A stretch of 64,000 nucleotides of DNA, from assembly GCA_013390785.1 (NCBI GenBank), contig JACASW010000001.1, positions 62,001 to 126,000 on the forward strand, in the 5' to 3' direction. Origin of the DNA: Marine Group I thaumarchaeote. GTDB taxonomy: Archaea > Thermoproteota > Nitrososphaeria > Nitrososphaerales > Nitrosopumilaceae. Below the pieces are notes generated by a model that made no database searches, was not told the DNA's origin, and saw nothing but the letters and a program-made list of their open reading frames with translations. Position numbers and translations under genes: made by a program. This document shows, one piece after another, positions 1-64,000 of the stretch (the first letter of the stretch is position 1; the number at the start of each line of letters is the position of its first letter).

Positions 1-888
1 AATCGTTATTGAACGATCTTCTTCTTTTGCAAATGGTGTTAATCCTAGTGCACTTAAGCCAGCGTATAATGCATCAGAACAAATCTTGTGACGATTAAAG
101 ACATTTTCTAATCCTTCTTCTAATAAAATTGATAATGCTTCTCTATATGCATAAAGTAATGGTAATGCAGGAGTAAATGGAGTATGTTTAGATTCTTCGT
201 AGTACTTGAAATATCGTGCTAGGTTAAAGTACATTGTTGCAGGTGGATTTTCAATCATGTATTTTTTAGCTTTAGGGCTTATAGATATTGGAGAAATTCC
301 GGGTGGAGCAGCAATTGCTTTTTGTGCACCAGTCATACATACATCAATGTTCCATTTATCAACAGGTAATGATGTGCCACCAAGTAATGAAACTGAATCT
401 ACTATGTACATTGAATCATTACGTGATGTTAGGTCTGAGACTTTATCGAGATAATTTACCATTGTGCCAGTAGAAGTTTCATTATGAACAACATAGAATG
501 CTTTGACATCGTTGTTATTATCAAAAGCTTCTTTTACTTGATCAAAAGTTGCATTTTCTCCAGGAGGTGTTTCTAATCTGATTACATTTGCACCTTGACC
601 TTCTATTAATTGTGATAATCTGTTACTAAATTCTCCATTTACAGGTATGATGACTTTATCATCTTTTTTAACAATATTTACAACGCCTGCTTCAACTGCG
701 CCAGTTCCAGATGCAGATAATGCTACAATATCATTCTGTGTTTCAAAGACTTGCTGTGTTTTTGAAATAACATCAGTATACAATTCAACAAAATCATCAC
801 TTCTATGATTAATTATTGGTGCAAGCATTGCCCGCATAACTCTGTTTGGTACATTTGTTGGACCAGGTAGCATTGATAGATATTCCAT
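1..888 (-). CDS. Class V aminotransferase (alanine-glyoxylate / serine-pyruvate type), C-terminus cut by window edge
   Basis: PLP-dependent aminotransferase of the class V fold, probably moving an amino group between alanine or serine and glyoxylate or pyruvate. The frame is open from the ATG at 888 to base 1 (296 codons) and continues outside. Visible: N-terminal MLPGPTNVP, the SASGTGAVEA phosphate-binding turn (about residues 58-67), the cofactor-contacting Asp164 in YIVDSVS, and the Schiff-base lysine K190 in TGAQKAIAAPPG. It lies 30 bases downstream of nadM on the same strand, so the two may be co-transcribed. Family is clear; the exact substrate cannot be read from sequence. Confidence 0.88.
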   Translation of the reverse strand, partial: MEYLSMLPGPTNVPNRVMRAMLAPIINHRSDDFVELYTDVISKTQQVFETQNDIVALSASGTGAVEAGVVNIVKKDDKVIIPVNGEFSNRLSQLIEGQGANVIRLETPPGENATFDQVKEAFDNNNDVKAFYVVHNETSTGTMVNYLDKVSDLTSRNDSMYIVDSVSLLGGTSLPVDKWNIDVCMTGAQKAIAAPPGISPISISPKAKKYMIENPPATMYFNLARYFKYYEESKHTPFTPALPLLYAYREALSILLEEGLENVFNRHKICSDALYAGLSALGLTPFAKEEDRSITI

Positions 889-918
889 AACTTCTTATCG
901 AATTGACAATATTTATAA

Positions 919-1428
919 TTACAGATTTTTTAAACGCTCTTTGGCGTTCAGATTATCTAGGACTTTTTGCGTTCCTTGCGGAACCAAATCTTGCCAGTTT
1001 TTATTGCCCGCTATTAGCTCGCGTATGTTTGTTCCTGAAAATTTTTCGCGATCTTTCAGTACTACTGGAACTACATTCATCTCACGTTTTTCAAACAAAG
1101 TTTTCGTAAACTCATCATTTGTAAAAACAATATCATATTTTGGTACTATTTTATCAATTTCAAAAGTCCATTTTTCATGGTCACCAACGTCAGGTATGTC
1201 AAAAATTTTGAGTCGATCCGCCATGGAGGATTCTATAGATGAAATAATCATCTCTTTTCTTTCCTCAGCTGAAAATGGATTTCTCTTTTCATTTGATTTG
1301 TTTGAACTACCAATGCCTATGAACAAATTTTCTGTCCTAGACAACCCAAACAGAACAGCATCTAGGTGCCCCAAATGAAATGGCTGAAACCGCCCAATTA
1401 AAAGTCCGTCCATAAAACTAATTTTCAA
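919..1428 (-). CDS. nadM: Nicotinamide-nucleotide adenylyltransferase, archaeal NadM type
   Basis: Joins NMN and ATP to make NAD+. The 169-residue protein has the nucleotidyltransferase signature GRFQPFHLGH (residues 12-21, the HxGH catalytic pair being H18 and H21). A late FSGTNIREL stretch corresponds to the second ATP-binding motif ISSTxIR. Length fits the archaeal NadM family. MKISFM and, five codons on, MDGLLIGRF are both possible starts; the second begins nearer the usual family N-terminus. It sits upstream of the aminotransferase on the same strand. Confidence 0.88.
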   Translation of the reverse strand: MKISFMDGLLIGRFQPFHLGHLDAVLFGLSRTENLFIGIGSSNKSNEKRNPFSAEERKEMIISSIESSMADRLKIFDIPDVGDHEKWTFEIDKIVPKYDIVFTNDEFTKTLFEKREMNVVPVVLKDREKFSGTNIRELIAGNKNWQDLVPQGTQKVLDNLNAKERLKNL

Positions 1429-1447
1429 GTATCTTTAAAAAATATGT

Positions 1448-1942
1448 TTAAATTCCTGCGTCGAGCAAAGCGGCGAAAAACAATATGGCTACAGATAACA
1501 CAACGGTGGTTTCCCCCAAGATCATGCCATTTTTGTTAAGTTTCTTCAATTCATTATCCTCAATTTCTCTATTCGTGATTTTTTTCTCCACGTCCCCACT
1601 AAACACACGAATGTGAACTACGAATGTTATAATCAAAGCAATAACAAGAATGATTTTTGTTATTAGAAATGCACCATAGCTACTCGAGAATAATATTTCA
1701 GGGGACTGTAATACCAAATGAGAATTATAGATTCCTGTGATAATCAAAATTATAAGTGATGGTAGAGCTATTTTATTAAATCGTCTGCCTGTCTTGATCA
1801 TTAACTCTAATCTCTCTTCGGTAGAGAATGACATTCTTTTCAAAAGCGGAGCTAAAACAACGCCAAGAAATATTCCACCCCCCACCCAAATTGATGCGCT
1901 AACAAGATGAGCCCAAGTGACTATAACCTGCTCAATTGCCAT
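1448..1942 (-). CDS. CopD-like four-helix membrane protein
   Basis: Integral membrane protein of 164 residues with four hydrophobic helices at about 6-30, 57-75, 88-112 and 139-162. The first helix carries WAHLVSASIWVGG, resembling the histidine-bearing first helix of CopD-domain copper-resistance proteins. A charged loop (about 113-138) separates helices 3 and 4. Such proteins are common in copper-rich thaumarchaea, so a role in copper handling or electron transfer is plausible, but that is inference. It is followed by nadM on the same strand, 19 bases away. Confidence 0.6.
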   Translation of the reverse strand: MAIEQVIVTWAHLVSASIWVGGGIFLGVVLAPLLKRMSFSTEERLELMIKTGRRFNKIALPSLIILIITGIYNSHLVLQSPEILFSSSYGAFLITKIILVIALIITFVVHIRVFSGDVEKKITNREIEDNELKKLNKNGMILGETTVVLSVAILFFAALLDAGI

Positions 1943-2023
1943 GAAAATTCCTGTTTTTATTCAAATATTAGCTATATGAATTCTGACAACGTTTTTTAGT
2001 TGTATGAAAAATGAAAGTATGAC

Positions 2024-2521
2024 TTGTTCATAAAGCCTTCAAAAATAATCGTATATATTGCAATTGGGGCGATGTTTGCATTCATGGGAGGCATAGTATA
2101 CTATTCTACTTTTGATCTTCCAGAATTGGAAAAATCAGAACTTGAATTGCTTTCTGTTAATGTTGTAGAAATAGATAGTATTCAGAACCGTATGTATGTG
2201 GATGTTGTTTTTGGAATAACAAACCATGGTGAACGGACAGTAACTGTTCCACAAATTGGTTTTCAGCTTTTTACTAACGGAAAGTCATTAGGAAGTTCTT
2301 CATATGATGTTTCAGATATTCCGTTGAATGGAAGAGCTCTGATGATGTCAGGAATGCAAGTACCATTAGTAGGTAAAATAACGATTAATCTAACTGATGA
2401 CATAAAAGATATCTATGAAGCAATGGCTGCCGGAGAAAGTCTTGATTACCGAGTAATTGGACAGTATACAATTGAAACAGCTTGGCAAGTGATTGATGTA
2501 GAGTTTGATAGCTCACTTTAG
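2024..2521 (+). CDS. Membrane-anchored LEA14/WHy-like protein
   Basis: The only usable start is TTG at 2024, because an in-frame TGA lies four codons upstream. Residues 9-27 form a hydrophobic anchor. The rest is beta-rich, with a pattern (VDVVFGITNHGERTVTVPQIGFQLFTNG split over strands) like the water-stress/LEA14 domain. It is probably anchored in the membrane facing outward. Function unknown; the domain call rests on pattern resemblance only. Confidence 0.55.
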   Translation: MFIKPSKIIVYIAIGAMFAFMGGIVYYSTFDLPELEKSELELLSVNVVEIDSIQNRMYVDVVFGITNHGERTVTVPQIGFQLFTNGKSLGSSSYDVSDIPLNGRALMMSGMQVPLVGKITINLTDDIKDIYEAMAAGESLDYRVIGQYTIETAWQVIDVEFDSSL

Positions 2522-2553
2522 TTTTTAATTAAATTTAATGTCTGTAAAATAAA

Positions 2554-2627
2554 TGGGCCGAGAGAGATTCGAACTCTCGACCACTGCCGTGTCGAGGCAG
2601 TATCCTAACCAACTAGACCATCGGCCC
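2554..2627 (-). tRNA. tRNA-Val (anticodon GAC)
   Basis: A complete cloverleaf folds on the minus strand. The 7-bp acceptor is GGGCCGA/TCGGCCC with discriminator A. The D arm is GTCT/GGAT, the anticodon stem CTGCC/GGCAG and the T arm GAGAG-TTCGAAT-CTCTC. CCA is not encoded. The seven-base anticodon loop reads TCGACAC, giving GAC at 34-36 with T32 and C33. The near-universal U33 is therefore replaced by C. No intron is visible. Confidence 0.9.
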
Positions 2628-2720
2628 ATGTCAGCCAAACATTATTTGTAGATTATTAACGTTTAACAAAAAATTAGCAGGTTTGATTAAGCTTAAATTG
2701 TTACATGTGTGTTTTTTGCT

Positions 2721-2795
2721 GGGCTTGTGGCGCAGTATGGATAGCGTGGTAGCCTCCTAAGTTACAGGTCGAGGGATCGAAGCCCTCCAAGCCCG
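2721..2795 (+). tRNA. tRNA-Arg (anticodon CCT)
   Basis: Complete cloverleaf: acceptor GGGCTTG/CAAGCCC with discriminator G, D stem GCGC/GCGT, anticodon stem GTAGC/GTTAC (one G-T pair), loop CTCCTAA with anticodon CCT, T stem GAGGG/CCCTC. The T loop is ATCGAAG, so the usual T54 is A. No intron and no encoded CCA. It lies 93 bases from the oppositely oriented tRNA-Val. Confidence 0.9.
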
Positions 2796-2860
2796 CCTTT
2801 GAGTTTGGATATAATTTCCAACTATTCAAAACCTATTAGGGTTCAGGAATCCGTAAATAT

Positions 2861-2968
2861 ATGGAAAAATCCGGTGTTTGTATTTGTAAATGCCATCTGG
2901 GTGGTGCCGTTAGTTGTCCTGGTTGCAAAGAAAATCACAATGATGCACACAAATGTGAACATTGTTAA
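2861..2968 (+). CDS. 35-residue Cys/His-rich zinc-binding microprotein
   Basis: A short frame from ATG 2861 to TAA 2966. The 35-residue product has cysteines at 7, 9, 11, 19, 22, 32 and 35 and histidines at 12, 26, 30 and 34. The core CPGCKENH and the closing CEHC form two CxxC knuckles, as in a compact zinc ribbon. A TATA-like GGATATAAT lies about 50 bases before the ATG. An overlapping frame (2799-3035) encodes a less protein-like product that would run into the convergent gene at 2976. Metal binding is inferred from residue spacing; the role is unknown. Confidence 0.6.
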   Translation: MEKSGVCICKCHLGGAVSCPGCKENHNDAHKCEHC

Positions 2969-2975
2969 TGATGTT

Positions 2976-3254
2976 TTACTCGGCTATTCTTCCATCAGCA
3001 GTATAAAGAATTTTTTTAACGGATTTTTTAGTTAATTTTTTAGGCTTGTGATCACTATGCATATAATCTGTACTTATCTGAGATACAAAACACACAGCGG
3101 TTAAGAACCACATTATTGGTACAGCCAAAATAAACACTAGATCATATACAGGTGACAAATCCACAAACATTGGCCAAAGTAGAGTCAAAACGGATGCAAA
3201 AACACCACAAACTAATGTAGCCAAGTGATTATAGAATAAACCCATATAATTCAA
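2976..3254 (-). CDS. Small two-helix membrane protein
   Basis: Not recognised. The 92-residue product has two strongly hydrophobic segments (about 5-30 and 38-60) and a basic, probably cytoplasmic tail rich in Lys (residues 65-85). MGLFY, three codons into the frame, is an equally good start. It converges on the zinc microprotein with 7 bases between the stop codons. Confidence 0.5.
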   Translation of the reverse strand: MNYMGLFYNHLATLVCGVFASVLTLLWPMFVDLSPVYDLVFILAVPIMWFLTAVCFVSQISTDYMHSDHKPKKLTKKSVKKILYTADGRIAE

Positions 3255-3324
3255 AAAAAATTGGTCGAATATAACATTAATGCTAAACTCTTAGGAGTGG
3301 TAAAAAATTAACCCAGCGCTGGTT

Positions 3325-3546
3325 TTAAACAGTGGGAACAGTAGTTTGCTGGGCTTCTGATTGTAATATTTTAATTTTTGTAAGCAATTCGTTTCTAAGA
3401 TCTCTAGCTACACGCCTTACAGTAGGTCTTGGAACTCCCAGGTTGTCAACAACTTTCGAGTAAATATCTTGCTTGTCTGTAATGCCTTCATCAAGTAAAG
3501 AATTGATTGCTTCTTTGATAACTGTGCTTTGGTTGGTACGATTCAC
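3325..3546 (-). CDS. Small helix-turn-helix DNA-binding protein
   Basis: A 73-residue protein. Residues 8-52 fit a helix-turn-helix: the helix AINSLLDEG, a turn, then VPRPTVRRVARDLRNEL as a basic recognition helix. The polar tail (about 55-73) has no obvious fold. Single-domain regulators of this kind are abundant in thaumarchaea. Target genes cannot be read from the context; the gene stands alone between a membrane protein and a cyclophilin. Confidence 0.55.
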   Translation of the reverse strand: MNRTNQSTVIKEAINSLLDEGITDKQDIYSKVVDNLGVPRPTVRRVARDLRNELLTKIKILQSEAQQTTVPTV

Positions 3547-3687
3547 AAAACTGGTTGTACTGGTGCTCTATATAAGATTAGTTTTAAAAATCTGCCAGAG
3601 ATAATTATTTATTTTAGTAAGTGCTAGCGATTTTTTTTATAAGCGGATCCCAAAGATTCTTTAACCTAAAATTAAGAATCAAATAAA

Positions 3688-4167
3688 ATGGCTGATGTTG
3701 TAATAAAAACAGATTTTGGAGACATAAAATTCAGTTTGTTGCCTGATATAGCACCAGAAACAGTCAGAAGCTTTTCAAAGTTAGTAAAATCTGGATTTTA
3801 TAGTGGAACTTTGTTTCATAGAGTAATACCTGGATTCATGATTCAGGGTGGTGATCCAAATACTAAAAATTCTGACAAAAGTACATGGGGACAAGGTGGG
3901 CCTGGGTATAACTTAAAGGCTGAATTCAACTCTCGTTCACATCTTAGAGGAATTGTGTCGATGGCTAGAGCCAATGATCCAGATAGTGCAGGATCACAGT
4001 TTTTCATAGTAACTAGTGATAGTACGTTCTTAGACAAACAATATACTGTATTTGGAGAAGTTGTTGATGGTATTGAAGTTGCAGATAAGATTGTTAACCT
4101 TCCTAGAGATGGCAATGACTGTCCAAAACAGGAAGTCAAAATGATTGAAGTTACAATATCTGAATAA
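3688..4167 (+). CDS. Cytosolic cyclophilin-type peptidyl-prolyl cis-trans isomerase
   Basis: Catalyses proline cis-trans isomerisation during folding. The 159-residue protein is one cyclophilin domain: FHRVIPGFMIQGGDP holds the catalytic Arg and the Phe/Met/Gln pocket, followed by GPGYNLKAEF, SMARANDPDSAGSQFFI and the closing FGEVVDG segment. No signal peptide, so it is cytosolic, unlike the secreted cyclophilin at 23519. It converges on the gene at 4174-4641. Confidence 0.93.
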   Translation: MADVVIKTDFGDIKFSLLPDIAPETVRSFSKLVKSGFYSGTLFHRVIPGFMIQGGDPNTKNSDKSTWGQGGPGYNLKAEFNSRSHLRGIVSMARANDPDSAGSQFFIVTSDSTFLDKQYTVFGEVVDGIEVADKIVNLPRDGNDCPKQEVKMIEVTISE

Positions 4168-4173
4168 TACAGC

Positions 4174-4641
4174 CTAATTAGTTAGCATTTCCTTTTGAAC
4201 AAAGTAAAAACTTCGATCGGCTTGTTTGCCTTTACTAAGTTCCTTACTAAATGCCATCTTCGCAAGTACTTTAGATACATCTAATGGGTTTACAATCCAT
4301 CCACGTTCTCTCAACTCATTTACAGTTTCTGATACAGTTCTAGGTTTGTCAAAAAAAGAATTTTCTGATAGAATAGCTAATTTCCCATGCAGTTTATTTA
4401 TTTGTACAAAAACAGGCTCACCAAACTCTGGTTCATAAACTTCAGCGTTTTCTAGTGAATCTAGAGCGTTACTTTCTCCAATACTAGGTTGGTTTGAATA
4501 TGGTATAATTTTTGCACTACTTTCTTGTAAAAGAGCAGAAATGTTTTCAATGACTTTTCCTATGGTGTGGTTATCTACATAAAAATCTCTAGAATCAATT
4601 TCAATTTCATTATCTCCAATTCTGAGTTTAATTTTTGCCAA
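4174..4641 (-). CDS. Conserved-looking protein with C-terminal winged-helix-like region
   Basis: Not recognised as a named family. The 155-residue protein has a short beta-rich N-terminus (KIKLRIGDNEIEID), a polar linker, and a C-terminal half (about 100-150) reading PRTVSETVNELRERGW followed by a second helix and a basic strand, which fits a winged-helix or similar alpha/beta fold. It may bind nucleic acid, but no catalytic residues are visible. Confidence 0.45.
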   Translation of the reverse strand: MAKIKLRIGDNEIEIDSRDFYVDNHTIGKVIENISALLQESSAKIIPYSNQPSIGESNALDSLENAEVYEPEFGEPVFVQINKLHGKLAILSENSFFDKPRTVSETVNELRERGWIVNPLDVSKVLAKMAFSKELSKGKQADRSFYFVQKEMLTN

Positions 4642-4771
4642 TGAAATGATAGCCTTAAATTTTCATTTATTTTGTTAGCTCTAAGTAGGTTAAAGAATGC
4701 ATCAAAATTTTTACACATTAATACTTGCTAGCCTTTTGAAAGGGATTTATACGAAATAGCAAGCCACGATA

Positions 4772-5668
4772 ATGATGCTAACTGTTTTTGGTTCAACAGC
4801 ACTTGATACCATCAGGACACCAACTAGGTTGTTAAAAGATGTACTTGGTGGTGCTGCAACTTTTGCTAGTATTTCAGCCAGTTTTTTTGTAAAACCTGGA
4901 CTGATTGCGGTTGTTGGAAAAGATTTTCCAAACAGATACCATAAAATTTTAGCTAAACGTCTTGACTTGAATGGTCTTTCGATCAAAGATGGTAAGACTT
5001 TTCGATATTCTGGAAAATATAACAACACTTTGAGCTTAAGAACTACACTACGTACAGATCTAAACGTGTTAAAGAATTTCAAACCTGTTGTTCCAGAAGA
5101 GTATAAAAAATCCAAGTTTGTGTATCTTGCCAACAATGATCCTGATCAAAATAAATCACTGATCAAAGAATTTGACAACGTCAAGTTTTCAATGTGTGAT
5201 ACAATAGATTTTTGGATATCCACCAAAAGAGCATCAGTAGTGAAGATGTTCAAAAGTGTGGACGCAGTAGTGATTAATGATGAGGAGGCAAAACTCCTAA
5301 CAAAGGAATTCAATCTAATCAAATGCGCAAAAAAAATTATGGATTGGGGAACAAAATATGTTATTATTAAGAAGGGCGAACATGGTTCACTTTTGTTCTT
5401 TGAAGATGTTGTTTTTCCTTCCCCTGCATTCTCCCTAGAAAAAGTTGTTGATCCTACTGGTGCTGGTGACTCTTTTGCTGGCGCCATGATGGGATACCTA
5501 ACTAGTAAGAACAAAACAGATCTTGCTACAATTAAAAAATCCATAATCTATGGTAACGTAATGGGCTCGTTTGCTGTAGAAGGTTATGGTCCTGAAGTAC
5601 TACTTCGAATAAAAAAATCAGATATTAAGAAAAGAGTAGCTCAATATGAAAAAATGGCTCGTTTCTGA
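4772..5668 (+). CDS. PfkB/ribokinase-family sugar or nucleoside kinase
   Basis: Phosphorylates a sugar or nucleoside hydroxyl with ATP. The 298-residue protein begins with the family's small beta lid and GGAATFASISAS motif. It ends with the signature DPTGAGDSFAGAMMGYL, in which D233 is the catalytic base and GAGD forms the anion hole. The substrate cannot be assigned from sequence. The dUTPase gene follows 32 bases downstream, but a shared transcript is not certain. Confidence 0.85.
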   Translation: MMLTVFGSTALDTIRTPTRLLKDVLGGAATFASISASFFVKPGLIAVVGKDFPNRYHKILAKRLDLNGLSIKDGKTFRYSGKYNNTLSLRTTLRTDLNVLKNFKPVVPEEYKKSKFVYLANNDPDQNKSLIKEFDNVKFSMCDTIDFWISTKRASVVKMFKSVDAVVINDEEAKLLTKEFNLIKCAKKIMDWGTKYVIIKKGEHGSLLFFEDVVFPSPAFSLEKVVDPTGAGDSFAGAMMGYLTSKNKTDLATIKKSIIYGNVMGSFAVEGYGPEVLLRIKKSDIKKRVAQYEKMARF

Positions 5669-5700
5669 AAAGTTATACATGTTAATGAATTGTGTGTGAT

Positions 5701-6033
5701 ATGGAAGATAAGTTGGAGGAGATTTTTTCTCTCCAAAAAGGACTAACGAAAATGATGAATCTGGATAGATATCCGAATGACGCTGAGGGCAGAGTTGCCG
5801 CTTTGTGTACTGCAATGATCCATGAAGCAGTGGAATTACAGCGCACAACAAACTGGAAGTGGTGGAAAAAACCTACGGAATTCAATCAAGCGGAAGCTAA
5901 GGAAGAATTGATAGACATTTGGCACTTTCTAATTCAAACCTCTCTCGAGTTAGAGCTGACCCCAGATGACATCTTGAAGGAATATCAAAGAAAAAATGAG
6001 ATAAACAAACAGCGACAAAAAGACGGTTATTAG
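5701..6033 (+). CDS. Dimeric all-alpha dUTP diphosphatase (dUTPase_2 / MazG superfamily)
   Basis: Hydrolyses dUTP, or a related nucleotide, to the monophosphate and PPi, keeping uracil out of DNA. Motifs: an N-terminal helix with LDRYP, ALCTAMIHEAVELQR (metal-binding EAxE-like helix), the TNWKWWKK aromatic loop, AKEELIDIWHFLIQ (E and D metal ligands) and a closing basic helix. At 110 residues it is compact for this family. ATG 5701 is preferred over the GTG three codons upstream. Confidence 0.75.
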   Translation: MEDKLEEIFSLQKGLTKMMNLDRYPNDAEGRVAALCTAMIHEAVELQRTTNWKWWKKPTEFNQAEAKEELIDIWHFLIQTSLELELTPDDILKEYQRKNEINKQRQKDGY

Positions 6034-6103
6034 GTTAAATTGTTCCATAACTCTCACTGAGAAATTCTATGAGTTTTTATAATGATTATTACTAGCGCAA
6101 GAA

Positions 6104-6673
6104 ATGGAAGGGCGGCATCTGCAAGAAAATGATAGACAATACAAGGTATTTCTCTATGTTTTCTACGCATGTATGGTGATGATGGGTTCCATAACATTCT
6201 TCGGTATTTTATCTATGACTCAAGATTGGCAGGAAGATGGAACGTATGTAATGGGAGAAATTCTGGTGCAAACACAGGTTCCGTTTGAAAACTTTGCAAA
6301 TCTATCTACTTGGCTCTTCTTTTCTAGTGTATTGGGTTGGTATTGTGTTTCCAGAATTGGATGGAAAAAGACAACAAATTTGCGCTCCTATAGAATGGGG
6401 CTTCTTCAGATAATGTTACTAGGATTTACTGTAATCTGTTTGTATGAAGTATTATGGACTTTTACAATATTGAACGCTGAAATTACTTCACAGATGGTCT
6501 TGAGTGGACAGATTCCAGATATTGATGCTCTTGCGGTAGAATATCCAGATGTCCTAAGACCATGGAATCTAATTTTTGCAACAAAAATCTGGCTTGCTGG
6601 TGCTATAATTAGTGCTCATGCATTCTATCTTAGTACAAAACCAAGAAAATCCTTAGAAGCACTGGAATCATAA
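6104..6673 (+). CDS. Four-helix membrane protein of unknown function
   Basis: Not recognised. The 189-residue protein has hydrophobic helices at about 14-38, 64-83, 97-122 and 155-178, with a short polar N-terminus and a basic tail. A periplasm-side loop (about 125-152) is acidic. No catalytic or metal-binding motif is apparent. The gene stands alone between a dUTPase and tyrS. Confidence 0.55.
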   Translation: MEGRHLQENDRQYKVFLYVFYACMVMMGSITFFGILSMTQDWQEDGTYVMGEILVQTQVPFENFANLSTWLFFSSVLGWYCVSRIGWKKTTNLRSYRMGLLQIMLLGFTVICLYEVLWTFTILNAEITSQMVLSGQIPDIDALAVEYPDVLRPWNLIFATKIWLAGAIISAHAFYLSTKPRKSLEALES

Positions 6674-6730
6674 TTTAGAATTGCCAACAATCTGCAAACT
6701 TTATAGGCGTTTAAAAAAAATTCAATTGAA

Positions 6731-7777
6731 ATGGATGTAACTGAAAAAGTTAGTCTAGTCTCAAAACCACCAACAGAAGAAGTGGTAACTCAAGAAGAGC
6801 TATTGGAGTTATTTAAAACAAATTCAAAGCCAAAACACTACATAGGAATTGAAATTTCTGGTTTTTTACATCTGGGCAGCCTAATAAGCACTGGATTCAA
6901 GATAAATGATTTTGTTAAGGCAGGTGTAGACTGTACTGTGTTTTTAGCAGATTGGCACACTCTGTTAAATGAAAAGATGGGAGGCAATTTTGAAACTATA
7001 AGGAAGGTTTCAAAATATTATGAGAATGCGTTTAGATTGGTTTGTCCTGAGGCAAACGTGGTTTTAGGAACTGACCTTTATGATTCCAAAAAGGAGTATT
7101 GGTCTGAGCTTGTACAAATTGCAAAGCACATGTCATTGGCTAGAACCATGAGAACACTTACCATAATGGGAAGGTCAGAAAATGATGAAAAGGTTGATCT
7201 AGCAAAACTAATCTATCCTGCAATGCAAGCGGCAGACATTCACTCACTTGATTTGGATATAGTGCATGCAGGAATGGATCAGAGAAAAATCCACATGTTA
7301 GTTAAAGATGTTTTTCCAAAAATGAAATGGAAAGTTCCAGTAGCTGTCCACCATAAATTATTGCCTGGGCTAACCAAACCTACAGAAATAAAATCTGGCA
7401 GTGAAGTGGCTAAAATGAGTAAGTCTGACCCGAATGCTGGAATTTTCATTCACAACTCAGATGATGAAATTAGAACTAAAATTAAGAAGGGATTCTGTGA
7501 CGAAGGAATCATAGAAAATAATCCTATATTAGAAATTGCAAAACACGTAGTGTTTCATGAATTTGATGCCATGTCTGTTGAACGACCTGAAAAGTTTGGT
7601 GGTAATGTTAGTTATGATAATTTTGAAAGTTTAGAATTTGATTTTTCACAAAAGAAGCTTCATCCTGCTGATCTAAAGCAGGCTGTTGGGGAATCCTTGG
7701 TCAAGATAGTATCCCCAGTTAGGGAGAAGTTGGCATTGAGTGATGATCTGTCTAATTTAATTAAAAACAGTTACTAG
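6731..7777 (+). CDS. tyrS: Tyrosyl-tRNA synthetase, archaeal type
   Basis: Class I synthetase that charges tRNA-Tyr. The 348-residue protein has the HIGH-equivalent HLGS (residues 47-50), the tyrosine-pocket segment AGMDQRKIHM, and KMSKS at 228-232 (AKMSKSDP). It lacks the bacterial S4-like C-terminal domain, as expected for archaea. A TATA-like TTTATAGG lies about 30 bases before the ATG, suggesting a short or absent leader. Its 3' end overlaps the convergent cobJ by 4 bases. Confidence 0.93.
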   Translation: MDVTEKVSLVSKPPTEEVVTQEELLELFKTNSKPKHYIGIEISGFLHLGSLISTGFKINDFVKAGVDCTVFLADWHTLLNEKMGGNFETIRKVSKYYENAFRLVCPEANVVLGTDLYDSKKEYWSELVQIAKHMSLARTMRTLTIMGRSENDEKVDLAKLIYPAMQAADIHSLDLDIVHAGMDQRKIHMLVKDVFPKMKWKVPVAVHHKLLPGLTKPTEIKSGSEVAKMSKSDPNAGIFIHNSDDEIRTKIKKGFCDEGIIENNPILEIAKHVVFHEFDAMSVERPEKFGGNVSYDNFESLEFDFSQKKLHPADLKQAVGESLVKIVSPVREKLALSDDLSNLIKNSY

Positions 7778-8562
7778 TTCTGCGTTTTTTGCTGTGCCTG
7801 AAGGCTATATTTTGACTTGTAGCCTCTTGGATTGATCATTAGATCGTTAAAGTTGTAGGTCGATGAGTTTCCAACAATTACTGTGCTTATCATGCCTAAC
7901 TTGTCAGAATATTCCATCAAATTCTCCAGATCAGTAATAACTATAGATTGAGATTCTCTATATGCACCCTTGATGATTGCTACTGGTGTTTGTGGGGAAC
8001 GATGTTCCAACAAAAGCTTCCTGGTGTCCTGTAATTGGTGTATTCTTTTTTTGCTTGATGGGTTGTAAATTACTATAACATAATCGCCTTTAGCTGCTGC
8101 TTCTACTCTTTTAACAATTATTTCCCAAGGAACAAGAAGGTCGCTCATACTTACTACTGCAAAGTCTGTCATCAATGGTGAACCAATTAATGATGCACAA
8201 GAATTTAGTGCAGAAACTCCTGGTACAATCTCTACTTGTAATCCTGTTTTAGGATCCCAACCAGATTCTGCAAGTATTTCAAAAATCAGTCCTGCCATAC
8301 CATAAATTCCAGGATCTCCACTAGAAACTAGCGAAACAATTTTTCCGTCTTTAGCTGATTTAATGCATTGTTGTGCACGCTCAACTTCTTGTGTCATATC
8401 ATATTTGTAAACATCTTTTCCATCTATTAGATCTTCAACCAAATTTACATATGTAGAATATCCTACAATGGTGTCGCTTTCTTCAATTACCTGTTTTGCA
8501 CGAAAAGTCATATGGTCATGATGACCAGGTCCAACACCTACTACGTATAATTTGCCGGCCAT
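7774..8562 (-). CDS. cobJ: Precorrin-3B / cobalt-factor III C17-methyltransferase
   Basis: SAM-dependent methyltransferase of corrin ring synthesis (CobJ/CbiH), carrying out ring contraction with C17 methylation. The protein opens with KLYVVGVGPGHHDHMT, the tetrapyrrole-methylase P-loop-like motif. It continues with SSGDPGIYGMAG, PGVSALNSCASLIGSPL and the acceptor-site segment YNPSSKKR. An ATG two codons upstream (8568) is also possible. With cbiE at 22250 it indicates a cobalamin pathway, which is known in thaumarchaea. Confidence 0.9.
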   Translation of the reverse strand: MAGKLYVVGVGPGHHDHMTFRAKQVIEESDTIVGYSTYVNLVEDLIDGKDVYKYDMTQEVERAQQCIKSAKDGKIVSLVSSGDPGIYGMAGLIFEILAESGWDPKTGLQVEIVPGVSALNSCASLIGSPLMTDFAVVSMSDLLVPWEIIVKRVEAAAKGDYVIVIYNPSSKKRIHQLQDTRKLLLEHRSPQTPVAIIKGAYRESQSIVITDLENLMEYSDKLGMISTVIVGNSSTYNFNDLMINPRGYKSKYSLQAQQKTQN

Positions 8563-8603
8563 TATCATAAGTGAATTTGCAATTAATTTATCTCTTTCAG
8601 CAT

Positions 8604-10007
8604 CTAGTTTATTTTATCAAGATGAAATTCTTCATGAAGTGATTGGATAACAGACTTGCAATCAGAGTCCTTTACAACAAATGCTAGATTAAGTTCTGAA
8701 GATCCTTGTGCTATCATCATTACGTTGACGTTTCTTTTTTGTGCGGCAGAAAATACTTTTGCAGCCACCCCTACTGTGCCTTTCATGCCGGAACCAATTA
8801 CCGCTATGATTGAGGCGTTTGGTGTTGTTTCAATTTTTTTAACCATCTTTCCCAGCAAATTCATCTCAAGTGCATTGACAGCCTTCGCAAGATCTGGTTT
8901 TTTAACAATTATTGAGATGCTGGCCTCAGATGGGTTAGAAGAAACCATCAATACGTTGATGTTTTTTTCTGCTAGAATTGTAAATATTTTTGCTGCCGAG
9001 CCTGGTGCGGCAAATAATATACCACCGCTTAGATCCATCAAGCCTATATTTCGAAGTGCAGAAACGCATTTGACAGTTTTTTTGGTTGCGGTGGAGGGAG
9101 ATGGAGTTACAAGTGTTCCATTATTCTTTACATCAAAAGTGCTTCGAACTCGCATAGGAATTTTTTTGGATAATAACGGTTCGAAAGTTTTAGGGTGTAT
9201 TTGTTTTGCACCAAACTGTGCCATTTCTATTGCTTCAGCATACGAAACTTCTTTGAGCAGTTTAGCATTTTTTACAAGTTTGGGATCAGCTGTCATTAAA
9301 CCATCAACATCGCTCATTAGCCAAACTTCATTTGCGTTTATGCAAGAAGCAATTATTGTTGCAGTATAATCTGAGCCACCCCTTCCAAATGTAGTTATAT
9401 TTCCGTGCTGATCAGCTCCTGCAAACCCGCCTACGACCGGAATTACTTTCTTTGATAATAATGAACCAAGTGTTTTAGAAATGCGAATTCTGGTAGTATC
9501 CATTAATGGTCTTGATTCACCAAAATTAGAATCAGTAACTATTCCAACCTCTTTACCATTCAACGCTGTAGATTTTTTCTTAAGATCTTGTAAGGCAAAA
9601 GATACTAAATCGTCTGAAAGTCGTTCACCAAAAGAAATTAAATAATCTAGCGAGCGAGCTGAAACTTCTTTTAGTAATGTAAGTCCACGTACTAGTTCTT
9701 GTAGTTCTGAAATATCACCGCTTAGTTTTTCTACCAATTGTTTTTTTATCGTAGAGTTTTTTATGGTTTGATCAGCAAGCTTTCTATGCTTTTTGATTAT
9801 TTTATCTAATAATTCATTAACATCATTCCTCTTTCTCTGTTCAATCATTTTTGAAATCAGGATAAGATCGTCAGTTATGCCATCAACTGCTGAGCAAACT
9901 ACAACAATTTCATTATCTTTGGAAAATGAAGCAACCGTTTTTGCAACACCTATAATATCTTTAGGAGATGCAAGTGACGTTCCGCCAAATTTTAACACTA
10001 GTTTCAA
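8604..10007 (-). CDS. lysC: Aspartate kinase
   Basis: Phosphorylates aspartate, the first step to threonine, methionine and lysine or their intermediates. The 467-residue protein opens with KFGGTSLASP (residues 6-15), then GFAGADQHGNITTFGRGGSDYTA across the active site. The last 140 residues form tandem ACT domains, suggesting feedback control by an amino acid. Homoserine kinase of the same branch is in this window at 53929. Followed by cobJ on the same strand. Confidence 0.93.
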   Translation of the reverse strand: MKLVLKFGGTSLASPKDIIGVAKTVASFSKDNEIVVVCSAVDGITDDLILISKMIEQRKRNDVNELLDKIIKKHRKLADQTIKNSTIKKQLVEKLSGDISELQELVRGLTLLKEVSARSLDYLISFGERLSDDLVSFALQDLKKKSTALNGKEVGIVTDSNFGESRPLMDTTRIRISKTLGSLLSKKVIPVVGGFAGADQHGNITTFGRGGSDYTATIIASCINANEVWLMSDVDGLMTADPKLVKNAKLLKEVSYAEAIEMAQFGAKQIHPKTFEPLLSKKIPMRVRSTFDVKNNGTLVTPSPSTATKKTVKCVSALRNIGLMDLSGGILFAAPGSAAKIFTILAEKNINVLMVSSNPSEASISIIVKKPDLAKAVNALEMNLLGKMVKKIETTPNASIIAVIGSGMKGTVGVAAKVFSAAQKRNVNVMMIAQGSSELNLAFVVKDSDCKSVIQSLHEEFHLDKIN

Positions 10008-10042
10008 AGCAGTATACCTGTTTTAGTTAATCAATAAATTCG

Positions 10043-10789
10043 TTAACTTTCAACACGTGGTGCCAAATAGAAGTGTATTCTTCCAATATTAGTAACCTTG
10101 AATTCAATTCGTAATGGTTTAGCGCTAGAAAATTCACATATTATCGAGCCTGCTGTGCCCCCCACAGCCTTTACAATTGGATTAAGGTACTCCAGGCTGT
10201 ATGTACCAACACTTTCTTGAGTTACAGATATTTCTTCTAATTCATCTGTATTTTTCTCAAGATTTATGACGGCTTCCCCAGAATCTCCCTTTCCAGAAAA
10301 TTCCACGTTTTTAGATGCTGTTTTTATTGATAAATAATCGGACACCACTTCAATATCTCCTAAAATTTTATCAAACCTTGCCGATGATAAAGCAATTTTA
10401 GAATCATAAGAAATTTTGGGTAGTGGTGTATCAGATGCAGAACTCTCAATTAATCGCATTTTGTATTTTTTATTTTTTCCTATGGATACATGTAGCATGC
10501 TGTCTTCTGTTATGTTAATTTCAATGGCTTCACTTTTTTCAGCCCGTTTGATTAGTTTAGAAAACTCATCGATGCGAACTCCAAATTTTACGTCGCTGTC
10601 ACAACTATACTTTTCAAATGCAGAGTTAGGCCAAGAGATATCTATCAATGCTACGTGGGAAGGATCCATTCCTCTAAATGAGATGCCTTCAACAGTAGCT
10701 TCAAAAGTTGCCTCTTCAACCAAAGTTGATATCGCAGAGATTATTGCTTTCCATTCATCGGAAGTATTTGTTTTAGCTGAAAATTCCAT
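10043..10789 (-). CDS. pcn: DNA polymerase sliding clamp (PCNA)
   Basis: Ring-forming processivity factor for DNA polymerase, ligase, FEN1 and others. The 248-residue length and two-domain pattern match archaeal PCNA: MEFSAKTNTSDEWKAIISAI at the start, an interdomain region near residue 120, and a C-terminal APRVES. It lies downstream of TFS and RpoL on the same strand with 34 bases between, making a replication/transcription cluster. Confidence 0.95.
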   Translation of the reverse strand: MEFSAKTNTSDEWKAIISAISTLVEEATFEATVEGISFRGMDPSHVALIDISWPNSAFEKYSCDSDVKFGVRIDEFSKLIKRAEKSEAIEINITEDSMLHVSIGKNKKYKMRLIESSASDTPLPKISYDSKIALSSARFDKILGDIEVVSDYLSIKTASKNVEFSGKGDSGEAVINLEKNTDELEEISVTQESVGTYSLEYLNPIVKAVGGTAGSIICEFSSAKPLRIEFKVTNIGRIHFYLAPRVES

Positions 10790-10823
10790 TTTAATTAAAT
10801 AATCATAATGCCAAAGTTAAAAG

Positions 10824-11147
10824 TTATGTGTAATCCCGCCAAGTGTGATTACATTTTGTACATCTATAAAATTTAGTTTCAGGCTCATCGGCACTGCGCG
10901 TCTGAAATGTCCACGAAACTCCTTCCTTGTTATGACACTTCTCACAGTCAATCGGTACAGTTGATTCTAGTCCTTTTGCTATCTTCATGTCATCCTCCCC
11001 CATAACTAGAAATTCAGAGTTAGTTTCTTCAGTTTTTTCTTTAGTAGATTTGCCAGTTTTTTCTTTAACATAATTACATTTTAGACAAGACAGTAATCCG
11101 TCATCATTTTTTTTTAGCCGTACTTCACATTTAGGGCAAAATTCCAT
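10824..11147 (-). CDS. tfs: Transcription factor S (TFIIS-like RNA cleavage factor)
   Basis: Stimulates RNA polymerase to cleave backtracked transcripts. The 107-residue protein has an N-terminal Rpb9-like zinc ribbon (CPKCEVRL...CLKCNY) and a C-terminal TFIIS ribbon (CEKCHNKEG...CTKCNHTW). The acidic tip sits in RSADEPET, where D and E reach the polymerase active site. Its ATG immediately follows the rpoL stop codon, so the two are almost certainly one transcript. Confidence 0.93.
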   Translation of the reverse strand: MEFCPKCEVRLKKNDDGLLSCLKCNYVKEKTGKSTKEKTEETNSEFLVMGEDDMKIAKGLESTVPIDCEKCHNKEGVSWTFQTRSADEPETKFYRCTKCNHTWRDYT

Positions 11148-11423
11148 TCAGTTTACCTTTATCTTGGAGGCCAACAGCTTTTTTAATTCTGTAGCTTCGC
11201 TGATTGCGGTGTCTGTTGCCTTGATGATGTCTTTTAGTGGTTTGCTAGAAACTACGCGCATCCATAAATCGTTCGTAAGTGGATGTCTAGTTATCACACC
11301 GGCAAATTCGGTAGTAGAGCTCCTAAGTAACTTGTCCTGTATGATATACAAGACGGCTATATCTCCACCAAGTATTGATAAGTTTGCCTCTTTTTTGGTT
11401 AAATCCCTTAACTCTACTTCCAT
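11148..11423 (-). CDS. rpoL: RNA polymerase subunit L (Rpo11)
   Basis: Rpb11-like assembly subunit pairing with RpoD in the polymerase platform. The 91-residue product from ATG 11423 has the family features: a beta-strand start (MEVELRDLTKKEANLSI), LLRSSTTEFAGVITRHPLTN (the alpha-motif with the conserved HPL), and a long C-terminal helix. The frame stays open to 11747, but that extension is not homologous-looking and would overlap the divergent gene at 11473, so it is rejected. The next gene, tfs, starts directly at its stop. Confidence 0.85.
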   Translation of the reverse strand: MEVELRDLTKKEANLSILGGDIAVLYIIQDKLLRSSTTEFAGVITRHPLTNDLWMRVVSSKPLKDIIKATDTAISEATELKKLLASKIKVN

Positions 11424-11472
11424 TCTAGCGAAAAACCACTTATTGTGGATATAAATCATTATAAGTACAGAT

Positions 11473-12006
11473 TTGGCTAGCGAGATTTCAAACTTGAGAT
11501 TGGTTAAGGATAAGGATACGTATTCAGTTGATGATAGTATTACTCTAAATGTTAAATTTTCATTAAGCGGGGAAATGCGCGATGTTTTTAATGAGAAGAA
11601 TTGGACCGACGCGTACGAAAAGAATGATAACCAATTCAAGCTAAAATACGGAATCAAGCTCGTCTCCAGTGGACTAAGAAAACATGATGTCGTAAAGCCA
11701 ATCGACACATATCGAAAGGCATCTATTTTCTGGACAAGAAACCCCAAGCTTGTAAACCCAGTGAAAGAAAAAAGAATTTGGGTTCAAGTTGCAAAGAATT
11801 TCGAGCCAATTATAGTATTAACAGAGGAAGACGTACAAAAAGAGTTGTTTGATTTCGATGAACCTGTTATTTTAAGTGCGTCGGAGCTTGGAAAAGGAAA
11901 ACACAAAATTAGTGCGGAGGTTTTCGTCTCATGGAATAAACACACCTACATTGAAAAAAATGAGGAAAAAATGCATTCGGAAGAAATTGAGATCGAAATT
12001 GATTAG
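11473..12006 (+). CDS. Beta-rich protein of unknown function
   Basis: Not recognised. The 177-residue product starts at TTG 11473, 30 bases downstream of a TATA-like TATAAATC, so it is probably leaderless. The N-terminus (LRLVKDKDTYSVDDSITLNV) and alternating hydrophobic pattern suggest an immunoglobulin-like beta sandwich. There is no signal peptide, so it is probably cytosolic. It is followed on the same strand by the tandem microproteins. Confidence 0.5.
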   Translation: MASEISNLRLVKDKDTYSVDDSITLNVKFSLSGEMRDVFNEKNWTDAYEKNDNQFKLKYGIKLVSSGLRKHDVVKPIDTYRKASIFWTRNPKLVNPVKEKRIWVQVAKNFEPIIVLTEEDVQKELFDFDEPVILSASELGKGKHKISAEVFVSWNKHTYIEKNEEKMHSEEIEIEID

Positions 12007-12036
12007 GGATATAAGTACGAACTTTCAAAATTTGTT

Positions 12037-12189
12037 ATGGCAAAATACGACGGTTTGCTAGGCCAGCCATTGTTAGAAGTGGAAGAACCAGATAAAGAAG
12101 GTGGCGTTACATTAATTTTCAAAGATAATAGATTTATGTTTATCAAACTTGAAGATGGCAAGCTGTCTACTATTTCAATTCCGGAGTGA
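12037..12189 (+). CDS. 50-residue beta-rich microprotein, copy 1 of a tandem pair
   Basis: A short frame, ATG 12037 to TGA 12187. It shares its whole length with the next gene: K(Y/F)DG start, a central VE-x-PDK-x-GG(V/I)TL(I/V)FK, and an identical closing SIPE. Predicted as three or four beta strands. A TATA-like ATATAAG lies about 27 bases upstream, suggesting a leaderless transcript. Function unknown. Confidence 0.65.
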   Translation: MAKYDGLLGQPLLEVEEPDKEGGVTLIFKDNRFMFIKLEDGKLSTISIPE

Positions 12190-12193
12190 TTGT

Positions 12194-12346
12194 ATGGTAA
12201 AGTTTGATGGAATAAGAATGGCTGATCTTGTTGAAGTGCAGGATCCGGATAAGGATGGAGGCATAACGCTTGTTTTTAAAGAAGAGAAGTTCCTTCACGT
12301 CAAGGTAGTAGACGGAAAGATTGTAACAGAGTCTATTCCAGAATAA
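12194..12346 (+). CDS. 50-residue beta-rich microprotein, copy 2 of a tandem pair
   Basis: ATG 12194 to TAA 12344, the same length as copy 1 and similar to it throughout, with PDK-DGGITLVFK centrally and SIPE at the end. The end of copy 1 supplies a GGAGTGA ribosome-binding-like stretch just before this ATG, so translation is probably coupled. A longer frame from 12149 exists but overlaps copy 1 and loses the homologous start. Function unknown. Confidence 0.65.
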   Translation: MVKFDGIRMADLVEVQDPDKDGGITLVFKEEKFLHVKVVDGKIVTESIPE

Positions 12347-12841
12347 CTAACTTTGAAGAGATTTCGCAAACTGAAAAATCATTTCCTCTTGCGGATATGA
12401 CTGAATGGACCCCGGTCTTTCTTCACGGACTTTTTGGATGGCGTCGTCAGCAAGCATTTTTTGATATTTTATAAGGTAACAAGCCAATAGTGTTCCAGTC
12501 CTTCCCAGCCCAGCAAGGCAATGAACCATAACTGGTTCGTTATTAGTTATCCTTCTATGAATAAAATCGATAGCGGAAGTAAGATCATCAAATTCTGGGA
12601 CGTTCATATCATTTGAATATACATGAAGATAATTGACGTCTTTTACCCAATCATCGTCAAGAGGTTCTTCCTTAACAGTAACAATGGATTTTATGCCTTG
12701 ATCAATTACCCATTGCATTTCATCGATCGAGGTTGGAATTGAGCTTCCTGCTAGTTTATTTTCAATCAGCCAGGAAAATTTGTATGGTCTTCCAGTAACA
12801 GAGCCATGGATTTTTCTCCAAACGTCACCATAAATGGTCAT
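12347..12841 (-). CDS. Dual-specificity / tyrosine-type protein phosphatase
   Basis: Removes phosphate from phosphotyrosine, phosphoserine or related substrates. The 164-residue protein has the P-loop HCLAGLGRTG with nucleophile C108 and phosphate-binding R114, and a general acid Asp around D78 (SNDMN). FSWLIENKLAGSSIP near residue 22 matches the substrate-recognition region of small archaeal cysteine phosphatases. It converges directly on copy 2 of the microproteins, with no bases between. Confidence 0.88.
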   Translation of the reverse strand: MTIYGDVWRKIHGSVTGRPYKFSWLIENKLAGSSIPTSIDEMQWVIDQGIKSIVTVKEEPLDDDWVKDVNYLHVYSNDMNVPEFDDLTSAIDFIHRRITNNEPVMVHCLAGLGRTGTLLACYLIKYQKMLADDAIQKVREERPGSIQSYPQEEMIFQFAKSLQS

Positions 12842-12911
12842 AACACAAAATTATGATTTCGTAATATAAGATTAAGTTACTAAATAATAAAAAGAAGTTA
12901 AAGAGGTGGAT

Positions 12912-13211
12912 TTAGTCGATTAGTTCAGTCCAGCCTTTTACGAAAACTGAGTTTTTGTAAAGAGGTACCGGTTGACCTACAGTAAAGTCCATTGGTCTCA
13001 TCCAAAAGATTGCCTTTGTTGGGCAAACTCCTATACATGCACCGTCTGAGATACATCTTTCTGGATAAAATACAAATGCTTTACCTCGCTTCCAGCCTTC
13101 TACTGGTTTTACTCTTAAAACATCAGGTCCTAAAGTTGTACAGATTTCTACACATAGTGCGCATCCTATACACATTTGTTCGCTGATATCTGGTAGTATT
13201 GCTACTGGCAT
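12912..13211 (-). CDS. Two-cluster ferredoxin with one Asp in a Cys position
   Basis: Small iron-sulfur electron carrier of 99 residues. Motif 1 is complete: C14, C17, C20 and C24. Motif 2 reads C53-x2-D56-x2-C59-x3-C63-P, with Asp where the second cysteine usually sits. Such sites hold either a [3Fe-4S] cluster or an Asp-ligated [4Fe-4S] cluster in known ferredoxins. A C-terminal extension (about 70-99) is aromatic. A strong hairpin lies about 80 bases upstream. Confidence 0.85.
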   Translation of the reverse strand: MPVAILPDISEQMCIGCALCVEICTTLGPDVLRVKPVEGWKRGKAFVFYPERCISDGACIGVCPTKAIFWMRPMDFTVGQPVPLYKNSVFVKGWTELID

Positions 13212-13291
13212 TGTAAATTAACTCGTTATCCATGCTTAATATAATTAACTCAAAAAGCATAACGCTGTTTGACTATATGATCGCAGTTCTG

Positions 13292-13317
13292 TCTCATTCT
13301 AAGTTTTTAGAATGAGA
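13292..13317. terminator. Perfect 11-bp hairpin between two minus-strand genes
   Basis: Arms TCTCATTCTAA (13292-13302) and TTAGAATGAGA (13307-13317) are exact reverse complements around a four-base loop. It begins 7 bases beyond the stop of the RecA-like gene (13324) and ends 81 bases before the ferredoxin start. It may end or stabilise that mRNA; no T-run follows on the minus strand, so classical termination is not certain. Confidence 0.5.
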
Positions 13318-13323
13318 GATGGA

Positions 13324-13884
13324 TCACTCACCAGAATTCAATGCTTCAACAAGTGTGTGGTTTCCCGATCCAGTTAACTGGATTTTTGCAAACTGTGCAT
13401 TCTCTATAACATGCCTTCCAGTGTTGTATAAGATAGGCTTGTTTTCATCATTTAGTTTTGATAAGATTCCCACCATCACAGTAGATTTTGTGTGTTTTGC
13501 GGATGAAACAAGTAACATTAAAAATGAATTAATTAATCGCCCAATGTCTTTTTTGCCTTCTAAAAGGCTGAAAAATCCATTTAACGAATCTATTATTACT
13601 AATGATTTTGTGCTTGAAATTTTCTCAATTACAGATTTCAAATCTTTGCGAAAACTATCATTTTCCTGACAGCAAAATAAGGTTAGGTTTTTGGGTGTTG
13701 GTGTTCTTCCAGCCCTTACAAAGCCAGTATATTGTAAATCAAAATCAAAATAAAATATGGGGATTTCCCAGTTTGATATTTCCTTTGTAAAAAAAGCCGT
13801 TTTTACAAACGAGTCCTCGTACAAAATCATGTTAGTTGCGTTTTGTTTGGGTATATTTTGAATTGCTATTTTTTTAGGTTCCAT
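13324..13884 (-). CDS. RecA/KaiC-like protein lacking the Walker A motif
   Basis: The 186-residue protein follows a RecA-like core pattern: a strand leading into FVKTAFFTKEI, a strand IFYFDFD, a Walker-B-like SLVIIDSLNGFF (about 95-106), then a helix and STVMVGIL. No GxxxxGKT is present, so ATP hydrolysis is unlikely. Catalytically silent RecA-like subunits occur in larger assemblies such as Elongator; whether that applies here is speculation. Confidence 0.45.
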   Translation of the reverse strand: MEPKKIAIQNIPKQNATNMILYEDSFVKTAFFTKEISNWEIPIFYFDFDLQYTGFVRAGRTPTPKNLTLFCCQENDSFRKDLKSVIEKISSTKSLVIIDSLNGFFSLLEGKKDIGRLINSFLMLLVSSAKHTKSTVMVGILSKLNDENKPILYNTGRHVIENAQFAKIQLTGSGNHTLVEALNSGE

Positions 13885-13910
13885 GTTATGTTTATTTTAA
13901 TTGGAATTGA

Positions 13911-14171
13911 TTATTCTTGTCCTTCTATAACCATCATGGTAAGTGTTGATTGGACGGAAGTGATTTTTCTAATTTTGTTTGTAATGGTAGACCTCAATGT
14001 ATCAATATCGTCTGAGCTCAATTTAAGCACAATATCATAAACCCCATACACTCCCTGAATTTCATATTGAATTGCGCTCTCGCCTGCTAAGATTTCCTTG
14101 ATTTTTTCAATTATTGATTCGTCAGTTCCCAAATCAGAGTTAATGAGAATGTAAGAGGTTGGCAACACCAA
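13911..14171 (-). CDS. Stand-alone Lrp/AsnC ligand-binding (RAM) domain protein
   Basis: An 86-residue alpha/beta sandwich matching the effector domain of Lrp/AsnC regulators: strand SYILINSD, helix, EIQGVYGVYDIVLKLSS, helix and VQSTLTMMVIE. No helix-turn-helix is present, so it probably oligomerises and binds a small ligand, perhaps modulating a full-length Lrp. It precedes the RecA-like gene on the same strand. Confidence 0.8.
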   Translation of the reverse strand: MVLPTSYILINSDLGTDESIIEKIKEILAGESAIQYEIQGVYGVYDIVLKLSSDDIDTLRSTITNKIRKITSVQSTLTMMVIEGQE

Positions 14172-14213
14172 AAATTAGTAAAATGATATTTAAGAGATCG
14201 TAGGATTTCTGTT

Positions 14214-14861
14214 ATGAAGATTGTAGATCTCACACTGACAGTCTCGGATAAGATTCCTACATTTCCGGGCTCGCCACAGCCTAGTTTCATTCCGTGGGAA
14301 AACGTCAAAGAAGATGGCTACAACTTGGAACTACTGTTCCTGAGCACGCATACGGGAACCCATATGGATGCACCATATCATTTCCGCGAAAAAGGAGCAA
14401 AAATTCATGAAATTAGCCTCAAAAAATTGGTGTCGGAGGCGGTTCTGATAAAATCTAAGAAAAATGGTGGTGAGTCGATAACAAAAACAGACATTCAAAA
14501 GTTTGAAAAAAAACATGGAAAAATTGCGAGTTTTTCTTCCGTTATTTTCTACACGGGTTGGCAGGAAAATTTACAAAAAAAATATTACTTTACAAAAAAT
14601 CCTGGGCTGTCGGTTTCAGCTGCAAAATATCTTGCATCCAAAAAGATCAATTTGGTTGGTATTGATTCTCCAAGTATTGATCTAGGTAAAGATTCCAAAT
14701 TTTCTGTTCACCAAATCTTTGCTAAAAAAGGAATGTTGATCATTGAGAATTTAGCTAGTCTGGAAAAAATAAAATCATCAAAATTTCACCTAGTTGTTTT
14801 GCCTTTAAAATTAAAGAACGCAACTGGTTCCCCCGTTAGGGCTATTGCGTTTGTAGAATAA
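14214..14861 (+). CDS. Cyclase-family metal-dependent hydrolase (kynurenine formamidase-like)
   Basis: The 215-residue protein carries the cyclase signature HTGTHMDAPYHF (about residues 43-54), whose His and Asp residues bind the metal. Further matches are the N-terminal DLTLTVSDKIPTFPG and a later GIDSPSID. Family members hydrolyse formamides or related amide bonds. No tryptophan-degradation genes are nearby, so the substrate is unknown. Confidence 0.8.
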   Translation: MKIVDLTLTVSDKIPTFPGSPQPSFIPWENVKEDGYNLELLFLSTHTGTHMDAPYHFREKGAKIHEISLKKLVSEAVLIKSKKNGGESITKTDIQKFEKKHGKIASFSSVIFYTGWQENLQKKYYFTKNPGLSVSAAKYLASKKINLVGIDSPSIDLGKDSKFSVHQIFAKKGMLIIENLASLEKIKSSKFHLVVLPLKLKNATGSPVRAIAFVE

Positions 14862-14871
14862 AAAAAAGAGT

Positions 14872-15366
14872 TTAGAGTACGTCTATAGATTTTCCCTTTG
14901 ATTTTTCATCTTCTAGTTTGAACACCAGTTCAAGTATGCCATTCTTGTATGTGGCCTTGGGAGATTCCGCATCAACTTTGTGCTTGATTGGCACTTTAAC
15001 ATGGTAATTTTTCTCACCACGTTCTGCGTCAATGTGAATTACTTTGTCATCTCCCACAACTACGCTGACATCCTTTTTCTCGACACCTGGCATTTCTGCA
15101 ACAATCTTCAGTGTCTTCTCTTTCTCGTCAACTAGAGTGTCAATCAATGGTTCTCTTTTGTTTTCAGTTGGAAGTGTGTCTGGCTGGACATTTCCGTACT
15201 CTTGTACTACAGGCTTGCCATCAGGACCAGTAGTCATGGTATAGCCATAAAAAACTGGGCCTGAAGTGGTTCCTGTATTTTTCAGCATCTCAAAAACATC
15301 GTCTAGGTTCACGAACGAACCAGACATCTGCTTAAAGATCCTGTCGAACTCATCATCGTGGAACAT
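14872..15366 (-). CDS. Hsp20 / alpha-crystallin small heat-shock protein
   Basis: ATP-independent chaperone that holds unfolding proteins. After a variable N-terminus (1-70), the alpha-crystallin domain runs from about 75 to 155 and includes VAEMPGVEKKDVSVVV and the late GILELVF motif. An AGGTGA Shine-Dalgarno-like stretch (15377-15382) sits 10 bases before the ATG, and a TATA-like run is at about 15401-15410 on the minus strand. The upstream region is rich in repeats, as might suit regulated expression. Confidence 0.9.
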   Translation of the reverse strand: MFHDDEFDRIFKQMSGSFVNLDDVFEMLKNTGTTSGPVFYGYTMTTGPDGKPVVQEYGNVQPDTLPTENKREPLIDTLVDEKEKTLKIVAEMPGVEKKDVSVVVGDDKVIHIDAERGEKNYHVKVPIKHKVDAESPKATYKNGILELVFKLEDEKSKGKSIDVL

Positions 15367-15398
15367 TTGTCATATTTCACCTAAGTATGTAATATGTA

Positions 15399-15495
15399 TG
15401 ACATTATATATAGTTTATTCCTTAGTAGTAAGTAATCTTACAAGTAAACTAGTAGTATTACACAATACTAATATAACTGACATAATATATAGTTT
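15399..15495. promoter_or_regulatory. Divergent promoter region of hsp20 and the ACT-domain gene, with repeats
   Basis: Contains an 18-base direct repeat (15399-15416 and 15478-15495; TGACAT[T/A]ATATATAG-type) with 17 of 18 bases identical. Between the copies is a perfect inverted repeat TAGTATT-N4-AATACTA (15453-15459 and 15464-15470). The first AT-rich core suits the hsp20 TATA box. The second lies only a few bases from the other gene's ATG, too close to be its TATA box, so a regulator site is more likely. Confidence 0.45.
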
Positions 15496-15497
15496 TT

Positions 15498-16154
15498 ATG
15501 AGAACTGTTGGCCTATCTGTGCCTGATGTTGTTCGTGAGATAATTACCAGAAATAGGTCTATTCATGACTGTATGGCCATGGATGTCATTAACTATACAG
15601 CCCTGGCTGTCAAAATTCAGCCTGAGGTTGAAAGGCAGATTGGTAATCCAATTCATCTCAATACCATTGTTGTAGCAATTAAGCGATACGCAGATGCATT
15701 TGAAAAGGATGAGAACGTCATAGATGAGCCAGTACTGAAAGACGCAAGGCTTTCGATGACAGATAGAATAATGGGAATGCAATGGACAATGAAAGACATT
15801 CTTGATCAGGACATAGCCAGGATGTTGGCTGAAGCTGAAAAGGCACTTTCTAATTCAGAGTTTTTCAGGCTTGGTGATTCCTTTAGAATTTTAGCTGATG
15901 ACTCTGATGTCACCAGAAGAATATTCCAAAACTTTCCAAAAGAAAATTTGTACAGTTCCGGACTGGCAAAAATTAGAATTCAAGTACCGGAACAAAATAG
16001 AGCAGATGTTGTTTCCTATGTTACAGAGATTTTACATAGAAACGGCATAGACCTGGTTGATGCGTTGTTTAGCCGAGATGGCATTGTATTGATTTTGAAA
16101 GAAGACCAAGCTCCAATAGCTTACGAAAAACTTAGGTCGGAGATTCCGAGGTAG
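15498..16154 (+). CDS. Helical protein with C-terminal ACT-like domain, putative regulator
   Basis: 218 residues. The N-terminal part (1-60) resembles a small HTH-like helical domain (VPDVVREIITRNRSIHDCM). The C-terminal 65 residues (about LAKIRIQVPEQNRADVVSYV onward) have the beta-alpha-beta pattern of an ACT ligand-binding domain. A metabolite-responsive regulator is plausible. The next gene begins five bases after its stop, with GAGGT just before. Confidence 0.5.
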   Translation: MRTVGLSVPDVVREIITRNRSIHDCMAMDVINYTALAVKIQPEVERQIGNPIHLNTIVVAIKRYADAFEKDENVIDEPVLKDARLSMTDRIMGMQWTMKDILDQDIARMLAEAEKALSNSEFFRLGDSFRILADDSDVTRRIFQNFPKENLYSSGLAKIRIQVPEQNRADVVSYVTEILHRNGIDLVDALFSRDGIVLILKEDQAPIAYEKLRSEIPR

Positions 16155-16159
16155 TAAAA

Positions 16160-16384
16160 ATGGTTTGTAAAAATATCTGTGAAAATTACAGGGCGAAAAA
16201 ACCAGTCGGCGGTATGAGATATTTGGCTGGCCAAAAGCGTTGTAAAAGTTGTGATGTTTTCCTCAACTGGGAGGGCATCAGATGTCCATGCTGTTCAACG
16301 AAATTACGAGCTGGTCCAAGGCGTAGAAGCCTGAAGGAGCTTATGCTAGATACCCTCCAGGAAGTAATTCCAACAACTGCCTAA
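16160..16384 (+). CDS. Small zinc-ribbon protein
   Basis: 74 residues with cysteines arranged as CKSC (about 28-31) and CPCC (about 43-46), a likely zinc ribbon, followed by a basic RAGPRRRSLKELMLDTL helix that could contact nucleic acid. Translation is probably coupled to the ACT-domain gene: GAGGT at its end lies seven bases before this ATG. Function unknown. Confidence 0.6.
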   Translation: MVCKNICENYRAKKPVGGMRYLAGQKRCKSCDVFLNWEGIRCPCCSTKLRAGPRRRSLKELMLDTLQEVIPTTA

Positions 16385-16402
16385 AACTAGCTGTTTTTGG
16401 AC
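16380..16402 (+). repeat. Direct repeat left of the HNH gene, copy 1 (diverged)
   Basis: Reads as CCTAAAACTAG then CTGTTTTTGGAC; it matches the copies at 16422 and 17302 at most positions. It begins at the last codons of the zinc-ribbon gene. Confidence 0.5.
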
Positions 16403-16421
16403 AAAAAAGTGTCAAAAAAGC

Positions 16422-16445
16422 ACTAAAATTAGCTATTTTTTGTAC
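16422..16445 (+). repeat. Direct repeat left of the HNH gene, copy 2
   Basis: 24 bases, ACTAAAATTA then GCTATTTTTTGTAC. The last 14 bases are identical to those of the copy at 17302, on the other side of the HNH gene. The T-run could also serve as a transcription end for the upstream gene. Confidence 0.6.
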
Positions 16446-16473
16446 TAGTTTGTTTTCTTGTTTTTTTATTGTT

Positions 16474-17073
16474 TTAATTATGCCAACTGCTCCTCTTCTT
16501 GTATTCCTTAATCCAAACGGAAAATGATGATTTGCAGTTACCACAGTTTATGGTTGTGTTTGATGGTGCTGGATCTGCCCATTTACCACCACAGCTAGTG
16601 CAATACTTTACAACGTCTTCATACTTCTTGCCAGTACTTTTTTTGGGTTTTTTGCTATCCACCCTTATTACCTTCAAATTAGATTTACAATCTGCGCAGA
16701 GAAACTGCTGGCCTGCCATCATATATTCAGAATTGCTAATTATTTTTCTACCTTCTTCTGTCATTGGTTCGTTTTTCAAATCATAATCTTTCCAACGAGT
16801 CTTATGGTTGCATAATGGGCAACGCTTTACAAAATTGATGTCTTTCTCTTGCATGCTCCTTTGGACGTTCTGCTTTCTCGATTTCACATCATGACAATTT
16901 GCGCAAATTGCCTGTCCGTTTGCAACCCTGTTATCAGAATGGTCTCCATTGATATGATCATATTGTGGGCGAACCTTATTCTTTCCAAAGAACCTAACAC
17001 CACATATTTTACAATTTCCATCTTGGTTTTCTAAAATCTCCTCACATTGGGATTTACTGAAAGATTTACGCAT
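16474..17073 (-). CDS. HNH endonuclease with C-terminal zinc ribbons
   Basis: The 199-residue protein has an HNH/ββα-metal nuclease domain at about 10-75: CKICG, YDHINGDHSDN (the catalytic DH), and AICANCHDVK, with cysteine pairs holding zinc. The C-terminal half has further CxxC pairs (CPLCNH, CADC, CTSCGG, CGNC), probably two more zinc ribbons. It is bracketed by short direct repeats, which is suggestive of a selfish or mobile element, but no integrase or intron is seen. DNA target unknown. Confidence 0.8.
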   Translation of the reverse strand: MRKSFSKSQCEEILENQDGNCKICGVRFFGKNKVRPQYDHINGDHSDNRVANGQAICANCHDVKSRKQNVQRSMQEKDINFVKRCPLCNHKTRWKDYDLKNEPMTEEGRKIISNSEYMMAGQQFLCADCKSNLKVIRVDSKKPKKSTGKKYEDVVKYCTSCGGKWADPAPSNTTINCGNCKSSFSVWIKEYKKRSSWHN

Positions 17074-17121
17074 TATTAGAGGATCATCCGGTTTCTGATA
17101 AATCTGATCTAGGCACGCTTC

Positions 17122-17154
17122 GTAGTGTCAAGGTAATGTCAAGGTAGTGTCAAC
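17122..17154 (+). repeat. Three tandem 11-bp repeats upstream of the HNH gene
   Basis: Units GTAGTGTCAAG, GTAATGTCAAG and GTAGTGTCAAC are contiguous. They lie 48 bases upstream of the HNH start, where a regulator or the nuclease itself might bind. The stretch 17074-17343 otherwise holds no gene that I can support. Confidence 0.6.
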
Positions 17155-17301
17155 AATAGCAAAAATTCCTAAAACTGCAAAAAGCAGATATCGCACTCTA
17201 TATGAAATGTTTAGACTCAATTAAGTCTGTTCTAGGCATGAAATATACGTAAAATATATGTAAAAATATGACATTAATGACCAAAAAACACGTCAAAAAC
17301 T

Positions 17302-17325
17302 ACTAAAACAGGCTATTTTTTGTAC
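17302..17325 (+). repeat. Direct repeat right of the HNH gene, copy 3
   Basis: ACTAAAACAG then GCTATTTTTTGTAC, same orientation as the copies at 16380 and 16422. The surrounding 45 bases (17281-17325) also resemble 16401-16445 imperfectly. Confidence 0.6.
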
Positions 17326-17343
17326 CAAATCTAGGCGTAAAAC

Positions 17344-17610
17344 CTACCAAAAACCGAAATGTGCGGTCTTTACGTGGTGTTGAAGCTTTTCCCGCTCCAT
17401 CCAAGCGCTGTCCTTTAGAGGATCACACTGTGGACATTTCACCCGTGGCTTTGGTGTTGTTGTTTCCAGGGAAGATTCTTCTGGTTTTTCATGGACACAA
17501 TCATGGGGCCTTTCCATGTTAAGATCGAAAAGTCTCCACTGTCCGGTGTTTTCAAAGAAATTAGTGTCCCATGTGAAATGGCCGTCTAGGCCACATTTTT
17601 TACAAATCAT
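17344..17610 (-). CDS. Small zinc-finger protein
   Basis: 88 residues from the ATG at 17610, which is preceded by GGGGAG four bases away; an upstream TTG (17622) is less likely. An N-terminal CxxC (C3, C6) and a C-terminal CPQCDPLK with a HHVKTAH tail suggest two zinc sites, the second like a C2H2 finger. It follows the GGGP synthase gene closely on the same strand, so the two may be co-transcribed. Role unknown. Confidence 0.6.
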   Translation of the reverse strand: MICKKCGLDGHFTWDTNFFENTGQWRLFDLNMERPHDCVHEKPEESSLETTTPKPRVKCPQCDPLKDSAWMEREKLQHHVKTAHFGFW

Positions 17611-17628
17611 GATACTCCCCAAGGAAGT

Positions 17629-18393
17629 TTATTTTCCGATTGATTTGACCATTTCTGTGAATTTTTTTAGACCACCAGTTTGCTCTAACAACGTTCCTAC
17701 TACCAAGCCGTCTGCTCCGGCCTTGATCAGAGAGCTGGCTGTTTTCGCGGATCTGATGCCGCCGCCAACCATGATAAATCCGTCAAACACTGCGCGGACT
17801 GTTTGGACCATCTCTGGGGTGACGTTTTGCTTAGCTCCGGATCCCGCTTCAAGATATACGAATCTCATACCCATGTATTGGGCGGCCATTGCGTAAGCTG
17901 CGGCAATTTTTGGTTTGTCAAAAGGTATCCCTCTGGCATTTCCAAAGAACCAAGCTGATGTGCCTTCCCCGATTATCAGGTATGCTGTTGGGAGTGCCTC
18001 CAATTTCATCTTCCTTACCAGCGGTGCTCCAAGTGCTTGGGCCTGAGTAATGTAGTATGGGTTTTCCGAGTTCATCAGACAGCTAAACAAAATTGCGTGT
18101 GCTTTTGGAACGACCCCTGTAATGTTTCCGGGAAATAATACAATGTCAAGTTTGGTCCTTCTTCTCAAAATCCTAACAGCCCTATCCATCCCCATTTGAT
18201 CAGTGGCTGAAGAGCCCCCAACCAGAATTACAGGGTAGAAATCCTTCATCTCTCTAGTTGCGCTGAAGAGCTCCTTTGCTGTCTTTTCTACGCTTGCTGT
18301 AGAGCTAAAGTTTTCAGAGTCAACTAGCAAAAATATTGCCGTTTTACCCCCCTTTTTACACTTTTTTAGCCTAGTTTCGACCTTATTCCTCAT
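17629..18393 (-). CDS. Geranylgeranylglyceryl phosphate synthase
   Basis: Makes the first ether bond of archaeal membrane lipids by joining sn-glycerol-1-phosphate and geranylgeranyl diphosphate. The 254-residue TIM barrel shows the expected motifs: FLLVDSENFS near the start, YLEAGSGAKQNV, VGGGIRSAKTASSLIKAGAD (phosphate-binding loop) and VVGTLLEQTGG. A hallmark archaeal enzyme. Confidence 0.92.
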   Translation of the reverse strand: MRNKVETRLKKCKKGGKTAIFLLVDSENFSSTASVEKTAKELFSATREMKDFYPVILVGGSSATDQMGMDRAVRILRRRTKLDIVLFPGNITGVVPKAHAILFSCLMNSENPYYITQAQALGAPLVRKMKLEALPTAYLIIGEGTSAWFFGNARGIPFDKPKIAAAYAMAAQYMGMRFVYLEAGSGAKQNVTPEMVQTVRAVFDGFIMVGGGIRSAKTASSLIKAGADGLVVGTLLEQTGGLKKFTEMVKSIGK

Positions 18394-18437
18394 ACTTTGG
18401 TACGATCGAGACGTCGCATTAAAACTTAATTGAAAGA

Positions 18438-18459
18438 AGCTATACTGTTTTGTATAGCT
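18438..18459. promoter_or_regulatory. Perfect inverted repeat ending directly before a start codon
   Basis: AGCTATAC (18438-18445), six spacer bases, then GTATAGCT (18452-18459); the ATG starts at 18460. A TTAAAACTTA TATA-like box lies about 35 bases upstream of the ATG, so the palindrome covers the expected transcription start. It looks like an operator, possibly for the encoded protein; a small mRNA 5' hairpin is the alternative. Confidence 0.6.
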
Positions 18460-18819
18460 ATGAGCGAACCCGAAATGTCTAATTTTAACACAATTATTAA
18501 GGAAATTATCAAAAAATCATTGTTTACAGAGCGACAAATTGAAATTATTTTAAAACAGAAGAAAATGCTTGACGTAGAGTTTGGTGTGTCTAAGGGTGCC
18601 TACTACAGGCAGCTGGCCCAGTCACGAAGTAAGATTGAGAGCGTATACTACACGCTAATCCTCCTGCAGGCGCTGGATGTGATACTTACGAACAGCGATG
18701 TGATATCTAGGCTCGCTGAACAGGTTAATGTGATGAAAGATGGTAGTTTTACGCCTGAAAACGAAGACCAGATAATTGATGTTATACAGAAGACTGTGAA
18801 GCAGTTGGTTGATGTGTGA
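18460..18819 (+). CDS. Predicted HTH-like regulator under a palindromic operator
   Basis: 119 residues from ATG 18460 (a TTG at 18430 also opens the frame but lies upstream of the palindrome). FTERQIEIILKQKK followed by FGVSKGAYYRQLAQSRSKI resembles a sigma-region-4 or LuxR-like helix-turn-helix. The C-terminal half is helical (LILLQALDVILTN), possibly for dimerisation. Conserved thaumarchaeal regulators look like this; ligand and targets are unknown. Confidence 0.6.
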   Translation: MSEPEMSNFNTIIKEIIKKSLFTERQIEIILKQKKMLDVEFGVSKGAYYRQLAQSRSKIESVYYTLILLQALDVILTNSDVISRLAEQVNVMKDGSFTPENEDQIIDVIQKTVKQLVDV

Positions 18820-18931
18820 TTTTGTTTGTGAGTTTCTTTAACGAAACTGTGATGTTATGATTTTTTGTTCGTATAATTGTGAATAATTATTGTCCCGTTA
18901 TGATATATCATTTTATGGTTAATTTGTTGTG

Positions 18932-19504
18932 ATGTTAGTAGATATCCCCGATGCAGGCATCATATTGGTTTCTGTGTTGGCATTTTTGTGCGGTCTTGTC
19001 ACGTTGTACTTGTACACAAAGATACGATCGCCTGGCAGCGCAGTAAGGGTTGCCCCAACAAACTTGGACCGTATAGACTACTATGAAAGAGAATTAATCG
19101 ACATGAAAATACGCCTAGACAGTATGGACTTGGATGGTAAAAGCTTCACTAGCCCCGATTTGCCTAAGAAAAGAGTAAAGTCGTTTGAGGAGCCTGAGAT
19201 GGAGAAACAAGAATTTGTAGTTTCAAAACCTGCCACGGCTCCACGAGTTCCGAACATGAGCTTCGAAGATTCGCTTGTTCATGTATTGAAATTAATCACA
19301 AACAGACCAATGACATCACGTGATATTGAAGTGACATTAGGAAAATCACGTGAGCATGTTTCACGGTTTATGAAAAAATTGTTTGAGGATGGTTTTGTTA
19401 GTAGAGACAATTCCGTCAGGCCTTATAGATACACAATTACTGAGAAGGGCAGAGCGCGAGTTGGTTCTGATGAAGGCGGTATTGTTTACGCCGTTTCACA
19501 ATAA
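18932..19504 (+). CDS. Membrane-anchored winged-helix protein
   Basis: 190 residues. One N-terminal transmembrane helix (about 8-28), a coiled, charged linker (about 40-100), and a C-terminal winged helix (about 105-175) reading SFEDSLVHVLKLI, MTSRDIEVTLGKSREHVSRFMKKL and a wing with YRYTITEKGR. The topology suggests a DNA-binding domain tethered to the membrane inner face. GTG 18929 and ATG 18932 are both possible starts. Confidence 0.7.
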   Translation: MLVDIPDAGIILVSVLAFLCGLVTLYLYTKIRSPGSAVRVAPTNLDRIDYYERELIDMKIRLDSMDLDGKSFTSPDLPKKRVKSFEEPEMEKQEFVVSKPATAPRVPNMSFEDSLVHVLKLITNRPMTSRDIEVTLGKSREHVSRFMKKLFEDGFVSRDNSVRPYRYTITEKGRARVGSDEGGIVYAVSQ

Positions 19505-19507
19505 TGC

Positions 19508-19891
19508 CTAAGGATGTTTTTGTGCTATACGAATGATTTGGTAAGACCATTCCCTTCCTACACGCTTGCGCTCAATCCTATTGCGTGAGGCAAATCTTGC
19601 TAGGTAGGTAGAAACTATACTTAGTTTGATAGGCTCGTTATACTCATCCTCATACTTCTCAAGCACGCCTGAAGAGGTGAACTTGCCTGCGGGAAAGTGG
19701 TTCTCTACAACATTCCAGATTTTGCCTCCTATAGAATCCAAGTCTGGTGCCTGTTCTTCCTCTATATTCATCAAATCCATTAATTCAAAGAGTTTTAGGA
19801 CTTTGTCCTTTGTGACGTTGCCCTCTATGTCAAACTTGAATTTGGCACCGTCAGTGTCCTCTAAGTTTATTCGTATCCGCTTCTGTTTCAT
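19508..19891 (-). CDS. Conserved-looking protein next to the candidate origin, possible DNA-binding
   Basis: 127 residues. The N-terminal strand-rich part (RIRINLEDTDGAKFKFDIEG) precedes an acidic helix, and a C-terminal winged-helix-like segment (about 70-120) holds FTSSGVLEKYEDEY, SIVSTYLARFASRNRIERKRVGREW. It transcribes away from the origin region. Not a named family that I recognise. Confidence 0.5.
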   Translation of the reverse strand: MKQKRIRINLEDTDGAKFKFDIEGNVTKDKVLKLFELMDLMNIEEEQAPDLDSIGGKIWNVVENHFPAGKFTSSGVLEKYEDEYNEPIKLSIVSTYLARFASRNRIERKRVGREWSYQIIRIAQKHP

Positions 19892-19914
19892 ATCGAGATC
19901 TATGAGGATCTTAT

Positions 19915-20175
19915 GTTAACACTTCAATGGATCCTACAAGTTTTGTTAACAAATGAATTTGTTAAGATTGACTGCCTGGCCCACGCCTGTATGTTTTTAG
20001 TTGTTAACACTACCTGGACTGGAAACGGGGGGGTATTGTTAATTTTCGTGGGTGGAGTGGAAATTAAGGGGTGTTTTTGGGTTGTTAACATCTGTTAAGG
20101 CTCTTCTTAACACCTAAAATGCTAAAAGGGGTGTGTTTTAGGCTTATTTTATAGAAATATAGTATATTATTAACA
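19915..20175. other. Candidate chromosomal replication origin (oriC)
   Basis: A 400-base gene-poor stretch next to orc1/cdc6. It holds repeated GTTAAC or one-base variants at 19915, 19945, 19961, 20003, 20038, 20084, 20094 and 20106, the last two forming a perfect inverted repeat TGTTAAG-N6-CTTAACA. A seven-G tract lies at 20027-20033, like the G-string of archaeal origin recognition boxes. An AT-rich run with AAAAAAATTTTTT near 20225-20238 could be the unwinding element. Confidence 0.7.
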
Positions 20176-20422
20176 AAACCTTCTATTATGAACCCACACA
20201 CCTTTGTTTCTAGTCTTTTGTTTTAAAAAAATTTTTTATGACATATACAAACTAACAAGAAAAAGAATAACAACACACACTTTCCAAAAGAATAGATAAG
20301 AAATAATGGTGTGTGTCACCGATCAGGCCCGATCAGAGCACGTCAACCAGAACGATCAATCTTGTAAAAATCCACTACTGGATCCATTCAAGTGTGAAAT
20401 TACAATAAAAAATGATCTCAAA

Positions 20423-21658
20423 ATGAGTATAACAACTTTAGATCCAGTGGAACGTTTACTTGACAACGCAGAACAAGGCAACTCAATAATCAAAAACCCA
20501 AACGTGTTACGGCACGACTACATTCCTGAACGAATTTTACATAGAGATAAACAACAAGAGTTGGTAACACAATCCTTAATTCCATTATACAAAAAATCAA
20601 TACCACCAAACCTGTTGGTGTACGGCAAACCCGGTACAGGCAAAACACTTGTTGTAAAAAAAGTATTGAACCAAATTCAAAACAGAGTTGACAAAAACTC
20701 ATACCAAATTAAAATCGCAACCACAAATGCAAAGGATCAATCAAACCTTTACAATGTGTTGGTTGACTTGGGCAGGCAATTAGGACTTAAATCAAAAAAG
20801 ACACCGGACGACAAACTTTGGTTACCAAGCACAGGATTGTCAATCAGTGAAGTCTTTAATCGTATTCTTTACGTTATTGAAAAAAACAAAATAAACACGG
20901 TTTTTGTAATTGATGAAATAGATCATCTTGCCAAACTTGTTGATAAGACAGGGAAAGACATACTTTACTCAATTACAAGGGCAAACCTCAAACTAAAAAA
21001 TGGCTCACTATCTCTAATTGGAATTTCCAACGACGTTAGGTTCAAGGAGGGACTAGACCCAAGAGTCATTAGCACGTTAAGCGAAGAGGAACTCGTATTT
21101 CCTGCTTATGAAACAAACGAAATAAAAGAAATTTTAGAAGACAGAATACCACTAGCATTTGAAGAAAACTCTGTTACAAGCGGCGCTTTGAACCTATGTG
21201 CATCTATGGCATGTAGAGAACATGGCGACGCCAGGAGAGCAATAAAACTACTAGATGTAGCAGCAAAAACCGCCGAGTTAAAACAGGACAAGACTATAAC
21301 AGACGAACACATACGTTTGGCATCTCAAAGAGTTGAGGTAGACAAAGAATCCCAACAACTCAACGCTTTTTCACTTCATGAAAAACTACTTGTGATTACC
21401 ATAATGAAATCTCCCAACATCTCAACTGGAGATGTATATTCTGGTTACAAATCACTCTGTAAACAAACTCATCAAAACACACTCACACAAAGGAGGATTA
21501 CTCAGATGCTTAATGAGATAGAATTATCTGGACTCATTACAGGTAAAATGATACACCAAGGAATTCATGGAAATACGAAGAAATTCAATCTAACAATCAT
21601 GCCAGATTTGGTAAAAAACACTCTCAAACCTGACGAAATATTCGTAGATATTCTGTAA
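20423..21658 (+). CDS. cdc6: Orc1/Cdc6 replication initiator
   Basis: Origin-binding AAA+ ATPase. Walker A GKPGTGKT at residues 68-75 (from ATG 20423), Walker B FVIDEIDHL, sensor-1 SLIGISND, and sensor-2/arginine region GDARRAIKLL. The C-terminal winged helix binds the origin. The frame opens earlier (ATG 20306), but that 39-residue extension is polar and less typical. It sits directly beside the candidate origin. Confidence 0.93.
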   Translation: MSITTLDPVERLLDNAEQGNSIIKNPNVLRHDYIPERILHRDKQQELVTQSLIPLYKKSIPPNLLVYGKPGTGKTLVVKKVLNQIQNRVDKNSYQIKIATTNAKDQSNLYNVLVDLGRQLGLKSKKTPDDKLWLPSTGLSISEVFNRILYVIEKNKINTVFVIDEIDHLAKLVDKTGKDILYSITRANLKLKNGSLSLIGISNDVRFKEGLDPRVISTLSEEELVFPAYETNEIKEILEDRIPLAFEENSVTSGALNLCASMACREHGDARRAIKLLDVAAKTAELKQDKTITDEHIRLASQRVEVDKESQQLNAFSLHEKLLVITIMKSPNISTGDVYSGYKSLCKQTHQNTLTQRRITQMLNEIELSGLITGKMIHQGIHGNTKKFNLTIMPDLVKNTLKPDEIFVDIL

Positions 21659-21696
21659 ACCTATATCATAAAATATACCTAATTCTGAATTGAAAT

Positions 21697-21828
21697 ATGA
21701 AATGTATATCATGTGGAATAGGATTCTTTTCACCTGACGGTTCAGACAAATGTTCTAAATGTAGACCATCAGAGACTCACGACTCTCATGGAGATGAACA
21801 CTCGTGTGGTTGTGGACATAGTCACTAA
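21697..21828 (+). CDS. 43-residue Cys/His-rich zinc microprotein
   Basis: ATG 21697 to TAA 21826. Residues: CxxC at 3-6, CxxC at 19-22 (a zinc ribbon spacing), then a tail dense in His and Cys (H28, H31, H35, C37, C39, H41, H43). The tail resembles metal-storage or metal-delivery tails such as those of nickel or copper chaperones. It lies between cdc6 and the convergent HEPN-like gene, 2 bases from the latter's stop. Confidence 0.6.
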   Translation: MKCISCGIGFFSPDGSDKCSKCRPSETHDSHGDEHSCGCGHSH

Positions 21829-21830
21829 CT

Positions 21831-22247
21831 CTATTTTCTTAACATTTTTTCTAAAACTGAAAACGTCCTTATCACACAAACTCGATATTTTGCATATTTG
21901 CCGCCAGGTTTAGGCGTGGATCCAAGATAATGTAACTCTCGAACGTAGTTTGTGATTCTTTGCTCATTTGGTTTCAGTTTATGCGCATACCTATTCCTGA
22001 TTCTGGCTAGCAACTCGACATTTTTCTTCACATTTCCCTTGATCAGACCAGACTCTGTCAATATATCCATTTTTAGATTTAATGTAAACAGCGTACTATC
22101 GATTGACTTTGAAGGGATGCTGAATTTTTTCTCCAGTATACGGTCAATTGTATTTTCAATGTACATATGCCCAACTATGAACAAATCACGCTCATTGGCT
22201 GTCTCTAGAATCTTTTTCAGAGTTGCATTAGACAGCGGCTTTTGCAT
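21831..22247 (-). CDS. HEPN-like / MltR-type helical protein
   Basis: 138 residues, almost all helical. It carries RIRNRYAHKL with R84-x4-H89, the HEPN ribonuclease signature, and an upstream helix RDLFIVGHMYIENTIDRIL as in MltR/DUF4145-like relatives. HEPN proteins often cleave RNA in toxin or defence systems, but no nucleotidyltransferase antitoxin is adjacent here. It directly follows cbiE on the same strand, 2 bases apart. Confidence 0.6.
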   Translation of the reverse strand: MQKPLSNATLKKILETANERDLFIVGHMYIENTIDRILEKKFSIPSKSIDSTLFTLNLKMDILTESGLIKGNVKKNVELLARIRNRYAHKLKPNEQRITNYVRELHYLGSTPKPGGKYAKYRVCVIRTFSVLEKMLRK

Positions 22248-22249
22248 AA

Positions 22250-22951
22250 CTATTCAAAATTGATGTATGATTCAAGTGTTACCTGATCGAAAACCATCAC
22301 AGAAAGATCTGAAAACTCTTTTCCTTCTAACTGCTCAACCATACCCTCAAAGCCAGTCTCATCTTCGGTTGTCAACGCTTCAAAAACATGCACTTTCATC
22401 TTGGACGTTTCAAACCCACTTTGTTTTAGATATTTTGCAATCTCAGATGGCATGAAGTGTTTTTTAGGATCTTTTGGCCACGGCCTTGGAACCAATATAA
22501 CATTAAAACCATCAATTATTGCTTTTTGAAGTTCTAATTTCTTCTCTTCAATCGATGTGGATACGTGCATTGTAATAACCTTAGATTTGTCTATCGGCAC
22601 TTTTGCTTTTGAAGATGCAACCTGAATGGAACTAATTCCAGGAATTATTTCAACATCTCCAAAAATCTCAATCAATCTATCTACAACTTCAGACTCGGAA
22701 AAATTAACATCGCCTGTAAAAGGCACAACCAAAACTTTTTCGCCCAAATCTTTTTTGATTTGTTGGTATGTTTTTTCTTGGTCCTCCATTGTGATCGTAT
22801 GGACTTTTTTATCCCGAACTAGATTAGAGATAGTCTCAAGCGTATATTCATAACCAACAATAATATCTGCATCAACAATTATTTTTTTTACGATTTCTGT
22901 GACACAATCATGAGATCCTGGACCAACCCCAACGGCAAAAACTTTGCCCAT
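22250..22951 (-). CDS. cbiE: Cobalt-precorrin-7 C5-methyltransferase (CbiE)
   Basis: SAM-dependent methyltransferase of corrin synthesis. The 233-residue protein has the tetrapyrrole-methylase core: VFAVGVGPGSHDCVTE, VVPFTGDVNFSES and IPGISSIQVASSKA, with a C-terminal FEALTTEDETGFEG. It matches the CbiE half without the CbiT decarboxylase domain. Together with cobJ it supports cobalamin synthesis. The HEPN-like gene follows in the same transcription direction. Confidence 0.85.
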   Translation of the reverse strand: MGKVFAVGVGPGSHDCVTEIVKKIIVDADIIVGYEYTLETISNLVRDKKVHTITMEDQEKTYQQIKKDLGEKVLVVPFTGDVNFSESEVVDRLIEIFGDVEIIPGISSIQVASSKAKVPIDKSKVITMHVSTSIEEKKLELQKAIIDGFNVILVPRPWPKDPKKHFMPSEIAKYLKQSGFETSKMKVHVFEALTTEDETGFEGMVEQLEGKEFSDLSVMVFDQVTLESYINFE

Positions 22952-22952
22952 T

Positions 22953-23438
22953 TTATTTCGTCACAATTTGCCTGTCTTTAATGTATTTTACAAACCCTGA
23001 CCAATCAACCTTCAAAAACTTCGTCGGGGCACTAAGTGGATATTTTACCCAGTCCTGTACAACAGAAAACTGCAACTTCTTTTCCTTTTCACCTTCAATT
23101 ATATCCAAATACAACACACTACCCCACACCTTTTCTTTCGATTCAATGTACAAAATATTATTAAAACTAATTGTTTGATTTTTCTTGTTTTCCAAATCCA
23201 CCCTCAAGTTTTCTTCGTTATATCCGTCTTCTATAATCATCACATCCTTTGATTGCAACAACCTAACTACTTGTCTGGTTCTGATAGCGCCCCACCATCT
23301 CATAGCCGCTTCAGTTTTTTTAACAAAACACAGATTTTTGTTTGTTAGAATTAACATACCTTCACTGCCTTTACCACTGAAAAATCCCCTATTTTCTCTC
23401 CAAATTGAAAGAACGTGAGCCTGAATTTTTTCATCCAT
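22953..23438 (-). CDS. Beta-rich protein of unknown function, PH-like pattern
   Basis: 161 residues from ATG 23438 (a second ATG lies two codons upstream at 23444). The pattern EGMLILTNKNLCFVKK then alternating strands with WGSVLYLDII is like bacterial pleckstrin-homology (bPH) folds. No signal peptide. It is followed by cbiE on the same strand, one base apart. No catalytic residues are evident. Confidence 0.5.
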   Translation of the reverse strand: MDEKIQAHVLSIWRENRGFFSGKGSEGMLILTNKNLCFVKKTEAAMRWWGAIRTRQVVRLLQSKDVMIIEDGYNEENLRVDLENKKNQTISFNNILYIESKEKVWGSVLYLDIIEGEKEKKLQFSVVQDWVKYPLSAPTKFLKVDWSGFVKYIKDRQIVTK

Positions 23439-23518
23439 CTCCATGGCACAACATGATTTTAACTTGATAAAAACTAATCCTACGTTTGGCTTTTATTGAA
23501 GTTGGAAAAACCAACAAC

Positions 23519-25177
23519 ATGAATTTTATCTTCTTGATAATTTCATTAGTACTAATCTCTGGTTTTGTAGGCAGTGTATCTGCGCAACAAATGATAGTTG
23601 AAAAAGAATACAGTTTAGAAGAGATAGAGGAAATGAAGAGTAAGGCAGTTCTTATCACTACGAATGTAGGAACTTTCATGATCGAATTATTTCCTCAAGA
23701 CGCTCCTAATACAGTTAATAATTTTTTAAAATTAGTTGAAAGTGATTATTATGACGGTATTGTTTTTCACAGAATAATACCTAACTTTATGATCCAAGCT
23801 GGAGATCCAAACACCATTGGCCCTGATTCCGATAGAAGTTTGTGGGGACAAGGCGGACCCGGATACACCATCAAAGAAGAATTTAATACAATACAACATG
23901 ATCGTGGCATTGTTTCAATGGCAAGATCTCAGCATGTAGACAGTGCAGGATCACAGTTTTTTATTATGCATAAAGACAATAACCAGCTTGACGGAAAATA
24001 TACCGCCTTTGGGAGATTAGTGCCAGGTTTACCACAAGCACTTGATCGGATTGCAAACCTTCCAACTTATAGAAATGACCAACCCATCGATGCTTCAGAA
24101 GTTACAATCATAGGTACTTCAATAATTGATGGTTTTTCTACTAGCGACTTTTCACCTCCGGATCGGAATGTTTCACTTGTAAAAAAAATAAAAACTGAAG
24201 GTGGCATTACAGACGAATACTCAAACACTCTTCATGATATTGTATTTGATGTTCCCTACCGATGGAAGGTTATTGAAATGGAAAGTGATCATCTTAATCT
24301 GGTAGTAGAACCCACTCCGTTGGAACATAACGTACAGATACAAATAGACGAAACTGGATTCACTCCACAACTTTTGATAGGTTCAGAACCAAGAAATCCA
24401 AGCGCAGAAAGCGCTGGGGTTCCCACCGCATTCTTTTCAATAAAAGGCGGAGACGATCCTAAAATTTTGAACAACTACATATTTGAAAACGATGCCGGAA
24501 GAAAAGCTCATTTTGTAATTTCGACTCAAAACATTCAAACACCGACAGAAACCGTTCAGTTTAAAATCGCACAAATACATTTTGGTAATTCAGACACAAC
24601 TTATTCTATAATACACATTAATCTTACAGAGTGGTTCAGATATGAAATTAATTCATTTGATTTTGTAGTAAAAAACTTTGAGATTATGGTTGATGGAACG
24701 ATGCAACCCACAGGCTTTGGCGATCACCCAGTTTTTAAACAGGTAATTGATGATTCTCGGCAAAAGCCATTACCTGAATCACTACCACCAGCAAGAGTTG
24801 GTGGATGTTTAATAGCTACAGCGACATTTGGTTCTGAAATGGCTCCACAAGTTCAGTTCCTAAGGGAGATTCGCGACAATACGGTATTGCAAACTGAAAC
24901 AGGCTCTGCATTCATGACCGGATTCAACCAATTCTATTACTTATTTAGTCCGACAATAGCTGATTACGAGAGGGAGAACCCAGTCTTCAAGGAGGCAGTA
25001 AAACTAACACTAACTCCACTTCTAACATCATTAACTCTTCTACAATACGTTGACATCGACTCCGAATCTGAGATGTTAGGCTATGGAACAGCCATCATAT
25101 TACTAAATATTGGAATGTATTTCATCGCCCCAGCTGTTCTGATAACAAAGATTAGAAGTTTTTACAAGTTACAATAA
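23519..25177 (+). CDS. Secreted cyclophilin with CFI-box C-terminal anchor
   Basis: 552 residues from ATG 23519. A signal peptide (1-22, LIISLVLISGFVGSVSAQQ) is followed by a cyclophilin domain (about 40-205; FHRIIPNFMIQAGDP, SMARSQHVDSAGSQFF). Next comes a beta-rich middle domain (about 220-410) and a C-terminal region beginning VGGCLIATATFGSEMAP, the thaumarchaeal CFI-box, with a final transmembrane helix. It probably assists folding of exported proteins at the cell surface. Confidence 0.88.
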   Translation: MNFIFLIISLVLISGFVGSVSAQQMIVEKEYSLEEIEEMKSKAVLITTNVGTFMIELFPQDAPNTVNNFLKLVESDYYDGIVFHRIIPNFMIQAGDPNTIGPDSDRSLWGQGGPGYTIKEEFNTIQHDRGIVSMARSQHVDSAGSQFFIMHKDNNQLDGKYTAFGRLVPGLPQALDRIANLPTYRNDQPIDASEVTIIGTSIIDGFSTSDFSPPDRNVSLVKKIKTEGGITDEYSNTLHDIVFDVPYRWKVIEMESDHLNLVVEPTPLEHNVQIQIDETGFTPQLLIGSEPRNPSAESAGVPTAFFSIKGGDDPKILNNYIFENDAGRKAHFVISTQNIQTPTETVQFKIAQIHFGNSDTTYSIIHINLTEWFRYEINSFDFVVKNFEIMVDGTMQPTGFGDHPVFKQVIDDSRQKPLPESLPPARVGGCLIATATFGSEMAPQVQFLREIRDNTVLQTETGSAFMTGFNQFYYLFSPTIADYERENPVFKEAVKLTLTPLLTSLTLLQYVDIDSESEMLGYGTAIILLNIGMYFIAPAVLITKIRSFYKLQ

Positions 25178-25196
25178 AATACTCAAAGACCATGCA

Positions 25197-25529
25197 ATGT
25201 ATATGAGAAAAGAGTATGTTGTGGTGCGTGTTGACGCTGCACCAGACGCATCTCCTTATGTGACAGTTTCTTTGTCATCCAAAAAAGATGTACAAGAAAA
25301 AAACGGACCACTTTCCTCTCCGTTTGGTAAGTCTAACGTTATGGGATTCTCCAACATGAATGATATGGCTAAAGAGCTTAACAAAATGATGTCTGGCGGA
25401 GGACTTGGTGGCATGACTGGCAACACCACATCCATAAAACTAGACATGATTGAATACAAAAAACTAGGTCTTTCAGTAGGAGACAAAGTGTTTTTGGATC
25501 TTACAAAAGCTGAAAGTTCAGGCGTTTAA
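25197..25529 (+). CDS. Thaumarchaeal-type conserved small protein
   Basis: 110 residues, not recognised. The N-terminal strand EYVVVRVDAAPDASPYVTVS and C-terminal GLSVGDKVFLDLTKAE suggest a beta barrel, perhaps nucleic-acid binding, around a Gly/Met-rich middle (MSGGGLGGMTG). The start codon is uncertain between ATG 25197 and 25203. It lies just after the secreted cyclophilin on the same strand. Confidence 0.55.
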   Translation: MYMRKEYVVVRVDAAPDASPYVTVSLSSKKDVQEKNGPLSSPFGKSNVMGFSNMNDMAKELNKMMSGGGLGGMTGNTTSIKLDMIEYKKLGLSVGDKVFLDLTKAESSGV

Positions 25530-25580
25530 TCCCAAAATGATCCACTTTATTTGAAACTAGATCCATACTAATAGAGCGAA

Positions 25581-25772
25581 ATGGGACTGTTTGGTAAAAA
25601 AAACGATGAGACAAAGTGTAACAAATGTGATCTAGAGTTTTCTTCGTCAGAGCGGTTAGAACGTCATACTGAGAAGGCACATGGTAAGAGCTCAAAAACT
25701 CAGATCAAAAAGGAAACATGGGGAAGCATCAAAACCAGAAACAGAAAGAACCGAAATGTAGGCTCTGGATAA
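25581..25772 (+). CDS. Single C2H2 zinc-finger protein
   Basis: 63 residues with one C2H2 finger: C13-x2-C16-x12-H29-x4-H34 (CNKCDLEFSSSERLERHTEKAH in two pieces: CNKCDLEF and RLERHTEKAH). The basic tail (KTRNRKNRN) could bind nucleic acid. It converges on glyA with 2 bases between. Confidence 0.65.
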   Translation: MGLFGKKNDETKCNKCDLEFSSSERLERHTEKAHGKSSKTQIKKETWGSIKTRNRKNRNVGSG

Positions 25773-25774
25773 AA

Positions 25775-27097
25775 CTATCTTAGTTTTACGTACTCATATG
25801 CACCAAGCTTGTTATCAAAACAATATTCAGTTTTCTGGTAGTTCTTTCGAAACTCTGTAACTTGGTTTGCTATTTCTTTTGCATCTTTTTTATCAACAAC
25901 TATTTGTTTGATGAATGATGCAATTTGTTGCATTTCCGATTCCTTCATTCCCAAACGTGTAACTTCGGAAGTTCCAAGCCTAATTCCGCCTGGGTGCATG
26001 TAATGTCTCTTGGCTTTTAGATCGCCCGGAATTAGCTGTCTGTTTACAATGATGTTCGCCTTTTCCAAGTCAGCTTCAATTTTACCACCGTCACCATAAT
26101 CAAGCACGTTTACAACAGCTTGATGTGATTCTGTGAAATTCTTTTTTTCACCTAAAACTTTGAAGCCCAAGTCATTTAGTGCTACAGCTAATGCCTTTGC
26201 ATTTTTAATTGTTTGACTTGCATAATCACTTCCAAATTCTAGAGCTTCCGCGAACGCAATTGCTTTTGCGGCCATATGATGTATGTGATGAGAACTGGTA
26301 AGTCCTGGAAACGTTGCTTTTTTAATTGCTTCAGCATTCTTCTCAAACGCTAAAACAAGTCCACCCTGTGGACCAAACAATGTTTTATGCGTGCTCATAG
26401 TCATAGTATCTACTCCCTCCCCTAACGGATCTTGAAATTCTCCTCCAGCTATCAGTCCTGCAACATGGGCTGCATCATAATTGATATGCATGTCATAACT
26501 TTTCAGAAAGTCAGCTAGTTCTTTGACAGGATGTGGAAACAAAAACACAGAACCGCCAAACATAGCTATCTTCGGCAACCTGTTTTGCTTTTTCAATTCT
26601 TCAACCTTTGCTTTTGTTTTTTCAACATTGATATTCATCTCCTCTGAGTCAAATGCGAAAAACTCAATTTCTAGGCCGTGAACAAGACCTGCAGTTCCTG
26701 AATGTTCTTTTTTACCATGTGATATGTGTCCACCAGCTGGAATTGATGGAGCCAACATTACATCGCCCGGATTTGAAAAAGCTGAATAAATTGCCAGATT
26801 AGCAACAACCCCGGAAATTGGTCTTACGTCTGCAAACTCTGACTTGAATAATTTTTTTGCAAGATCCATACACCGAATCTCAACCTCATCAATGTAGGTA
26901 CAACCAGCATAGACTCGTTCTCCAGGCCAACCTTCAGCATATCTATTACCAAAATCGGAGATTATCGCTTCTCTTACAGCTGGGCTTGGAATATTTTCAC
27001 TAGCGATCAAAGGAATCGAGTTTTCAAACCATTTGTTATGTTTTTCTAAACTTGCGAATACTTCATCATAGGCGTCTTTATTTGAACTATTTACCAT
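25775..27097 (-). CDS. glyA: Serine hydroxymethyltransferase
   Basis: PLP enzyme converting serine and a tetrahydropterin to glycine and the methylene form. 440 residues from ATG 27097 (a 32-residue upstream extension in the frame is rejected because it would overlap the thermosome promoter). Motifs: IPLIASENIPSPAV, GVVANLAIY, the cofactor site HVAGLIAGG and the Schiff-base lysine in MSTHKTLFGPQGG. An AT-rich TTTTTTAAT box about 27 bases upstream suggests a leaderless mRNA. Confidence 0.95.
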   Translation of the reverse strand: MVNSSNKDAYDEVFASLEKHNKWFENSIPLIASENIPSPAVREAIISDFGNRYAEGWPGERVYAGCTYIDEVEIRCMDLAKKLFKSEFADVRPISGVVANLAIYSAFSNPGDVMLAPSIPAGGHISHGKKEHSGTAGLVHGLEIEFFAFDSEEMNINVEKTKAKVEELKKQNRLPKIAMFGGSVFLFPHPVKELADFLKSYDMHINYDAAHVAGLIAGGEFQDPLGEGVDTMTMSTHKTLFGPQGGLVLAFEKNAEAIKKATFPGLTSSHHIHHMAAKAIAFAEALEFGSDYASQTIKNAKALAVALNDLGFKVLGEKKNFTESHQAVVNVLDYGDGGKIEADLEKANIIVNRQLIPGDLKAKRHYMHPGGIRLGTSEVTRLGMKESEMQQIASFIKQIVVDKKDAKEIANQVTEFRKNYQKTEYCFDNKLGAYEYVKLR

Positions 27098-27151
27098 ACT
27101 ACTCGCTTTATTTTTCCCAATTAAAAAATACCTATGGTTTTGAGGCATGAA

Positions 27152-27172
27152 ATAAAATAGGTATAAAATAGG
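27152..27172 (+). promoter_or_regulatory. Thermosome TATA region with a doubled box
   Basis: ATAAAATAGG occurs twice, 27152-27161 and 27163-27172. The second ATAAAATA is centred about 25 bases before the ATG at 27192, which fits transcription beginning at or next to the start codon. Confidence 0.6.
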
Positions 27173-27191
27173 CAAACAGAGTTTTTTTGAC

Positions 27192-28889
27192 ATGGCAGTT
27201 CAAGCTTCAAGTGCAAACATGCCGGTTGTTTTGCTCAAGGACGGTGCAAGTCAAACTAAGGGTAAGGACGCACAAAAAAACAACATTGCGGCAGCAAAAA
27301 TTATTGCTGAAATAGTGCATACTAGCCTAGGTCCAAGAGGCATGGACAAGATGCTTGTTGACTCGTTAGGAGACGTTACAATTACAAATGATGGAGCTAC
27401 TATTCTAAAAGAAATTGATGTTCAACACCCAGCAGCAAAAATGCTAGTAGAGATTGCAAAATCTACCGACAATGAGGTGGGTGACGGTACCACATCTGCG
27501 GTAGTTTTAGCCGGCGCACTCTTAGAACAAGCTGAATCACTTTTGCTACAGGAAGTTCATCCTACGGTGATTGTTGATGGTTATAGAAAAGCAGCAAACA
27601 AAGCTAAACAATTCATCAAAGACATTGCTGATCAAGTTACTGCTGATGACAAACCCACTTTACTAAAGATCGCAAGGACATCAATGCAAACAAAACTGGT
27701 AAGAAAAGATTCCGATCAACTAGCTGACATGGTTGTAAAATCTGTATTAGCAGTTGCTGAAAAAGATGACAGTAATTACACTGTAGACATTGATGACATT
27801 AAAGTAGAAAAGAAATCAGGAGGCTCAATTTCAGAATCTTCAATTTTACAAGGAATAGTTCTTGATAAAGAAGTAGTTCATTCAGGCATGCCAAAAAAAG
27901 TTACTGGCGCTAAAATAGCTCTTATCAATACTGCATTAGAAATTAGCAAGACAGAGACTGACGCTAAGATCAACATCTCAAATCCACAGCAAATGAAATC
28001 ATTCCTAGACGAAGAAAGCAAAATGCTTGAAAGAATGGTTGATAAAGTAGTTGGTTCAGGCGCATCAGTTGTCTTTTGCCAAAAAGGAATTGATGATATG
28101 TCTCAACATTATTTATCTAAGGCGGGAATACTTGCTGTCAGAAGAGTAAAGGAAAGTGATTTAACAAAACTTGCAAAAGCTACTGGTGGAAGAATTATAA
28201 CAAATCTTGATGATCTATTTGAAAAGGATTTAGGTGCTGCTGGTTTAGTTGAAGAAAGAAAAATTGAAGAAGATAGATGGGTCTTTATCGAAGGCTGTAA
28301 GCACCCAAAATCTGTAACTCTTTTACTAAGAGCAGGATCACAAAGAGTTGTAGACGAAGCCGAAAGATCAGTTCATGATGCTATCATGGTAGTAAAAGAT
28401 GTTATGGAATTTCCATCAGTTGTAGCTGGTGGCGGAGCTCCTGAAACATTTGCAGCAACTAAGATTAGAAGTTGGGCAAAATCACTTGAAGGTCGTGAAC
28501 AACTCGCAGCACAAAAATTTGCAGAGGCTTTAGAGTCCATTCCACTCTCACTTAGCGAAAACGCAGGTATGGATCCAATCGACACACTTGCTTCACTTCG
28601 TTCAAAACAACTGAATGGCAACAAGTGGACAGGCATTGATGTAATGAAAGGAAAAGTAGTAGATATGAAATCGAGCGATATTGTTGAACCTCTTGCAGTC
28701 AAAAACCAAATTATCTCAGCTGCTGCTGAGGCCGCATGTATGATTTTACGTATTGATGATGTCATTGCAACTGCAAAATCAGCAGGTCCACCACCTGGAG
28801 CAGAAGGCGGAATGCCACCTGGAATGGGTGGAATGGGTGGAATGCCACCTGGAATGGGTGGAATGCCAGACATGGGCGGAATGATGTAA
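27192..28889 (+). CDS. Thermosome subunit (group II chaperonin)
   Basis: ATP-driven folding chamber subunit, 565 residues. Visible motifs: [25 protein letters not shown] across residues about 49-75, [14 protein letters not shown] (ATP binding) and GGGAPET in the C-terminal equatorial half. A Gly/Met-rich tail ([12 protein letters not shown]) points into the cavity. Divergent from glyA; the 94 bases between carry both promoters. Only one subunit gene is in this window, so a second may exist elsewhere. Confidence 0.96.
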
Positions 28890-28984
28890 TTAGTATACTA
28901 TTTTATGAAAACTATTACAAAAACTTCAGCAACCTATTTTTTGATGAGTGATATACAAATGATACCTGTAATGGGAGAATTAAG

Positions 28985-29440
28985 ATGACTAAATGGGCAC
29001 GTATGAGAAGACGGAAGGAAAGAAAAAGGGCTGAAGAAGCATTAGGAAAATCTGAGGCTGAAGGAAAAGAAGTAAAGCTAGCCGAACCAGAAAATATTTC
29101 CGAAAACATTAAGCATCCTCAAGAGATCGAAAAGATTGAAGACGCTAATACTTCTGGTCCAAACACAATACTATCCCAAATTCCTCGATATGCTTACCTA
29201 CTTACATTTTTTGTATTACTTGCAGGTGTTTTTGTCCCGTTAATAACAAGGCAAGCATCTTTTGATGCAGTTATCCAAGGCACTGCAACACTGTTTCTTG
29301 GACTTGCTGGAGCTATTCTATTATTCAAAGGTGTAACATCAGACAAAAGACGCGGAATTTTTATTGCTATAGGGTTTGCATTAATTACTATTTCTCTCGC
29401 GTTGATTTTCACGCTACAAGAACATGCAAGACTATACTAA
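28985..29440 (+). CDS. Three-helix membrane protein with charged N-terminus
   Basis: 151 residues. The strongly basic-acidic N-terminus (1-60; MRRRKERKRAEEAL) is soluble. It is followed by hydrophobic helices at about 72-91, 98-116 and 123-144. Not a named family. It converges on glnA, with 8 bases between. Confidence 0.55.
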   Translation: MTKWARMRRRKERKRAEEALGKSEAEGKEVKLAEPENISENIKHPQEIEKIEDANTSGPNTILSQIPRYAYLLTFFVLLAGVFVPLITRQASFDAVIQGTATLFLGLAGAILLFKGVTSDKRRGIFIAIGFALITISLALIFTLQEHARLY

Positions 29441-29448
29441 TTATTAAT

Positions 29449-30909
29449 TTAGACATCAAAATATAGATAAAATTCATGAGGGTGCGGTCTAATAGAAATT
29501 TCGCGCTGATCTTTTCTCTCTAATTCAATAATCTTGCTAACTACATGATCTTCAAAAATTGGATTAAGAAAACTTCTATCACTTTCAAGTTCGTCTAAAG
29601 CTACACCCAGGTTGGCAGGCAAAACTCCAATACCATTCTTTTTTCTCTCTGATTTAGACATTTTGTAGATGTCTTCATGAATTGGGTCTCCAGGATCTGT
29701 TTTCTTTTTTATTCCATCAAGACCTGCAGACAAAACCGCAGAAAATACAAGATATGGATTGGATGATGGATCAGGAACTCTATATTCCAATCTTTTTAAA
29801 TGCGCATATTTTTCTCCCTTAAAATGACCTGGAACTCGTATCGTCGCAGATCTGTTGGCAGTACTCCATGCTATGTAGACCGGCGCTTCATATCCCGGCA
29901 CAAGTCTGTGATATGAGTTGGTTGTTGGATTTGTAATCGCAGCCAATGCCTTAGCATGATTCATAACTCCACCACAAAAATAACGCCCTGTTTGACTCAT
30001 CTCAATTGGATCATCTTTGTCATAGAATGCATTTTTTCCAGCCTTCCAGAGGCTGACATTAGTATGCATTCCTGAACCTGAATCCATGGAGATTGGTTTA
30101 GGCATCATCGTAGCAATTTTTTTGTGTTGTTTTGCAACGTTTCGTACAACATACTTGTAAGATTGTGCACTGTCAGCAGCATTCGTCATTTTATCATAAT
30201 TAATATCAATCTCACACTGTCCAGCAGTAGCTACTTCATGGTGGTGGTTATCACACAAAATCCCAAAATTCTCGTTTAACACCTCGACACAATCATTTCT
30301 GTATTCAGTTAATGTGTCTGAGGGTGTACTGGGGTAGTAACCCTCTTGCAATCCCATTGGATATCCAGTTCCTTCTTGGCTCCATGGAGCTTCTTCTGAT
30401 TCAATAGAGTATGACTGACCCTTGTAGGGAGTTAATACATCCCAATGAATTTTATCAAAAACAAAGAATTCCACTTCTGGTCCCCAGAAACTTTCATCAA
30501 ATCCTTGCGTCTGCAAATATTCCTCAGCTTTTTGACATATACCTCTAGGGTCAGTATCTAGTCTACCTCTACCAGCACCACGATAAATATCACATAGCAT
30601 CCTTGCAGATTTTTTATCAGCAATCCATGGAATTGTTGCGAATGAGTTAGGATCTGGTTTTAGTATTAAGTCAGAGTCGTCGATACTTGTAAATCCAACA
30701 ATTGAAGAACCATCAAGTTTTGGAAGACCATCCTCCATTTGATCAGACGTAAATGTATTGGCTGATATTGTAGTATGATGAAACCTACCTGGCAAGCTGG
30801 TAAATTGTAGATCGATGAATTTTATTTCTTGCTGCTTAATTTTAGCGAAGACATCATCGGCAGAATATTCAATTCTGGTTGGTTTACCACCAATGACTTT
30901 ATATGGCAA
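29449..30909 (-). CDS. glnA: Glutamine synthetase, type I
   Basis: Assimilates ammonia into glutamine using ATP, central for an ammonia oxidiser. Motifs: MDSGSGMHTNVSLWK, NPTTNSYHRLVPGYEAPVY, STANRSATIRVP, and the metal-site region EVEFFVFD. The TTG at 30909 (LPYKVIGG) gives 486 residues, the expected size. The frame is open to 30999, but that extension overlaps the divergent gene at 30971 and lacks a family-like start. The start is thus inferred, not certain. Confidence 0.92.
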   Translation of the reverse strand: MPYKVIGGKPTRIEYSADDVFAKIKQQEIKFIDLQFTSLPGRFHHTTISANTFTSDQMEDGLPKLDGSSIVGFTSIDDSDLILKPDPNSFATIPWIADKKSARMLCDIYRGAGRGRLDTDPRGICQKAEEYLQTQGFDESFWGPEVEFFVFDKIHWDVLTPYKGQSYSIESEEAPWSQEGTGYPMGLQEGYYPSTPSDTLTEYRNDCVEVLNENFGILCDNHHHEVATAGQCEIDINYDKMTNAADSAQSYKYVVRNVAKQHKKIATMMPKPISMDSGSGMHTNVSLWKAGKNAFYDKDDPIEMSQTGRYFCGGVMNHAKALAAITNPTTNSYHRLVPGYEAPVYIAWSTANRSATIRVPGHFKGEKYAHLKRLEYRVPDPSSNPYLVFSAVLSAGLDGIKKKTDPGDPIHEDIYKMSKSERKKNGIGVLPANLGVALDELESDRSFLNPIFEDHVVSKIIELERKDQREISIRPHPHEFYLYFDV

Positions 30910-30970
30910 TTTCTTTTCTTCAACAGAACAAAAATAACCCCATGATTTAAGGATTATTAGACGTGTTTCA

Positions 30971-31345
30971 ATGTCAGAACAAAATAAGATCAACATCAAT
31001 TCTCTGAACGCACTTATCTTACAGGAAGCTGAAACCGACCCGATACAAGAAATCGATTCCGATCTTTACAACTCTATTTCAGAATTAATTAAAAGTTTGA
31101 AAAGTGAGGAATATGATGGTATTAAGGCAAAAATCAATCAGGTCATGATAAAGATGATAACTGACACAACGTCAGCACTTCTAAAATTAAGACTAGAAAA
31201 AGCAGTTTTGGAAAAATCAAACTCATCCGTCTTACTTGACGAGGAAAAATACATCCTTGACTCTAGAAAGGAAATGGCAGAAAGAAAGGACACAATTCTA
31301 TCTGGAATCTTAAATGGAAAACCATACAGTTTAGATAATCAATAA
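30971..31345 (+). CDS. GINS-like helical protein (tentative)
   Basis: 124 residues, mostly helical. LYNSISELIKSLKSEEYD, then a long helix ALLKLRLEKAVL, then LLDEEKYILDSRKEMAERKD resembles the A-domain of archaeal GINS subunits, which bind the replicative helicase and primase. The C-terminal B-domain is reduced to a short tail. The match is by pattern only. Divergent from glnA, 61 bases apart. Confidence 0.5.
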   Translation: MSEQNKININSLNALILQEAETDPIQEIDSDLYNSISELIKSLKSEEYDGIKAKINQVMIKMITDTTSALLKLRLEKAVLEKSNSSVLLDEEKYILDSRKEMAERKDTILSGILNGKPYSLDNQ

Positions 31346-31362
31346 AGAAATAGGCAGCTATA

Positions 31363-31686
31363 ATGTCCCATCCCGGCTCAGTTGATATAATTGATTTCGT
31401 TTTGCTAACAATTTATCCAGTCGGGGGATTGTTTATTATCGAAATTTTGAGCAGAATTATTAGTAAAGCAGGAAAACCTGTTCCTTCATGGCTTAAACTA
31501 TCAATACAGGGTGTAACCATGGTTGGATTTGCTGTAGCTTATACCGTTTTTTTGCCGTTTTTCGTAAACCAAGATCATACTGCTGAACCGCACACTATCA
31601 CTGCATTTTGTTTGCTTGCACTTTCTGCTGCATTGTTTTATCAAGCAAGACGCGCAAAAATGAATCCGGAAAATTCGATTTACTAA
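31363..31686 (+). CDS. Three-helix membrane protein
   Basis: 107 residues with hydrophobic helices at about 9-30, 42-66 and 76-97, short loops and a basic C-terminal tail (QARRAKMNPE). No recognisable motif. It begins 17 bases after the GINS-like gene and its stop overlaps the convergent AN1 gene by 4 bases. Confidence 0.55.
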   Translation: MSHPGSVDIIDFVLLTIYPVGGLFIIEILSRIISKAGKPVPSWLKLSIQGVTMVGFAVAYTVFLPFFVNQDHTAEPHTITAFCLLALSAALFYQARRAKMNPENSIY

Positions 31687-31910
31687 CCAAACCTACCAAA
31701 CATTCTTCGGAATTTGTTCTTTTTTCCTGTGCCACCGTCACGAATTATTTTTCTTTTCTCACCGAATTTTTTTGCTCTGAGTTGAGTAAGCTTCACACAT
31801 CGGTGATCTTCTGGCAGTCTATGTTCGGAACAGAATGGATCCTTACAGTAATTACACTCAAAAGGCATGTCTGTCATATCTCCGCAGTACGCACACTTTT
31901 CTTCCAGCAT
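31683..31910 (-). CDS. AN1-type zinc-finger protein
   Basis: 75 residues. The AN1 finger is clear: C6-x2-C9, then CNYC, then FCSEHRLPEDHRC, giving the Cys/His ligands for two zinc ions. A basic tail follows (KKNKFRRMFGR). AN1 fingers are best known in eukaryotic ubiquitin-linked stress proteins, and archaeal versions are of unknown role. Confidence 0.85.
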   Translation of the reverse strand: MLEEKCAYCGDMTDMPFECNYCKDPFCSEHRLPEDHRCVKLTQLRAKKFGEKRKIIRDGGTGKKNKFRRMFGRFG

Positions 31911-31992
31911 AACCTAGTTTTTGGTTTTTTCTTAATAAATTAGCTATCATATTTTAAAAACACATTTACGGCGTTTATTGAAATTAACGATA

Positions 31993-32736
31993 ATGTCGAT
32001 AGAAGGCAAAGTTGCTATTATTACAGGAGCCAGTAGTGGAATAGGTTATGCAACAGCAATAGCGCTTTCAAAGGCTGGTGCCAAAGTGGCAATAGGCGCC
32101 AGACGAACTGACAAACTTACAGAGTTGGAAAACAAGATTAAAAGTAATGAAGGTGAAGTTTTCTCCCAAAAGCTTGATGTTACGAAAAAAGATGATTGTA
32201 ATACTTTTGTTGAGCAGGTAATAAAAAAATGGGAGACAGTTGATATTTTAGTGAATAATGCAGGTTTGATGCCGCTTAGCTTTGTAAAAAGTCTCAAAGT
32301 TGATGAATGGGAACAGATGATTGATGTTAACATCAAAGGCGTGCTTTTTTGTACAGCCGCAGTTATTCCACATTTGAAGGAAAAAAAATCAGGACATATA
32401 GTTAACATTTCGTCAGTTGCTGGAAGGCTTGTATTTCCCTCCGGAAGTGTATATTGTGCAACAAAACATGCCGTTACCGCTTTTAGCGAGGGATTAAGGC
32501 AAGAATTTAGCGCCCGTTCGAACATTCGGGTAACGTGCATTGAACCTGGAGTGGTTGAAACCGAACTACTAAACACAATTACCGATGAATCGTTACAAAG
32601 TTTTATTGAAACTGCAAAAAAGTCACAAGGATTGAAGGCAGAAGACATTGCAGAGGCGATTTTATTTGCAGTGCAATCACCAGAACACATGAATGTAAAC
32701 GAAATTCTTGTTAGGCCTACTTCTCAAGAGCGATAA
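31993..32736 (+). CDS. Short-chain dehydrogenase/reductase
   Basis: NAD(P)-dependent oxidoreductase, 247 residues from ATG 31993 (a TTG at 31978 gives 5 more). Rossmann motif TGASSGIGYA, NNAG, catalytic Ser in NISSVAG and YxxxK in YCATKHA. RRTDKL after the second strand suggests NADPH preference. Substrate unknown. A paralog lies at 56080. Confidence 0.9.
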   Translation: MSIEGKVAIITGASSGIGYATAIALSKAGAKVAIGARRTDKLTELENKIKSNEGEVFSQKLDVTKKDDCNTFVEQVIKKWETVDILVNNAGLMPLSFVKSLKVDEWEQMIDVNIKGVLFCTAAVIPHLKEKKSGHIVNISSVAGRLVFPSGSVYCATKHAVTAFSEGLRQEFSARSNIRVTCIEPGVVETELLNTITDESLQSFIETAKKSQGLKAEDIAEAILFAVQSPEHMNVNEILVRPTSQER

Positions 32737-32793
32737 TCTTTTCAATCTCAACCATCAGACGGTTTAATAATTTCACGATTCGTGCCTAAAACA

Positions 32794-32867
32794 GGGACCG
32801 TGGTCTAGCTTGGTATGATACTAGCCTGGGGGGCTAGTGGTCGCAGGTTCAAATCCTGCCGGTCCCA
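32794..32867 (+). tRNA. tRNA-Pro (anticodon GGG)
   Basis: Complete cloverleaf: acceptor GGGACCG/CGGTCCC with discriminator A, anticodon stem CTAGC/GCTAG, loop CTGGGGG with anticodon GGG, T arm GCAGG-TTCAAAT-CCTGC. No intron, no encoded CCA. The kinase gene on the other strand ends at the next base, 32868. Confidence 0.92.
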
Positions 32868-33626
32868 TTATAATTTCAAAACATCTAACAACTTTTCAAA
32901 ACCATCTCTAGTTTGTTTCTGTTTATACCCACGTAAAGCAGAAATCATTTTTTCCTTTTTAGGTATTTTATACATACCACCTACCATTTTTGAAATTCTG
33001 GATCCTATACAAAATGCTTGAGTTGCGGATGTCACATTTGAAACTTTTCTATCCGTACTAGAACTTTCAAAATCAATAATTGTGGTTTTGTTACCAACAA
33101 TTACATGTTTTGTTATATTACTTAATTCTCCATGATCCAAACCTATCCTATCCAGACTGTAACAATCTTCCAGAACTTTTTTAATTACAGTTTTGAGTTG
33201 TGATGAACTTCCTTTCTTCTTTAAACTGGAAATCCAATCACCAATTTTTTTACCTTCCAAATATTCCATCACAAGAAAATTTTTACTAAAATTTACTAAT
33301 TTTGGTCCCACACTGATTTGATTTGTTATTTTAAGCAGCTCTGCTTCTTTTTTCAAATTTTTTCTAGGAGAATCACTCCGTCTAATTTTTACAGCAACTT
33401 TTTTTCTTCCTATTTTACCTAAAACTACTATCCCTACGTACCCTTTGCCTAGTATGCTAATAGTGCCTATTTGCAATTCACCTTGAAAAGAAACACTCTC
33501 TACACCAAGAGACTTCAACTCTTTTATCCGTGATTTTATCTGTGATTTAGTTCCCTTTGGATAAACCCAGATGTCTGAATAAGGCGGTTCAGTTATTTTA
33601 CTAATTTTAACGAAAGATTGTTTCAT
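32868..33626 (-). CDS. RIO/lipopolysaccharide-kinase-like predicted Ser/Thr protein kinase
   Basis: 252 residues. GKGYVGIVVLGKIGRKKVAVKIRR holds a Gly-rich loop and the ATP-anchoring lysine. The catalytic loop reads DHGELSN (Asp, then Asn as metal ligand) and the DFG position is IDFESS. This matches the archaeal predicted protein kinase group rather than canonical kinases. It overlaps cca by 20 bases, so it belongs to the ThpR-CCA operon. Its substrate may be a tRNA-maturation protein, by context only. Confidence 0.75.
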   Translation of the reverse strand: MKQSFVKISKITEPPYSDIWVYPKGTKSQIKSRIKELKSLGVESVSFQGELQIGTISILGKGYVGIVVLGKIGRKKVAVKIRRSDSPRKNLKKEAELLKITNQISVGPKLVNFSKNFLVMEYLEGKKIGDWISSLKKKGSSSQLKTVIKKVLEDCYSLDRIGLDHGELSNITKHVIVGNKTTIIDFESSSTDRKVSNVTSATQAFCIGSRISKMVGGMYKIPKKEKMISALRGYKQKQTRDGFEKLLDVLKL

Positions 33627-34935
33627 CTGTTACGGCAACGTTTGCAATTGCCTCTTTAATGGATTTTGTTGAAACCTTATTTGCATCAATAATTTTTACA
33701 CCTTTTTTGAAATCCTTCTCAAGCCCCTTCGGTATACCAGAATTTTTTAGATTATTCTTTAAAACGTCTCGCAAAAATAATTTTACATCATCATGTTTTC
33801 GTTTCTGCAAAGATTGCATTTTACCTTCTTCGTTAATCCACATAAGCTGGCTTTTTTTTAGGTTTGCAGCAATGAATTTTTCACAATGCTCTTTACTAGA
33901 TATTTCCGGACCGCTTCTGACTAGGCTGTTTTCAATTTTTTTTGTATGCAATAAAAATATCAACGCCGCGTTTTCCTTTTCATCCTTTACTGACGAATTT
34001 CTTAAAACAGTAAATCCGCCCAGCTCTAACTGAGTTTTTAGTGCATTTGATGCACGTTTTATTTGACCCCAAATAATATCATCACTTCTATCCTTAAACC
34101 TGAATTGCACTACAACGATTTTATCATTATTTTTCATAATACGCTTAGAAACAGGCTTTTTAAAAAATTTCTTAGAGGGTTTTTTCAAAAATACTCTGCT
34201 TGCTAAAACAAACTTTCCTAAATTATCCATTGAAATTGCAGTTCCAAGATTTCTATTACTATCAACTGGATCAATGATCACAATAGGCGAATCAAATTTT
34301 CTTGTAGATTTTCCAATAATTTGTCCTTTCTTCAACTCTGAGATTTTCTTTATTGTTTTTTCAAAGCTACCAAAGTAGGAAATTAACACTTCTGAGACAT
34401 ATCCACTAAAACCCTCTTTTGCTATTTCGGCTCCATAAACATCTATGTGAAGAAAAAACTTTTTAAGAATTCTTACTTCTCCCTTCAATAAATTAGATAA
34501 TTTTTGTGACATGAATTTTGTATGATATATGGATCTGTCCGTAGCACTTTGCCATTCTCCCTTGTTTACATCATAACATGGAACAATGTTTACTCTAGTT
34601 CCATCAATAACAGCTTCTACAAACGGATGCTCTGCATGTCTAGTGTATGGCTTGTATTTTTTTAAAGATTGAAAACCTATCTCTGTTCCAATATTCCTAA
34701 AATTCTTTTCAGGTGTTTTTTTGTTGAATTTAACAAAGATATCAATGTCAGCTTTTTCCGGTAACCATGTGCCTTTAGCATATGAACCACCTAGCTCAAA
34801 ACCAACTACTTGACTATGTTTTTCTATACATTGACTTACTAAATCACAGGCTTTTTTGGCAATGCGCTGTTTTTTTTCCTGTAATTTTTTTGGCGGCGTG
34901 GTTTCTTTTTTTGCATATTTTAAGATCGAATTCAT
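33607..34935 (-). CDS. cca: CCA tRNA nucleotidyltransferase, archaeal class I
   Basis: Adds CCA to tRNA 3' ends without a template; needed here since the tRNA genes seen do not encode CCA. The 442-residue protein has GGSYAKGTW (49-57) and the metal-binding pair D63/D65 in ADIDIF. The remainder matches the archaeal helical and beta tRNA-holding domains. Its ATG overlaps the thpR stop by 4 bases. Confidence 0.93.
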   Translation of the reverse strand: MNSILKYAKKETTPPKKLQEKKQRIAKKACDLVSQCIEKHSQVVGFELGGSYAKGTWLPEKADIDIFVKFNKKTPEKNFRNIGTEIGFQSLKKYKPYTRHAEHPFVEAVIDGTRVNIVPCYDVNKGEWQSATDRSIYHTKFMSQKLSNLLKGEVRILKKFFLHIDVYGAEIAKEGFSGYVSEVLISYFGSFEKTIKKISELKKGQIIGKSTRKFDSPIVIIDPVDSNRNLGTAISMDNLGKFVLASRVFLKKPSKKFFKKPVSKRIMKNNDKIVVVQFRFKDRSDDIIWGQIKRASNALKTQLELGGFTVLRNSSVKDEKENAALIFLLHTKKIENSLVRSGPEISSKEHCEKFIAANLKKSQLMWINEEGKMQSLQKRKHDDVKLFLRDVLKNNLKNSGIPKGLEKDFKKGVKIIDANKVSTKSIKEAIANVAVTDETIFR

Positions 34936-35471
34936 TGCTTTCCTTTCACAACCAACAGATCTGTATAAACTGGACCATTAGGCGTAAGTTCACTTTTCTT
35001 TAATTTAATTTCTGAGACTATTTGCTTCCCAAAATAATACGATGAAAATTTTTCCAATCTGCTTGAGATACCTTCAATTTTGTTTTTTACTCTGAATATG
35101 GTCACATGCGGCTTGAATTTTTTATCTGGATTAAAACCAAGCTGCGAAAGCTTTGAGCGTATCATTTCTGCCAGTTTTTCAAGTTCACTGACTCCATCAT
35201 TTGTTCCAATCCAAATTACCCTTGGAAAATTTGGCTTGGGAAAAACTCCAACGCTCGCAAAACTTATTGAAAATGTAGAAAATTCTATACTGCTTAGCGC
35301 ATCAGAAATTTTTCTTACCATCTCCTCCGAAACTTCTCCTAAAAATTGTACAGTAAAATGCATGTTATGAAGTTCTACAGGTTTAGCTTTGAGGTTTAAT
35401 TCAGTCTGAATTTTATGAATGGAGTTTAAAACGTCTTTACTACTTACTTCAATTGCAACAAAGGTTCGCAT
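34932..35471 (-). CDS. thpR: RNA 2',3'-cyclic phosphodiesterase (2'-5' RNA ligase family)
   Basis: Hydrolyses 2',3'-cyclic phosphate ends of RNA to 2'-phosphates, or reversibly joins 2'-5' links. 179 residues with the two HxT motifs H38-F-T40 and H122-V-T124, which define the 2H family. It is first in the operon with cca and the kinase, pointing to repair or maturation of tRNA ends. Confidence 0.9.
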   Translation of the reverse strand: MRTFVAIEVSSKDVLNSIHKIQTELNLKAKPVELHNMHFTVQFLGEVSEEMVRKISDALSSIEFSTFSISFASVGVFPKPNFPRVIWIGTNDGVSELEKLAEMIRSKLSQLGFNPDKKFKPHVTIFRVKNKIEGISSRLEKFSSYYFGKQIVSEIKLKKSELTPNGPVYTDLLVVKGKQ

Positions 35472-35544
35472 TATATTTTTTTGATATTATGTTTTTAATG
35501 AATTCCGGTAGCTTCATAGACTGGAATTAGTAAACAATTTCATC

Positions 35545-36096
35545 TTGGCTAAGCTAATAGTCTGTCTCACTGGCATGCCGGGTTCTGGTAAATCAACCAT
35601 TGTATCTGCATTGAAATCTAGAGGTCTTGAGGCTTTGAATTTAGGTGATGGTGTCCGTGCTGAGGCAAAAAGACGCAATATAGAACCAACTGGAGACAAC
35701 TTAGGTAGGTTGATGTTAGAACTACGTGAGAAAAATGGACCCGGTGCTATTGCCTCCCTACTTACCGAACCAATAGAAAACTCGCAATCTAAAGTAATCG
35801 TTGTTGATGGTGTAAGATCTACTGCAGAGATTGAAGTTTTAAAAAATGTTGGATCCGTCAAACTATTATCAATAGAGGCAACATCTGATACCCGCTACAA
35901 ATTTTTGAGCTCCCGTGGACGTTCAGACGATCCTACAACAAGGGAAAAATTTGAAGAGCGTGATAACAGAGAGCTTGGGGTCGGAATTGGTGAATCCATA
36001 GCAATAGCAGACGAAACCATTGTTAATAGTGACATTACACTAGACGAACTTACTGAACTAGCATACAATGTAATTGAAAAATGGATTGAGATTTGA
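35545..36096 (+). CDS. UPF0200-family P-loop kinase-like protein
   Basis: 183 residues, P-loop GMPGSGKST at about 9-17, a Walker-B-like VIVVDGVRS, and SSRGRSDDP as a lid-like arginine segment. This is the archaeal family annotated as related to dephospho-CoA and nucleotide kinases, with unproven substrate. It overlaps UPF0201 by 4 bases (TTGA), so the two are translated together. Confidence 0.8.
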   Translation: MAKLIVCLTGMPGSGKSTIVSALKSRGLEALNLGDGVRAEAKRRNIEPTGDNLGRLMLELREKNGPGAIASLLTEPIENSQSKVIVVDGVRSTAEIEVLKNVGSVKLLSIEATSDTRYKFLSSRGRSDDPTTREKFEERDNRELGVGIGESIAIADETIVNSDITLDELTELAYNVIEKWIEI

Positions 36097-36494
36097 GATC
36101 CTTAGATGTAGATTGCAAAGTATCCGCTTACTGTACCATAAACGCATCAGAAGATATTAACAAAGTTCGAGCATCTCTATCAAACGTTCTAACTGATGTG
36201 GACGAAAAGTTAACTGGTGATTCTTTAGTTGCAAATTCAAACAACTATGAATCCTTAACGAAAATCTATGAGACTATGAGATCAAGAAAGACCAAAAGCG
36301 CATATCGCAGGCATCTAATGCGTAACATGACAGAAGACTCGACTTGGTTTTATCTCAACAGGCAAGCTGCATTTGCAAATGTTCCAGTTCTCTGTGACGA
36401 AGCAGACGAATCTCCTTTGGGTCCAATAAAGGTAGTATTACACTCTAAAAATATTGAAGATGTAATAGATTGGCTTGTATCTGATATTGAATAA
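36093..36494 (+). CDS. UPF0201-family protein, RNA-binding-like
   Basis: 133 residues starting at TTG 36093. The central SRKTKSAYRRHLMRNM and the closing GPIKVVLHSKNIEDVIDWL are typical of UPF0201, a small alpha/beta archaeal family thought to bind RNA. UPF0200 and UPF0201 are recurrent neighbours in archaea. Function unproven. Confidence 0.78.
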   Translation: MRSLDVDCKVSAYCTINASEDINKVRASLSNVLTDVDEKLTGDSLVANSNNYESLTKIYETMRSRKTKSAYRRHLMRNMTEDSTWFYLNRQAAFANVPVLCDEADESPLGPIKVVLHSKNIEDVIDWLVSDIE

Positions 36495-36500
36495 TTACAA

Positions 36501-37400
36501 TCAAGCAATATTGATTTTTAATTGATCCTTAGCAGCTATTACAGAATTATGAATAGTTTTTGCCTCATCCAACAAAACGTTCTCATCTTTATACCTAGCA
36601 GAAAAATGTGTCAAAATCAAATTTGAGACACTTGCGTTTTTTGCAAAAGTAGCAGCCTCTTTTGCGGTAGAGTGACAAGACTCGACTGCTTTTTCTTTCA
36701 GCTCATCTGAAAAAGTAGAATCAAAAACTAGATAGTCACAATTTTTAAAAAACTCTTCTAGTTTTTTTGTGGGTCTGGTATCACCAGATATACCGATTTT
36801 TTTTCCAGGTACGTTTGGTCCCATTACTTCAGACGGCTTAATCGACTTATTTTCAATTACAACTTCTTCTCCCTGCTGTAACTTATGCCATAATTCTCCT
36901 TTTGGAACACCAAGTGAATTAGCTTTTTCAGGATAAAATGTTCCGGGCTTTTCTTTTTCCTCAAAAAGAAAAGAAAATGTTGGTACAGAATGTTCTGCTT
37001 CACAGGCATGAACTTGATATTTTTCTTCACTCACAACTGTCCCTTCATTTACTGGTGTTATTAGAACAGGAAACGACAAACCAAAATTCATAATTTTTGT
37101 ATTTGCAGCAATAAGTTCTTCAATACCCTCTGGACCATAAATCTCGACGGGTTCTGTTCTATTTTGCAAAGTCATTGTTTGCAAGAATCCTAAAATTCCA
37201 ATACAATGATCCCCATGTAAATGCGTAACAAAAATTTTCATTTTTTTATTCCATCCTAGGTTTGATTTTAGGTAAGAAATTTGTGCGCCCTCCCCCGCAT
37301 CAAACATTAAGATTTCTCCATCTCTTACCAAACAAATGCATGTAGTCGAGCGTTCAAGCGTGGGCATTGCACCACTAGTTCCTAAAAAAATAAGTTCCAT
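36501..37400 (-). CDS. rnz: Ribonuclease Z (tRNase Z)
   Basis: Cuts the 3' trailer off tRNA precursors, ahead of CCA addition. 299 residues of metallo-beta-lactamase fold with HLHGDH at 60-65 (zinc ligands), the N-terminal FLGTSGAMPT loop, the AEHSVPTFSF exosite-related segment, and distal GISGDTRP and THFSARY ligands. The prs gene precedes it on the same strand, 4 bases away. Confidence 0.93.
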   Translation of the reverse strand: MELIFLGTSGAMPTLERSTTCICLVRDGEILMFDAGEGAQISYLKSNLGWNKKMKIFVTHLHGDHCIGILGFLQTMTLQNRTEPVEIYGPEGIEELIAANTKIMNFGLSFPVLITPVNEGTVVSEEKYQVHACEAEHSVPTFSFLFEEKEKPGTFYPEKANSLGVPKGELWHKLQQGEEVVIENKSIKPSEVMGPNVPGKKIGISGDTRPTKKLEEFFKNCDYLVFDSTFSDELKEKAVESCHSTAKEAATFAKNASVSNLILTHFSARYKDENVLLDEAKTIHNSVIAAKDQLKINIA

Positions 37401-37404
37401 GATT

Positions 37405-38283
37405 TTACCGAATAGATTCCGTTATCACACCAGACACGTCAACTTTTGAAGTGTTTCTAGGTATAGTGTTTGTACTTATGATACGTGATACTCCAGCCTT
37501 TTTGATCTTCTTTTCTGCACCTTCTACAAACAATCCGTGTGTACATGCCACAAAAACTCGTTTACATTTCTGTCTCTTTAGGAACTGAGCAGCCTTAATG
37601 ATACTGCCACCCGTACTTATGATGTCATCAACTAGAATCAAATCCTTTCCACGAACATCAACTTTTGAAGACTGGATTAGCACCTTTCCAGTATTTCTAT
37701 TCCTAGATTTTTTTAATGCAATAAAACCAACATTCAGCAGACCGGCAAATTTTTTTGCCCTTAAAGATCCGCCCATATCTGGCGAGACAACCAACGCATT
37801 TTTCAATTTCATCTTTTTGAAATATTTAGCAAGCTCTGGTATGGCAGAAACATTTTCCTTGGGAATTTTAAAATGATTTAATGCAGTTTTACTGTGTATA
37901 TCAACGACAACAATTTTTTTTGCACCAGCTGCCTGAATCATCTTTGCAATTATTGACATGGTAACTACTTCTCCGCTTAGAAATTGTCTATCTTGTCTCG
38001 CATAACCCATGTATGGTATTATTGCATAAATCTTTGAGGATACCTTTCTAACCTGAGAAATAATCGATAATGCTTGCAACAAATTCGTGTCAACAGGCGG
38101 GTATGTTGACTGCACTACCAGTACGATACTATTTTTTGGTATGTGTCCAAATGTGATCTTACTTTCACCATCTGGGAAAACCCTCGTCTTTGCTTCTACA
38201 TATGGAGCTTTTAGTCTCCTTGCAATTCGTTTTCCTAGATCTCTAGATGCATTTCCTCCAACAACAGCGAATTTAACCAACAT
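37405..38283 (-). CDS. prs: Ribose-phosphate pyrophosphokinase (PRPP synthase)
   Basis: Makes PRPP from ribose-5-phosphate and ATP for nucleotide, histidine and tryptophan synthesis. 292 residues, archaeal length. Motifs: FPDGESKITF, YMGYARQDRQFLSGE (flexible loop), VVVDIHS, and the PRPP-binding LILVDDIISTGGSI. Co-oriented with rnz, 4 bases apart. Confidence 0.93.
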   Translation of the reverse strand: MLVKFAVVGGNASRDLGKRIARRLKAPYVEAKTRVFPDGESKITFGHIPKNSIVLVVQSTYPPVDTNLLQALSIISQVRKVSSKIYAIIPYMGYARQDRQFLSGEVVTMSIIAKMIQAAGAKKIVVVDIHSKTALNHFKIPKENVSAIPELAKYFKKMKLKNALVVSPDMGGSLRAKKFAGLLNVGFIALKKSRNRNTGKVLIQSSKVDVRGKDLILVDDIISTGGSIIKAAQFLKRQKCKRVFVACTHGLFVEGAEKKIKKAGVSRIISTNTIPRNTSKVDVSGVITESIR

Positions 38284-38323
38284 TTCAACGGAATGAAACA
38301 GATTCTTAAGTCTTCAGAAAATA

Positions 38324-40054
38324 CTAATCGCCTTCTCCACGAGCCAGGTCACCAATTCCAAATTCATCAATGACTTGTTTACGCTTGCTCTCATACTCTG
38401 CAATTTCTTGCGCTTCCCTCTTTTCATCTCCCTGGTAAACTGTTCTAATTGGCCATGGAATTCTAATATCATATTTTTTAAATTCTTCATACATTATGAG
38501 ACGCATCGCACTTTTCACTTTGAATTGTGTTCCGTATGAATTAACATAAATCCAAACGGAAAAATCAAGAGAAGAATCGTTGAACTTGTTAAATCGTACG
38601 GTAGGCTGATCTATGTCTACATGAATATCTTTATCACATCCACAGCTTGGCTTGTTTTGGTCAAGATACGGGCAGCGCTTTTGCACAGCAACGTGATTAC
38701 CCTTTGAATCTTTTATCTCAACAAGCGCACGTTGTCCAACCTTCACTAAAATTGATGCAACTTGTTTTGGATCGTTAAGATAAGATACGCCGACGTCAAC
38801 TATGGCAGGCACTAAATTAATTTCCTTTGTGAAATTAACAATCTCTGCAGTAACTAATTGCCGCGTGGGAATAATTGCAAGTGACTCATTAAGTGCATGT
38901 CTGATGTACGTAACTCTAGGAGTTATTCTATGCACATATCCGTTATATCCACTTTCTAACTGAACACGATCTCCTTCAGCAAACACCTTGTCTTTTCTAA
39001 TCAAAATATATGCAAAATAATTTTCTAATGTTTCTTTTAGTGCTAGTCCAACTCCTAATGCCATGCCACCAGTTGCAGTAGCTAAAACAAAAAGATCAAC
39101 TCCCCACCATCCAATCACACCAATAACAGTTGCAACAAAAATTCCAATAGGAAGAACTTGCTTAGCTGACTTTGGAACACGTTCTTCTTGTAACTCTGCA
39201 TGACCAGCAGGTTTTGAGGCAGGAATTATTGGATCGTATCCTCGCTGCCTTTTTTCTTCTCTCCACAAATCAATTGGATAGATTTCTTGAGGCTTTGTTC
39301 CAGGCACAAGTTTTCTACCTGCTTGGTTATTTCCACTTACACAATCGTCAAAGTACTGTTCATATTTTTTTCTTACAGACTTCTTCCATTCTTCAAAAGG
39401 ATCACTTACTAGCTTTTCATAACTTCCTATTGAAACACCCTTACTAGTTCGATAATTTTCTAAAAAGTTCACTCCTTCTTTTGTTTGCAGATTTTTTTCA
39501 AACTCTTCCTTTGTAAGATCCTCGGGGAGAATTTTAGGCGGAACCCATTTGAATATTTTATGAAACAAATCACCATCATCATCTTTAAAACCTTTTAACT
39601 CCTTCCACTTTTCAAAGTCCTCTCTTTCGAGAATTGTTTTTTCTCGCTTATTCAGTGCAACAGGTATTAGCTGGGAAACCGTGTATCCGATAACAAGTAT
39701 GTTAATTGTATTTAGAATCTTTGCAAATGTTTGACTTGGTGAAAGATCATCAGTTAATGTAATAACTTGTTCATCAAACAACTCAAAAGCTTGTATGTAT
39801 GCATTTACTGAAGAAACTAGTCCAATTGCAAAAAAGGCCAGCATTGCGGTACGAGCAAATCTGGATATATGTGGACGCGTATAACTAAATTTTTGAGTTT
39901 GTATCCAACTAGAAAACTTGCGGTATACGGTTACTATGATGATCAAACCAACCACTAGGACGGCTAACGCCATCTGGAGTGAAACTGAAGACGCTAACAG
40001 CTGTGAGACTGTCTCAAACTGTCCTGCCGAAAATTCACTAAGCTCTTCTACCAT
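38324..40054 (-). CDS. MscS-family mechanosensitive channel with large insertion
   Basis: 576 residues. Hydrophobic helices at about 27-47, 68-92 and 112-134, then a charged cytosolic insertion (about 140-290), then the MscS core: a helix at about 297-325, the pore helix GGMALGVGLALKETLENYFAY, and the beta domain (DRVQLESGYNGYVHRITPRV). In the beta/alpha region C461, C471 and C473 sit in a short loop (C-x9-C-x-C), a possible metal site. Releases solutes on hypo-osmotic shock. Confidence 0.88.
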   Translation of the reverse strand: MVEELSEFSAGQFETVSQLLASSVSLQMALAVLVVGLIIIVTVYRKFSSWIQTQKFSYTRPHISRFARTAMLAFFAIGLVSSVNAYIQAFELFDEQVITLTDDLSPSQTFAKILNTINILVIGYTVSQLIPVALNKREKTILEREDFEKWKELKGFKDDDGDLFHKIFKWVPPKILPEDLTKEEFEKNLQTKEGVNFLENYRTSKGVSIGSYEKLVSDPFEEWKKSVRKKYEQYFDDCVSGNNQAGRKLVPGTKPQEIYPIDLWREEKRQRGYDPIIPASKPAGHAELQEERVPKSAKQVLPIGIFVATVIGVIGWWGVDLFVLATATGGMALGVGLALKETLENYFAYILIRKDKVFAEGDRVQLESGYNGYVHRITPRVTYIRHALNESLAIIPTRQLVTAEIVNFTKEINLVPAIVDVGVSYLNDPKQVASILVKVGQRALVEIKDSKGNHVAVQKRCPYLDQNKPSCGCDKDIHVDIDQPTVRFNKFNDSSLDFSVWIYVNSYGTQFKVKSAMRLIMYEEFKKYDIRIPWPIRTVYQGDEKREAQEIAEYESKRKQVIDEFGIGDLARGEGD

Positions 40055-40230
40055 CTCCCCTGTTCACTAATGAAAAATAAGGCTGAATGTCGGAATTATA
40101 CCAATCAGTCAGTAGTTATTTAAGCACCAATCAAAATTTTTTATAAATTCACACGCCTAGGAAATAAAAATCCATGCCTATTTTGCCATTTTTTGCCAAG
40201 CTTTAACAATGCTATGTGATAAAATAAGTA

Positions 40231-41580
40231 ATGACAGAACAGCAAGCACTTTGGTCAGTAGACGAAACCACCTCAATCAAGTCCTACACACTGGGAAATT
40301 TTCGTACAATTCCACAAATTCAACAAATATCAGAGGAAACACAGTTTGAGATGGAAGTTGTTGGTAATGTACTTCCTTTTAAGACGAACAATTATGTCGT
40401 TGAACAACTTATTGACTGGGATAACGTTCCAAACGATCCTATGTACGTCCTAACATTTCCTCAGAAAGGCATGTTGATTCCTGAGCATTATGATAAGATG
40501 GCAAGCACTTTGAGAAGTGGAGCAGATAAAAAAGAAATTGCACGTGTTGCAAACGACATTCGCTTGCAATTAAATCCTCATCCAGCCGGTCAGATGGAAC
40601 TCAATGTTCCACAGCTAAAGGATGGAACAAAACTTTACGGAATGCAGCACAAGTATGATGAAACTTGTCTCTTTTTCCCAAGCCAAAGCCAAACATGTCA
40701 TGCTTACTGTACCTTCTGTTTTCGATGGCCGCAGTTTGTTGGTATGGATGAGATGAAATTTGCAATGAGAGAGGGCGAACAATTAGTACAGTATCTAAAG
40801 GAGCATCCAGAAATATCGGACGTTTTGTTTACTGGTGGAGATCCTATGATTATGAAGGCTAGCATGTTTTCTGTTTATACTGATGCCCTGCTTGACGCCA
40901 AATTACCTAACCTTAAGACAATTAGAATTGGGACTAAGGCTGTCTCTTACTGGCCTTACAAGTTTTTAACCGATTCAGATGCTGATGAAACTCTGAAAAA
41001 TTTTGAAAAAATTGTAAAAAGCGGAACACACCTGGCTATAATGGCCCACTTTAATCATCTTGCTGAGCTTTCAACAGATCCAATAAAGGAAGCAATCAAA
41101 CGCATAAGAAATACTGGCGCTCAAATCAGAACTCAATCACCACTTTTGGCTCACATAAATGATGATGCAAATATGTGGGCAGAGATGTGGCAAAAGCAGG
41201 TTTCTTTGGGTTGTATACCATACTACATGTTCGTTGTTAGAGATACGGGCGCTCAACAGTATTTCGGTGTGCCTTTAGTGAAGGCAGAAAAGATCTTTCG
41301 TACTGCATTTAGAAAAGTTAGTGGTCTGGCAAGAACCGTTAGAGGGCCAAGCATGTCAGCTACTCCAGGTAAGGTACATGTTCTTGGCGTGTCGGAAATT
41401 AATGGGCAGAAAGTGATGGCGTTGCAGCTGTTACAAGGAAGAGAATCAGAATGGGTCGGTGTACCATTCTTTGCAAAATATGATGAAAATGCAATATGGC
41501 TTGATGATTTAAAACCTGCCTTTGGCGAAAGGTTCTTCTTTGAAGACGAGCTTGAAACAAAATACACAAAAACTGCTTAG
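40231..41580 (+). CDS. KamA-family radical SAM aminomutase (lysine 2,3-aminomutase-like)
   Basis: 449 residues. The radical-SAM cluster motif CHAYCTFC has C156, C160 and C163, followed by LFTGGDPMIM, which binds SAM. PLP would be bound by a later lysine as in lysine 2,3-aminomutase. Possible product beta-lysine, used as a compatible solute in some archaea, but the amino-acid specificity cannot be read here. The stop overlaps the convergent surface-protein gene by 4 bases. Confidence 0.85.
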   Translation: MTEQQALWSVDETTSIKSYTLGNFRTIPQIQQISEETQFEMEVVGNVLPFKTNNYVVEQLIDWDNVPNDPMYVLTFPQKGMLIPEHYDKMASTLRSGADKKEIARVANDIRLQLNPHPAGQMELNVPQLKDGTKLYGMQHKYDETCLFFPSQSQTCHAYCTFCFRWPQFVGMDEMKFAMREGEQLVQYLKEHPEISDVLFTGGDPMIMKASMFSVYTDALLDAKLPNLKTIRIGTKAVSYWPYKFLTDSDADETLKNFEKIVKSGTHLAIMAHFNHLAELSTDPIKEAIKRIRNTGAQIRTQSPLLAHINDDANMWAEMWQKQVSLGCIPYYMFVVRDTGAQQYFGVPLVKAEKIFRTAFRKVSGLARTVRGPSMSATPGKVHVLGVSEINGQKVMALQLLQGRESEWVGVPFFAKYDENAIWLDDLKPAFGERFFFEDELETKYTKTA

Positions 41581-43130
41581 ATAACTATAATTCCATTTTG
41601 TACTAGATACTGAATTCCTTGAACAAACGCAGAATCATCAATTTGATCTGTTGCCCACCAACCTGCATTATTCTTAATCCAGGCGGGAACTACCTGTGAT
41701 CCTATTGATTCTGATGTTTCAGTGGGAGGAACAATCATTATTCCCTCTTTGATCAGGTACTGAATTCCTTGAACAAACGCAGAATCATCAATTTGATCTG
41801 TTGCCCACCAACCTGCATTATTCTTAATCCAATCTGGAATTGCTATTTGATCAACACCAATTCTGTCCACAACCACTGAGAAAACTGCGTCAGCAAGCTT
41901 GCTTCCATTCAAGTTATCAAACTGCAATGTAATTACACCTGTAACATCATCTGGAACATCAAACTCTATCATGTTATGTCCAGAGGCATTACTAACACCG
42001 CTTGTTTGGAAAACCATATCATCATTATTCATTATGGAAAGATCATAGTTGACAGAAACTTGTCTATCTATCAAGAATGCATCAAAAACCTCAAAGAAAA
42101 ATACTGCAGTTGAACCAGATTGTATATTTTGAGGCTCCCAACTCAATCTTAGTTTGAACTGTGCATTTTCTGTCATTGTTGTTAGTGGTAAATTATCTCC
42201 TGATGGCATTATAGAAAAATCCATTTTGTTAGGAAATCCATCTATCGCCTTTGATATTTTTAAAAGATTATTCTGATTCAAAACTAGATGAACAAGTCTA
42301 TTTTCTGGCGAAAAATCATCAATTGTTAACACATTTTCTGATACTTGGAATCCATTCACAGTTGCTGAAAAGCTTTCCACCATTAAATCACCAAAGGTTT
42401 TTGGAATTATAATCTCCTGATGCATAGTGGAAGTTACTAGAATATTTTCTTCAGACCAATCAAATGGCATTGAATAACCAATCGCCTTCTTGCTAGGCTC
42501 GTATGCAAAATCATCATTAAGCAAATCATAATATGTTATAATACCAAATTCCTGCTGCCCAAAATTTATGTCATTAATGCTGTGAGATGTTTTGTCCAAA
42601 AACGAAATCCCTACATCATAATCAAGTGGAGAAGAAAGCACATTTGAGTAATCATCCCCCGTTGTTATAATTACTTTAAAATTATACAGTCCTCCTGAAC
42701 TGAAAGCATTTCCTTTCACATTAACAACTTTGCCAAGGGTTTCATCAAATAATGAACCAATAAGATCAGAACCTGCTTCCTCAACTGTGATCTGGTCAGA
42801 CTCTGTTGTATGCAATTTTAACATAAACGTACCATCATCTCTTTGTCCTGTCGTGTCAAACAATACTTCATTTTGCTTAGTTAGCATAATGAAATACGTA
42901 ACATTATCGACATTAACGCCAGTATCTGTTTCAAATAACGAGAATGTTATTTCTTTTGTGTATTCATCAGGCCAAGTGTCAGACGTTATTTCAAGTGAAA
43001 CTAATTTTGAGCCAAGCATTTCTGGCGGCATTATTTCATAACCTAATCCATGACCATAAGATTCAGAAATTGAAGAAAATAATAACAAACAAACTAGCAA
43101 ACCAGAGCACAAAGCATATTGATATTTCAT
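41577..43130 (-). CDS. Exported surface protein with duplicated WIKNNAGWWA repeats
   Basis: 517 residues from ATG 43130, which places the signal peptide (YALCSGLLVCLLLFSSI) at the N-terminus; two earlier ATGs (43169, 43148) are possible. The middle is beta-rich, like Ig domains. The C-terminus has two copies of IKNNAGWWATDQIDDSAFVQ (ahead of GIQYL) separated by a short linker. This repeat is typical of thaumarchaeal surface proteins. Probably a cell-envelope component. Confidence 0.82.
   Translation of the reverse strand: MKYQYALCSGLLVCLLLFSSISESYGHGLGYEIMPPEMLGSKLVSLEITSDTWPDEYTKEITFSLFETDTGVNVDNVTYFIMLTKQNEVLFDTTGQRDDGTFMLKLHTTESDQITVEEAGSDLIGSLFDETLGKVVNVKGNAFSSGGLYNFKVIITTGDDYSNVLSSPLDYDVGISFLDKTSHSINDINFGQQEFGIITYYDLLNDDFAYEPSKKAIGYSMPFDWSEENILVTSTMHQEIIIPKTFGDLMVESFSATVNGFQVSENVLTIDDFSPENRLVHLVLNQNNLLKISKAIDGFPNKMDFSIMPSGDNLPLTTMTENAQFKLRLSWEPQNIQSGSTAVFFFEVFDAFLIDRQVSVNYDLSIMNNDDMVFQTSGVSNASGHNMIEFDVPDDVTGVITLQFDNLNGSKLADAVFSVVVDRIGVDQIAIPDWIKNNAGWWATDQIDDSAFVQGIQYLIKEGIMIVPPTETSESIGSQVVPAWIKNNAGWWATDQIDDSAFVQGIQYLVQNGIIVI
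41609..41681. repeat. 73-bp exact direct repeat, copy A (in surface-protein gene)
   Basis: Bases 41609-41681 and 41759-41831 are identical over 73 positions. They encode the WIKNNAGWWATDQIDDSAF repeats near the C-terminus. Exact identity at DNA level points to a recent duplication or gene conversion. Confidence 0.9.
41759..41831. repeat. 73-bp exact direct repeat, copy B (in surface-protein gene)
   Basis: Same sequence and orientation as 41609-41681, offset by exactly 150 bases (50 codons), so the reading frame is kept. Confidence 0.9.
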
Positions 43131-43243
43131 ATCAAAACACGCAGACATTACATTCAGCCGATATTTCACTATAAATAAAGACCGAAGCTTTTAGTACATG
43201 GTTTATAAAGACTGTCGAAAATAGATCCTAAATCAGTGATAAA

Positions 43244-44155
43244 ATGGTAAAAACTGGAAAACCAAATTTAAAAGAAAAATGTCCCAGATGTGTTAAGGGC
43301 ACACTAGTAACTGATCATGAATCAGGAGAAATGTTTTGCTCGAAATGCGGTTTCGTCTTAACTGAGAAGCTGCAGGAATCTGGACCAGAATGGAGATCCT
43401 TTACTCAGGACGAGCACGGCGACAGAGCTAGAGCTGGTGCTCCTACATCACTTACAATGCATGACATGGGGCTTGCAACAATCATTAATCCTACCAATAA
43501 AGATGCATCAGGTAAGCCTCTAACCTCTACAATGAAAAGCACAATTGAAAGACTTCGAACTTGGGATAGTAGAAGCCAAGTTCACGAGCCAGTAGATCGA
43601 AACTTTAGACAGGCATTCAGCGAGCTAAACAGACTGAAAGACAAACTCGCTATATCTGACGCAGTAATAGAAAAGGCAGCTTACATTTACAGAAAAGCAC
43701 TAGACAAAGGATTGGTTAGAGGAAGATCAATCTCTGCCTTGATGGCATCAGCATTATATGCTGCTTGTAGAGACACTGAAACTCCAAGAAATCTTAAGGA
43801 TGTAGAACAGGCTGCAAACATAAAGCGAAAAGACATTGCAAGATGTTACAGACTTCTTATAAAAGAACTGGATCTAAAGATGCCAGTTACTGATTCCATT
43901 CAATGTGTTGCACGAATCGCAAGCAAAATTGGAATACAAGAAAAAACAAAGAGACATGCAATTAACGTCTTAAAACTTGCACAAAAAAATGAGATATCTG
44001 CAGGAAAGGATCCTATGGGACTTGCAGCAGCTGCGTTATACCTTTCATGTGTAAAAAACGGCGAAGATAAAACACAAAGAGATATTGCAGAAGCAGCTAA
44101 TGTTACAGAAGTAACTATCAGGAATCGCTATAAAGGATTGAAAGACTCCAACTAA
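43244..44155 (+). CDS. tfb: Transcription initiation factor B (TFB)
   Basis: TFIIB homologue that bridges TBP-bound promoters and RNA polymerase. 303 residues: N-terminal zinc ribbon (CPRC...CSKCG, about 15-40), a B-reader/linker region, and two cyclin-like repeats (about 110-200 and 205-300) with the C-terminal helix-turn-helix that reads the BRE. A TATA-like TTTATAAAG lies 33 bases before the ATG. A T-run follows the stop. Confidence 0.94.
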   Translation: MVKTGKPNLKEKCPRCVKGTLVTDHESGEMFCSKCGFVLTEKLQESGPEWRSFTQDEHGDRARAGAPTSLTMHDMGLATIINPTNKDASGKPLTSTMKSTIERLRTWDSRSQVHEPVDRNFRQAFSELNRLKDKLAISDAVIEKAAYIYRKALDKGLVRGRSISALMASALYAACRDTETPRNLKDVEQAANIKRKDIARCYRLLIKELDLKMPVTDSIQCVARIASKIGIQEKTKRHAINVLKLAQKNEISAGKDPMGLAAAALYLSCVKNGEDKTQRDIAEAANVTEVTIRNRYKGLKDSN

Positions 44156-44160
44156 TTTTT

Positions 44161-45618
44161 TTATTTTACATCTTTAATATAACCACCACCCTGGCTATCT
44201 GGTGGTGGAATTTTTTTCGCTCCACCTAGACCAATTGTGGTGATAATAACCGATGTTATGACAATAAAAAAGATAATTTGTGGATATGCCTCGGCATTCG
44301 GAAGTCCCATTGATAGTGGGAAAGTAGCCAATACTGCTGCTGCTAAACCACGTGGAATCATAACTGATGTTACTTTTTTGTCAAGTTTGGAAAAACCCCT
44401 GACAAGAACTGAATGTGTGATAATTATTCTGCCTACATAAATTGCGAGCGCAGCTATAACACCGAAAATAACATATTCAATCTGGGTAAAGCTTGCTAGC
44501 AAACCTACAAAAACAAAGAAAAACGATCTTACCAAAAAAGTAACTTGACTATGTAGAGAGTTATCTATTGTATCCTCTGGAAACTTGATTTTGAGAAGTC
44601 GTGAAAAGTATGTCTTTTTTCCAAGCATCAATCCGAACACAAGGGCTGTTAGGGCTCCTGACTCACCAAATGAAGTGGCTAGGAAAAACAACAAAAATAT
44701 CATTCCGATTGTTAGCATGTAGCTATGCTGTGCATTTTTCAGCTTTGATATAACAAACATCCAGGGAATACCGACCCCAAGACCCAACACAAGACCGACC
44801 ATGATAGCCTTTCCAATTGTCACTCCCAACAGATCAAGGCTAAATTCTCCAGACAGCATTGCCTCAAACAAAACGAACGCAATAATGACAGCAAAAATAT
44901 CAGTCAATGCGGACTCGAAACTAAGCATGGATTTTGCATCATCAGATATGTGGATTTTTTGTACAAGACCGAAAACAATGATAGAGCTGCTACCACCAAC
45001 TATTGACCCAAGCAGAATACTGTCTAACCATTCCCATCCTAAACCATAATGAGCAAGTCCAGCAACAATACTAACTGAGATTGCAAATCCTACAATTACA
45101 AGAACTATGGCAAAATGTGCTGTCTTTAAGACCTTGCCGATATGAAGATTCAACCCACCATCAAACATGATAATTATCAACGCAACAGCAGCAAAGTAAG
45201 GAACGATTTGTAGTACTGCCTCTGGTTGAATTATTCCCAAAACAGGCCCAATAATTATTCCCAAAACCATCAAAAACAAGATATCTGGAATACCAGTTTT
45301 TTTGAAAAATGCCTCTCCCAAGACACCCATTATTATTACCACGCTGGCGGCAAGAAGCAAAATTGGTGCTGAAGCAACTAGAGAATCTCCAAATGATACA
45401 TTAGCTAAGACATTCTGTAAATTTGCAATTCCCTCTGGCATAAAATTATAACCAGTTCCCCCAGGATCTGGTTCAGAAATTGGATTTGCTTCGAAATATG
45501 ATTTCAGTAAATCTCTTACATTTTTACCTGCAAGTTCCGTGGTATCAATATTAGAGAAAACCTCATCTCTAAAAAAAGAGACAAAAGTATCAAACAGGGC
45601 CAGAAATGTCAGGTTCAC
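44161..45618 (-). CDS. Cation/proton antiporter, CPA1 (NhaP-like)
   Basis: 485 residues with about 12-13 hydrophobic helices after a 70-residue N-terminal domain. The helix VALIIIMFDGGLNLHI and the later DIFAVIIAFVLFEA contain the membrane-embedded acidic residues that carry ions. It probably exchanges Na+ or K+ for H+. The N-terminus (1-65) is polar and has no signal peptide cleavage site, so may be extracellular after a short anchor. Confidence 0.85.
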   Translation of the reverse strand: MNLTFLALFDTFVSFFRDEVFSNIDTTELAGKNVRDLLKSYFEANPISEPDPGGTGYNFMPEGIANLQNVLANVSFGDSLVASAPILLLAASVVIIMGVLGEAFFKKTGIPDILFLMVLGIIIGPVLGIIQPEAVLQIVPYFAAVALIIIMFDGGLNLHIGKVLKTAHFAIVLVIVGFAISVSIVAGLAHYGLGWEWLDSILLGSIVGGSSSIIVFGLVQKIHISDDAKSMLSFESALTDIFAVIIAFVLFEAMLSGEFSLDLLGVTIGKAIMVGLVLGLGVGIPWMFVISKLKNAQHSYMLTIGMIFLLFFLATSFGESGALTALVFGLMLGKKTYFSRLLKIKFPEDTIDNSLHSQVTFLVRSFFFVFVGLLASFTQIEYVIFGVIAALAIYVGRIIITHSVLVRGFSKLDKKVTSVMIPRGLAAAVLATFPLSMGLPNAEAYPQIIFFIVITSVIITTIGLGGAKKIPPPDSQGGGYIKDVK

Positions 45619-45699
45619 TATAACTAGGTCAATTATCGCCTGAAAAATAAACGATTAGCTCATATACAAATTATAAGTCAGCTTGCAAATTTTGAATAG

Positions 45700-46242
45700 T
45701 TGAGCGCCACAGACACACTTAGGGATGATCACAAACAGATCAAAAGACTAGACAAGATTATTTCAAAATGCTATTCTGATCTTAATGCTGGAAAAATCAT
45801 CCCATTCCCTGATTTGGAGAAGATTACATTCATAATTTCAGAATTTTTGGATTCAATTCATTATTCCAGGGAAGAGGATTCATACTTTCCCTGTGTTGCT
45901 AGTTACGATCACCTCAAAAAGGAGATTCGAGCATTATTGATAGAGCACGAGTTTAGCAGAAATATAGCCTACAAAATTACCCATCATCTAAAACGCTGGA
46001 AAAATGGTGAGGATTCTAGCGAGCCAGTAGCACGGTTCTTGAGAACTTATTCGATTTATCTAAATGACCATATAGCAAAGGAGGAGGATTTTTTTGAACG
46101 AGCAGAAAAGGAGATTATTTCTAAAGAAGAGGAAAAGGAGATGTTTGAACAATTTCAATCAGATATGGCAATTACCCAAAAATTGGAATCGATTGTAAAA
46201 GAGCTCGATTATTTGGAAAGCCAGCCTTGGTTCAAAAACTAG
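45700..46242 (+). CDS. Hemerythrin-like (HHE) iron protein
   Basis: 180 residues starting at TTG 45700. Metal ligand pattern of the HHE fold: H11, H54, E58, H83, H124 and E128. Di-iron proteins of this type bind oxygen or nitric oxide or sense redox state. The last third (about 150-180) is a charged helix. It converges on a small membrane-protein gene with no spacing. Confidence 0.82.
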   Translation: MSATDTLRDDHKQIKRLDKIISKCYSDLNAGKIIPFPDLEKITFIISEFLDSIHYSREEDSYFPCVASYDHLKKEIRALLIEHEFSRNIAYKITHHLKRWKNGEDSSEPVARFLRTYSIYLNDHIAKEEDFFERAEKEIISKEEEKEMFEQFQSDMAITQKLESIVKELDYLESQPWFKN

Positions 46243-46452
46243 TTAGGTTGTTAACTCTGGCTTCAAAGTCCATGCAACACCAAGTACTACAAAGGGGATT
46301 GAGATGAAGCCAATAATTGGTAGAAGAGTGCCTAATTGGTTCTGACCCACATCACCAGTAACCATCCAAGGTAGGGGGAGCGTAACTACAAACCAGATTA
46401 TTGCCATAATAATAATCGTGTTGCGTCTTTTCTTTTTCTTGCTATCTGCCAA
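46243..46452 (-). CDS. Two-helix small membrane protein
   Basis: 69 residues: a basic start (KKKKRRN) and two hydrophobic helices (about 10-30 and 42-62). No motif recognised. It lies 33 bases downstream of the next minus-strand gene, so may share its transcript. Confidence 0.5.
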   Translation of the reverse strand: MADSKKKKRRNTIIIMAIIWFVVTLPLPWMVTGDVGQNQLGTLLPIIGFISIPFVVLGVAWTLKPELTT

Positions 46453-46485
46453 TTATCTCACTTTTTACTATTCAATAGGTTATTT

Positions 46486-47025
46486 CTATTTTATCTGAAC
46501 CAGTTCTATGCTTACAGGCCCATTCAAATACCCACGCGGATCTATGGAAATCTCCATCCGTTGTGGTTCGTCAATCTTGAACCCTGTTTCGCCATCACCT
46601 AAATTGGCACAGCCAGAACAGGGAACAATTTGATATTTCCAAGTATACCATGAAGACATTCCCTCTTCAACCAGATTTCCAACTAAAACATAGTGCAGGG
46701 AAACATGCTCGGGGCGGTCAACTTGCCATTCAGTCGATGGAGAGTAATTCAATTTTACCGATAACTTCTGTGGGCTATCACCATTTGGCACAAATCTAAA
46801 TTCATACATTCCCTCTTCGAGAAAAACTGTTTCAGTATATTTGCAATAGGTGGAGGCACCTATGGTCTCGCAATCATATAATGCCGGATCGGCTAAAGTG
46901 ACATGAAATACAGTAGTATTTTTGATTGGTTTCTGTGAATCAACGTATTCATCTATAATCACGCCAAAACCAACAATGCCAATAATTACTGCTAGAACTA
47001 TGCCTAGGAGAAGAGGTTTATCCAT
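46486..47025 (-). CDS. Exported, membrane-anchored beta-rich protein
   Basis: 179 residues with one N-terminal hydrophobic helix (about 5-24) as signal anchor, then a beta-rich domain. Four cysteines (CETIGASTYC and CSGC) could form disulfides outside the membrane or bind metal. Not a recognised family. Confidence 0.55.
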   Translation of the reverse strand: MDKPLLLGIVLAVIIGIVGFGVIIDEYVDSQKPIKNTTVFHVTLADPALYDCETIGASTYCKYTETVFLEEGMYEFRFVPNGDSPQKLSVKLNYSPSTEWQVDRPEHVSLHYVLVGNLVEEGMSSWYTWKYQIVPCSGCANLGDGETGFKIDEPQRMEISIDPRGYLNGPVSIELVQIK

Positions 47026-47127
47026 GCGAATTCCTTCATTTACTAGTAAATTTAGTCATCGAAAATTCATTTTCTGTTAACCATTATTCACACCGGAAAT
47101 TAATAATTAATTTCTAAACCATGTTCC

Positions 47128-47772
47128 ATGGCTTCGCTATCAAGTAGGTGGTCAAAACCACAGAAACAAGGCATATCTGAAAGATTAAACAATGTAATCA
47201 AACCAAAGGGTGCCTTAAAACCACGCATTGAAACAGCCATTAAAAAATTACAAGCTCAAACTTCAAAATTAGATAACATGCTTTCATCATTAGATAGCAG
47301 AAACGAAAAAGTTTTTCACAGAATTGTAGAAGCCACACAACAGCACGACACTCATACGGCTAAATCATTATCAAAAGAACTAGCTGAAATTCGTAAAGTA
47401 CGTCGTGTTCTAGGAAATGCACGAATGGCTATCGAACAAATAGAATTACGATTAACAACATTCCATGACTTGGGAGACACAGTAGTAACTGTAATGCCAA
47501 CCATCGGACTTATGAAAAATATGAAATCATCACTAGCCAAATTCATGCCAGGTGCAGACCAAGAGCTTAACAACATGGCAGAGATGTTAGGAGGCTTGAT
47601 GACAGAAACATTCCACAGCACAGATGCCTCATTTGGTGGTGATACGGTTATCAATTCAGATGCAGAAAAAATCTTGCAAGAAGCTTCTGCTGTAGCAGAG
47701 CAACAATCTGGAGATAAATTTCCTTCTATACCAGATCAGATGTCAGAACCATCACAATCACGTTTCATGTAA
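47128..47772 (+). CDS. cdvB: ESCRT-III-like CdvB cell-division protein
   Basis: Membrane-remodelling filament protein of the archaeal Cdv division system. 214 residues; about 30-165 form the long helical Snf7 hairpin (LKPRIETAIKKLQAQTSKLD and later helices), with a basic N-terminus for membrane contact and a flexible acidic tail with DKFPSIPD that may bind CdvC. It lacks a C-terminal winged helix, so it is one of several paralogs expected in thaumarchaea. Confidence 0.85.
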   Translation: MASLSSRWSKPQKQGISERLNNVIKPKGALKPRIETAIKKLQAQTSKLDNMLSSLDSRNEKVFHRIVEATQQHDTHTAKSLSKELAEIRKVRRVLGNARMAIEQIELRLTTFHDLGDTVVTVMPTIGLMKNMKSSLAKFMPGADQELNNMAEMLGGLMTETFHSTDASFGGDTVINSDAEKILQEASAVAEQQSGDKFPSIPDQMSEPSQSRFM

Positions 47773-47782
47773 GTGATTTTTT

Positions 47783-48349
47783 CTAGCTAGATCCTTTTGA
47801 AGCTTTAAAACTCTTAATTCTACTAGCCTCATCAGCTACCACTTTCTCAATACCTGAAATCTTATCCCGTAGGCTGTAAACTATATTGCCAACATCATCC
47901 GCATCTTTTTCCACTTCGGATCGTTTTCTGGTCAGGTCTTGTAGCCCCTGATTTTCCTCTTGGATGAATTGGCTAATCTTCGTAAGCTTTTCTTTCAAAT
48001 TCTTAATATCAACAGATTCATCTTCAATGTTTTTTACCAGATTTGTTCGCTTTTCTTTCAAATCTTTAATCATTCCCCCAACATAGTCAATAGCTTCCTC
48101 CAGCTTGAATCGTTTACCCATTAACTGCTCTATTCCAATCTGACTCTGTGCCGCAGTTTCAGTTTGTGAATATGATGTTGTTTCTTCAGCAGGCTGCTCA
48201 GTAGAGGGAGTCTCGTAACTGGATTCAGGAGGTGCCTCGTAACTACTTGCTTCTTCAGCTGGTTCAGGCTCTTCACTCCGATATTCTTCAGTTATCCCAC
48301 CATCGTCAGAATCTTCGTCTTTATCCTTGAAAACATCGAACAAGCCCAT
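47783..48349 (-). CDS. Acidic coiled-coil protein next to cdvB
   Basis: 188 residues from ATG 48349 (an ATG six codons upstream also fits). MGLFDVFKDKDE begins with a short amphipathic-like segment, then a Pro/Glu/Ser-rich disordered region (about 20-75), then a long coiled coil (about 78-185). It converges on cdvB, 10 bases apart. A cytoskeletal or membrane-scaffold role is possible by analogy, but there is no PRC-barrel as in CdvA. Confidence 0.55.
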   Translation of the reverse strand: MGLFDVFKDKDEDSDDGGITEEYRSEEPEPAEEASSYEAPPESSYETPSTEQPAEETTSYSQTETAAQSQIGIEQLMGKRFKLEEAIDYVGGMIKDLKEKRTNLVKNIEDESVDIKNLKEKLTKISQFIQEENQGLQDLTRKRSEVEKDADDVGNIVYSLRDKISGIEKVVADEASRIKSFKASKGSS

Positions 48350-48494
48350 TGATTCAATGAAACCCACTCATGAAGATAAAAGTTATGGCGAACCCCAAAC
48401 TCCTGTTATCTAACTCTAATACTTCTAAAACCTTGGATTTTCGCTCCCGCGTATAAAATGCTCATTTTGGGCAAATTTTGACATACCAAAACGT

Positions 48495-48518
48495 GTTCCG
48501 CTATGCGTTCCGCTATGG
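48495..48518. repeat. Tandem 12-bp repeat upstream of the winged-helix gene
   Basis: GTTCCGCTATGC (48495-48506) and GTTCCGCTATGG (48507-48518), 11 of 12 identical, one helical turn apart. It ends 45 bases before the ATG at 48564, where a regulator could bind. The rest of 48350-48563 holds no gene that I can support. Confidence 0.6.
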
Positions 48519-48563
48519 CGTTTCAAAATGTTCCTCATAAACACCTTCATTCTATGCTATGAC

Positions 48564-48851
48564 ATGTCAAAACAACAGTACAGATCCGAAATGGGAATCA
48601 TGGGTGATATCCTAGATGTAACCATGGACGGAGGTCAAAGAGGCGTTATTGTATCTGCAATATCCCGAAAAGCAAACCTCTCTCACTATGCAGTATTAGA
48701 CAAATGTGAGAAGCTAATCAATGCAGGTTTGATGCAATCGGAAAGACTAGATAGAAACAGACTTTTCAGGATTACTGAAAAAGGACTTGATTTTATCCAA
48801 GAATTCCAAAAGTTTCAAAATCTGATTGAATCCATGAATCTAAGGTATTAG
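48564..48851 (+). CDS. Winged-helix transcription regulator, ArnR/HTH_45-like
   Basis: 95 residues from ATG 48564 (an upstream hydrophobic extension is rejected). YRSEMGIMGDILDVTMDGG, then a HTH helix ANLSHYAVLDKCEKLINAGL and a wing RNRLFRITEKG, match the single-domain archaeal winged helix that also occurs in ArnR. The tandem 12-bp repeat lies just upstream, so autoregulation is possible. The membrane-anchored regulator follows 54 bases after its stop. Confidence 0.78.
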   Translation: MSKQQYRSEMGIMGDILDVTMDGGQRGVIVSAISRKANLSHYAVLDKCEKLINAGLMQSERLDRNRLFRITEKGLDFIQEFQKFQNLIESMNLRY

Positions 48852-48905
48852 GCTATGAATCTGCAACAAAAAGTTGCACAAAAACATCAATCTCCGGGGG
48901 GGGAA

Positions 48906-49877
48906 ATGCTTTTGGTAAGGAACACGGATATCCTCTCAACGATGGTAAGAATACCAATAGTTGTGATAGGTCTGGTGCTCGTAGCATTAAGCGCACCAAT
49001 CCAACAATCCTTTGGTTCTAGTCGAACCCTTGATTTCACCATTTATCCAGATGGCTCAACTCATGTTTTTTATGAATTAGATGTGGATCCACTAGAACTG
49101 GAAATCACGGTTGAACTTTTTGGAGAAACGATAGAAAACATCACGATTACTGATGAGGATGGGTTTTTACTATCAAATGAGATTAATCATAATTTAGCTG
49201 TAATAGAAACATTTGGGGCATCCCATATCTCTATAGACTATGATACGCAGGATTTGGTTTCCAAAACTGGAAAAATATGGGCGTTTACTATAGATGCACC
49301 TGTACAGTATTCATTACTGACACCAAAGGATTCGGTGATTATTGAAATGAGTAATTTTCCGCTTAGTATGCAGGTAGAGAACGAGCAGTCACATCTAACG
49401 TTACCCCCAGGTCAAGCAAACATCAGCTATTACATTAGCACACTAGCTTCTGCTCAATCCATACAGCCAACTCAGGAAGACAGTGCAACTGATAACTCTT
49501 CAATCCTAGTCTTTGGTGTTATAGCAGCTGTTGCGATCGTTGCTGCCATCATAATTATAAAGAGAAAATCATCTGGAGTTGAACCATCTATAACAATTCA
49601 GAAAGATGAACAACCTAAACCACAAAGCCTTGATCCAGAAGAAATTTTCAAAGCAAAACAAGATCTGAGAGAAGATGATAAAGAAATAATTAATTTCATT
49701 TCAGCAAATGGTGGTCAAGCCTATGAAAGCGAACTACGAAAGAAATTCCTTCAACCACGTACCACAATGTGGAGAGCTGTTAAGCGACTTGAAAGACAGG
49801 GAATTGTAGAAGTTGAAAAGAAAGACGAGCAAAATATTGTAAAACTAACAAGCAAACTGGAGGATCCTGATGAATAA
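48906..49877 (+). CDS. Membrane-anchored regulator: outside sensor domain plus cytosolic winged helix
   Basis: 323 residues from ATG 48906, which follows GGGGGGGGAA (an earlier ATG at 48855 stays in frame). Helix at about 16-35, a beta-rich outside domain (about 40-195), a second helix (about 202-223), then a cytosolic winged helix (about 255-320) with EIINFISANGGQAYESELRKKF and TTMWRAVKRLERQGIV. A one-component sensor: signal outside, DNA binding inside. Confidence 0.75.
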   Translation: MLLVRNTDILSTMVRIPIVVIGLVLVALSAPIQQSFGSSRTLDFTIYPDGSTHVFYELDVDPLELEITVELFGETIENITITDEDGFLLSNEINHNLAVIETFGASHISIDYDTQDLVSKTGKIWAFTIDAPVQYSLLTPKDSVIIEMSNFPLSMQVENEQSHLTLPPGQANISYYISTLASAQSIQPTQEDSATDNSSILVFGVIAAVAIVAAIIIIKRKSSGVEPSITIQKDEQPKPQSLDPEEIFKAKQDLREDDKEIINFISANGGQAYESELRKKFLQPRTTMWRAVKRLERQGIVEVEKKDEQNIVKLTSKLEDPDE

Positions 49878-50940
49878 ACTACTTGTCTTTTTCTCATTGT
49901 TTTTGGTTGCAAGCATGTGTTTTGTTACCATTCCTAATACAGCACAGGCAGATTCACAACTTGACGTACTCATAAAAATAACTCAGAATACGAAAGAGCA
50001 TTTAAAAAATGATATTGATAAACTGAGCAACGTTTCACAAGAAGTTTATGATTTCTTTGATGATGGTGCAAAAGAAACAGCCATGTTAGTGCAAGCTGCG
50101 GAAAAAGAAGATGCCAGTTCAGCAAAACAGCATTTCATTTCTGCTATGATTGCCTTCAAACAGGCTAGTTTAGCAATTTCAGAAAGTGAATCACAGAAAA
50201 CACCACAGGCAGCAACTTATGATCATAGCCAAACAATTATCAAATATGAAAACAACATCAAAAAATTAAAGCTGATATCAGGCAAACTGAATGCTAATAT
50301 TGATTTTAACCAGATAGATCAATTACTTGATTTAGCCAAGGAAAATATTTCAAAAGGCAGTATAGAACAAACCAAGGAGGTTATTGGTAAAATCTCATCC
50401 GAAGGCAAACAAATTCAGAAATTATTGTATGAAATCAGTGAACAGAACAGAATTCACAAGGCAAAACAGTTTGTGCAAAAACATGCAGAGAGGATTAACA
50501 GTCTAATACTTCAAGCTAAGACATTTGGATTAGATGAAACCGCTAATGATTTAGCAGTATCTAAAATTCAACTATTGCAAGCAAATACTACTGGCCAAAT
50601 AAAACAACAATTCAAAATAATTATTATTCATCAACAAAAAGTTGAACAGGTAAAAGAAACCAACCAAGCTGAACTTTTAAAATTACAAGCACTGCTTGTC
50701 CCACTCGAAAAGAAAGCTCAAAGACTAGCTGATGATCTTAAAGAAAATAACACGGCGGATTATTTACTCAAAAGAGCTTTTAATCTTATTGAGGAGGTCA
50801 AACAAGACATAAAAGAGTTGGAATATGCCCCAGGCAGAATTAATGATACCAAATATCTTGATTTAACAATAGGTAAAAAGATTCAAACAATCAAAGACTT
50901 GCTGATAAAAGCTGAAAAGATAATTTACATTTCATCATAA
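49870..50940 (+). CDS. Exported long helical/coiled-coil protein
   Basis: 356 residues with a signal peptide (1-27; LLVFFSLFLVASMCFVTIPNTAQA). The mature part is almost all helical, rich in Lys, Glu and Gln. No catalytic motif. Its ATG overlaps the end of the membrane regulator gene (ATGA-type, 8 bases), so the pair is co-translated. It may be an extracytoplasmic partner of that regulator. Confidence 0.65.
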   Translation: MNKLLVFFSLFLVASMCFVTIPNTAQADSQLDVLIKITQNTKEHLKNDIDKLSNVSQEVYDFFDDGAKETAMLVQAAEKEDASSAKQHFISAMIAFKQASLAISESESQKTPQAATYDHSQTIIKYENNIKKLKLISGKLNANIDFNQIDQLLDLAKENISKGSIEQTKEVIGKISSEGKQIQKLLYEISEQNRIHKAKQFVQKHAERINSLILQAKTFGLDETANDLAVSKIQLLQANTTGQIKQQFKIIIIHQQKVEQVKETNQAELLKLQALLVPLEKKAQRLADDLKENNTADYLLKRAFNLIEEVKQDIKELEYAPGRINDTKYLDLTIGKKIQTIKDLLIKAEKIIYISS

Positions 50941-50973
50941 ACTTCATATACAATTTTAAGAGCAACTGACAAT

Positions 50974-51168
50974 ATGGCATCAAAACAAATTACTGTTGGA
51001 ATTGGAGTTCCAATGATCGTTACGGGTTTTTTAATTGCAATTTTTGGGGCACCACTTGCAGGTGATGTCAAAGAAACGGTTGAATTTGTTGGGAGTTTAA
51101 TTGGAATTATAGGTGTAGTCTTATTCATAGCTGGACTGTTTTATACTAAGCAACCAGTAACGGCATAA
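50974..51168 (+). CDS. Two-helix small membrane protein
   Basis: 64 residues with two hydrophobic segments (about 8-25 and 38-57) joined by a short acidic loop. Not recognised. It lies 33 bases after the helical exported protein, possibly in the same transcript. Confidence 0.5.
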   Translation: MASKQITVGIGVPMIVTGFLIAIFGAPLAGDVKETVEFVGSLIGIIGVVLFIAGLFYTKQPVTA

Positions 51169-51230
51169 ACTAATTCAACTTCATTCGATTTTCAGATTAA
51201 ATAAATAACCAACATTGTTAGAAAAAATGT

Positions 51231-51944
51231 TTGAAAACTAGAATTTTTGAAATTTTTACCTCTATTGAGGGAGAGGGAATACTCTATGGAACAAAAACAC
51301 TATTTGTGAGGCTTGCCGGATGTCCTTACACTTGTTTTTATTGTGATACACTAGATGCACTTCCATTAGATTCTGGCAAAGAATACTCAATTACCGAAGC
51401 ATGTAATCTAATTGATAACAACCTGCAAGATAACACTTACAAGGTTAACTTTACCGGCGGCGAACCACTTATTCAACACGAGGCTGTCAACGAACTTGCA
51501 AAACACGTTAAAGCTAGGGGTCTTCCAACGTATCTTGAATCTGCATGTTTTGATTCAAAAAAGTTTCTGCATGTTTTACCATCCATTGATTTTGTTAAAA
51601 TAGAGTTCAAAACAGCAGATTCAGAATTTATTGATGAGAAACATCATCCTAATCTAATTAAAAATACGCTTGAATGTCTTCAGGCGGCAATAGATGCTAA
51701 AAAAACAACTTACATCAAAATAGTTGTCAGCTCAAAAACTGAATTAATCTCATTTAAAGAACTTTTAGAACAAATTTTTAAAATTGTTTCCAAGGAAAAT
51801 CTTTCTGGGTTTATTATTCAACCGACAACAAGCATTTCTGAACCAACTTTAGAACAATTATTGGTATTTTATGATAATGTCTATCCATACTATGATGAAG
51901 TCAGAGTGGTACCACAGTTACACAAAATAATTTCTGCACCATAA
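51231..51944 (+). CDS. queE: 7-carboxy-7-deazaguanine synthase
   Basis: Radical SAM enzyme making the deazaguanine core for archaeosine. 237 residues starting at TTG 51231 (the ATG four bases earlier is out of frame). The N-terminal FTSIEGEG and the cluster motif C31-x3-C35-x2-C38 are typical of QueE, which uses CPYTCFYC; FTGGEPLI then binds SAM. It sits with folE and queC of the same pathway. Confidence 0.9.
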   Translation: MKTRIFEIFTSIEGEGILYGTKTLFVRLAGCPYTCFYCDTLDALPLDSGKEYSITEACNLIDNNLQDNTYKVNFTGGEPLIQHEAVNELAKHVKARGLPTYLESACFDSKKFLHVLPSIDFVKIEFKTADSEFIDEKHHPNLIKNTLECLQAAIDAKKTTYIKIVVSSKTELISFKELLEQIFKIVSKENLSGFIIQPTTSISEPTLEQLLVFYDNVYPYYDEVRVVPQLHKIISAP

Positions 51945-52025
51945 ATTTCTAGGATCCTCCAGCGTAGGAAGCATATAATTAATGAGGTATAAATACCGAG
52001 CCAGTTTTTTACAGTTTGTATTCTT

Positions 52026-52592
52026 ATGGATGAGGAAAGAATCAAAAAACTTGTTAGAGAATTAATAGCCGAAATAGGCGAAGATCCTACTAGAGAGGGA
52101 TTAACTAAAACACCCGAACGTGTAGCAGATGCATATAAAGAAATTTTTGCCGGTTACGATTCTAATTCTGAATTATCTGTACAATTTTCAGAGGACTCGG
52201 AGGTAGTAGTAGTAAGAGACATTCAATTTTATTCCATGTGTGAGCACCATATATTGCCATTTTTTGGAAAAATTCAACTTGCATATACTCCAAACGGAAG
52301 AGTTTTTGGAATTTCAAAACTAGTCCGCTTGGTTGAAAAATATTCTAAAAGATTACAAATTCAAGAACGAATGACAAAAAACATAGCAGATGAGTTGTAT
52401 TCTCATGGAGTAAAAGGAGTAGCTGTAATTGCGCAAGCTGAACACCTTTGTATGAAGATGAGAGGGGTAAAAAATAACGCAACTGTATCTTGTGCAGCAT
52501 TTAGAGGAATTTATGAGAAAAAAGAAGAAAAAGAAAATATTGTAAATATGATTAAAAATCCCTCAAAAACATTTTTTACGCAAAATTCCTGA
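52026..52592 (+). CDS. folE: GTP cyclohydrolase I
   Basis: Makes 7,8-dihydroneopterin triphosphate, the entry point of deazaguanine (archaeosine) and pterin synthesis. 188 residues with EDPTREGLTKTPERV, the zinc-site segment MCEHHILPFFGK, SKLVRLVEKYSKR, and QAEHLCMKMRGV ending in VSCAAFRG. The type I (folE) form. Its neighbours queE and queC make the archaeosine role likely; QueD is not in this window. Confidence 0.93.
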   Translation: MDEERIKKLVRELIAEIGEDPTREGLTKTPERVADAYKEIFAGYDSNSELSVQFSEDSEVVVVRDIQFYSMCEHHILPFFGKIQLAYTPNGRVFGISKLVRLVEKYSKRLQIQERMTKNIADELYSHGVKGVAVIAQAEHLCMKMRGVKNNATVSCAAFRGIYEKKEEKENIVNMIKNPSKTFFTQNS

Positions 52593-52624
52593 AAAGATAA
52601 ATAATCATTAATTGGATCCGATTT

Positions 52625-52951
52625 GTGGTAGGACGCGATAACGCTCATATTCCAAAAGAATCTTGGCCAAATTTTACTTGGTACCTTATTGAATTTGCGA
52701 TAGTATTTGCGGCTGCAAATCTAATTGCATTTCAAATAATACCAATGGTTGACGAAATGGTTGGTCAAAAGCCTCTTTTGTATTGCGAACAGGTATCATG
52801 GCTGTCTAAATGTGCACCTACTGAGGAAGCAGTATCTGATAAAGGATTACTAAATTGGATATGGTGGAGCATTGTAGGTGGCGTGTTTATTGGGTGGTAT
52901 CTGATCATTCGAGGGTTTATTCTTAAAAAACCAATTCTAGGAAATCGATAA
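52625..52951 (+). CDS. Two-helix membrane protein of unknown function
   Basis: 108 residues, starting at GTG 52625. Hydrophobic helices at about 17-37 and 78-97, with an outside loop containing two cysteines (CEQVSWLSKC) that could pair. No recognised family. It lies 32 bases after folE on the same strand. Confidence 0.5.
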   Translation: MVGRDNAHIPKESWPNFTWYLIEFAIVFAAANLIAFQIIPMVDEMVGQKPLLYCEQVSWLSKCAPTEEAVSDKGLLNWIWWSIVGGVFIGWYLIIRGFILKKPILGNR

Positions 52952-52992
52952 TACTAGATCAGATTTATCAGAAACACTGTTCACATATTGGA

Positions 52993-53259
52993 ATGAGAAA
53001 GCTTCCAAGACCATTCAAAATGCCATGGGGTAAAGGCATGGTCATAGATGAAGTTTCAATATCTTCGAAATATCATGAACCAACAATCCAACTGTTAGAG
53101 TTTGATAACGGTGACAAACTACTACGATTCTGTTCTTATTCGCATGGACGATTCAGTAGATCACCGCTAATGATAGATGAAAAAGATCTCAGACGACTTG
53201 GAAAGGCTATTGCGAAAGGAAAAGAAATTCGAAAGTTTGTCTCAAAATTAAACTATTAA
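52993..53259 (+). CDS. Small basic protein of unknown function
   Basis: 88 residues, not recognised. Strands VIDEVSISSKYHEPTIQLLEF and LLRFCSYSHGRF precede a C-terminal basic helix, giving a compact alpha/beta fold. It converges on queC with a 4-base overlap. Confidence 0.5.
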   Translation: MRKLPRPFKMPWGKGMVIDEVSISSKYHEPTIQLLEFDNGDKLLRFCSYSHGRFSRSPLMIDEKDLRRLGKAIAKGKEIRKFVSKLNY

Positions 53260-53927
53260 AGATAAAGCGTTTTATCTTCAATACCTGCTTCTAGAAACGC
53301 TGCTTTACGATTATTACATGACTCACATTTACCACACTGCATTTTACCATTTTTGTAACAACTCCAAGTGCTGAAAATATTATCTCCTAAAACACTATAG
53401 CCTTTTTTTAATAACCGCTTTTTTGATAATTTTGCTTTGTATGGTGACCAAATTTCTATCTTTTTTCGAATTTTCGATTTAATACCATCAATTTCTCCCT
53501 GATTAAATGAAGATTCAAGTTTTTTTGAAAAGGCTGGTCTGCAATCTGGATAATTTTTATCACCTGTATGTGCACCATACGCGACTAAAGAAGCATTTAT
53601 TGAAAAAGCCCAGGCGGTTGCAATAGATAAGAAAATTCCATTTCTAATTGGCACTACAATAGAATAATTAAATTTACTAGGAATCTTTTTTTTAGAATCT
53701 GTAAGAACATTCGTGTTCCCGTATAATTCTTTCATGAAACTAATGTTTACAATTTTATGCTCTTTTAGTCTAAGGATTTTTGCAAACGCTTTTGCTTTTT
53801 TTATTTCCTGGTTTGCTTTTTGACCATACAAAAATGAAATTCCATACAATTCATATTTTTCCTTCAAATACGCACACATGCTGATAGAATCAATTCCACC
53901 GCTAAAAACCACTATCGCTTTTTTCAT
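53256..53927 (-). CDS. queC: 7-cyano-7-deazaguanine synthase
   Basis: Converts the QueE product to preQ0 using ATP and ammonia. 223 residues from ATG 53927; the earlier ATG at 53954 would overlap thrB. PP-loop VVFSGGIDSISM at about residues 6-17 and the C-terminal zinc site CYKNGKMQCGKCESC. Completes the QueE-FolE-QueC set in this 2.7 kb stretch. Confidence 0.9.
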   Translation of the reverse strand: MKKAIVVFSGGIDSISMCAYLKEKYELYGISFLYGQKANQEIKKAKAFAKILRLKEHKIVNISFMKELYGNTNVLTDSKKKIPSKFNYSIVVPIRNGIFLSIATAWAFSINASLVAYGAHTGDKNYPDCRPAFSKKLESSFNQGEIDGIKSKIRKKIEIWSPYKAKLSKKRLLKKGYSVLGDNIFSTWSCYKNGKMQCGKCESCNNRKAAFLEAGIEDKTLYL

Positions 53928-53928
53928 T

Positions 53929-54876
53929 TCAAGCTCTAATCTTAGGACCAGCACTGGGCTTACAAATAATTATATCACAATCTACCTTTGCAGAATTGAA
54001 TCCTTTTTCCATGGATTTTCCAATCTTCTTTAGATTTTGTGATTTTTTACAAAAAGCGATTACAGATGGTCCTGCACCACTTATCGTAACGCCTAAAGCT
54101 CCAGCATTAAGCGCGTTATTCTTTACTTTTGAAAAACCTGGAATCAAATGTTTTCTAGCTGGTTCAACAATTACATCCTGAACAGATCTTCCAATAAGAT
54201 CCGAATCTTTGAGTAAAAATCCAGAAACAATATTAGCAGCGTTTGAAAGATTTGCAGTTAGATCTGATAATTTAACAGTCTTTGGAATTACAGACCTTGA
54301 AACTTTTGTTTTTTTCTTTGGCACCTTTAATTTTGGAATTGCTACACACAAGACCAAATCTTTTGGCGGTTCTAACCTAATGACTTCAAACGGTTTTGTT
54401 TTAATTACGACAAATCCACCTAGTAATGATGCTGCAACATTATCATAATGGATAGTTCCAGCGCTTGCTTTTTCTCCTATTCCAGCACACTTGACTAGCG
54501 TTTTGTTGTCTAATTTTAGATTAAACAATTTGTTGCATGCTAATGCTGCTGCAGCAGCAGAAGCAGCACTACTTCCCATTCCAAATCCAGCTGGAACACC
54601 TTTCTTAATTTTAATCTCAATTCCAGATTTTATTTTGAATTTTTGTTTCATCGATTTGATTACCAATCCAGCGGTATTTTGTTGTGGATCTGTTGGTACA
54701 TCATCCATCGTTAGTATTCTAACTCCATGCCATGGTCTGTTTGTTGTGGCAGATTTGTTAGTTTTAGCAAGTATTATTTCATCATGAAATGCATCAAGCG
54801 CCAAACCAAACACATCAAAGCCTGGACCCAAATTTGCCGTTGATGATGGTGCACGCACCTTAACATTTGTAATCAT
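53929..54876 (-). CDS. thrB: Homoserine kinase
   Basis: GHMP kinase phosphorylating homoserine on the way to threonine. 315 residues, APSSTANLGPGFDVFGLAL (about 9-27) and the ATP loop PAGFGMGSSAASAAAAALA (about 94-112), then TISGAGPSVIAFC. The aspartate kinase of the same pathway is at 8604. queC lies immediately downstream on the same strand. Confidence 0.93.
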   Translation of the reverse strand: MITNVKVRAPSSTANLGPGFDVFGLALDAFHDEIILAKTNKSATTNRPWHGVRILTMDDVPTDPQQNTAGLVIKSMKQKFKIKSGIEIKIKKGVPAGFGMGSSAASAAAAALACNKLFNLKLDNKTLVKCAGIGEKASAGTIHYDNVAASLLGGFVVIKTKPFEVIRLEPPKDLVLCVAIPKLKVPKKKTKVSRSVIPKTVKLSDLTANLSNAANIVSGFLLKDSDLIGRSVQDVIVEPARKHLIPGFSKVKNNALNAGALGVTISGAGPSVIAFCKKSQNLKKIGKSMEKGFNSAKVDCDIIICKPSAGPKIRA

Positions 54877-54948
54877 TAACCTTCAGCCTCGTCTGTTAGG
54901 ATATATTTTTTGATTGGCTTATATTTGAATACATGAAAAATTCTCTGA

Positions 54949-56046
54949 ATGGACTGGCGAATTGCAGTTATTCCTGCAACAATGATCCCCATCATCATAA
55001 TCATTATTCAATTTGATATAAAATTAGAAGACGTTCTTGCTATTGGCGCATTACCATTCGCCGCTGCAGCGTTAATTATGATGGCAAAATTGGGATTACA
55101 AGGATTAAAACTAAGTTATATAGCAAGAACATTCCTTGGACCATTTGATTCTATTAAGAATTTAGTGGCAATGAGAGTTGGAAGTGAATTCATTAAATTT
55201 ACAACGCCAATGTTTGTTGGAGCAGAGTTTGCAGTAATTTATTATCTAACAAAAAAACGAATTCCGCCAGCAAAAGCAGCATGGGTAGCAATTGTTGACA
55301 TTGTTACGGAGGTTCTTGCCGGCGGTGTACTATCAATTCTTGCTGGAGTTTTTGCATTACTAAGTGGCGCTTATGTGGTTGCCACTATAGTTTTAGCAAC
55401 TAGTATCACAGTAACTGCAATTTGGACTGTATTGTTTTTTGTTTCATCAAAACATACATTTCAAGTACCAAAAGGCATTGCTGGATTAATGAAAACATTA
55501 GGGAAGGAACGTGGTGAGAAATCTCTAAAGCAAAGTAATGCATGGTTGGAAGAAGTATGTACATTAAGTAGAGAAAATTTGGGATCATCCAATACAAAAA
55601 AAGTTTTTGTTATTGGTTTCTTAATGGCTTTAGCTGCATGGATACTTTACGGAGTTTCATTTTTGGTAATAGCGAACAGCGTTGGGTTTACTATAGAATT
55701 TTTTGATTCTATTATGGCTGTGATGGGTGCAAACGCAATAGGAAACTTGCCTATTACTGTGGGTGGTTCTGGTTTGGCAGAATTTGGAATTGTTGCGTAC
55801 ATTAACAACCTAGATCCTTTTAATTTTGTAATTCCAGAAGAAGGACTTGAATGGAATGCTGTGATAGGCTGGAGGATTGCAACCTATTACGTTCCAATTG
55901 TAGTAACTTGGGTTCTACTAGTCAAATTTGCTTTAGGCAAATATACAAGACCAAAAATCAAACAGAATGAATGTCCAGTATGTGGAGAGTTATTAAGTGA
56001 GAGTGAATTTGCGACACATTTAGAAAATAACCACAAAGGTGGGTAG
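54949..56046 (+). CDS. Flippase-like (UPF0104/AglD) membrane protein with C-terminal zinc finger
   Basis: 365 residues with about 8 hydrophobic helices (first about 5-22) ending in a short basic segment. The lysylphosphatidylglycerol-synthase-type membrane domain includes FGIVAYINN and IGWRIATYYVPI. Unusually, a C2H2 finger follows at the C-terminus (C-x2-C-x11-H-x4-H; CPVCGELLSESEFATHLEN). Possibly moves lipid-linked sugars or lipids. The finger could bind nucleic acid or another protein. Confidence 0.78.
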   Translation: MDWRIAVIPATMIPIIIIIIQFDIKLEDVLAIGALPFAAAALIMMAKLGLQGLKLSYIARTFLGPFDSIKNLVAMRVGSEFIKFTTPMFVGAEFAVIYYLTKKRIPPAKAAWVAIVDIVTEVLAGGVLSILAGVFALLSGAYVVATIVLATSITVTAIWTVLFFVSSKHTFQVPKGIAGLMKTLGKERGEKSLKQSNAWLEEVCTLSRENLGSSNTKKVFVIGFLMALAAWILYGVSFLVIANSVGFTIEFFDSIMAVMGANAIGNLPITVGGSGLAEFGIVAYINNLDPFNFVIPEEGLEWNAVIGWRIATYYVPIVVTWVLLVKFALGKYTRPKIKQNECPVCGELLSESEFATHLENNHKGG

Positions 56047-56079
56047 AAAGTACTTATTTTTCTATGATAATTTTAAACT

Positions 56080-56886
56080 ATGAATTTCAAGGATAAGGTA
56101 GTTGTAATCACAGGTGCCTCTAGTGGAATAGGTGAGGCATCAGCTATTAAATTTGCTAAAAAAAACGCTAAAGTGGTTTTGGTAGCTAGAAGAAAAGAAA
56201 AACTACTTCAAGTACAAAAAGAAATTTCACAATATACAGATTTTACTCTAGTTTGTCAGTGTGATGTTTCTAGCAAATCACAAGTTAAGGAAATGGTTGA
56301 TATGGTATTAGATACATTTGGTCGAATTGATGTTTTAGTAAATAATGCAGGATTCGTTATTTATGGTAAGGTTTTGGAGCTCACCATCGAAGAAATAGAA
56401 TCACAGATGGAAACAAACTACTTTGGAATGATATACTGCACGAAGAACTTTCTACCATATATGATTGAACAAGGTCAAGGACACATCGTAAATGTTGCAT
56501 CTGTGGGTGCTAGTTTAGGAGTTCCAGGTGTTGCTTCATACTGTGCAACTAAATTTGCCATGCTGGGTTTTTCAGAGGGATTAAAACACGAGCTTTCTGG
56601 AACAGGAGTAGATGTAACAGTAGTTAGCCCAATAATGGTAGACACTCCTTTGTTTGATCACCCATCTTTTGAAAATTTTTCAAGGCGTTCTACAATAGCT
56701 ATCTTGAGTCCAGAAAAAGTAGCAAACACAGTTCTTAAGGCTGCGAATTCATCAAGATTAGAGATCGTTGTTCCCTCAGTTGCTCGAGCTGGAATATGGG
56801 CAAAACAAAATTTTCCATTTTTTATAAATCCAATTATTGGTAATGCATTTAGAAAGCAGTTAGCAAAAAAACCCTCAAAAAAATAA
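56080..56886 (+). CDS. Short-chain dehydrogenase/reductase
   Basis: 268 residues. Rossmann motif TGASSGIGEA, NNAG, catalytic Ser in VASVGAS and YxxxK in YCATKFA, with ARRKEKL after strand 2 (NADPH-like). Similar in layout to the SDR at 31993. The C-terminal helix (IWAKQNFPFFINPI) is longer and might hold a lipid substrate. It lies 33 bases after the flippase gene on the same strand. Confidence 0.9.
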   Translation: MNFKDKVVVITGASSGIGEASAIKFAKKNAKVVLVARRKEKLLQVQKEISQYTDFTLVCQCDVSSKSQVKEMVDMVLDTFGRIDVLVNNAGFVIYGKVLELTIEEIESQMETNYFGMIYCTKNFLPYMIEQGQGHIVNVASVGASLGVPGVASYCATKFAMLGFSEGLKHELSGTGVDVTVVSPIMVDTPLFDHPSFENFSRRSTIAILSPEKVANTVLKAANSSRLEIVVPSVARAGIWAKQNFPFFINPIIGNAFRKQLAKKPSKK

Positions 56887-56888
56887 CT

Positions 56889-57263
56889 TTAAACATCTTC
56901 TGAATTTTCATCAATTATTTTTGTTTCTTTTAATTCAAACTGAACAATAACATCCATCGTAATTCCCTGCTCTTTCAAATATTCTATAGTCTTTTTACTT
57001 AACGGTGCTTTTAATTCATCAAGCTTGAATTCATAGACCGTACCTTTCTCCAAGTCGTTTAGTTTGATTTTTTTTGAAATAGAAAGTCCTTCTAAAATAG
57101 TAGTTCCGGAAATTGGTTCGTAAGTTTGAATGTCAACTTTACTATCTTTCTCATTTATATCCAAAACATATCCAGATGCTGTAATTTCTATTGGTTTTCC
57201 AAATTTCGGCGATTCTAATTCTTTATTGACATCTTCAGGTATGTCACTCTGTTTTTTCCCCAT
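56889..57263 (-). CDS. Beta-rich protein of unknown function
   Basis: 124 residues. ASGYVLDINEKDSKVDIQTYEPISG shows an alternating strand pattern, followed by a basic helix region and a short acidic tail. Cytosolic. No named family. It lies 9 bases after the zinc-ribbon gene on the same strand, so may be in one operon. Confidence 0.5.
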   Translation of the reverse strand: MGKKQSDIPEDVNKELESPKFGKPIEITASGYVLDINEKDSKVDIQTYEPISGTTILEGLSISKKIKLNDLEKGTVYEFKLDELKAPLSKKTIEYLKEQGITMDVIVQFELKETKIIDENSEDV

Positions 57264-57272
57264 TTTTTATAA

Positions 57273-57611
57273 TCACGTTAGCTGTTTGTCTTTCTTACTT
57301 TTCTGCCACCATTCTAAATAATCATATTGTTTGTCTTCTTTTGTAGATTCTCTTCGGTTAAGCTTGTCACGTATGTCAGATATTTGTTCTCTAGTGGCAT
57401 ACAATCCACATCTCTTGCAGATGAAATGTTTTGTGGAAGGATCTAATTTCATAGGAATTTCAATATCAGTTCCTATGTCCCTATCATTAGGAATGAGATA
57501 ATCTTTACCTTCCTCCTCTGCCTTTTTAGCCTCCATCTCATACTGTGTTTTAAGAGCCTTTTTTTCTCGTGCAGTGCATTCGGGGCAATTAGGCAATGTT
57601 GACAACACCAA
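57273..57611 (-). CDS. Zinc-ribbon protein
   Basis: 112 residues with two CxxC pairs, CPEC (about 9-12) and CKRC (about 65-68), the two halves of a zinc ribbon separated by a long charged helix. The C-terminal helix is basic and acidic mixed (EDKQYDYLEWW). A TATA-like TTTTATGG lies about 25 bases upstream. Role unknown. Confidence 0.6.
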   Translation of the reverse strand: MVLSTLPNCPECTAREKKALKTQYEMEAKKAEEEGKDYLIPNDRDIGTDIEIPMKLDPSTKHFICKRCGLYATREQISDIRDKLNRRESTKEDKQYDYLEWWQKSKKDKQLT

Positions 57612-57674
57612 ATTTTTTCCATAAAAGCGTTCGCAAAGTTAGAATGATCGCACAGCAACTTGTACAAGTTACGC

Positions 57675-57740
57675 CTAGTACGTGGATTATATCTTCATCC
57701 CGTTAAGGTCAGTTCGCCCATCGAACATACCACGTACCAG
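57675..57740. ncRNA. Candidate structured RNA element (strand unknown)
   Basis: Arms CTAGTACGTGG (57675-57685) and CCACGTACCAG (57730-57740) pair over 11 positions with one mismatch. Inside is a perfect 5-bp hairpin GTTCG (57712-57716) with CGAAC (57722-57726). A 14-base perfect palindrome, AACTTGTACAAGTT, lies just left (57657-57670). No protein-coding frame spans it. It is not a tRNA or a known RNA class that I recognise. Confidence 0.4.
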
Positions 57741-57765
57741 ACTACCAAAAATTATTATGTTAAAA

Positions 57766-59001
57766 CTATTTCTTTCTTTCTAGAATCTCTGAGACTATTT
57801 TAGCGGTATTTCCTGCCCCATTTCCATCAAAATTTTTAGAGAATTCTGCCAATTCCTCTTGATATTTGTTATAATTTTGCCGTATCATTTGAATTGCTTT
57901 AATTACTTGCTTTTTACTTTCAGCTAAAACTCCTAACTGCTTTTCTTCTGCCCATCTTATTTGATTTGTATGCTCATCATAAATTGGCATTCCAATTATT
58001 GGCTTTGAATTCATGCCCATTATTTCTCCCATTACAGTGTGAGAGCCGTTGATTACTGCATATTTACATCCGTTTAACACAGTCTGCCTTTCATGTTCTG
58101 TCAAAAAACCAATATCAATTTGGGCCCAATCAATTTTTTTTTCATATGCCTCTAAAACTGAATATTTTCCCCCATCTTTTCCAACAACATTGTCAATAGA
58201 TTTGTCATTCTTGGCATGAGAAATAATTCGTCGCTCGTCCTTCATCTCAGTTTCATGGAAAACTTCTTCATATCTTTCACCAGTTCCATCGTTTGTTGGT
58301 TTATTTCCTGTCCTCATCCAATATCCAAAATCTGTTCCATCAACAAGCCTTTCCAAATCAGTTAGTGATTCAGAGCTTACCAATTTTTTGTTTGAGAAAT
58401 GACCAACATACGTTACTTTGTCCTTAATAGCATCGGGAAAATTCAAGTTATATTCACATATTGTATATGGTGGAGCAGAGTCTGCCACCAATACTTTGGT
58501 AGCCTTTGCAATTTGTTTTGACACAAAATACAGTCCTGGTTTCAAATAGCTTCGAGATTTCCATAACTTTGGCATATATTGATTTGTTACAAAGAGGCTA
58601 GGAATTCCTCTATTCTTAGCCAGTACATTGGAACCCATGTCTCCATCATTTATCACAAGATCAAATTTTTCCTTGTTATAGAATTCCCTTTCTTTTTTCA
58701 TGTAGTTTTTAACTTGATTTACCAATGAATGATTATCTGCCACTGGAAAAAGTATGTTAAGCAAGGATAAAGTAACACTTGGACCAACTTTCCCATCTAT
58801 GGGTGTTGGCATTAAAACTTCATGAATGTTCTTTTGCTTATCTGGAAACTTATCAAGTAATTTTTTGTAAACTTCTCCCTTACTAAAATAATGTACATCA
58901 AGCTCTTCGTCTAGATGTTTTAATAATGCTTCATCCAATCGCATCATGCGTGTGTAATGCCCGTTACCCCATGGATAGATGAACTGACCTATTTTTTTCA
59001 T
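57766..59001 (-). CDS. GT-B glycosyltransferase, MJ1255-like
   Basis: 411 residues from ATG 59001 (an ATG four codons upstream also fits). The N-terminal Rossmann-like half opens with GQFIYPWGNGHYTRMMRL. The C-terminal half has GFLTEHERQTVLNGCKYAVING and GHTVMGE-like SHTVMGEIMGM, then IIGMPIYDEHTNQ, the nucleotide-sugar side of the UDP-glycosyltransferase fold. Acceptor unknown; perhaps a lipid or surface sugar. Confidence 0.75.
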   Translation of the reverse strand: MKKIGQFIYPWGNGHYTRMMRLDEALLKHLDEELDVHYFSKGEVYKKLLDKFPDKQKNIHEVLMPTPIDGKVGPSVTLSLLNILFPVADNHSLVNQVKNYMKKEREFYNKEKFDLVINDGDMGSNVLAKNRGIPSLFVTNQYMPKLWKSRSYLKPGLYFVSKQIAKATKVLVADSAPPYTICEYNLNFPDAIKDKVTYVGHFSNKKLVSSESLTDLERLVDGTDFGYWMRTGNKPTNDGTGERYEEVFHETEMKDERRIISHAKNDKSIDNVVGKDGGKYSVLEAYEKKIDWAQIDIGFLTEHERQTVLNGCKYAVINGSHTVMGEIMGMNSKPIIGMPIYDEHTNQIRWAEEKQLGVLAESKKQVIKAIQMIRQNYNKYQEELAEFSKNFDGNGAGNTAKIVSEILERKK

Positions 59002-59031
59002 AACTAGAATCAAAATTGCCAGTTTAAATCT

Positions 59032-60201
59032 TCAATGATCCGTTCTAACTTCATCTAAAATATCATGAACGTTATTTGGTCCCACATTAACCAAAATAAT
59101 TTTTTTACTCATAATAGTTTCTTTAACAATTTTTTCGAATTCCTTTGTAGATTGTTTAAAATTAGAAAAGTTTGAACCACCTAATTTTTCAATCCTACTT
59201 AGATATTTTTCTAATCCAATTTCTTTTGCAGTTTCAAAAACATTATCATCTAATCCTGATAAAGGAAAATAAGGAATCAAGTTCTTGCTATATACTTGTT
59301 TGATTAAGCTCTCAACAAAATCAATTGGATAAATTAGTGGAGAAAGAGCTAAGGAAATTCTTTTAGCACTAATTGTGATTGCAATTTGTACTAATATTTT
59401 AGACGTAATTTCTGTCAGCATTAATGGCGGCAATTTTTTGTTAATGTGTATTCTATAAAATTCTAAACTTACTTTTGGTTTAATTGTTCTACGTATTATT
59501 TGATTAATTATTTTAACCAAATGTAGTAGCTCCGAATCTTTGCTATAACAAACTATAATCTTTACATCAAATCCTTGTTTCATAGTTTCAAGACATGATA
59601 CCGCTGATAATTCATCAAAAACACAACAAACTATTTTCTTATTTTGTGAATTGTTTGGTATTCCACCAAAACCATTATCATAATAAATACAAATGTAGGC
59701 GTTTAGTTTTGTCAAGCAAACGTAAAGTTTTCTATCATATTTTTTACTAGTGCCAGGTTTGATTCCAGTTCCAGCAGTTTTTTCAATCAGTGATGATGTA
59801 GCTGCAATTTCAATGTCTTTTGTTACAAATCCTTTAGCGTACCCTTCCACTTGCAAAAGAAATCTTTCGCCTTTGAGAAAAATATCCACACCAACTTTTG
59901 AAATACCGTTTACTATCGATTCAAAATCATTGGTAACTTGTTTTGCAATCGCGACACCTTTGATTCCAAACAAAGTATTGATGGCTGACGATGCAAAAAC
60001 TGGATCATCAGCTTCAACTATTATTACATCACCATCCCTTCCTATTTTATGAAATTTTTGATTTTGTATTTTAAGGATTTTTTTAATATTCATTACAAGT
60101 GATGTGACCTTATTTTTAGAAAATATAGACGGGAATACCACAACTAGAATCTTATCTTTCAATGAAGTACCCCAACCTGTTTGTAATTTTAGAATTGTCA
60201 T
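59032..60201 (-). CDS. ThiI-like protein: THUMP domain with decayed PP-loop
   Basis: 389 residues. About 55-170 looks like the ferredoxin-like plus THUMP RNA-binding region of ThiI (LKGERFLLQVEGYAKGFVTK, then a short Gly segment). ThiI next has SGGIDSP for ATP; here the stretch reads DNGFGGIPNN and lacks it, so the 4-thiouridine transferase step is doubtful. It is divergent from cysH, 47 bases away, next to sulfate-assimilation genes. Confidence 0.65.
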   Translation of the reverse strand: MTILKLQTGWGTSLKDKILVVVFPSIFSKNKVTSLVMNIKKILKIQNQKFHKIGRDGDVIIVEADDPVFASSAINTLFGIKGVAIAKQVTNDFESIVNGISKVGVDIFLKGERFLLQVEGYAKGFVTKDIEIAATSSLIEKTAGTGIKPGTSKKYDRKLYVCLTKLNAYICIYYDNGFGGIPNNSQNKKIVCCVFDELSAVSCLETMKQGFDVKIIVCYSKDSELLHLVKIINQIIRRTIKPKVSLEFYRIHINKKLPPLMLTEITSKILVQIAITISAKRISLALSPLIYPIDFVESLIKQVYSKNLIPYFPLSGLDDNVFETAKEIGLEKYLSRIEKLGGSNFSNFKQSTKEFEKIVKETIMSKKIILVNVGPNNVHDILDEVRTDH

Positions 60202-60248
60202 TGAATCATATCAGTAATGAATATAAAACAAACCAAAAAATGATCCCT

Positions 60249-60968
60249 ATGTCAAAATTTACCCCAGAACAAATATCTGAAATAAATGACAAATTCAAAA
60301 CTCCTGAGGAGGTATTACAATGGGGTTTAGAAAACATTCATCCTAAACTTGCATTGGCATCAAGTTTTGGCGCTGAAGATGTGTGCGTAATTCACATGTT
60401 ATCAAAAATAAATCCGGAGGCTAGAGTTTTTTCATTAGATACAGGAAGAATAAATCAGGAAACATACGACGTTATGGATGAAATAAGAAAAAAATACAAT
60501 ACTAAAATTGAAATTACTTTTCCTGATGCAACTGAAGTAATTGAGATGGTACAAACTCACGGCATGAATTTATTTTATGAGAGTGCTGAGAACAGAAAAT
60601 TATGTTGTGGCGTTAGAAAGGTGCATCCTTTGAATAAGATGCTGTCTACATTGGATGGCTGGATTACTGGTCTTAGAAGTGATCAAACCCAAAACAGACA
60701 AGAATCTAGAAAAATCGAAATTGATGAACAACATGACAGCATGATAAAACTTAACCCAATTCTTGATTGGAGTTGGGAACAAACAATGGGTTACATCAAA
60801 GAAAATGATATTCCTTACAATAAATTAATTGATCAAGGCTTTCCTAGTATTGGTTGTGAGCCATGCACAAGAGCGATAAAGCCTGGTGAAGATTTACGAG
60901 CGGGTCGTTGGTGGTGGGAAAACCAATCCGATAAGGAATGCGGCCTACACATGGATCACAGTAAGTAA
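60249..60968 (+). CDS. cysH: APS reductase (CysH family)
   Basis: Reduces adenylylsulfate to sulfite. 239 residues from ATG 60249 (ATG 60240 is also in frame). Motifs: [13 protein letters not shown] (PP-loop-like), [12 protein letters not shown], and cysteines C119, C120, C203 and C206. The C119/C120 and C203/C206 pairs bind the [4Fe-4S] of the APS-type enzyme, unlike PAPS reductase. Directly upstream of sat, so the pathway can skip an APS kinase. Confidence 0.9.
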
Positions 60969-60973
60969 AAATC

Positions 60974-62119
60974 TTGTCCGAAGGCACTGGAGTAACTAAA
61001 CCACACGGTGGAAATCTCGTAAACAGATTTTCAAATATTGATCCTTCTGGTCTATCATCAATATCAATCAGTGTTGATCTAGCAAACGATGTTGAAAATA
61101 TTGCTGATGGAATATTCAGTCCATTGGAAGGTTTCTTATCTCAACAGGACTTTGAGTCAGTCGTTTCAAAAGGAAGACTATCAAATGATATACCATGGAC
61201 AATTCCGATCGTATTAGATGTTGACGAGTCAACTGCCTCAAAAATAAAAGACTCTGGTAATGTTTTATTAAAAAACCCTGATGGATTAGGCGTTGCAGTA
61301 TTAAATGTAGAAGAAGTTTTCACTTTTGATAAAGAGAAAACAGTAAAAGGTATTTACGGTACAGATGACAATTCGCATCCTGGTGTTGCCAAAACAACTG
61401 CAATGAATGATTTTCTTGTGAGCGGTAAAATAGATTACATTAAGAGACCAGAAAATACAGAGATTAGAAAATTCAGAATGACACCACTAGAGACGAGAGA
61501 GTCATTCTCAAAAGCAGGGTGGAAAAAAATTGTTGCATTCCAGACAAGAAATCCACCGCATGTTGCTCATGAGATTCTCCAAAAGACATCTATAACTACG
61601 CGAGATGGAGTTTTCGTTAATCCGCTTATTGGAAAGAAAAAATCGGGTGATTTTAAAGACGAAGTTATTGTAAAATCATACGTATCTATGATTGAAAACT
61701 ATTATCCTGAGAATAGATGCAAATTAGGAACTCTTCATACAGAAATGAGATATGCTGGACCCAAAGAAGCAATTCATCATGCTATAATGAGGCAAAATTA
61801 TGGTTGTACACATATCATCATTGGACGTGACCATGCAGGCGTTGGAAAGTTCTATGATCCTTTTGCAGCCCAGAAGATATTTGATGATTATCAGGATCTT
61901 GAGATTGCACCTATATCCTTCCCTGCATTCTTTTACTGCAAAAAATGTCTTACATTTACTAATCCAAAGGTATGTCCTCACGATGAGGAATCAAGAGAAC
62001 AAATTAGTGGTACTAATCTACGTTCGTTAATTCAGGAAGGAAACGCACCATCAGAATTTATTCTACGACCAGAGGTTGCAAAAGTCATCTTGAGTTATGA
62101 CAAACCATTTGTAGATTAG
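60974..62119 (+). CDS. sat: ATP sulfurylase (sulfate adenylyltransferase)
   Basis: Activates sulfate with ATP to APS. 381 residues starting at TTG 60974. Motifs: [14 protein letters not shown] (QTRNP, catalytic), HLxxGRDHAG ([14 protein letters not shown]) and KKCLTF-NPKVCPH, a CxxC...CPH zinc site, then SGTNLRSLI. No APS kinase domain. Only five bases after cysH. Confidence 0.93.
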
Positions 62120-62150
62120 ATTTTTATCCGTGCCGAAAATTTGCTAAAAT

Positions 62151-62837
62151 ATGAAGTATTTACTTGTTATTTTTCTAACCTTTGCAATAGTTCCAGCATT
62201 TGGTCAAGAACCTATGATTGGGGATTACCTTGATTCAACCAATCCATCGTTAATGATCCAACAAACAGAAATTCCATATTCTGAATTCAATAGGGTTAAG
62301 GGCGATGCGGTGATAGTAGATTTTGAAAGAATACACGCAGGTAGTTGGCAGGCAGAATTTCACAACGATTTGTTGTATGGAAACCCAGATGGAGATGCAG
62401 CAATACGCATTTACGATTTAGATATCCCTGAAAAATTTTTTGAGATCGGAATGGGAAGCCATCCCAGATATTCATATTGGATAGCTGCAGCTGTTCCAGA
62501 AACAGGCTACGTTCTTCTTTATTCAGCTTATGAAAATGGTTGGGTTTCAGGAAAACCTACAAAGATTACATATTCTGAACAAGCTGGGCTAACTGTTGAT
62601 AATGGTTTGAGAACTGTTTTATCAAATCTTGACATTTCACCATTTACAATAAAATCATATTCTGTTCACGGAATGAAAGGTTCTACTGATCCACCGGCAG
62701 TAACACATGGCGTCTTTACTGTAAAAATTATTTCAGCTGACTATGGCGAAAACCCACTTTCATTATTTCCATTTATTGTAACTGGGATTTTTGGGGTAGT
62801 GGTTGCCGTATTGATTTTTTCTAAGAAGCGTTCTTAG
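62151..62837 (+). CDS. Exported protein with C-terminal membrane anchor
   Basis: 228 residues: signal peptide (1-18, LLVIFLTFAIVPAFGQ), beta-rich outside part, and a C-terminal helix (about 204-222) followed by SKKRS. It lies 31 bases after sat and overlaps the convergent nth by 17 bases. No known family; a thaumarchaeal envelope protein by topology. Confidence 0.6.
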   Translation: MKYLLVIFLTFAIVPAFGQEPMIGDYLDSTNPSLMIQQTEIPYSEFNRVKGDAVIVDFERIHAGSWQAEFHNDLLYGNPDGDAAIRIYDLDIPEKFFEIGMGSHPRYSYWIAAAVPETGYVLLYSAYENGWVSGKPTKITYSEQAGLTVDNGLRTVLSNLDISPFTIKSYSVHGMKGSTDPPAVTHGVFTVKIISADYGENPLSLFPFIVTGIFGVVVAVLIFSKKRS

Positions 62838-63474
62838 TTTTAAAATAATTACAATTCTTCCTAATTTTACATACATTACACATTGGTGAAATTGGTTTGC
62901 AGATGTTCTGACCATACATAACAAAAGTGTTGTTTATGGGCAGCCAATATTTTTTTGGAACTTTTTTTCTCAATTCCATCTCTGTTTCTTCGGGTGTTTT
63001 TGTGTCTACCAAACCAAGTCTGTTAGATATTCGATGAACGTGAGTATCAACTGGTATTGCTGGTTCTTCAAACGCATATACAAGAACACAGTTTGCTGTC
63101 TTTCTGCCAACTCCAGGAATCTCAACTAACTTGTCTATGTCTGCAGGAACCTTTCCATGATATTTTGTGAGAATAATATTTGCAACCTCTATTATTCGTC
63201 TTGATTTTACATGGTAGAATCCAACTGATTTTATTATCTTCTCAACATCTTTTACCTTGGCTTTAGCTAGTTTCTGTGGTGTGTTATACACCTTGAATAG
63301 TCCTGTTACCGCCTTGGTAGTATTCTCATCCTTAGTCCTAGCGGAAAGCACCGTTCCAATCAGTATTTTGAAAGGATTGGCAGTTTCAGCCTTTTGCAAT
63401 CCCTCCAATGCTGTATATCTGGGTGGCTTGACAGCCATCATTGTCTTTTGCATGCCATCAAGGATTCTCTTCAT
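62821..63474 (-). CDS. nth: Endonuclease III (DNA glycosylase/AP lyase)
   Basis: Removes oxidised pyrimidines and cuts the abasic site. 217 residues: helix-hairpin-helix with EIPGVGRKTANCVL (catalytic Lys), the catalytic Asp in PVDTHVHR, and the [4Fe-4S] motif C-x6-C-x2-C-x5-C near the C-terminus (CKPISPMCNVCKIRKNC). Its 3' end overlaps the exported protein's gene. Confidence 0.92.
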   Translation of the reverse strand: MKRILDGMQKTMMAVKPPRYTALEGLQKAETANPFKILIGTVLSARTKDENTTKAVTGLFKVYNTPQKLAKAKVKDVEKIIKSVGFYHVKSRRIIEVANIILTKYHGKVPADIDKLVEIPGVGRKTANCVLVYAFEEPAIPVDTHVHRISNRLGLVDTKTPEETEMELRKKVPKKYWLPINNTFVMYGQNICKPISPMCNVCKIRKNCNYFKTKNAS

Positions 63475-63539
63475 TTACATAGAGTGTCGCATGATTTTTT
63501 GTTATAAGTTTAATTTTCAGCAAAATAAAATGAAAAGCA

Positions 63540-64000
63540 TTGCTAACTAAGATTGAACAAGTAGAGATGCTAATTGCGCTTGGCAGGGGAGACAAGTATA
63601 GGCTTCAGCACATAAGAGAAAGTCTTGAAACAGGCAAAGAACTTTTCATATCTGATAAGGATTTTCTGCAAGATTTGGTTAAGACTTACCTGAAAGATAG
63701 AATTTATCAAGCAAAAATTGTGTCCACTTCAGAGAAGCAGAAGCATGAACCTACTCCAGAACCTGAGACAAAGCTAAGAAAGCATGGATATCAAGAAAAT
63801 GCAGGATTTGCCTTTGCTGATAGCGGCGATACTTTTGAAATCCCAATCACAAAATCATTGGAAGGATTTACCTTTACTGATGATGGTGACATAGGTGAGA
63901 CCTCAACTAGGAAAGCTGCACAGAAAAAACCACACTTAAAGAAGAAATCTAGGAAGCAAGAGCGGGAAGAATATGAAAAAAAATATCTTATTGAATCAGA
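63540..64000 (+). CDS. Partial gene running off the right edge; thaumarchaeal-type helical protein
   Basis: The frame is open from TTG 63540 to the window end (about 153 codons) with no stop. The N-terminal segment (LLTKIEQVEMLIALGRGDKYRL and ISDKDFLQDLVKTYLKDRIY, as separate stretches) is helical. A low-complexity, charged region with repeated TFTDDGD-like and FAFADSGD segments follows. A later ATG at 63567 is also a possible start. Not recognised. Confidence 0.5.
   Translation, partial: MLTKIEQVEMLIALGRGDKYRLQHIRESLETGKELFISDKDFLQDLVKTYLKDRIYQAKIVSTSEKQKHEPTPEPETKLRKHGYQENAGFAFADSGDTFEIPITKSLEGFTFTDDGDIGETSTRKAAQKKPHLKKKSRKQEREEYEKKYLIES

Follow-up and report, generated by a model that had tools for sequence, protein, structure and literature searches.

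A very probable ORB/DUE-type replication origin in a Marine Group I archaeon, with an interleaved TT[A/C]ACA element and a candidate second binding protein

Does the DNA beside the orc1/cdc6 gene of a Marine Group I ammonia-oxidising archaeon hold a replication origin, and which protein reads the repeats clustered there? The locus lies in a stretch of 64,000 nucleotides (the window, whose coordinates are used throughout) from a 152.5-kb contig of a 0.95-Mb draft genome. The initial annotation had proposed a candidate origin adjoining the initiator gene and had suggested that its GTTAAC-like motifs, unlike the classic euryarchaeal or crenarchaeal ORB, may be a thaumarchaeal form of the origin box. 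The first proposal is upheld by canonical ORBs, by an AT-rich stretch set between opposed ORB-like copies, by conservation across the class, and by a skew extreme in a closed congener. The second has to be given up, as classic ORBs are present and the motif is a separate element. We consider the locus very probably the chromosomal replication origin, and as an origin it belongs to the known archaeal ORB/DUE kind. The whole is probably best explained, judging from sequence, as such an origin carrying an extra TTAACA element bound by a divergently encoded winged-helix protein.

The gene next to the motifs (20306–21658, + strand) is a true orc1/cdc6, as first proposed, matching PF22703 (E = 3e-20), PF09079 (E = 3e-15), and TIGR02928 (E = 3e-100). 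Its annotated start may be some 39 codons upstream of the real one, possibly the ATG at 20423: in most relatives the alignment begins only near residue 40, and the 20306–20422 extension overlaps an ORB-like copy. In the intergenic region beside the gene, two canonical ORBs had been overlooked along with an opposed ORB-like pair—ORB 1 (TGGACTGGAAACGGGGGGGT, 20015–20034, + strand) and ORB 2 (TGGAGTGGAAATTAAGGGGT, 20053–20072, + strand). Both have the TCCA-GAAA core and a G-string, are conserved as boxes in relatives, and outscore every other place in the window against the common archaeal ORB published for Ori-Finder 2, at 16/20 for ORB 1 (4 mismatches; 3/22 against the family consensus) and 17/20 for ORB 2, the sole window match with at most 3 mismatches, where 0.05 are expected. 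The G7 tract noticed earlier is real (20027–20033) and forms the G-string of ORB 1. The position of ORB 2 is conserved in the family, and that of ORB 1 holds an ORB only in the window's own clade (L002–L004). ORB 3 (CCTAAAATGCTAAAAGGGGT, 20113–20132, + strand) is decayed here and intact in most relatives, so that this clade shows ORB turnover, with an upstream direct box gained and the third-position box of other genera decaying.

The AT-rich stretch of the first reading is likewise real (20217–20293; 77 bp, 79% AT) and is our proposed DNA unwinding element (DUE); the lowest-GC 75-mer within 19–22 kb begins at 20203. It lies between ORB-like copies of opposite polarity: an inverted copy at the left border (CACACACCTTTGTTTCTAGTC, 20195–20215, − strand), conserved and with 5 mismatches to the ORB, and a direct copy at the right border (AGATAAGAAATAATGGTGTGTG, 20294–20315, + strand), which overlaps the annotated orc1/cdc6 start and has the same layout in relatives. 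An inverted repeat (I1, 77% complementary) pairs 20195–20215 (−) with the copy in 20281–20315 (+). Both end copies are degenerate in the window and clearer in relatives; opposed ORBs around a DUE are the textbook archaeal layout (PMC6742236).

In the 64-kb window itself, cumulative GC skew stays level for the first 20 kb or so and drops thereafter, a suggestive but noisy signal, and the skew of the 152.5-kb contig is mixed, for which reason we used a closed genome of the same genus (1,232,128 bp, one cdc6). There, the cumulative GC-skew curve peaks at 1,227,924, a distance of 4.2 kb from the cdc6 locus when counted across the contig ends, and reaches its lowest point at the antipode, at 613,015 or 49.8% of the chromosome; third-codon-position skew flips sign between the chromosome halves on both gene strands. 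Such a pattern is the one expected of a single bidirectional origin. Owing to these extremes, the absence of a skew change, named in the initial annotation as grounds against an origin, does not apply: the change is present at the orthologous locus of the congener, with the window's own skew noisy. The closed genome G018 (loci L172–L233) has a polarity opposite to the usual bacterial pattern, with cumulative GC skew maximal rather than minimal at the origin, and its leading strand is poor in G, even though genes show a slight bias towards co-orientation with replication.

Scanning for sites and aligning the family located nine TTAACA-type sites. Four have the palindromic form TGTTAACA (site 1, 19914–19921; site 2, 19944–19951; site 4, 20002–20009; site 6, 20083–20090), three are TGTTAA on the + strand (site 3, 19960–19965; site 5, 20037–20042, not conserved outside the clade; site 7, 20093–20098), and two lie on the − strand (site 8, 20107–20112; site 9, 20170–20175). 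The initial count of eight GTTAAC-like motifs in about 200 bases thus agrees with eight TGTTAA/TTAACA in 199 bp (19914–20112), to which the ninth at 20170 is added, and the inverted repeat seen in one motif pair, sites 2 and 3, is exact (TTAACAAAT/ATTTGTTAA, 19946–19954/19957–19965, 100% complementary). Counted on both strands, the cluster reaches 12 TGTTAA/TTAACA starts per 250 bp. None of 200 simulated 64-kb windows with matched dinucleotide composition exceeded 6, and the next densest place in the window has 3. The origin has 13 starts in 300 bp on the 152.5-kb contig, where the next best place has 3, and 11 in the closed same-genus genome, where the next best has 4. Such clusters, far above chance and unique in the genome, bear on whether the locus might be no origin at all, just an AT-rich promoter region with chance repeats. 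The noisy GC skew within window and contig would fit that reading, which we nevertheless regard as very improbable, since it leaves the ORBs, their conservation, and the clean antipodal skew of the closed congener unexplained as well.

The origin's composition is conserved well beyond the window. In an alignment of 28 relatives, two ORBs (CAYGCCTRGASTGGAAAYAAAGGGGT) stand in direct orientation at a spacing of about 61 bp, each flanked on both sides by TTAACA-type sites whose positions are fixed, and the same composition recurs in most of ten families of the class; the motif search around orc1/cdc6 in other thaumarchaea that had been suggested at the outset thus returns both TTAACA-type sites and ORBs. 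The same alignment contains a conserved GC-rich block (19970–19989, + strand; GACTGCCTGGCCCACGCCTG in the window, GACTGCCTRGCCCACGCCTRG in the family), which has CACGCCTRG in common with the sequence flanking the family's ORBs on the left; CACGCC, ACGCCT, and GCCTAG are among the family's top 6-mers. The real ORBs in the window rule out GTTAAC as the thaumarchaeal ORB: the motif is interspersed between ORBs, over 260 bp, without taking their place, and its distribution in the phylum follows the winged-helix neighbour and not Orc1.

An unbiased 6-mer ranking of cdc6 upstream regions placed TGTTAA/TTAACA first in families f1, f2, and f3 and second in f6, f8, and f10, and TGTGAA/TTCACA first in f4 and f7 and in 15 genomes of other classes that have the winged-helix gene; ORB words rank first in genomes without it. 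Because the ranking gives one word or the other by lineage—TTAACA in most Nitrososphaeria, TTCACA in some Nitrososphaeria families and in other classes of the phylum—we define the element as TT[A/C]ACA. It is a second origin element, distinct from the ORB with which it coexists, and it is ancient. TTAACA is enriched 11.2-fold over expectation in the class and TTCACA 8.7-fold in other classes with the winged-helix gene, compared with 0.8-fold (TTAACA) and 2.3-fold (TTCACA) in genomes lacking the gene, a comparison confounded by phylogeny in that the gene is missing from one large clade. Three gene-less loci have ORBs with 1–2 mismatches yet only 0–1 TT[A/C]ACA sites. Against the preferred reading stand L167 and L169, where the element is absent near the cdc6 copy examined. 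In the literature searched, outside which most subscription journals fall, we found no description of the TT[A/C]ACA element and its protein, and no relevant paper joining GTTAAC with archaeal origins.

The candidate reader of this element is encoded divergently to orc1/cdc6 (19508–19891, − strand), an uncharacterised protein of 127 aa with an N-terminal beta-hairpin and helix followed by a C-terminal winged helix; judged by this protein, the closest relatives of the window are Marine Group I thaumarchaeote single-cell genomes. The gene is present in 119 of 120 class genomes, in single copy in nearly all, and is usually divergent to orc1/cdc6 across a gap of 340–650 bp in most families. It lies about 3 kb from orc1/cdc6 in three f2 genomes, and in f9 and at L166 it is co-directional with orc1/cdc6, between a TTCACA array and the DUE-side ORBs. 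A profile search recovered the protein in 98/151 genomes of the phylum; about 15 of the 36 other-class carriers checked by coordinates have the gene divergent to orc1/cdc6, and of the 15 loci retrieved as neighbours, 14 were confirmed to be divergent. On the other side of the gene, and convergent with it, 18929–19504 (+ strand) encodes a protein predicted to begin with a membrane segment and to continue as a winged helix, a putative membrane-tethered DNA-binding protein whose closeness to the origin is noteworthy; 57 of 57 full named loci have the order PcrB, 18463 ORF, 18929–19504 gene, winged-helix gene, origin, cdc6.

The AlphaFold model of the 127-aa protein (pLDDT 81.7) has its winged helix at residues 49–123, with Z scores of 8–11 against Fur, Z-alpha, archaeal Orc1, and other winged helices; the fold is common and by itself suggests no more than that the protein probably binds DNA. 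No match to the N-terminal hairpin and helix was among those listed, most of which were to the winged helix. Sequence searches gave no match for the window's protein in Pfam/NCBIfam, among solved structures (best E 0.1), or among plasmids. Its generic winged-helix matches include the Cdt1 C-terminal domain (E = 5e-3). The protein falls outside the Orc1/Cdc6 family, being 127 aa long with no AAA+ match and no P-loop in its alignment. Penicillinase_R (PF03965, BlaI/MecI) matches 22 of 31 family members weakly (best E 2e-6), membership being defined by a match over its gathering score, and does not match the window protein.

We propose this protein as a second origin-binding factor beside Orc1/Cdc6, and the TT[A/C]ACA sites are probably bound by it. 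The element is enriched where the gene is encoded and not in genomes without it, even beside good ORBs. One alternative would have an origin served by Orc1 alone, with TTAACA sites as extra Orc1/Cdc6 contacts, similar to mini-ORBs, and the winged-helix gene a mere conserved neighbour. In its favour, Orc1 alone has been proven to bind at most archaeal origins, where a variety of boxes can be recognised by its AAA+ and winged-helix domains (PMC4010727, PMC6742236). TTAACA, however, has nothing in common with the ORB and stays distinct while the ORBs remain canonical, it is absent near ORB-bearing orc1/cdc6 genes in genomes without the winged-helix gene, and its variable base tracks a residue in the recognition helix of the winged-helix protein; we therefore hold this account to be improbable.

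That residue is position 92, where the recognition helix of the model begins (KLS-X-[IV]STYL). It is T in 42 TTCACA loci and V, I, L, M, or A in 63 TTAACA loci, so that 105 of 112 informative loci are concordant and 7 discordant (L161, L298, L054/L314, L158, L290, and L291). The f19 lineage (L152, L270), inside a TTCACA clade, has undergone an independent double shift, from T to A at residue 92 and from TTCACA to TTAACA. As related genomes are not independent, we also mapped both characters on a tree built with column 92 masked, where we counted 7 changes at residue 92 and 5 in the motif; under nearly every pairing, the 5 independent pairs include none that contradicts the association, but they are too few for significance (sign test p 0.125–0.25). 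Column 92 is among the top three that separate the motifs and makes the fewest errors, with columns 114 (in the wing) and 21 about as good. Two f6 loci, L049 and L050, are outliers of use for work on specificity, with a divergent recognition helix (HALVSTYLMR) and TTAACA sites nonetheless.

Alternatively, the winged-helix protein could bind these sites to regulate transcription of the two divergent genes, its own and orc1/cdc6, with replication proceeding through the ORBs alone. Two divergent promoters do enclose the sites, and bacterial and archaeal repressors have this fold. The interleaving of sites with ORBs is harder to fit to this reading, as are L170 and L171 from other classes, which retain TTCACA by orc1/cdc6 with the gene elsewhere, and the f2 genomes, where the gene lies about 3 kb off and 6–10 sites and three ORBs stay by orc1/cdc6, with 0–1 sites upstream of the gene. 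Since the sites remained with the ORBs after the gene had moved, they belong to the origin and not to the gene's promoter. A purely regulatory role thus appears unlikely to us, although less so than the alternatives above. Autoregulation of the winged-helix gene as the sole role of the sites is disfavoured by the f2 arrangement; control of orc1/cdc6 alone from them is possible.

Under the preferred reading of an ORB/DUE origin with a second bound element, Orc1/Cdc6 from the adjoining gene would bind the direct ORBs and the opposed ORB-like pair bracketing the AT-rich stretch, melt that stretch, and load two MCM helicases, as at known archaeal origins. The winged-helix protein would bind the nine TTAACA sites (ancestrally TT[A/C]ACA) through residue 92, and several copies may coat, bend, or compact the left half of the origin. 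Bound copies might act in either direction, assisting Orc1 loading or restraining and shielding the origin between rounds, and the sites may additionally regulate orc1/cdc6 transcription.

Ammonia-oxidising archaea are among the most abundant cells in sea and soil, and their origin recognition has barely been studied. We lean, if only slightly, towards a two-protein origin in most Thermoproteota outside the gene-less crenarchaeal lineages, in which Orc1/Cdc6 on ORBs and an undescribed 127-aa winged-helix protein on interleaved TT[A/C]ACA would have co-evolved since before the classes split. If true, recognition by Orc1 alone would not be the rule across TACK archaea, and the origin would have a further linked protein whose binding code can be read and which is conserved into other classes of the phylum. 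The locus supplies a testable trio of protein, DNA box, and specificity residue, and the cluster of ORBs and TT[A/C]ACA makes a good oriC finder for the phylum.

Among the closest known systems is Nitrosopumilus maritimus, whose one chromosomal origin was mapped by marker frequency (Pelve et al. 2013, as related in PMC4010727 and PMC5333045) and predicted by Ori-Finder 2 (PMC4164010). Genome G041 (1,645,259 bp), presumably this species, has the winged-helix gene, TTAACA sites, cdc6, and two ORBs with 0 and 2 mismatches to the family consensus; the window differs in its clade's gain of the ORB at 20015–20034 and ongoing loss of the third. With Sulfolobus oriC1, Pyrococcus, and haloarchaea, as portrayed in PMC6742236 and PMC4010727, the window shares ORBs with a G-string, opposed copies around an AT-rich DUE, and an adjoining orc1/cdc6, but it has in addition a second repeat family, interleaved with the ORBs and tied to another protein. 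Sulfolobus WhiP at oriC3 offers an analogy in role, being a non-Orc1 winged-helix protein encoded beside an origin; WhiP, however, drives its own ORB-less origin (PMC4010727 for both points), whereas the window's protein, of 127 aa and with one winged helix, coexists with ORBs and Orc1 at a single origin.
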